Below are positions 1 to 30,868 of a stretch of 30,868 nucleotides of DNA, piece after piece. Location: the NCBI GenBank assembly GCA_001910725.1, contig MJGA01000105.1:1-30868 (forward strand), read 5' to 3'. This DNA comes from Phanerodontia chrysosporium (Eukaryota > Basidiomycota > Agaricomycetes > Polyporales > Phanerochaetaceae). The notes beneath the pieces were generated by a model. The model ran no database searches. It was not told where the DNA came from and saw only the letters and a list, made by a program, of their open reading frames with translations. Positions within the stretch are counted from its first letter, which is position 1. Every line of letters starts with the position of its first letter. Position numbers and translations under genes: made by a program.

Positions 1-882
1 CTCCTTGAGATCCTCGTAATCGCTTGCTCGCTGTGGTGGACTATCCCCCTCTGCCTGCGCGTATCTACCACTCAACAAACGGACCCGGCTTCCAAAACGG
101 AAGTCACGGTCATTGGGTTTGCGAACGCATACGGCGCCCCGTACCTCATGTTCTGGTGCATTCCCTTCGGCATCTTCTACTCTGCAAGTCAGCTCACCGC
201 ACAAATCACTATGGGCCTGGGAGCCATCGCCATCCTGTCGTATCTCGAGGTCATCGACAGTGTGCGGGACGTTCGCAACTTCGATACGGCCTTCGCGTCC
301 GCGACACCCTCGTCCATACTGAACCTGGACTCGCTTCCAACTGCCAACGCAAGCGTGCGCTTCAGCGAGGTCGTCCCGCTAGGGATGCTAGCCCTGCACG
401 CCTTCTACGCCACAGGTCACCAGGCGACCATCTCCTCGATCCAGTGGAAGACAGCGTTCGCGCTCACGCCGACACTTACGTACCCGCTCTCGCCCGCGTC
501 GGTCGCGCTGAACACGCTCGGCGCGCAGTTCGTCGTCGCACTCACCGCGCCGCTGCTGGCACTCTGGAACGTCGCGCCCCTGCCACATCCCGCACAGACC
601 CACGCCGCCCGGCGCGAGGCGACACGCGCGGCGCTCGGTACGATGCTCTATCACGGCGCGTTGCTTCTCGGGAGCGCGGCCTCCGCGGCGTGGCTGCGCC
701 GGCACCTCATGGTGTGGAAGATCTTCGCGCCGCGATTCATGTATGCCGCGCTCACGCTCGTCGCGGTCGACCTCGCGCTCCTGATAGGTGTTGGTGTCGG
801 CGTGCGCCGCGTCACGGACCGCGTGGCGCAACTCTTCGTCGGCATGGCAGGCAGCCCTGCCGTAGAGAAAAAGAAGCAGTAA
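1..882 (+). CDS. GPI13: GPI ethanolamine-phosphate transferase (PIG-O/Gpi13), C-terminal part
   Basis: This is the 3' end of a gene entering from the left edge; the frame is open from base 1 and stops at 880-882. The family adds ethanolamine phosphate to the third mannose of the GPI-anchor precursor in the ER membrane. What I see is a multi-spanning hydrophobic C-terminus without the catalytic N-terminal alkaline-phosphatase-like domain, which lies outside the window. Two conserved stretches fit PIG-O rather than its paralogues PIG-N/Mcd4 or PIG-G/Gpi7: ATGHQATISSIQWKTAF near the middle, and RRHLMVWKIFAPRFMYAAL near the end. Several long apolar runs (for example around 500-570, 650-700 and 740-800) are likely membrane helices. 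No intron is needed in this part. Assignment to PIG-O is from remembered family motifs, not a search. Confidence 0.87.
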   Translation, partial: LLEILVIACSLWWTIPLCLRVSTTQQTDPASKTEVTVIGFANAYGAPYLMFWCIPFGIFYSASQLTAQITMGLGAIAILSYLEVIDSVRDVRNFDTAFASATPSSILNLDSLPTANASVRFSEVVPLGMLALHAFYATGHQATISSIQWKTAFALTPTLTYPLSPASVALNTLGAQFVVALTAPLLALWNVAPLPHPAQTHAARREATRAALGTMLYHGALLLGSAASAAWLRRHLMVWKIFAPRFMYAALTLVAVDLALLIGVGVGVRRVTDRVAQLFVGMAGSPAVEKKKQ

Positions 883-2298
883 AGAGATGCTGTCGCTTGG
901 TTAGAAAGAACCTAAGAACTGTTGTAATTTCTGCGTGGGGTGCCGTTGCAAGTTGCTCCCCCTCGCGAACAATTAATGTTGCGTAGAGATGCTTCGCTTG
1001 ACTGGAGGGCAGGACACGCCTAGATGCTCACGACTCATTGAGGCTCTGGCCTTGGCACCCATGCACTGGGGCTATGGCGGCTTCAGCGCACGTAAACTGA
1101 GGCTCAGAAATGAAGCGAGGGCCGCCCGCACGCAACATCCGATCTCACAATAGCGAGAGTTTTCGGGCCTTGCAGACTGTCACAGAGTCGGCTATCGATG
1201 AGGATAGGCCCATGCCCTGGCATCTGATTTGATGAGCACACTAGCTGAATGCTACTCAACACCCGTCCGTCGGACAATTGGTGAGATGGCCCCGAGTCAG
1301 TCGGAATGACTGTCTATGAGCGGTCGCGCTCATGGCGTGTGGCGCACCGGTCTGCACAAGTGACTGGCCAGACAGCAAGTTGTGAGAGCTGTGCAAATGC
1401 GACTTGAGTCTCGGCCGCGCGTCGTCTAAGTCTGATTTCCGTAGAATGACAGGTGTCTAAGTCATTCCGTGATTCTGGCGCGCCCGCACAAGGCACGCCA
1501 AGATACGCCCATTCTCAGTACAGGTACTTGTGCCAACGTAGCGTAAGGTTGGTGATAAATACAGCACAATAGCACGAGCACGTAGAGGTTCTTCGTCTGG
1601 AGAAGTAAGCAGCAAATGCTGTGAAACACGTGGTTAACCGGTCAGCTATGCTGCATATATCCTCGCATGGCATGCCATAGATAGAGCACCCAGTATTGGT
1701 GGGGGAAACGGTGCGACATGGGCTCAAGTCAGGCTCTGCTGCGTCCGAGTTTGTGAATTCGGAGGTGCCGACAATGATCGGGTCGCAAAGCGGTCGGATT
1801 ATGTGCGCGTGACTATCATTTTGAAAGAGCAAAATAGCGTGTTAAAGAATTTCTGCGGAGTGACCGATTATATATCGTCTCTGGTTTCTCTGGCTAACAT
1901 AATAGCAAGCGGACCATAGCCGTCGAACGGTCTCGGCGTTCAAGGGTCTTCGGGGTTCCCGTTTGAGGGGATGGGAGGTACGGGGTCCTGATAATGCCGC
2001 GGCTCGGCAGGCGTTTCACGGGCGTCTACATTGCGTGGTACGGCTCGCGCGCAGGCAGACAACCTTCGTTGAACTTGTTCCTTTCCCCTACTCGCTCGCT
2101 ATTTACTTCCGATACACTGCTTCAGAGCGACGGGGAGAGTCTGTCATCTATACAACTTCTTCTTCTTGCTGGTTTCTTGCTCGGACTGTCAGCTCGTTTG
2201 GACGCCTTCGACCTACAAACCATAGCCTTCCCGGTCATCGCAGGCTTTTGCTACCCTCCGCTCCCAGGGGCAGTGTATCTCACGTTGCTGATTGATCC
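883..2298. other. Intergenic region, no gene recognised
   Basis: I see no protein with recognisable motifs here. The open frames are short, GC-poor for this genome and without splice-linked continuation. The first part is the 3' flank of the GPI13-like gene. The last ~200 bases (about 2080-2298) are rich in pyrimidine runs, including CT-rich tracts near 2085-2105 and 2150-2180, as expected just upstream of fungal transcription starts. This segment probably holds the promoter and 5' leader of the downstream regulator gene. Confidence 0.5.
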
Positions 2299-2502
2299 AT
2301 GTCCTTGCCTTCGAACAGCGCTGGTGCGTTCCATTGTCTCTTCCACTCCGCTCAAACTCACAGCCACCACCTTCGTGCAGACGAAGCGGGACGCCAAGGT
2401 TCCACGGTGCGCGTACCTGTGCAGAGCGGATCCAGTTCCACAGCCCAACAGGGCTACTCAGCAGGTATAGATACCTGTCTTCTGCTTATTGGTGTGTCTT
2501 GA

Positions 2503-5500
2503 ATGATTGATCTCTTGCTGCCCCCTGCGCGATGCATGGAATACCCCACAGCTCCTAGCCAATATCAACGCAATCCGCAGTGGAATCTATCTGTCCCTTC
2601 CTCCACCCTGCGCCAGTCTTCACCGCACCACCAGAGTCCGAACGGCCCTCAGATCACTCCTCCGGAGCAAACCTCATCGTCGACATCACATCCGATGTTG
2701 ACCCCTTACTACTATGAGGCTGACCCGGCGCAGGCGGTCTCCCAGGATGCGGGAGGCTATCAGCATTGGGTTGAAAGCTACAACGCTCAGATACACTTTG
2801 CGTATCCTGCGGATCCCCAGCAACCACAGAACATGCTTCAGATGCCCTATGCGGAGTCGCATCCACCGCCGCATGCAATGCCGGCGTCCATGGCGAACCC
2901 GAGTGCTATGCAGCAACCTCTGCCGAACCAGTACCAGTGGGCGCATTATACGACTCCTGCACACGCCGCACAGCGGGACGCATATACTCAGGGGTACGCT
3001 CAAACTCGCTTCGTCGACTCCACCCAGCGCAGCCCACGAGATGCCCGGCAGGCGCAACGCATCAATGACGCCCGCCAGACCACGTACATGCCGCCTGCTG
3101 TGCCGCCATCCATTCCTGAACAGACGACGTCCCTTCCTGCCGCCTATCATCAACAAATGCATCAGCCATATGCTCCCATGCACGATGCCAGCATGACTGG
3201 TATGTCGCTTCACTTCCCTCAGCAGCCTTCCCTACCTGCCAGTGCAAATACACATCCGACCCTCGCCGCGGACTTCACTTTTGAGTACCACGCGCCCCCG
3301 GCGGACCCCACAGCGGGCACCGGCGGCGCGAGCTATACACCATCATCACAGCATTCAGGTCTTCCATCTACTCCGTCGTCGCGTCCCGACACTGGTGATG
3401 ACCGCCCGCAGCCGCAGGCGACTAGCTCGAATGCTCCGGGAGCTCAGCAACCGCGCCAGCCCTTGATCGCCCCGCGACCGGAACCTCAGGCATCTCAGGC
3501 GCCCATTCAGGCGAAGAGACCGGGGAAGAAGCGTGCGAGGAAGAACCCACCCGGAGACTTTGAAAGCGGCAGCGACGATGAAGACTATGGTGCAGGGAAT
3601 GCGGTGCCGCCGCTAGTAGGTGTGCGTCCGGAGGGAAACACCAGACTGTGCGTCTCAGCCTCTCTTCCGTTTATGCAGTCGCTAATCGACATGGCTCCTC
3701 CCCTGCTCACCTCTCCCTCGCCCTTGGCATCCCTGAATGGATATTTCCCGACTGATACAATACCCCTTGGCGGAACACCGGACTGCTTCCCGGCGCGACT
3801 GTCCACTCATGGGTCATCCACACCCGGCGATTTTTTCTCGCCGGACCCCTCGCTGTCCTCGTGGGTTATTCTGCGGCCCACCACGACGCGTCTCGGTCGG
3901 CGTCCACAGTCCTGGCGCATGCACACACTGCAAAAAGCTCAAGGTACGTTCATCCGCGTGCAATTCTATCCCATGCTCACTGTCAGAACCCTTGGAATCT
4001 GCCTATTCGCGCGCCGCCCCCTTCCACAGATGAGATGCTACTTCCCGGATGGCCAATCTGAGTGCGCCCGGTGCAAGTCAAGCGGACACGTCTGTGTCGT
4101 CGAGGGACGCAAGCAACGAAACGCACCCAAGTAAGTTTTCTGCCGTCCATTCCAGCGCCTGCGGGCGTTTCCCCGTAATGCAGTGCGGCCCTATTAAGAC
4201 GGGGCTGTCGGAGCAGACGAGGGCCCGCCGCTCCCTCTGTGTGTTCCGCCTGCATTTCTCGCGCTCGACATGAGCTCTAATGTTGACGACACGACCGATG
4301 AACTTACTGCACAACCTTCCGAATCTAGTAAACGCGAGTATCTGCTCGCGCAGATACGTCAGAAGGATGCCATCATCGAGTCGTTGCTCAAGCAGGTGCG
4401 TCCGCAGCTTCCAATTGTTGCGCAGAGGCTGACTTGGGCACCGTCCATTCGACCTGTCGCCGGTAGCTGCACAATCCCTATCTCGCGACGCCGTTGAGCA
4501 TCGAGTCATATCGCATGGCAACGTCGCCATCAGACCACAATAACAAGAATGTTCTCGCTTGGCTCGATCGGTTGGAGCACAGCGTCCGCACCGCCGGAGG
4601 TTCTGGAGGCCCGAGCGCTTTCGGGCTTGGGTCGCGTGGGCAGCAGGAGAACGCGACGGAGGAAGAGTCCGAATCGGAGCACGAGGACCAAGAGGACCCC
4701 ACCGAGCGCGGCAGCGTCGGAGGCACAGTTAAGGTCGAGGAGGACGAGAAGAGTCAGAACCTGCCGACCTCCGAGGTCCCGCTGGGCCTTATCGCGGAAT
4801 TGGCGCTCAGCAGCAAGCCGCGCGGGAGCAAGGGCAAGAAGGCCGTGAAAGACGAGGAGGACACGGACGATGACAACGTCGTGAGTGCTCGCTTTTGGAC
4901 CCCGCCTGATTGGAATGGTTCATTCACCACGCATTTTCTCAGGGCGTAGCGAATGAGACCTATTTCATGCCCGGTGGGTACAGTCGCGTGACGGTTCCAA
5001 TCGTGGCTAAATTCAGTTTCAGGCCCGGCTAGTGATCTGAATATTCGCGCCAGGATCATACAGAAGGATAGTCCTCCGGAGATTTTGGTGCACGGCTTGG
5101 TGACACCCGAAGACGTGGACAAGTTGTTTGAGATGTGAGTACCTTGTTGAAGCCAGTGTGTTGAGCGTGACTCATCATTCTCATAGTTTCTTCGCTCGAT
5201 TGAATGTAAGTATTCGCGACTGAGGGTGGGTGACGGCTTCTGACCGGTATTTAGTGCCATGTCTCGGTCCTGGACCCAGTCCTCCACACTCCGGCGACGA
5301 CATTCCAGCGCTGTCCGTTCCTCTTCACCGTCGGTACGCCACATCTGCAGCCTTATTCTACACCTCATCTGATATATCTGATTAGTCTGTGCGGTGTCCT
5401 CGCGTTATTACCGGGAGAAATCTGAGATCTACCCGATCGCGATGCACTTCGCAAAGCATGCCGCTGCGAATGCCCTGATTACCGGCTGGAAGTCCGTCGA

Positions 5501-7307
5501 GCTCGCGCAAGCGTACATTATCCTCAGCATATACGGCGTGCCGGCACGCCGATGGGAGGAAGACCGCGGCTGGTTGTACACCGGCTTGGCGATCCGTATC
5601 GCCACCGATCTGAATTTGCACGTCCTTCCGTCTGCGACTCCGACCACGGAAATGCAAGAGCGCGAAGTCATCAACCGCGTTCGCGTGTGGTTGAACTGCT
5701 ACAACCTCGATCGCTCGACTGCAACTCAGTTCGGGAAGCATTCGACGATCAAGGAAGACTTGTGAGTGCTCGTGTGGATTACTCAGCCACGCTGGACATT
5801 GACTGTCTGTTTAGTATCGTGCGCCGTTCGGATGACTGGTACAAGAAGTCGCCGTACAATCACCCGGTATGCCTTCTTCACGCAGTTCATCCTGTTCTAA
5901 CACGTCACATAAGCAGTACGATATTGGCCTGTGCGCTTATACCTCGATGCTCCGTATTGTCGCGAAGTTCCATGAGAGAGTGTTCAACAACCCTGACTCT
6001 CCTACGGGGCTAGATGAGGTTAGTCGTCCGGGCTGTGTCTTTCTTCTTATGCTGATGTGAGTTCACCAGAATCTCGATTTCGTGGAGGTCACCACGAAAT
6101 ACGACGAAGAACTGACGCAATACTTTGACGACTGGACGAGGCGATTTGCCACTGAGTCGGACATGACCGGTACGTCTTTCACCATCCTCAGGCTGCATGG
6201 GCCTAACATTTTGTCTAGATCCAGCATGTGCTTTCCGCGCGAGCTTGCTACCATTGTGAGAACCACCTCTGGCTCGAATTTGCTTCTATTGCTGACGCAA
6301 TATAGCTTCACCAACTACTCACGCTTGGTGATGTGGTCCTTCGGCTGCCAGCAAGCCTTCCGGCGTCACATGCAAGCAAGCGACCGACTTTTCGTAGACA
6401 AGGTTAGTTTGACCGCTGTTATCGCATGACTGTTCTAATCGATGGACAGTGCTTCCAAGCTGCTAAGGCCGTTATCACGTCCATGGTTGACGGCGTTGCC
6501 CCCTCTGGCTTCATGCGCTATGCTCCGGACAGCCACTTCATATTCGGTACCTTCGCGTCAGCGTTCTTGCTCAAGGTCAGGGTCCAGGCCGGTCATCTCC
6601 GACGTGTGCTCACCCGTCCATGCACAGCTTCTGAAGCCGGAATTCACGAATTTGAATCTGATCAACAAGCAGCAAGAAGATGAGATCTTCCAACTCATCC
6701 ATCGCCTCATTCAGACCCTTCAATCTCCGGAGATTGCCATTGACGAGAGGCACACGCCGCGCCTGCATGCCCGCTTCCTCACCGGTCTCTTGTCGCGGTA
6801 TAAGCGCGACGTCGCGACGACGGGACGGCTCCATACTCAGCCGCCCCCTCCTCAAGAGCATCAGTTTCACACCAGTCCGACCTCTCCGCAGCATCCTGCC
6901 CAGGGCGGGCCGACCCAACAGTTGTTCTCGGCCCCTCCGCCAGAGCCTACGGACGGCCACAATCTTGGCCACACCCACTCGTCGCCGGAGAGCATCCCCA
7001 ACGAGCCTGTGTACGAGCCCGAGGTGGCGTACTCTGCGGATGCATGCCAGATCCTCGACTTCGACACGAGCATGGGGCCGGAGGACGATGTATTCGGCCC
7101 TCTCCGGATCCTCAAGTCCCCTGCATACTGGTCGGATATGATGACCCCGGGGTACGTCCAGATGCTTGCGAGGATCTTGCCTTGGCTCACGCCCACTTCA
7201 GGTTCCAGCATCAGTGGGGTTCCCCTCAGAACGGTGACGCCTACCAGCAGGGGATACCTGGCATCCACCACAGCTTCAATACGTATCAGACCACCGGGGT
7301 TGCATGA
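2503..7307 (+). CDS. Zn2Cys6 fungal-specific transcription factor, 18 exons
   Basis: Nuclear DNA-binding regulator. Proposed introns are 3861-3909, 3944-4029, 4131-4274, 4396-4466, 4881-4942, 4974-5022, 5135-5186, 5206-5254, 5334-5385, 5762-5814, 5867-5916, 6019-6069, 6170-6218, 6256-6305, 6403-6449, 6576-6627 and 7152-7201. All are GT-AG, and the exons total 3789 nt, exactly 1262 codons plus stop. The N-terminal ~450 residues are Gln/Pro/Ser-rich and disordered, with a basic patch GKKRARKN. The zinc cluster is split by two introns and reads CTHCKKLKMRC then CX8CX2CX6C, giving C-X2-C-X6-C-X8-C-X2-C-X6-C. A short coiled-coil linker (REYLLAQIRQKDAIIESLL) follows, then an acidic stretch, the middle homology region (Fungal_trans) from about 5023 to 6700, and a Pro-rich tail. 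Starts at 2503 and 2536 are both possible. An upstream exon from ATG 2299 spliced 2466-2549 would also join in frame. An extra in-phase intron 3616-3678 is possible. Target genes are unknown; some relatives are annotated as PrtT-like protease regulators, but I cannot confirm that. Confidence 0.9.
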
Positions 7308-7652
7308 CCTCGTGTCCCATCGAACCGGTAACGCCTTCTGCATGCGGTCCTGCAAACACCCTTTCTCTCACGTGAACGGTTTCTGGATTTTACTGGCTAC
7401 TTGTTGGTCTTCTGCCGTCTCTACCTAATGCTTCGCCGTCTTCTCGGCCGTCATGCACCAGTACACTAGATCTACACTTCGGTATCTCTTTATCTTGGCA
7501 TTTGTTCGTGTTGTACTGCTGTGTACTTATACAGATGTATGTAATCAAGGATCTACGGTGTAAAATCAGTGTCATTCCACGTCTCCTCGTCATCGTAGAA
7601 CGACAGAATCCCGGATCCGCATTGACTACTTTCACGAACTTCAGAACATAGA
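7308..7652. other. Convergent intergenic spacer
   Basis: Tail-to-tail spacer between the regulator (+) and the F-box-like gene (-). It should hold both 3' untranslated regions. The AT-richer stretch about 7480-7560 is the likely site of 3'-end formation. No RNA gene or repeat is visible. Confidence 0.5.
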
Positions 7653-9368
7653 TTAATCATCTTCACTTTGGTCGTCATCCCCTTCCCATTCGACTGGCTC
7701 TCCATCCCATTCGAACTCTTCGACGTATTTCTCGAGGGCATCGAGGTTGCCAGGAACCTTGCGACATTGAAGCAGGACGAGCCTGCGCAGATTGTGATCG
7801 CCTTCCTTGCGCATGCGTAGGACAGAGGACAGGAATCCAAGGGGACCATGGTCTTCGGCGGAATCATTCTCCAATGGCGTTTGCTGCTCATGGCGGGCTT
7901 GCGCAGGCGAGAAATCGAACCCGCGAACCACCAGTGTCTCCAGCTTGGGGAACAAGGTGAAATCCCCGGGCCACTTGCGCCGGAGAGCATGCAAGAGATG
8001 GCCGGTGACGCGTCCAGAGATGTAGAGGGTTGTGACCTCGACGAGATGGCGGAATCCGAGGACGAGGGCCCAGGATGTGAGCAGCTCAGCCGAAGGCCAC
8101 TCGTTCTCGATAGCAAATGTCCGTACCGACGACAAAGACGGGACGTGCTTCCAACATATGAACATATCTATGAGTTCGCTCTGGTCGGCACGCCACTGCA
8201 ACTGGAAGCTTGGAGGCCGGACTTGAGTGAGGGCTGGGATAGCGAGACCGGCCAAATCCTCTTCGCTCAGAACTGAACTCCACCCAAGTAACTCGGGAAT
8301 CAGCATAGGAAGTTGAGGCCTCGAGGCCCACTCGCGAGCGTCAAAATGAGCTAAGTTGAAGAAAAGTGTCTGAAGTGGAGGGGCAGGTCCGATGCACGTC
8401 TCTCCGGACAGCCTTCGAGACACAAAGGAGGTTGTGTTGTGCAGTTCGTAGTCGGGGCCGCCGACGAACCTGCTGTCCATCATATTTGTGAGATCAAGCT
8501 GTTCAGAATAGCGGACAGAGAATCTGCAACTGTGGGGCGTGTGGAGATTTCCTAGGAAAAGCGAGGTCCCTCGGCCGGGCCAATCAGACAGGAGGGTGAC
8601 CGATTGGAGGCGTGGGAGGGCAATCGTGCGCCATGAAGACTCGGGCTCGGGGCGATTAGTATTGAAAGCGTCTTCGATGGTGAGCCTTTTCAGATTTGGA
8701 AGACCAGCCAATGCGTCGAGTAACATCGAGTACGTTGTTGAGGAGTCCATATGAAGTCGATGAAGGGACAGAAATCTCAACGACGGCTGCAGCAAGGGCA
8801 CGACAGCGCGGAGCGTGAACAGGAGCGTATTCAAACTTCGCAGGGAAGGTAGTTCGAGAGGTATGATTTGAGGCATAGAAGGCCACGGATGCGTTGCAGA
8901 TCTCAGTTCGAGAGCTCGAATGTTCGGGAGCGACATTTTGCTGGCCTCGCTAGTGATCATCAAGTCCCGTGCGACGACAGTCAGACTCAGTGAGTGGATC
9001 CGGCTGGACGTCGACAGCAATGGCGTCCAGAGAGCATACGGGTCTTGCAATGCGTCGTTGTCAAAGTTCACCTCGGTCTGCACCTGTAACGGCCTCGGAC
9101 GAGATCTGTCGAGGAGCATGGTCATGAATTCCGGAGATGGGGTCCGTATGTCTGTCCAAAGATCAAGTGTGTGTATAGCGACCTCCCTCCATCGGTGGCA
9201 AACGTGTGAAACCCGCATCCATTGGTAGCAAGGGGTGCCGTCCGGCGGCTGAACGTCACAATTATCTTCGCTGTCGGGAAACGAGCAAATCCTTATCAGG
9301 CCTGACAGCCTCTGACGAGCCTGAGGAGACCTGAAAACCCGGCGCTCACCTGGCTCGTCGGAGGACAC
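7653..9368 (-). CDS. F-box-like protein with C-terminal leucine-rich region, 5' end unresolved
   Basis: A long minus-strand frame of about 570 codons ending at 7653. Near its N-terminus it carries YQWMRVSHVCHRWREVAI followed by TLDLWTDI. This is the second half of the F-box-like domain common in mushroom genomes, which binds Skp1 in SCF ubiquitin ligases. The remainder has irregular leucine-rich segments that would bind substrate, and it ends in an acidic tail (GDDDQSEDD). The usual first helix (LPxELLxxIF) is absent. The first in-frame codon at 9366-9368 is GTG, not ATG, and an in-frame stop lies shortly upstream, so this is not the true start. Either a 5' exon lies further right, with a splice acceptor near 9290-9345, or the gene lost its 5' end. 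The first true in-frame ATG is the Met of QWMRV. Substrate unknown. Confidence 0.72.
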   Translation of the reverse strand: MSSDEPGERRVFRSPQARQRLSGLIRICSFPDSEDNCDVQPPDGTPCYQWMRVSHVCHRWREVAIHTLDLWTDIRTPSPEFMTMLLDRSRPRPLQVQTEVNFDNDALQDPYALWTPLLSTSSRIHSLSLTVVARDLMITSEASKMSLPNIRALELRSATHPWPSMPQIIPLELPSLRSLNTLLFTLRAVVPLLQPSLRFLSLHRLHMDSSTTYSMLLDALAGLPNLKRLTIEDAFNTNRPEPESSWRTIALPRLQSVTLLSDWPGRGTSLFLGNLHTPHSCRFSVRYSEQLDLTNMMDSRFVGGPDYELHNTTSFVSRRLSGETCIGPAPPLQTLFFNLAHFDAREWASRPQLPMLIPELLGWSSVLSEEDLAGLAIPALTQVRPPSFQLQWRADQSELIDMFICWKHVPSLSSVRTFAIENEWPSAELLTSWALVLGFRHLVEVTTLYISGRVTGHLLHALRRKWPGDFTLFPKLETLVVRGFDFSPAQARHEQQTPLENDSAEDHGPLGFLSSVLRMRKEGDHNLRRLVLLQCRKVPGNLDALEKYVEEFEWDGEPVEWEGDDDQSEDD

Positions 9369-9706
9369 CGGCGCTAAGCTGGCAGACCCTTCGCGAAAGT
9401 TGTGATGTCATAGACAGGTCCATAGGTCGTCAGTGCGCGGATATTCATGAAAGCAACTTGGACTAATGGATAAAGCGTGTGTGTGAGATGTGAACTAGCC
9501 ACCGTGCCGGGGGATCGAGTCATGACACCGCCTAGTATGAGACTGAGCCTGAGTATTATTTGTCTAAGAGTCTCCTGATAATGGCTGAAGCGTAGTAATT
9601 CGACATGGATCATCATGTGCCCGAGTAGTAACTAGGCTAAGTAGTGTAGTTACAATGTATGTAAGGTTGAGTTGACTGCTCCTGTCCGCCGGGGTAGTAA
9701 GCCAAA
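9369..9706. other. Spacer between F-box-like gene and retrotransposon
   Basis: Expected to contain the promoter or missing first exon of the minus-strand F-box-like gene. I read the minus strand for an F-box start motif and found none. The last bases before the LTR are CCAAA (9702-9706), the expected left target-site sequence of element I. Confidence 0.4.
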
Positions 9707-10176
9707 TGTCACGGATGTAACGGTGCTGCCCTATTTTTCGCCGATTTTTGGCCATTTTCCTCGATTAATCCAACGGGCGAGCAGTCCTCGCGCCGTCTGG
9801 AGTCCTAGCCGCCCACACTCAGCGCCTGGCCACTCAGCGCCAGCGCCCTGATGGCGCATCACCCCTAGACGCCAGCGCATCCCGCTGCGCGCTCAAACAC
9901 TGCCCGGATCACCGGTCTGCCTTGCAACCGGTTCCCTGGATCACCGAGGAGGCACTGTCATCCCTGATGACTCCCCTTACCGAGACACGCCGAGCTGATC
10001 AGCCTGATGACACAGCCTCGGCCCGACGCAGCCTCGAGACACTGCCAGCTGACACAGCCTCGTGACATAGCCCCAGCACAGCCTCGCCGCGCAGCCCGCG
10101 TCGCAGCCTCGCTGGCTATGCTGAGCGCTGCCCATCAGCTTATGTAATCATATAGCCTGCCCTAAAGGACCTGTAG

Positions 10177-10184
10177 TATATAAG
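10177..10184 (+). promoter_or_regulatory. TATA box of element I 5' LTR
   Basis: TATATAAG, 34 nt (start to start) upstream of the sequence ATCTCGACCT that the primer-binding site complements. The same box sits at the same distance (17127-17134 to 17161) in the 3' LTR. This conserved spacing supports 10211 as the transcript 5' end. Confidence 0.75.
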
Positions 10185-10210
10185 GGTAGCTCCCCTTGCT
10201 CCTGTCCGTC

Positions 10211-10220
10211 ATCTCGACCT
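10211..10220 (+). promoter_or_regulatory. Predicted mRNA 5' end / self-primer sequence
   Basis: ATCTCGACCT is the exact reverse complement of 10404-10413 just after the LTR. In Tf1/sushi-type elements the first 11 or so nucleotides of the mRNA fold back on the primer-binding site and are cleaved to prime reverse transcription. The TATA spacing agrees with transcription starting here. Inferred from sequence only. Confidence 0.65.
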
Positions 10221-10238
10221 CTTGGTCAATACGGACAG

Positions 10239-10298
10239 GTAAGCCCGATGTTTGTATTGTAGTTACAGTGCTAATATTATCTTGGTCAATACGGACAG
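10239..10298 (+). other. Intron-like segment within the LTR leader, bounded by 18-bp direct repeats
   Basis: The repeat CTTGGTCAATACGGACAG occurs at 10221-10238 and again at 10281-10298. The first copy is followed directly by GTAAGC, a good 5' splice site; the second ends in ACAG, a good 3' splice site. CTAAT at 10271-10275 is a plausible branch point. Splicing would remove the spacer plus exactly one repeat copy. The segment also contains the only ATG between the predicted transcript start and gag (10248, a four-codon frame ending at TAG 10260-10262). The 3' LTR has the same arrangement (17189-17247). Confidence 0.6.
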
Positions 10299-10403
10299 CT
10301 GCATAAGTTGTGCGTCGCTGCGTGACTCGCTCCGCCGCGCCTCGTCGTCGACCTCCCCACTTGCCCTCCCTCGTGAAGCGTTGAGCCCTAGCTCCGCGAC
10401 ATT

Positions 10404-10413
10404 AGGTCGAGAT
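10404..10413 (+). other. Primer-binding site, self-priming type
   Basis: AGGTCGAGAT begins two bases after the LTR end and is a perfect 10-nt complement to 10211-10220. The pairing stops exactly at both ends (flanking bases do not match). I saw no obvious complement to a tRNA 3' end, which would normally show TGG near this point. Confidence 0.68.
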
Positions 10414-10555
10414 CTTTTGGGTGCCCTAGGCATTTTTCCCCTACTGCTCCCCACAAATACCGTTTAAAAAAGTTTATCCCCACCGTTTAAAGCGAGTACG
10501 TCGTAGTCGAGCAGCCCGCTCACTCCGTACACGTTGCTAAGGTCCTTGCTTTGCA

Positions 10556-11245
10556 GTGCCGAAAGACGTCCGGCTCAAGGATCACATCCCCCAGCGCATC
10601 TTCGACCGCCTCCAACGTCGTCGCGAGGCCGGTAACCCCGTCAAGTGGACGGACCGCAAAGTCAAGGCAGTTGTCAAGTACGTGTCCACGCTCCCCCAAC
10701 CTCCGCCCTCTGTCCCCTCCATCAACTGGACTGCCGTTCACGAGGCTCGTGAGGCCGAACAACGCGTAGGCAACCGCATCCGCGAGCAGCGCCAGCGCGA
10801 GGCCCAAGAAGCCCAGGCCGCCGTAGCCGCCTCCTCCTCGAAGCTCAGTTTGGCAGAACGCCTCAGTGCCGCCCCAACGTACGAGCCCATTGCCCGCAAG
10901 CCCGTCGGCATCGACATCCCCAAGTACTCTCCCACCGACCTTGTCGGCATCTTCACGCCTAAGCTCGACGCCACCATCAAGCGTCTCAAAGCCGTCGAGG
11001 AAGTCGACTTGCTCCACATCGTCAACAGCGACCACGCCCACCACTTCCGCCTCCTGCTCGAGCGACTTCGCCAAATCTGCGCCGAGCTCAGCCGTCTCGC
11101 CCCCACCATCACGTTTAAGGAGTGGCACCAATACGAGCTTGGTCTCGCTCAAGTTGGTGACATTTCGTTCATCGGTTTAAGGCGAAACTTCCGCCGTATC
11201 GTAAGACAGCTGAACATTGTGTACGAGGCTGGCTATTTTGATTAG
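10556..11245 (+). CDS. Methionine-free upstream ORF of element I, unknown function
   Basis: A 229-codon open frame between LTR and gag, ending in TAG at 11243-11245. I do not recognise it. It looks coding: codons mostly end in C or G, the composition is protein-like, an Arg/Glu/Gln-rich region suggests a coiled coil (residues ~62-85), and the C-terminal half has regular hydrophobic spacing (HFRLLLERLRQICAELSRL). Its first candidate codon is GTG within GCAGTGCCG; an in-frame TAA lies a few codons upstream. It contains no internal Met at all. No ATG exists upstream in the leader to supply a start by splicing, apart from the short frame inside the LTR intron-like segment. Either it starts at a non-AUG codon, or an ATG mutated to GTG in this copy. 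Its position before gag is unusual for gypsy elements. Confidence 0.6.
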   Translation: MPKDVRLKDHIPQRIFDRLQRRREAGNPVKWTDRKVKAVVKYVSTLPQPPPSVPSINWTAVHEAREAEQRVGNRIREQRQREAQEAQAAVAASSSKLSLAERLSAAPTYEPIARKPVGIDIPKYSPTDLVGIFTPKLDATIKRLKAVEEVDLLHIVNSDHAHHFRLLLERLRQICAELSRLAPTITFKEWHQYELGLAQVGDISFIGLRRNFRRIVRQLNIVYEAGYFD

Positions 11246-11669
11246 TTTATAAAATACATCTCGTGTCACTCTGGATTCCGATTGCTCGAATCGACCGCAC
11301 TTCTTTGCGCGAAACCTCGAGGACCATACAGTTTGCGATTTTCACCTCATCGATCGAGGGGAAAACTGGCAATTCGTTCCCTGTGACGAACAACCCTGTC
11401 CACATCGAGAAAGCGCTCCAGCGGCCCCGCAACTCCCGCCGAACACTTGAGAAACCCAATTCGAGCACCCTCGTTTCGCGCAACGGCTAGAATTTGCCCG
11501 CGCTTCCGCCACCACTCCGAATACTCCCGACCGCAGTCCCCCGGACAGCAGCCACCACTCGTCTCCCGAGACATCGCTCGGCTCCGTCCTCTCCGATCAC
11601 GAACCCGCTCCTTCCCCGTTTAACCTCTCCCGCGCTCACTCAGGAGCCAATACTCCCTGTCCCCCCAAT

Positions 11670-12920
11670 ATGTCGAGCACTCCCGGAGGAGCGCCGCCCG
11701 GTCCGGCGCCTCCCGACCCCGTCTCTGCCGCCCTTCTGCAAATGGCCCAGGCCATGACGCAGCTCACCAACACAGTCAATACTCTGGCCCAGACTATTGG
11801 TGCCAATCGGACAACGGTCAACGCTACGGTCAACGCCAACAAGGAACTGCCCTTCGTCGAGAAGCCCGTCCCATTCAAGGGTAAGGGCTCTGACACGGCC
11901 CGTCTCTTCCGCGCCGCCTACCGCATCTACGCCGATGGGCAACCGGAGAAGTTCGGCAAGCGCGACGTCAACGGCAACCTCGAACGCGACCCCAACACCG
12001 GACAGATCATGGTAGACGGCCAGAAGTGGATCGTTGGCGCCCTCTCCTTCATGCAGGACGAAGCCGCTGAATGGGCACGGCAGTACATCGAGCAAGCGGC
12101 AGACGGCACTCAGTTGTTCGGAGGTTCCCGCGCCCAATTCTGGGAGGCTTTCAAGAACCGGTTCGAGCCCGTCGACGAGAAGGCCGAGGCCCTCAGCAAA
12201 CTACAGGCGTGCACGCAAGGCAATCGTCGGTTCGCGGAGTTCTTTGCGGAGTTCCAAGCCCTCGCCGGCCGCACGAAGCTCACCCCGGAAGACCTGGCAG
12301 CCCGGCTACGGACGAAGTTTAATAAGGACTACCTCGAACGGATCTCGTACATGGTCAACCCCGCTACTGGCAAAGGCCCCGAGACGTACGACGAGCTCAA
12401 GAACGCGGGTTTCGCCGTCGACCAGTCGAAGGACAAGCTCTCGCAAGACCTCTTGGCACAGCAAGGCAAGACGTCCTCGACTCCGGCTAGCTCGTCAGCG
12501 CGCGCCTTCCGCGACCCGAACGCGATGGACATTGACGCCGCGAACATTGACGAGCTGTTTAAGGGTCTCACTGGCACGGATCTCAAGTGCCAGTTCGACG
12601 CCGTCATGAAGGATCGCTGCAAGGTCTGCAGCTCGAAGTCCCACAAGTCCACGGACCCCGTTCACCGTGATTCGGTCTGCAACCACTGCGGCAAGAAAGG
12701 TCACTGGTCCCGCGTCTGTCGTGCCCGCCTCGAGGGCAAGCCAAAAACCGCCCCCGCTACCGCCGCCGTTCGCGCCACGTCTTCGGATACCTCGTCTCAG
12801 GACTCCTCGTCTCCGACCTCCTCGTCTTCTGGCAGCTCGTCTGACGACCAAGCTGCCGCGCTCGCCGCCCTCCGTGATCAGCTGGCCCTGATACAGAAGC
12901 AGCTTAGGGGTTTTGCTTAA
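11670..12920 (+). CDS. Gag polyprotein of element I
   Basis: A 416-residue structural protein that packages element RNA into virus-like particles. The start ATG at 11670 has A at -3 and is the first ATG of the predicted spliced mRNA. The N-terminus is Pro/Gly-rich with a short helical stretch (LLQMAQAMTQLTNTVNTLAQ). It is followed by the capsid-like helical region typical of gypsy Gag (for example EAAEWARQYIE, FWEAFKNRFEP, RFAEFFAEFQALAG). Near residue 330 is one zinc knuckle, CNHCGKKGHWSRVC (C-X2-C-X4-H-X4-C), which binds RNA; an additional CKVC...H pair precedes it. The tail is Ser-rich. The frame is intact, unlike pol. It ends at TAA 12918-12920, within a -1 frameshift context. Confidence 0.92.
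   Translation: MSSTPGGAPPGPAPPDPVSAALLQMAQAMTQLTNTVNTLAQTIGANRTTVNATVNANKELPFVEKPVPFKGKGSDTARLFRAAYRIYADGQPEKFGKRDVNGNLERDPNTGQIMVDGQKWIVGALSFMQDEAAEWARQYIEQAADGTQLFGGSRAQFWEAFKNRFEPVDEKAEALSKLQACTQGNRRFAEFFAEFQALAGRTKLTPEDLAARLRTKFNKDYLERISYMVNPATGKGPETYDELKNAGFAVDQSKDKLSQDLLAQQGKTSSTPASSSARAFRDPNAMDIDAANIDELFKGLTGTDLKCQFDAVMKDRCKVCSSKSHKSTDPVHRDSVCNHCGKKGHWSRVCRARLEGKPKTAPATAAVRATSSDTSSQDSSSPTSSSSGSSSDDQAAALAALRDQLALIQKQLRGFA
12908..12914 (+). promoter_or_regulatory. Programmed -1 ribosomal frameshift slippery site (gag-pol)
   Basis: GGGTTTT reads G GGT TTT in the gag frame, fitting the X XXY YYZ rule. It is one codon before the gag stop (TAA 12918-12920). In the -1 frame a TAG at 12905-12907 abuts the heptamer on the left, and the frame is then open for more than 130 codons into the protease. 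So the only window where gag and pol can be joined by -1 slippage is 12908-12917, and it contains this heptamer. The pol frame has no ATG before the protease domain, which fits synthesis only as a Gag-Pol fusion. Confidence 0.75.
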
Positions 12921-12981
12921 GGGGCCGGAGTGACGCCGCATCGTCGGTCCCCGTTTCGTCAAGCCCGGATTCAACTCCGGC
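12921..12981 (+). other. Predicted RNA structure stimulating the frameshift
   Basis: Two alternative stems begin 6-9 nt after the slippery site. GCCGGAGT (12924-12931) pairs perfectly with ACTCCGGC (12974-12981), and inside that loop GACG (12932-12935) pairs with CGTC (12942-12945). Alternatively GGGGCC (12921-12926) pairs with GGTCCCC (12946-12952) with one bulge. The spacer length is right for -1 frameshifting. Structure is by eye; no folding energy was computed. Confidence 0.5.
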
Positions 12982-15900
12982 GCCTTCGCTAGAACCGCAG
13001 GACATTTCTGATACCATCCGCTCGTGTACTATATCAGTGTTAGATCCGTTTTCAAATCATTACCGTGTACCAGTAAAGCTCACCGGAATCAATAAAACTA
13101 TTCGCACTCCCGCAATGATTGACTCCGGTGCAACCTCGCTGTTCATCCACGAGGATTTCTGTAAGCAGCACAAGATCCTCACGGTACCGCTCAAGAAGGA
13201 GATCACACTGTACAACATCGACGGAACTAAGAATGAAGCAGGGTCTATCACACGCCGTGCCATACTCCAGCTCACTGTGGGTTCTTACACGTTTAAGGAG
13301 GAGTTTCTTGTCACGAACATCGGTCCGAGAACGTCATCCTTGGACTTCCGTGGCTCAAGAAATGGAATCCGAACATCGACTGGGAAACGGGAGATGTCCA
13401 GTTTCAGCTCCGCGGCGGAGCTGAGGACACCCCGGTTTTCGGTATCCATCAGATTGACGCCAACCGCTCCGAACGCCGTGAATGGCTTCGAGCAGGCGTT
13501 GTTGAGGATGCCAAAGACGAAGTCTGGATCCTCGCCGGCTACACTTACTCGCAAGCGATCGCTGTCGAAGCCAATCGCGAGAAGTACGCCAAGACGTTGA
13601 AGAGCTGGTTCCCAAGGAGTACCACCGACACAAGAAGGTGTTCTCCAAGAAGAATCGCACCGCCTTCCGAAGCATCAGCCCTGGGATCACGCGATAGATC
13701 TCGTTCCGGACGCCCCGGCTCGATCAAATCGAAGGTTTACTCCCATGTCCCCGATCGAGAATGAAGAACTACAGCGGTTCATCGACGACGCACTCGCCAA
13801 GGGCTATATCGTCCCCAGCAAGTCTCCGATCGCTTCCCCTGTCTTCTTCATCAAGAAAAAGGACGGCAAGCTCCGGTTCATCAGGATTACCGCAAGCTCA
13901 ACGACATCACGTGAAGAATCGCTACCCCCTTCCGCTCGCCTCCGACATCATCGGGAAGCTCCAGGGCGCTAAGATCTTCACCAAGTTCGACGTCCGTTGG
14001 GGCTACAACAACGTCCGGATTAAGGAAGGTGACGAGTGGAAAGCCGCCTTCGTCACCAACCGCGGTCTCTTCGACCCGAGTCATGTACTTCGGTCTGTGC
14101 AACAGCCCTGCCACGTTCCAGGCCCTCATGAAACATCTTCGCCGACCTCATCGCGAAAGCAAGGTCGCAGTCTACCTCGACGACATCTCATCTGGTCGAA
14201 CGATCTCGCTTCGCATCGGAAGATTGTTCACGAGGTCCTGGCACGCCTCGCCAAGTACGATCTGTACCTTCGGCCCGAGAAGTGCGAGTTCGAGCGCTCA
14301 GAGATCGAGTATCTTGGGCTCCTCATCAGCGAAGGACAAGTCGGCATGGACCCGGCAAGGTTAAGGCAGTAGCCGAGTGGCCGACCCCGAAGAACCTCAA
14401 AGACGTACGAGGCTTTGTCGGGTTCGCCAACTTCTATCGCCGTTTCATCAAGACTTCTCAAAGATCTGCCGCCGCTGCACGATCTGACGAAGAAGGATAC
14501 TCCGTTTAATTGGGGTCCCGCACAGGCAGAAGCCTTCGAGACGCTCAAGCGCGCTTTCACGACTCAGCCCGTGCTCGCCATGTGGAGCATTGATCGGCCA
14601 ACTCGCGTCGAGACCGATGCTTCTGGCTACGCCACCGGAGGAGTCATAGCCCAACGCAACCCTGAAGATGGTCTCTGGCATCCAATCGCGTATCGCTCGC
14701 AGACCATGAGCCCGCCGAGCGGAACTACGAGATCTGGGACCGTGAGATGCTTGCAATCATCGAAGCTCTCAAGGACTGGCGCCAGTTCCTCGAAGGTCTC
14801 CCGGAGCCTTTTGAGATCTGGACCGATCATCAGAATCTCCAGTACTGGAAGACTGCGCAGAATCTCACGCGCACAAGCCCGTGGGCCTCCTACCTCGCCG
14901 AGTACGACTTCCGCATCATCCACCGCCCGGCAAGACCATCTCCTCGCTGATCCGCTCTCCCGGCCCTCCTCGCTGCATGTCTCCGACGAAGAAGACAATC
15001 GCTCGCAGGTAGTATTGAAGCCAGAGCTGTTTAAGATAGCCGCCACGGCAGCTTCGCAAACCCCTCCCCCTCGAGAAGCGCATTCGCGACTGCTCCGAAA
15101 AGGAAAAGGAAGTCGCAGACGCCCTGCAGACTCTCCGGACCAAGGGGCCCCGCAAGCTGCGCAACGGCGTTCTCGAATGGGAAGAGGCAAGGCCTTCTGT
15201 ACTACCATGGGAAAGTCTATGTCCCGAACAGTGCCGCGCTGCGCAACGACGTCATCAAGTCTTGCCACGACGCGCCGACCGCCGGACACCCTGGGAAGCA
15301 CACCACCTCGAATTGGTCTCTCGGTACTATTGGTGGCCGCGCATCTCCGCCGACGTTGCCGCTACGTGCTCGGCTGCGATCATGTCAACGGTACAAGTCC
15401 GCCCCGCATCCGAAAGCCACCCTACAGCCCCACGACGTCCCTTCAGGGCCTTGGGAACACGTCGGCGTGGATCTCATCACGCAACTCCCACGCGACGCCA
15501 AGACCAAGAAGGACTCGATCGCGGTCTACGTGGACCACTATTCGGATCAGTGCCACCTTGTGCCGGTCGACTCGACGATCACCGCTGCCGGCATGGGCGA
15601 CGTCCACTACACGGACATCTTCCGCCTCCACGGCCTCCCGCAAGATCTTCTCCGATCGTGGACCCCAGTTTGCAGCCCAGTACATGCGAGCGCTGTAAAC
15701 GCCTCGGCATCGCTACCGGTCTCACCACGGCATATCACCCGAAGGCAACGGCAAGGTCGAGCGCAAGAACCAGGAAGTCGAGAAATTCCTGCGTCTCTTC
15801 GTCTCCCAGCGCCAAGATGACTGGGTCGATTGGCTCCCGATGGCCGAGTTCACCCTGAACTCACACGTGTCTAGTGCTACCGAGCGCACGCCCTTCGAGA

Positions 15901-16657
15901 TTGTTACGGCTAACACCGGACTTCACGATCCCGGCCGGCAAACACACCAAGGTTCCCGCTCTCGATGAGCGCCTAGACCGCATGGCTCACGTTCGCAAAG
16001 AGGCCGAAGCTGCCCTGCGCCTAACCAAAGCCCGCATGAAAGAAGAGTACGAGGCCGCGAAGAAACGCGCCCACTCCTTCAAAGTCGGCGATCAGGTTTG
16101 GCTCAGCACGAAGGACCTCAGCATCGATCAGCCTCGCCCAAGCTCGGCCCCCGCCAGCTGGGTCCGTTTAAGGTTCTGGAAAAGATCGGCGATCTGGACT
16201 ATCGGCTCGAGCTCCCGAGCTGGCTGAAAATCCACCCGGTTTTCCATGTCAACCGCCTCAGCCCGTGGCACGATCAGGGCGTCGAGAAGCCTCTGCCTCC
16301 CAAACCTGTCAAGGTTGCCGGCGAAGAAGAATACGTCGTCGAGAAGTCCTCGACAGCCGCATATACCGCCGCCAACTGCAGTACAAGGTCCGCTGGAAAG
16401 GCTACGGCCAAGCCGGCGACACGTGGGAAAAGGCAGACAACCTCAAGCACGCCAAGGCCCTGGTCAACAAATTCCATCGCGAAAATCCGGAAGCGCCCCG
16501 CAAGCTCGCTGCCACCGCCTTCGAAGCCCTCGCCGCCTCTTTTCGCCCGTTCGTCACCGAAGTCGACGTCTCCCACTTTCTGCCTCCGATCGCGCTAAGC
16601 CGATCTCGATGGGAGGAGGGGCGCCACATCTACGACCTCGCGAGGACGCTCGGTTTT

Positions 16658-16667
16658 AGGAGGGGGG
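16658..16667 (+). other. Polypurine tract of element I
   Basis: AGGAGGGGGG followed by TAA and the 3' LTR start TGTCACGG. It is the plus-strand DNA primer for reverse transcription. It also lies inside the last codons of the pol frame. Confidence 0.85.
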
Positions 16668-16670
16668 TAA

Positions 16671-17350
16671 TGTCACGGATGTGACGGTGCGCCTATTTTT
16701 CGCCGATTTTTGGCTATTTTCCTCGATTAATCCAACGGGCGAGCAGCCCTCGCCCGTCTGGAGTCCTAGCCGCCACACTAGCGCCTGGCCATCAGCGCCA
16801 GCGCCCTGATGGCGCATCACCCTAGACGCCAGCGCATCCCGCTGCGCGCTCAGACACTGCCCGGATCACCGGTCTGCCTTGCAACCGGTTCCCCGGATCG
16901 CCGAAGGGCACTGTCATCCTGATGACTCCCTCGCCGAGACACGCCGAGCTGATCAGCCTGATGACACAGCCTCGGCCCGACAAGCCTGAACACTGCCAGC
17001 TGACACAGCCTCGTGACATAGCCCCGCACAGCCTCGCCGCGCAGCCCGCGTCGCAGCCTCGCTGGCTATGCTGAGCACTGCCCATCAGCTTAGGTAATCG
17101 TATAGCCTGCCCTAAAGACTCTGTAGTATATAAGGGTAGCACTCTTCGCTCCTGTCCGTCATCTCGACCTCTTGGTCAATACGGACAGGTAAGCCGCACT
17201 TTGTATTCTTTACTATCTCTCAATAATAACTTGGTCAATACGGACAGCTGTACAAGTTTGTTCGTCGCGCGTAACACGCTCCGCTGCGCCTCGTCGTCGA
17301 CCTCCCCATTCGCCCTCCCTCGTGTAGCGTTGAGCCTCTGCTCCGCGACA
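16671..17350 (+). repeat. 3' LTR of element I
   Basis: A 680-bp copy of 9707-10401, 15 bp shorter, with many substitutions and mostly single-base gaps (for example CACCCCTAG versus CACCCTAG, CATCCCTG versus CATCCTG). TATA box 17127-17134, ATCTCGACCT 17161-17170, and 18-bp repeats at 17171-17188 and 17230-17247 are all retained. Ends GCGACA at 17350. The second CAGCCTCG motif is lost here. Confidence 0.93.
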
Positions 17351-17454
17351 GATTTTCTCAATGACCTGTAGCGGATCTCTGCATCCTACAGGTTAATAAT
17401 GCTGATTATGTACCCACAGCCGAGTTTACACTGGATGTAGATAGAGTAATTGAC

Positions 17455-17603
17455 ATTGATGTATTGAATGTCTTATATAATAAATCATTATCATTCAAAC
17501 TTCCTATTACTCTGTGGGTATATGATAAAAAAGCACAGGCAGAAGCCCTGGTTGATTCAGGTGCCACGACGAGTTTCATCAATCACAGCTTCGTCGAAAA
17601 GAA
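17455..17603 (+). pseudogene. Protease fragment of element II
   Basis: The frame contains the aspartic protease active-site stretch EALVDSGATTSFINHSF, typical of gypsy pol. It is cut at 17603 by the inserted solo LTR and resumes after 18037 (NLVTIKLANLYEVKNADG). Confidence 0.75.
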
Positions 17604-18032
17604 TATCAGAAGTGCGTGGAAGGCGGCGCTTCTGGTAAGGGGCGACCGAGAGGCTCGGTCGGATGCGCAGGGCCTGTAGGCGGACGCTCAGTCCGATAAA
17701 ACTCAGAGTTAAACAAGTCTCTATTAATGTACCTATAGGCGGACGCTCAGTCCGATAAACTAATACATGCATTAGTCTACTTGACTGAAGTCCGCAGAGG
17801 CAAGGGAACGCACACTCAGAGTAAAACAAGTCTCTGAGTGTCTAGAGGGGACTATGGGATGTATATAACGGAGTGGGGACGATTAGCTAAGCTAAAACTA
17901 TATAGAAATTACCATGGAAGGGAGTTGTGGTGGCAGCCACTATCGCCCAAAGGCGTTTTGCTTCCGCGCCACACGACGGGCAGTCGTCGGCGCTTGCGCG
18001 AATCCGCCGCGAGTCCGCGCGTCACTTCGACA
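17604..18032 (+). repeat. Solo LTR inserted in element II, 5-bp target duplication
   Basis: A 429-bp insertion flanked by AAGAA at 17599-17603 and 18033-18037. The ends are imperfect inverted repeats (TATCAGAAGTG versus CACTTCGACA), consistent with an LTR whose TG start has changed to TA. Internally GGCGGACGCTCAGTCCGATA occurs twice (about 17682 and 17740), and near-copies of CTCAGAGT(T/A)AAACAAGTCTCT occur twice. A GTATATAA box near 17861 is a likely promoter. It encodes nothing recognisable and resembles neither LTR I nor LTR II. Confidence 0.75.
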
Positions 18033-21000
18033 AAGAACAATCTGGTAACTATTAAGTTGGCAAATCTGTATGAAGTAAAAAATGCGGATGGAATAATCAA
18101 TAAAGCAGGATGAATCACTTACGCTCTGCAAGCCTACTTGGAAATTGGAACACACAAACACACCCAGTACTTACTCGTGACAGATTTGCACGACAAAGAC
18201 ATGTATATAGAGTACAAGTTCCTACACTGGCATACCCAGAAATCGACTGGGCAAAAGGCAATTGGAAGTTCACCAAATGTCCTGAATCATGCAAAGTCTC
18301 CAGCATGGCACAGAAAGTCCAAGCCCTCCACATCGAAACCAGCAATGACGAGGAGCTGGCAGAGCTCGAACCAGAACAACCTTGGGAATTCTCACTGGAC
18401 AATATTGGAGAAAAGGATATTCCCCACCACATTAACTGGGTTGATTTCAGTAACCCAGAGGAACAAACGCAAGCCGAGGCTGTCGCTGACATCCTGGAAA
18501 AAGATGATGACGATACAGTTGACACCTCACAATGAAAATCACAGGTACCAAGTTGGGTCCACAATTCGAAAGCGTATTCAGTATAACCAAATCTGAACGC
18601 ATGCCCACCCACAAACTATGAGATCATGCCATCGAATTTGAGGAAGGAGCAAAATTGCCCCCAATCGGAAAGGTGTACCCCTATACCAGAGATAACACTT
18701 GTCTTTCGATGAGTGGATTTGAGAAGAATGCTAGAAAAGTTACATAGAAAAGTCAAAGTCACTCATTGCTGTGACATTCTTTTTTGTAAAAAAGCAGATA
18801 GTAGTTTGTGACCTTGCATGGATTACTGCCCCTTGAACAGAATTACAAAGAAAAACTGTTATTTAATCCCTCGCATTGCTGATTTAATCAACGCACTGTC
18901 TCAGGTGTCGATATTTACAAAGATCGACCTTCAATGGGGATATAACAATGTCCGCATCAAGGAAGGTGACAAGTGGAAAATGGCTTTCGTAACCAAGGAC
19001 GGTTTATTCCAGGCCAAAGTTATGTACTTTGGATTTGCAAACACATGGCAACATTCCAAAATATGATGAACAACATTTTCAAAGACCTTATCCGTCAAGA
19101 AAAGGTTATAGTCTACCTTGACGATGTCCTCATCTTTGGCAATGACCGCGAGGAACATCAAAAGATCGTACACAAAGTGCTGCAGCGACTAGAAGACAAC
19201 AACCTCTTCGCAAAGGCAGAAAAGTGTCTATTTGAGAAGGACAAGCTTGCCTATCTCGGCATGATTATATCCAAGAATCATGTAGAAATGGATCCTGCTA
19301 AAGTCACAGGTGTAACGGAGTGGCCCGTACCGACCAAGGTCAAGCATGTTTAGGCATTCCTTGAATTTGTGAATTTCTATCGCAGATTTATTAAAGACTT
19401 TGCGAAGATCACGAAGCCACTCACAGTACTCACCAAGAAGGATCAAAACAGCAGAAGGTGTTTGATGACCTGAAAAAGGTGTTCACTTCTGCACCAATTC
19501 TACGAATTCTGAACAATGTTAATCTGTTCAGGCTTTCCACCGATGCGAGTAACTTCACGATCGGCTCGGTTTTGTCGCAACACTTGACCCAAATGATAAG
19601 CTTTACCATTTGGTAGCCTTCCACTCCAAGTCACTCAACATTCACGAAAGGAACTATGAGATATACGACAAGGAGATGTTGGCCATAATCTGCGGGTTAG
19701 AAAGTATAGGCACTATCTAGAGGGACATCTGGAGAAATTCGAGATATGGTCAGCTACCAGAACCTGACTTATTTCAAGCAGGCCCAGAAATTGTCTCACC
19801 GTCAAGCTCGTTGGGCATTATACCTAACAAGATTCCATTTCACACTACATCACAAGCCGGGTAAAACAATGGAAGCTGAAGACCCTCTGTCCAGGAGACC
19901 AGATCATGAAGAGGGGTAGAACTCGATAATCGCGACCATATTCTTCTGAAGCCAGAATTTTTCGCCAATCTGCTCGAAGTCTGCGCAATCAATGCCTCCC
20001 ATGACCTCCAGTAAACGATGATTTACTGCTCCAAGAGGTCAAGAAGGCTCTATTATCCGACGAAGTCACCAAGAACTATCAATGTTACTCAAATCAGGCC
20101 ACGCGAGTTCAAGAAACTGTTAGAGGAATGGAACTTTGAGAATGGATTGCTACTCTTCCGGGGACATATCTACATAACAAAGAATGAAATGAGGACTTAC
20201 ATGACAATAGTCCAAATGCACCACAACCACTCATCAGCCGGACATCCAGGCAGGTGGAAGACCTACGAACTTGTCTCCGAAACTATTGGTGGCCGGGAAT
20301 GTCTGTCTTGTCAAAAATACGTCACGGCTGGACATGTGTCAGCGAATGAAGAATCGCACACAGCAGACCTACGGACAACTCATGCCCAACAAGGTACCTA
20401 ACGGACCTTGGGAAGTTATTACCATGACTTGATTACTCAGTTGATGCCGTCAAGAGGAAAGGATGCCATTCTAGTCGTTGTATGCACTCACCAAGAGAGC
20501 AGTTTCTTCGTGATAACAACAAATTCTCTGCTAAAGACCTCGCAAAGATCTTGATGGATAGAATTTACCCTATCCACGGACTACCTTTGCAGATAATCTT
20601 GACAGAGGAACTCAATTCGGCTGAACTCTTTCAAAATGGTATAAGCTACTCGGTATCAGTCAGTGATGTCTACGGCATATCACCCTCAGACAGATGGTCA
20701 AACAAAACAGTAAATCAAGTTCTAGAACAGTACTACCTGCTTCGCTATAATGTCATCAGAAGACTGGGTCGATTATCTGCCCACGCAGAATTGCCTACAA
20801 CAATGCAGCACACAAAGTACAAAGGACCATCGTTCTTTCTAGAATATGGTAGACACCCACGGGCAGGACCAACTCCTGACAAGCAAGCAAAAGCAAAGAC
20901 TTGAACGAGATATTCAGACTTAGACAAGACGCCCAAGACAAGACAAAGCAGCCCTACAACTAGCAGCGAACTGTATGAAGTGGTACTACGACCAGAACAA

Positions 21001-21400
21001 GCAAGAAGTGCCGTTTAAAGTCGGCGACAAAGTCTTGCTGAATTCAAAGGATTACTAAACCACTCAAGCATGCTGACACCGAGGTTCCTAGGACCGTTCG
21101 AAATCATCGAACAACTATCCAAAGTAACCTTCAAGGTGAAATGCCTCCACAATACAGGGCATATCACCGGTGTTCCATGCTAGTAAATTAATCCCCTATT
21201 CTACACCCTCCATTGTGCCAATGAGCCGCACCACCAGAGCCAGAAGTTCATGACGGAGAGCTCGAGTAGAGTCGAGAAAATTCTCAACCACAAGACTACT
21301 GGGCGTGTCAGAAACGAAACTGTACATGGTTCGATGAAGGGTTATGGGCCAGAAGAAGACAAATAAACAGAGAGTAATCTGGAAGGTGCTAAGAGAAGAT
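18033..21400 (+). pseudogene. Pol remnants of element II with C-terminal chromodomain
   Basis: After a protease-RT spacer (acidic region about 18300-18530), reverse transcriptase is visible at about 18650-19420: [19 protein letters not shown], then KVIVYLDDVLIFGNDREEH with the YLDD catalytic motif, and KLAYLGMIISKNHVEMDPAK. RNase H follows at about 19480-19900 (LSTDASNFTIGSVLSQ, then NERNYEIYDKEMLA-like sequence). Integrase remnants are at about 20210-21180 (HHNHSSAGHPGRWKTYELVS, and PFKVGDKVLLNS near 21015). A decayed chromodomain lies at about 21240-21400, recognised as VEKILNHKTTGRV, then GYGPEEDK. Several stops and frameshifts; no functional product. Confidence 0.82.
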
Positions 21401-21504
21401 CAGGAATTTTGGCGCGTTGGAAGAAGAAGCACCATGGAAACAGAGGTTTAGAACTCGATGAAGAGGAAACCCTTCAGATGTTCTAGATGGTGGAAAAACA
21501 CCAT

Positions 21505-21845
21505 CCAAGAGCACCACCGAGGCAGCAGGCTGGACCTGTATGCAGCAGAAGATGCAACAATTCCAGCAGGAGACTGCAAACTCATCAGCACTGGCATTCA
21601 TATCTGAGTTCCAACTAAACTATGGACAAATTGCACCACGATCAGGACTGCACTCAAAGGCATTCATGTCAGTGCAGGTGTTATTGACCAGGACTACACG
21701 GGTATCGTCAAAATACTACTCCTTAACACAAGCGACAGTGACTTCACAGTCACGACTGGAGATAGAGCGGCTCAATTGATCCTGGAGAAAATTGCTGATA
21801 CTGACATAGAAATCGTCAAAAGGTACAGTCAACTGATCGTGGCTC
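21505..21845 (+). pseudogene. dUTPase domain of element II, frameshifted
   Basis: dUTPase hydrolyses dUTP to dUMP and pyrophosphate, keeping uracil out of DNA. Four of the five family motifs are visible in order. Motif 1: RLDLYAAEDATIPAG from about 21519. Motif 2: YGQIAPRSGL from about 21621. Motif 3: GVIDQDYTGIVKILLLN from about 21679. Motif 4: FTVTTGDRAAQLI at about 21740-21779. The glycine-rich motif 5 is not clear. At least one in-frame stop (TGA near 21605) and two frame changes break it. It sits after the chromodomain and before the polypurine tract, so it was a C-terminal pol domain or a separate 3' frame of the element. Confidence 0.85.
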
Positions 21846-21900
21846 AGGCAGATTTGGATCCACTGGAAAATAAAAAGTCTTCTCTCGGGAGTTCGAATCT

Positions 21901-21910
21901 AAAGAGGGGG
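21901..21910 (+). other. Polypurine tract of element II
   Basis: AAAGAGGGGG followed by TAC and an LTR start TGTCACAATTTT. It is in the expected place directly 5' of the 3' LTR. Confidence 0.78.
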
Positions 21911-21913
21911 TAC

Positions 21914-22423
21914 TGTCACAATTTTTTAATTCCCTATGGTTTCATTCTCGTAAGTGCCCTATAGGCGCTAGGGTTAGGGTTATGAACTAGGGTTAGGACA
22001 GGCACGTGTCTGAACATGGTCACGTGTTGGTCACGTGCTGGGAATTGACTCAGAGTCATGTGAGGATCTTATCTTTATCTTATCAATGATGTAGATGCTC
22101 TGATACAAGGGTATAGTAGGTAGCCAGATCTAGGGTCTGGATAGTGTATTCTAGAATAGTGTAAAGGTTCCGGACACATACGGTACTCGACTTTAGACTT
22201 TGCCAAGTTTGGAGTGTCTTGGCAAGTATTGCACCATCATCACGCCATCGACAGTATCAAGAGTCTCGGATAGTACCAGGGTCCTCCCCTTCATGTATAT
22301 ATACCAGGCTCTGCTGGGCTTAAGTCCCCAGCATCATTTACCTCGTCTACCACCACTTTACTCTCGCAGTCAAGTCTCACCCCACCAAAGCTACTAAAGT
22401 AAGTAGCAGGGTTTACTTTGACA
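21914..22423 (+). repeat. 3' LTR of element II
   Basis: Starts TGTCACAATT and probably ends CTTTGACA, giving TGTCA/TGACA inverted ends and a length of about 510 bp. U3 holds TTAGGG-like units (about 21969-21998) and three CACGTG palindromes (22003, 22021, 22032). A TATATATA box near 22293 marks the promoter. The 3' boundary is inferred from the end motif only, as no second copy is present for comparison. Confidence 0.7.
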
Positions 22424-22554
22424 ATGTGACCATAATATCACGTGACCAGCCCTGAGCCTAGGGCTGTCACTCCAGCACTTTTGCATGTCACAGTTCAGAG
22501 TAATCGCTTCTGTCACCTGTTGCCCCTAACCCTAAGAGTGAAGACAAAAAAACT

Positions 22555-22676
22555 GTGACAAACACGTGACTGCGTTCTGACACGTGCATGTCCTAACCCT
22601 AGTCCATAACCCTAACCCCTAGTACCTATTGGGCACTTACAAGAATAAAACCGTAGGGAATTGGAAAACTGTGACA
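22555..22676 (-). repeat. Inverted fragment of the element II LTR
   Basis: Read on the minus strand from 22676, the sequence TGTCACAGTTTTCCAATTCC then TAAGTGCCCAATAGG, TTAGGGTTATGGACTAGGG and CACGTG matches the start of the 21914 LTR with scattered substitutions for about 120 bp. The match then stops where another TGTCACAGTTTTTTTGTC begins (minus strand from about 22561). A third similar start, TGTTACAGTTTTTTGTCTC, lies on the minus strand near 22821. This is a cluster of broken related LTRs. Confidence 0.72.
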
Positions 22677-22876
22677 GCTGCCCTGTCCAGGATTGCCCAA
22701 AGTGCGATACCCTGTCCTGATCATGCACAACCTGGGCACACCTGCCAGAAATACCCCATCTTGGCCATAAAAATGTGCTTTGCAGATTAACACTAATAGC
22801 TGAGACAAAAAACTGTAACAAGATATAACCTCATGGATTAATATATAAAATAAACATCCCAATACAATATATAATG
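22677..22876. other. Spacer with LTR debris
   Basis: AT-rich sequence between the inverted LTR fragment and the Tc1/mariner element. I see only the LTR-like start on the minus strand near 22821 and no gene. Confidence 0.4.
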
Positions 22877-22878
22877 TA

Positions 22879-22904
22879 CAGTGGCCGCCAAAAATAACGC
22901 AACA
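22879..22904 (+). repeat. Left terminal inverted repeat
   Basis: 26 bp, CAGTGGCCGCC through AACGCAACA, the exact reverse complement of 24481-24506. Weaker similarity (CTAGGTGCCG versus CTAGCGCCGG) continues inward. Confidence 0.95.
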
Positions 22905-23269
22905 AGACTAGGTGCCGACTGGCTTTTGGCATGCATCGGCCTGCATATATTCATACATAAATGTATATAGCCAATTATATTCATGAAGCTTCCATGTATA
23001 CAATAGAGTATGCCTAAATATTCTCATGATTATTGAAGGGCTCACTATGACAAAACTGTCTCACAAGATAAGTGACCAATCAAGCCCGGAAGCCATCGTG
23101 ATGTGCACACCCATTCTGCTCGGTGCGCGTCGTCATTTCTCCACCACCCTTCTCTCTACGAAAAATTTCACAAATATTCCTACACATACTTTGGCATAAC
23201 CTACACGTATGACAGTCATCACCCTACCAAACGTGCTGCATACGGGACTTTCTTGCTGCTGGACTTACA

Positions 23270-24211
23270 CAAACTGAAATCACCAACAAACTTGGTGTAC
23301 ACTGCTCACAAATCTCCTGCATCATCCCAAAGCTTCATGAAGAAACAATAACTACAATGTCAACAAGAAGCCAGGTCACCCACGTGTTTTCGATGACCGT
23401 GATCTCCGTCGTGCGAGTCGTGCAATCACAAGCGGCGAGTGCGCAGACGCTACGAGGTTTGACACACTCTATTCCCCAGTCTCAGTCCGAACTGTCCAAC
23501 GTGAACTCTCAAGCATTGGTCTGAAGGGTCGCATTCGTCGTACCAAGCCCTTCTTCGTTCTATTACATAATAAAGCGGCGAATGTGGAGAAGACACATCG
23601 CAGGATGGAGATGGAGAAGTGGAAGACGGTTATCTTTTCTGATGAGTCCAAGTACAATCTTTTTGGCTCAGATGGCAAGCAATACTGTCAGAGGAGGGTA
23701 GGAGAGGAGTTTCTACCACGGAATCTCAAAAAGGTGGTGAAATACGGGGGAGGAAGTATAATGGTATGGGGATGTATAAGCTGGAAGGGTATTGGGAGGC
23801 TGCATCGAGTGGATAGGAATATGACGGCAGCCTCATACTGCAAGATTCTCAAAGAGTCCTACCTTGGCTCTCTAGAAGACCTTGGTTACCACACAAAGCA
23901 GTCATATTCCAGCAGGACAATGACCCGAAACACTGCAAAGTGCACAAGGCGATGGTTTGAAGACAATAACGTTGAATTGCTCCCCTGGCCACCCTCTTCC
24001 CTGACATGAATATCATAGAGCATGTCTGGTGGCACCTGGAAATCCTTGTCAACCGGCGCAACCCCGTCCACGCAATCTAGATGAGTTGTGGTGTGCATTG
24101 CGGGAGGAGTGGGAAGCGCTGGATATACAATTTATTTGCAGGCTGTACAGGTCTATTCCACGTCGTTTGCAGGCCCTTAGGGATGCCAAGGGCCAGTACA
24201 CTAAGTACTAA
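23270..24211 (+). pseudogene. Tc1-type transposase, frameshifted
   Basis: Cut-and-paste transposase of the DD34E class. A helix-turn-helix remnant (EITNKLGVHCSQISCIIPKL) begins near 23276. The catalytic core shows VIFSDESKYNLFGSDGK (first Asp) in the frame 23584-24009, followed by GGGSIMVWGCISWKGIG. FQQDNDPKHCKVH (second Asp, 23916-23918) then appears in a shifted frame, and PDMNIIEHVWWHLE (Glu, 24018-24020) in another. The second Asp and Glu are 102 nt apart, as expected for DD34E. The C-terminus (RSIPRRLQALRDAKGQYTKY) ends at 24211. At least three frame breaks, so no autonomous function. Confidence 0.88.
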
Positions 24212-24480
24212 TTTTTTGGACATTTTTTCTACTTTGTGCTGTGTTCTTGAGAACTTTTGTCGAGGTTGTCATGTCTTGTCCCAATTAGGCAGGGGGGTTC
24301 AGAGGCAGCGGCGAGCTATTCCATGCATTTCAGACTCATTTCTTAAAATTGAATCATTCATTCTTTGTAGATAGATTTAAATGTGTATCTGTAGTCTATC
24401 TACAAAAAAATGAAAGTCATACGAACTATATTGAGTGTGCAGCGCAGGAAATAGCACAGCCGAAACCCCGGCGCTAGCGC

Positions 24481-24506
24481 TGTTGCGTTATTTTTGGCGG
24501 CCACTG
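24481..24506 (-). repeat. Right terminal inverted repeat
   Basis: TGTTGCGTT through GGCCACTG, perfectly complementary to the left repeat over 26 bp and followed by the TA duplication. Confidence 0.95.
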
Positions 24507-24508
24507 TA

Positions 24509-24990
24509 CTACATGGCGCATGCTCGTCAGGAACAGGACAGAGGCAAAGGGTGGAGGTGGGACTGCAGAGAGCAGGAACAAATTTGGCCCACATTAACGT
24601 GGATACATAGTGGTGTCACTGCTGACCCAGTCATGAAGTGTCCAACACAAGATTTGGGGGCAATATAGATCTGTGATGTGCTGTTGTGGATCTCTGCATG
24701 CTCTTCACCTCGGCGATGATGAAGGCGCAGCCGCATGGGCAATGGTTTGTCGGAAAGCCAGGGTGGCTGGGCGGCGGACCTCGCTTGGCGCTCTGACGGG
24801 TCGTTTTTGCGCGGCCTCCGGCGGATCGCCCTGGAAATGACCCATTTCTCCATATTTGGGAGTGATGGCGGTGATGGCGGGAGCCCACAGGAGCCTGCAC
24901 GTGAGGTCCGTATATGGCAGGAGTATGTGTAGGTTTACCGTCCGCGTTCCCACTGAGCCTGATTGTCCATGACCCTCCAGCTGCAGGTTT
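24509..24990. other. Region between transposon and PEX6-like pseudogene, nothing recognised
   Basis: Open frames on both strands here lack recognisable motifs and disagree with one another. It may contain the ancestral promoter or first exon of the PEX6-like gene, but I cannot show this. Confidence 0.35.
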
Positions 24991-27900
24991 GTGGACTCCG
25001 ATGGGCTTTCTCTTCCAGCACCTCTCGAACAACTAGACCACCCTCTAGAGCCGACTTCGATATACCTCCAGGAAGTTGTCTTGCAGGCCCTCTCCCTGCT
25101 GCATATGGACTCGCGACGCGTGACTCATCGGCTCTTCGTCTGGCTCTCGTCTCGCGTACTGTCTCAGGGAGACGTGTTCACTCTCACTCCAGGAGTTCAG
25201 TTTAGTGTCGATCGTACGGGCATAGCAAATCCGCAGGATGCTGCAGCCGAAACCACCGGTTACCTCGTGAAGTTCACAGAACCCGTTAAGCGTGGGTACC
25301 TCAAGGAAGGGATCACACTCCTGTCGGTCGTAGCACCGGACTGCAATCAATCGCTTGGAGCCGTGGACCCAGCTGAAGAAGACTCGCTCGAAATAGACGA
25401 GTCGTTCCTCGGCAATGCCCTTGTCGTTCCTGCTTCCCGGGGACGCGTTTCGCCCGAAGGTTAGGACCTTCACAGCTCCAACATTTCTGCTCACACAATC
25501 CTTAGCACGACAATACTCCCTCTTTCCTGATGTTTGTAGTCGCCTTGACGACGAATGCACTATCTACGTGTCGCCCTATGAACTGAGCAGGATCGGTGCC
25601 CTGGAAGGTGACTGGGTATGTCAACATTCGATCAGCTGCGCTCGCGACTCAACACTTGCTCAGGTGCTGGTTGGGCTACGGGGAGAGAGAGAGCAACGAT
25701 TGGTTCGTCTACAAGTCAATCTTTCCAGCAGTGCACCATCGTAAGTACACGCTCCAAAGCTCCCCCCCCCTTCTAACACATCAGGTAGCGGTTCTGTCTA
25801 CGCTACACTACCCTCGTTCACAACATCGCTCAACTCCGCTACGCCAGCTACACCTGAAATTGCCATTCATCCTACCCCTTTTGGCTCAAGCGTTGCTCCC
25901 ATACCCTGGCGAAGACAATCACGGTTGCGAGGGTTTCCTCACCAATATCGACTGATCGCTGCTACCAGGAAAGTTGTCTGCGAGCCCTACACCAATACTT
26001 CTTGCGAAGGCGACGACTCGTCAAGCAAGGTGACATCGTAACGCTTGCTCTGAATACAGACGATGTACGTCGTGTACCAATATCGAGCCAAATAGACGAA
26101 AGCGCGCAGCATCCGGAAGATGCGGACATCGCGCAGCTGCAGTGCGTACGACAATCACACATACCAATTAACATCTGACCGAGCTTGCAGTGATGTCATG
26201 GACAACCCAGATGAACTGGTTTACTTCAAGATCACAAACATAGAGCACGACATCCCCTCAGACCTCTCACTGGACGCATTCTGCGGCTCACAGCTCGGCG
26301 AGTGGGGCTGTTGGGTTGAACATACACACAACGGATCATTCAGACTGGCGTCGAACAATCTCGAATTCCAGCATCGCAGAGCCTGGCAGGCCACGGTACG
26401 AGTGTCATGCGATAGCTTCCAGCGTGTAACTGACGGAAGGCAGCACATTACGCAGAGACGGCGTCATTCAAGAAACTCCGTGCGCTTATCGCTGCAGCAT
26501 TGACACAGGCGCAGCAGACTACCGCTTGCATTGTCTGTGTTACTGAGGGTGCGCGCGGTAGTGGCAAGATGAGTACTATTCGTGCCATCGCAGCGCAGTT
26601 GGCTTGCATGTCCTAGAGGTCAGCCAAATGTTGAGTTGGTTACGCAGCTGTGTTCACACTAGTACAGGTCAACTGTTACCGTCTCATTGGCGAGAACGAT
26701 ATTCAGACAGAGGTACTATACGTGCACGTTTTGAGCGGGCTGCGTCTTGTGCACCGTGCATTCTTGTACTCGGCATGTGACGCGCTCAGCAAACGACGCA
26801 GCCCTCGGAGGCTGGTAAAGTATTTTCACAGCAATATCCACGTCACCGCTTTCCTAAACAAAACGATTCAGAACTACTATTTCGAACGTCATCATGGACT
26901 GCACGAGTCATTGCAGCAACATGAACTTGTCAGGTATCCGACGGTGGTAGTTGCCACCACGACTACCCAGATGATACTCACCAAAGCTCGTCTCTGCTTC
27001 AAGCACCAGATCCGATTTTCGTATGCCGCTTAAGTACCCTCGTGTCTAGCATAGCTGAAGTCATCGCAGGCACAGACGAAACGGAGCGGGACAGCGTGTT
27101 GAGGACGCTACTGACGACATTTCACTCGCGCCAGAGTCTCCTTGAATGCACTTGCTGTGCAAACAGCAGCGTTGGTCCCTTCGGACTCGCAGACCTTGTT
27201 TCGCGCAGCGAGCGTGTATATTTATCTCGTGCAGCGCCTGCCTCGGCGTTTGTCACTTTCACTGAGAAACAACACTCAACTCGCGCCTAGCTCGTTCGAC
27301 GCTCTCGCGTTGTATGCTGCAGTGCTAACTAAACGCCAATGACCTCGAGCTGCTTTGACAAAGCGAGGACATCCTACTCCGAAAGTATCGGCGCCCCAAA
27401 GATCCGAACGTGACGTGGACGACGTCGTGGCCTGCGCATGTGAAGGCGACATTCTGGACACAATACAGCTACCTCTTGAGCATCCAGAACTCTTTGCTGC
27501 GCATGAAGAAGCTTCTGTAAGCTTGTAGTTGCAGCCAGTCTCACGTCAAACATCCACTGAACATCTGCTTGTAGTATTTTGCTGTACGGTCCACCCGGCA
27601 CCGGCAAGACCCTGCTCGCCAAGGCCGTGGCAACCTCTTGTGCCCTCAATTTCTCAGTGTAAAGGGCCTGAGCTGCTGAACATGTACATCGGCGAAAGCG
27701 AAGCGAACGTGCGCCGAGGTTTCAGCGTGCCGTGATGCGAAACCGTGCGTTATTTTTTTCGACGAACTCGACAGCGTCGCACCGAAGCGGGGCAACCATG
27801 GTGATTCGGGAGCGTGATGGACGCATTGTCAGTCAGCTACTGGCAGAGCTCGACGGATCGCAGGCGCGGAGTCAGGAGCGGACGTGTTCGTAATTGGCGC

Positions 27901-28480
27901 AACGAATAGGCCCGACCTACTGGATCCTGCGCTGTTGCGCCCTGAAGTTGGTTGTCTGGAGGTCTCGCGAGATTCGACTAATCAAGCAATCGTAGATTCG
28001 ATCGTATGCTCTATCTGGAGTGTCACAGACACACGACGGGCAGTTAACATTCTTCAGGCGTTGACACGCAAGTTCAAGTTGCATCCGGACTTGAGACTCG
28101 AGATGTCGCCCAGTCCTGCCCGTTCAACTACACGGGCGCGGACTTCTACGCGCTTTTGTTCCGATGCGCTGCTCAAGGCGATGTCGCGCAAGGCGAGGAA
28201 CTCGACGCTAAGATGGTGCGCAATTTCGTCACTGTATACTTCAGCTCGCTGACATTCGATATACGATAGCAGACTGAATAGAGGGTCTGGTTGATGCCAT
28301 ACATCCACGGCCATTGACACCGCAATATTACCTGGCTGAGATGGCCTCTCGCGAGACATTGAAGTGCTTGTACGCAAGCAGATTTCGAAGAAGCGCTTCG
28401 CAACTGGTTCTAGTGTCAGCCAAGCCGAGATGGAGCACTATCGAAGGTACAACAGCAGTTTTCAAAGGAAACAATAATAG
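24991..28480 (+). pseudogene. PEX6: PEX6-like peroxisomal AAA ATPase, decayed but intron-bearing
   Basis: Pex6 with Pex1 extracts the Pex5 receptor from the peroxisome membrane. Colinear pieces remain. N-terminal domain: GYLVKFTEPVKRGYLKEG (~25258); YVSPYELSRIGALEGDWV (~25564); RRRRLVKQGDIVTLALNTDD (~26005); NPDELVYFKITNIEHDI (~26207). First ATPase domain: EGARGSGKMSTIRAIA (~26547) and VNCYRLIGENDIQTE (~26669). Second domain: DILDTIQLPLEHPELFA (~27450), Walker [19 protein letters not shown] (~27576), Walker [16 protein letters not shown] (~27746), and VFVIGATNRPDLLDPALLRP (~27885). C-terminus: NYTGADFYAL, then TPQYYLAEMAS (~28318) and SVSQAEMEHYRR. Many frameshifts and stops separate these, and the RPGRFD arginine-finger region is corrupted (RPEVGC). 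Intron-like gaps remain, such as GTAAGC to TAG at about 27518-27573 before Walker A, so it is a DNA-level copy, not a retrocopy. Confidence in family is high; calling it dead rests on the number of breaks. Confidence 0.85.
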
Positions 28481-28829
28481 CGATGTTTGACGTCGCGCCA
28501 GACATGTTGAGTTCGCTGTACAGTAATTTCATCCAAATGTTGTAGGTTAGTATCCAGAGCCGTCTCCACCCGTGTGTAGGTTAGCAGCAACTCACTGGCA
28601 ACGCAAGCAAGCAAAAGTCGGGTGTTTAATATCATACTCACAAGCGGTTCTCTCCGTTCAGCTTTGTGTCAAGTCACTTGAGGCATGCTGCAGGAAGGAG
28701 TATGTATCACTCCCAAGTCACCGATCTCTCACCCAGAGTCAACGATGCTTGCGTAGTTCCATTAAAGCGATCACGATAACAGTGCCCAGTGTCTGTCCGG
28801 AACGAATGTCCATACTTTAGCAGCTATAC
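28481..28829. other. Spacer between convergent pseudogenes
   Basis: No recognisable coding motif on either strand. It should correspond to the former 3' flanks of the PEX6-like (+) and helicase-like (-) genes. Confidence 0.4.
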
Positions 28830-30868
28830 GATATGTCAACCAAATATGGAAAAGTAGGTCGAAAAAACGTACCATTCCGGTTCGATTCTGTGAGGATCGT
28901 ATTCTGTAACACCATCAGCATGGATGCCAAGGATAGCATGTGAAAATACCTACTGTGTTTCTTGGTCTCCTCCATTCGTGAAACACAACCCAGCCGGAGC
29001 GCGGCTTTCTCGTGAACAGTACAGAATTCGGTTACGTGCAGTGTCTGTATCGTGTATGCATGGTCCGTCGCGTCGTCACGGGCAGGAACAGATGCACTCA
29101 CACATTACGCGGACAGACCTGTACGTGCATCAGCGACCACCTTGCGCCGTTCCGCAGTAGCGCTGACGAGGCACTCGCGCAGCGGTGCGTCCCTGGCAGC
29201 TTTCGAGGGCAGCCGAAGCGCTGCATGTACTTCTTGAGTTGTGCGCGGATGGAGACGGCGCGTGACATCGCGCGGAAAGATAGTGCGTGCGCTTGCACAC
29301 GATGCCGCACGCCGTAGCGCGTGAAGGGTTGTAGCATTCAGGAGCGTCAAGTGTCCTGTCAGTTATGAGCGTGGTGAGCGCGATAGCTGGAGAGTGAGGA
29401 CATACGCCTTCTTCGCTGTGAACTTTCGACGCTCCAGCTCTGCGATGGCACCAGCAGCGCCATCTGGATAACAAAGACGTCCTGGACTGCGTCATGGCGT
29501 ATGGTGAGCATTCTCCTCTCGCAGTTGTAATCTTCGACGCAAAAAGCTGATAACATCATCAATTGCTCATAAACCTATCGGATGGGACGAACATCCGTGC
29601 GATGTTTACTTCCACAGGCACTCACGACTTTCGCCAATGACGGTCAATCTTCCGTCTTCACCACCATTCGGCAGCCACAAGATTCTCGAGCGCACGCAGA
29701 CGGCCTCCGCAGGCGACAGTAACCACTCGAACTTCATCAGATCGTCAATGCCTAGGGACTTGAGCTGCAAAATCGAGTTGTCAGTCCGTTTTGATTTCCG
29801 GAGGTGTCGTCGGAGGCATTGACCTGAGCGCCGATTCAGGATACAACGGTAGCAGATTCCTGAAGACGTGCGCCGGCACGACCAGCACGTGAGTGGCAAG
29901 CCAGAGACGGGTACGTCGCAGAGACGACAGCGCAGAGGTTGGATTATATATACGATCTGTGACATAGTCATGAATACGTGCATGGGTCGGCACCAAGGTC
30001 GTACTTGACGAAGCCGAGTCATGACGAATTTTATACCGTCGATTGTGACACTGCCTTCATGCAATTAGTAGGATTCCGTGAATAGAGAGGAATACTTACT
30101 TCTGCAATGTTAGTGGAAACTATGACTTTTCTGTCCCCGCTCCGCTGGCTCAAATACGGCAAGTTGTTCGTCCGTCGTAAGCCCAGCGTGAAGAGCAAGG
30201 ACCTTGAGCCGTGTGCATGACGAGGCAACCTACACATGCTCAGGATGACATTTACTAAACAGAACACATCACTCACGTTGGAAGATACTCTGAAAGTTCT
30301 TCTAGGCACCGCTCTATCTCGTCACGCCCCGTCAGGAACACCAAGATGTCTCCTGGGCTTTGCTAGAGCATGACTAAATTAACACGTGGGTAAATAGGTA
30401 TTAAATTTGCACTACTGCATATGTATATTCCCACCGTCTCCGCCGCTTTTCGGACATAATCTGCCGTTGGCTCCTGGAGGTAGGCCACCTCTACAGATAC
30501 ATTCGACCCTCTAAGCTGACGATAGTCGCTTCGTCGGGAGTTTCCCGCGCAGAAGTAGTCTCTGAAGCCGGTAGCATCGAGCGTGGCGGAGGACACGATT
30601 ATCCTAAGCGAAGGGCGTTTGCGCCGAATCCTGCTACTTGTCAGTTTAACCGCATGGCGCGCAGGCAAGAACATGGTACTTCTTGAGTAGTCCTAGCAGC
30701 AGGTCGGTGTATATGCTGCGTTCGTGAGCTTCATCAATCTTGTCACGTCTGCGTCAGGATCAGAATGCGTAAGGAGCAGAGCGGAAGAGTACGCACCATG
30801 ATTACGCTGTATCGACTCAGCAATGGGTCGACGAGAGTCTCCGGAAGAGCATTCGTCTGTGAGGTAAG
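28830..30868 (-). pseudogene. DEAH-box RNA helicase resembling DHX35, decayed, 5' end beyond window
   Basis: Reads right to left. DEAH motif IDEAHERSIYTDLLLGLLKK lies at about 30690-30750, just after a GTGCGT...AAG intron. Then RRKRPSLRIIVSSATLDATG (motif III, SAT, ~30590), VSVEVAYLQEPTADYVRKAAE (~30450-30510), DRKVIVSTNIAE (motif V, ~30100-30140), VTIDGIKFV (~30040), LYPESALRSMPPTTPPEI (~29800), LQLKSLGIDDLMKFEW (~29735-29785), GEDGRLTVIGE (~29630-29665), and SRAVSIRAQLKKYMQRFG (~29210-29265). The LGIDDLMKFEW signature and PSLR...SATLDA context fit DHX35 better than Prp22 or Prp43, from memory. The pieces lie in different frames with stops, and the QRAGRAGR motif VI is unreadable, so it is not functional as written. 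Intron-like gaps persist. Convergent to the PEX6-like pseudogene. Confidence 0.72.

Follow-up and report, generated by a model that had tools for sequence, protein, structure and literature searches.

The retrotransposon Tf1 is laid out as a single ORF, and the plant elements of the Ogre/Tat group carry an extra ORF upstream of gag and undergo splicing within the element. Other relevant strategies are known from viruses and a host gene. In rice tungro bacilliform virus (RTBV), leaky scanning extends over 900 nt, aided by ORFs I and II being free of internal AUGs, and the first long ORF has a non-AUG start, AUU (PMC5902531). The glycoGag of murine leukaemia virus is described as beginning at an in-frame CUG in the context accCUGg upstream of the gag AUG (PMC5778647), and its extension as comprising 88 residues (PMC5120145). 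In yeast GCR1, spliced and unspliced RNAs use different start codons; this is a host gene, and both AUGs are described as present in the DNA, with none assembled across the junction (PMC7826247). A 2010 survey of fungal gypsy elements records that some carry an additional ORF whose function is unknown, and the available part of its text makes no mention of an AUG-free leader or a splice-made start (PMC2864245).

Here we describe a 7.6-kb LTR retrotransposon that occupies part of a 30,868-nt stretch of Phanerodontia chrysosporium DNA (contig MJGA01000105.1, positions 1 to 30,868; hereafter the window). RTBV is the nearest system in layout: as in that virus, no AUG occurs from the start of the leader to the main AUG, the ATGs of a predicted LTR intron excepted. 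The initial annotation of this DNA had likened the leader to the AUG-poor, leaky-scanning RNA of RTBV, and our analysis supports the likeness. However, RTBV is a plant pararetrovirus that reaches its first start via a ribosome shunt, whereas the present case is an LTR retrotransposon in which about 1.4 kb would be scanned and the start of the first protein is probably made by splicing. For a second feature, an N-terminal extension of Gag, glycoGag is nearest; here too an in-frame CUG in good context, the putative initiation site, is followed by a conserved coding extension. This extension is 133–135 residues long and the context of its CUG is mostly gcuCUGg; the likeness drawn here is one of layout and CUG.

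Two properties recall Tf1/sushi elements: the putative RNA 5′ end is complementary to sequence just after the LTR in 60 of 60 copies, and the element has a Tf2-1-like integrase SH3 domain and a chromodomain. It differs from them in that gag and pol are separate and a −1 slippery site is present, in its two predicted leader introns and in an ORF before gag, which we term ORF1. The likeness to Ogre/Tat, as those plant elements are generally described, is one of layout. A literature search returned no account of the combination of an AUG-free leader, a splice-made AUG and a CUG-extended Gag.

Anatomy of the element and its copies

The element lies on the plus strand between a 5′ LTR (9707–10401, TG...CA) and a 3′ LTR (16671–17350), which are identical at 637 of 700 positions (91%). 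By eye, the sequences flanking the two LTRs, 9697–9706 and 17351–17360, show no matching target-site duplication. The gag gene (11670–12920) begins at the first AUG of the leader and encodes 416 aa with a Retrotrans_gag match (3.9e-09); a CCHC zinc knuckle is matched weakly, below the cut-off. Its ATG is kept in 40/40 aligned copies, its pairwise dN/dS among these is 0.094, and copies with all 416 codons contain 7–9 methionines. Just before the gag stop stands a GGGTTTT heptamer (12908–12914), found in 39/40 copies and not matched in the remaining one. Pol is open in the −1 frame relative to gag, and −1 frameshifting at this slippery sequence is likely.

In the window copy pol (12908–16684) is broken and split over several frames; it comprises protease, RT, RNase H, integrase parts and a chromodomain, recognized by Pfam searches with the separate pieces. 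RVT_1, RNase H, SH3_Tf2-1, Integrase_p58_C and Chromo were above the cut-off, the protease and Integrase_H2C2 fell below it, and no Pfam match to the integrase core was found in these broken pieces. These pol matches, among them RT, RNase H, the Tf2-1-like SH3 domain and the chromodomain, place the element among the chromoviruses: judged by its LTRs, its gag, the PR-RT-RH-INT order and the chromodomain after the integrase, it is a multicopy Ty3/gypsy chromovirus.

For comparison within the genome, 400 candidates yielded 40 DNA matches with a score, one of them the window copy (W), and we aligned all 40. A second subfamily, in which ORF1 is 12 codons longer, was represented by 20 copies that were read; two of the first 40 (L025 and L039) also carry the longer form. 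These 60 copies are not independent, since they are best matches and several look near-identical. A search with an ORF1 relative gave 147 matches in the genome that carries the window, fragments included.

A putative self-priming site and a predicted intron in the LTR

The first ten bases of the proposed RNA, ATCTCGACCT (10211–10220), are the reverse complement of a primer-binding site, AGGTCGAGAT (10404–10413), that lies two bases past the 5′ LTR. Both sequences occur in 60/60 copies, with 10/10 bases complementary, and it is from this complementarity that we infer an RNA start at about 10211. A TATA-like box (10177–10185) lies 34 nt upstream of that point, and the putative exon 1 (10211–10238) has a diversity of 0.0 among aligned copies. 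The arrangement is probably a self-priming site of the Tf1/sushi type.

Exon 1 is followed by a predicted LTR intron (10239–10298, GTAAGC..CTAAT..ACAG) with a donor diversity of 0.0 and a body diversity of 0.32. The end of exon 1 recurs in the last 18 nt of this intron, with a repeated ACAG end. This intron contains 35 ATGs in 57 copies; part of them fall in the branch-like motif, which may itself favour some of these ATGs. Its tolerance of AUG makes removal of this intron from both of the mRNAs proposed below probable. Separately, nine perfect intronless LTR sites (compare 10221–10298) were found among 316 sites matched at ≤2 mismatches; they include both LTRs of the L027 copy. Such sites are what one would predict had reverse transcription used spliced RNA or involved a template jump.

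AUG is depleted from the putative RNA start to gag

The initial annotation had reported that no ATG occurs on the plus strand in 10299–11669. This is correct, and none begins anywhere in 10249–11669; the nearest ATGs on either side stand at 10248, within the predicted LTR intron, and at 11670, the start of gag. The resulting gap of 1,422 bases is the longest on either strand of the window, the next longest being 509 on the plus strand and the maximum on the minus strand 393. The early expectation of about 15 ATGs for 10299–11669 was too high, as we compute 12.9 from base composition or 8.0 from dinucleotides. The minus strand of the same interval carries 22 ATGs; CAT is therefore common in the leader, and base composition is not the cause of the deficit.

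In the window copy the deficit is mostly one of missing methionine. With the proteins and codons of this copy held fixed, the expected number of out-of-frame ATGs is 1.5 for ORF1 (P 0.11) and 1.3 for the gag extension (P 0.20), and with so few expected a single copy constitutes modest evidence of purging.

The copies taken together are more telling. Of the 40 aligned copies, 27 have no ATG in 10299–11669 and 13 have one. These fall at 12 sites, 11 of them private to one copy and none shared by five or more; for the other five orders of A, T and G, 55 of 185 sites are private (Fisher P=3e-5). In the second subfamily no ATG was found between the primer site and gag in 18/18 measurable copies, the other two of the 20 not being measurable by the pattern used. 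We also counted ATG gains by single changes from the window copy, per opportunity, and ranked all 64 trinucleotides. In the leader ATG was gained at 8 of 6,091 opportunities, against 138 expected at the mean rate; this is 17-fold below the mean and makes ATG the rarest of the 64. The corresponding count in gag was 84 of 5,567 against 122 expected, and ATG was not the rarest trinucleotide there. Gains were also few in U3 (5 of 2,020, rank 6 of 64). ATG density, by comparison, is 5.5 per 501 bases per copy in U3 and 6.9 in the first 501 bases of gag, so that the depletion extends over the RNA from its inferred start as far as the gag AUG, the LTR intron excepted.

Two low-scoring copies picked as decayed carry more ATGs, 13 in L076 and 10 in L077, over the stretch bounded by the positions at which the primer site and the gag AUG would be expected, and show what can happen without selection. 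By eye, these two copies also display many Arg-to-Cys/His-like changes along with the ATG gains, suggestive of C-to-T decay.

By comparison of the copies, then, AUG is purged from the leader. The earlier proposal that it is selected against in all frames draws support from the copies without any ATG (27/40 and 18/18), and the scattered ATGs that might have been found in other copies are nearly absent. An origin by chance, or by mutational bias within a family that amplified recently, could be argued from the near-identity of some copies and from single-copy synonymous tests, which are weak (P 0.04–0.33 across 11 copies). Against this stand the 17-fold shortage of ATG gains, the ATGs held by the decayed L076 and L077, and nine ORF1 relatives from other sources, 47–76% identical, that have no internal methionine; we regard this explanation as largely refuted already and scarcely credible.

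An IRES or shunt in the leader, with the absence of AUG as a by-product of RNA structure or base composition, also appears very unlikely. The leader is long and conserved, and a block at 10487–10541 is conserved beyond its splice motifs. However, ATG stands out among the 64 trinucleotides for its extreme depletion, which the other strand does not share. Two coding regions, an exon and the leader intron are affected but the LTR intron is not, and an IRES would not need AUG depletion.

ORF1 encodes a conserved methionine-free protein

The frame at 10556–11242 was confirmed as 229 codons counted from a GTG, free of methionine and followed by the stop TAG at 11243–11245. We delimit ORF1 as 10557–11245 (plus strand), that is, a basic, Met-free protein of 229 residues after a putative split start codon, A^UG, plus the stop. 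Among the copies its length ranges from 229 to 241 residues; its pI is 9.9 and its C-terminal part is predicted to be helical.

The suggestion that this frame encodes an unknown protein is borne out by its conservation. Pairwise dN/dS among the 40 copies is 0.145, below 1, in the ORF1 frame and 1.6 and 2.3 in the other two frames; across ORF1, the gag extension and gag, wrong frames give at least 1.49. In-frame ATGs are nearly missing from other copies as well, with 3 methionines in 13,374 codons of 58 copies. No Pfam family matched ORF1 above the cut-off, and a fold search gave no convincing match. A collection of 5.8 billion proteins yielded 13 relatives. Nine of the 13, those with 47–76% identity, start exactly at MPKD and contain no other methionine. 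Of the remaining four, P0010 and P0012 begin elsewhere and have zero methionines, while P0011 and P0013 have one each; P0011, a Phanerochaete carnosa protein, is the sole named relative, is 39% identical and differs at its N terminus. Gene callers write M for GTG as well, and the initial M of the relatives consequently places the start but is not proof of an ATG. The ORF1 family, which has no recognized relatives, may be missed or truncated by ATG-based gene finding.

A predicted leader intron would create the ORF1 start codon

With few exceptions, the head of ORF1 reads AAAGCGA^GTACGT ... TTGCTRAGG ... [CT]AG^TGCC in the copies. We interpret this as a predicted exon 2 (10299–10495), whose final A would begin the ORF1 start codon, followed by a predicted leader intron of 59–61 nt (10496–10556, GTACGT..CTRA..[CT]AG). 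Exon 2 holds 1 ATG in 11,251 bases of 57 copies. The donor A^GTACGT is present in 40/40 aligned copies and TG follows the AG in 39/40, the exception being L046; in the second subfamily A^GT and AG^TG occur in 20/20. CTRA stands 18–20 nt before the intron end, and the tract between it and the AG is variable. A GT donor, a branch motif and an AG acceptor are thus conserved between copies at the spacing of fungal introns. Splicing at these motifs is predicted: removal of 10496–10556 would join A10495 to TG10557 and give AUG CCG AAA GAC, which is possible in 59/60 copies.

Over 57 copies the leader intron has 2 ATGs, and the LTR intron, of similar length, has 35. This pattern is consistent with translated RNA having lost the LTR intron and the gag mRNA having kept the leader intron. 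The joined A^TG sequence had no genomic copy at ≤2 mismatches.

The initial annotation had taken the GTG at 10556 as the ORF1 start codon, used on unspliced RNA while most ribosomes leak past it towards gag, much as in RTBV; with the extension described below, ribosomes that leak past would reach the CUG and the AUG. This proposal accords with the AUG-free leader, with the lack of any in-frame ATG if no splicing occurs, and with the presence of GTG in 59/60 copies. But a better reading of the GTG in these 59 copies is the end of a 3′ splice site, CAG, with TG after it, and AG^TG fully accounts for the triplet. GUG is a weak start codon, and the +4 base here is C. A GUG start also does not predict the A^GTACGT found in 40/40 copies 61 nt upstream or the CTRA 20 nt upstream, and we consider it unlikely. 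The alternative offered at the time, an original ATG at 10556 mutated in the window copy, is not borne out, as an unspliced ATG stands at this position in 0/60 copies, with GTG in 59 and GGG in L046.

For the splice-made start we add one qualification: the donor sits in a block that is conserved throughout, and its conservation alone is therefore not specific to splicing. The 5′ half of the leader intron is also conserved (diversity 0.05), and the intron may have a second role, for example in packaging. The block itself, at about 10487–10541, extends beyond the splice motifs and could be a packaging or regulatory RNA signal.

A conserved coding extension of gag begins near a CUG

Upstream of the gag AUG and in its frame we found a Met-free extension of 133–135 codons (11271–11669, plus strand) that was absent from the initial annotation, as was the CUG at its head. 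Its dN/dS is 0.26 overall and about 0.10 in the last 200 bases (40 copies, pairwise), and by this comparison the extension is coding. In the window copy it is interrupted by a TGA at 11448–11450.

The codon at 11271–11273 is a candidate start of a long Gag. It is CTG in 58 of 59 copies and TTG in one, and all 59 carry a purine at −3 together with G at +4. From this CTG gag is reached in frame without a stop in 51 of 58 copies; in the other seven the extension is broken by a stop (W, L012 and L046) or a frameshift (L036, L041, L061 and L065). Within the first 50 codons of the extension, every other in-frame near-cognate codon occurs in 30 of 59 copies or fewer. An invariant CTG is not special per se: near-invariance is shown by 29 of 48 columns of conserved Leu codons. 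Coding-like conservation is already present at about 11271 and has no sharp onset at the CTG, because the two preceding codons are conserved too (Val 56/59, Ala 57/59). The CUG is thus conserved, and initiation at it is our interpretation of its position and context.

As an alternative to CUG initiation, a further splice or a frameshift could fuse ORF1 and the extension into an ORF1-Gag polyprotein, which would make a CUG start unneeded. The CUG lies only about 25 nt past the ORF1 stop, and in some copies of the second subfamily the gag frame overlaps the end of ORF1, being open for 171 codons in five (L066, L069, L070, L072 and L073) and for 152 codons upstream of gag in one further copy. In the aligned set, however, the open gag frame reaches no more than 143 codons upstream of gag in 40/40 copies, all of which close it at or after the last ORF1 codons and leave no overlap to slip in. 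Nor does the interval from the ORF1 stop to 11320 contain an AG conserved in at least 30 of the 40 copies, although coding-like conservation has set in by about 11271. We judge such a polyprotein improbable and retain the CUG as the candidate start.

A model for two RNAs from one promoter

Taken together, we consider it likely that the leader is a device of expression control in which a spliced RNA would yield ORF1, an intron-retaining RNA would yield CUG-initiated Gag and Gag, and AUG is purged. One promoter would give rise to two RNAs. ORF1 would be made from the RNA lacking the 59–61 nt leader intron, with its AUG formed where A10495 meets TG10557. On the intron-retaining RNA ribosomes would meet no AUG for 1.4 kb and scan through; some would start at the CUG at 11271 and produce a Gag extended by about 133 residues, and most would reach the AUG at 11670 and produce Gag. 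The GGGTTTT before the gag stop would then place pol in the −1 frame and give Gag-Pol. Any AUG would stop scanning ribosomes, which would explain its purging from the whole retained leader in all frames. In this scheme the transcript start, both splicing events, the use of CUG, the switch between the two RNAs and the function of ORF1 are predictions from the sequence.

With a confidence somewhat above even, we propose further that intron retention acts as a translational switch: splicing would assemble the AUG of the accessory protein, and retention would direct synthesis of Gag and CUG-Gag across 1.4 kb of purged sequence that includes two coding regions. ORF1 might feed back on the splicing or packaging of its own RNA. 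If the model is true, a single LTR retrotransposon RNA brings together splicing, non-AUG initiation, leaky scanning and frameshifting, a compact natural case in which selection on each mechanism is readable from many genomic copies, and selection in a fungus can maintain scanning over 1.4 kb.

Sequences around the element

Three further features were observed outside the element in the window. A long ORF on the minus strand (7653–9407) with an F-box-like match just below the cut-off adjoins the element. An ORF at 23341–24009 has a weak match, also below the cut-off, to a Tc3-like transposase HTH. Finally, 64-nt inverted repeats at 21971–22034 and 22555–22618, 520 nt apart, may delimit a small DNA transposon.
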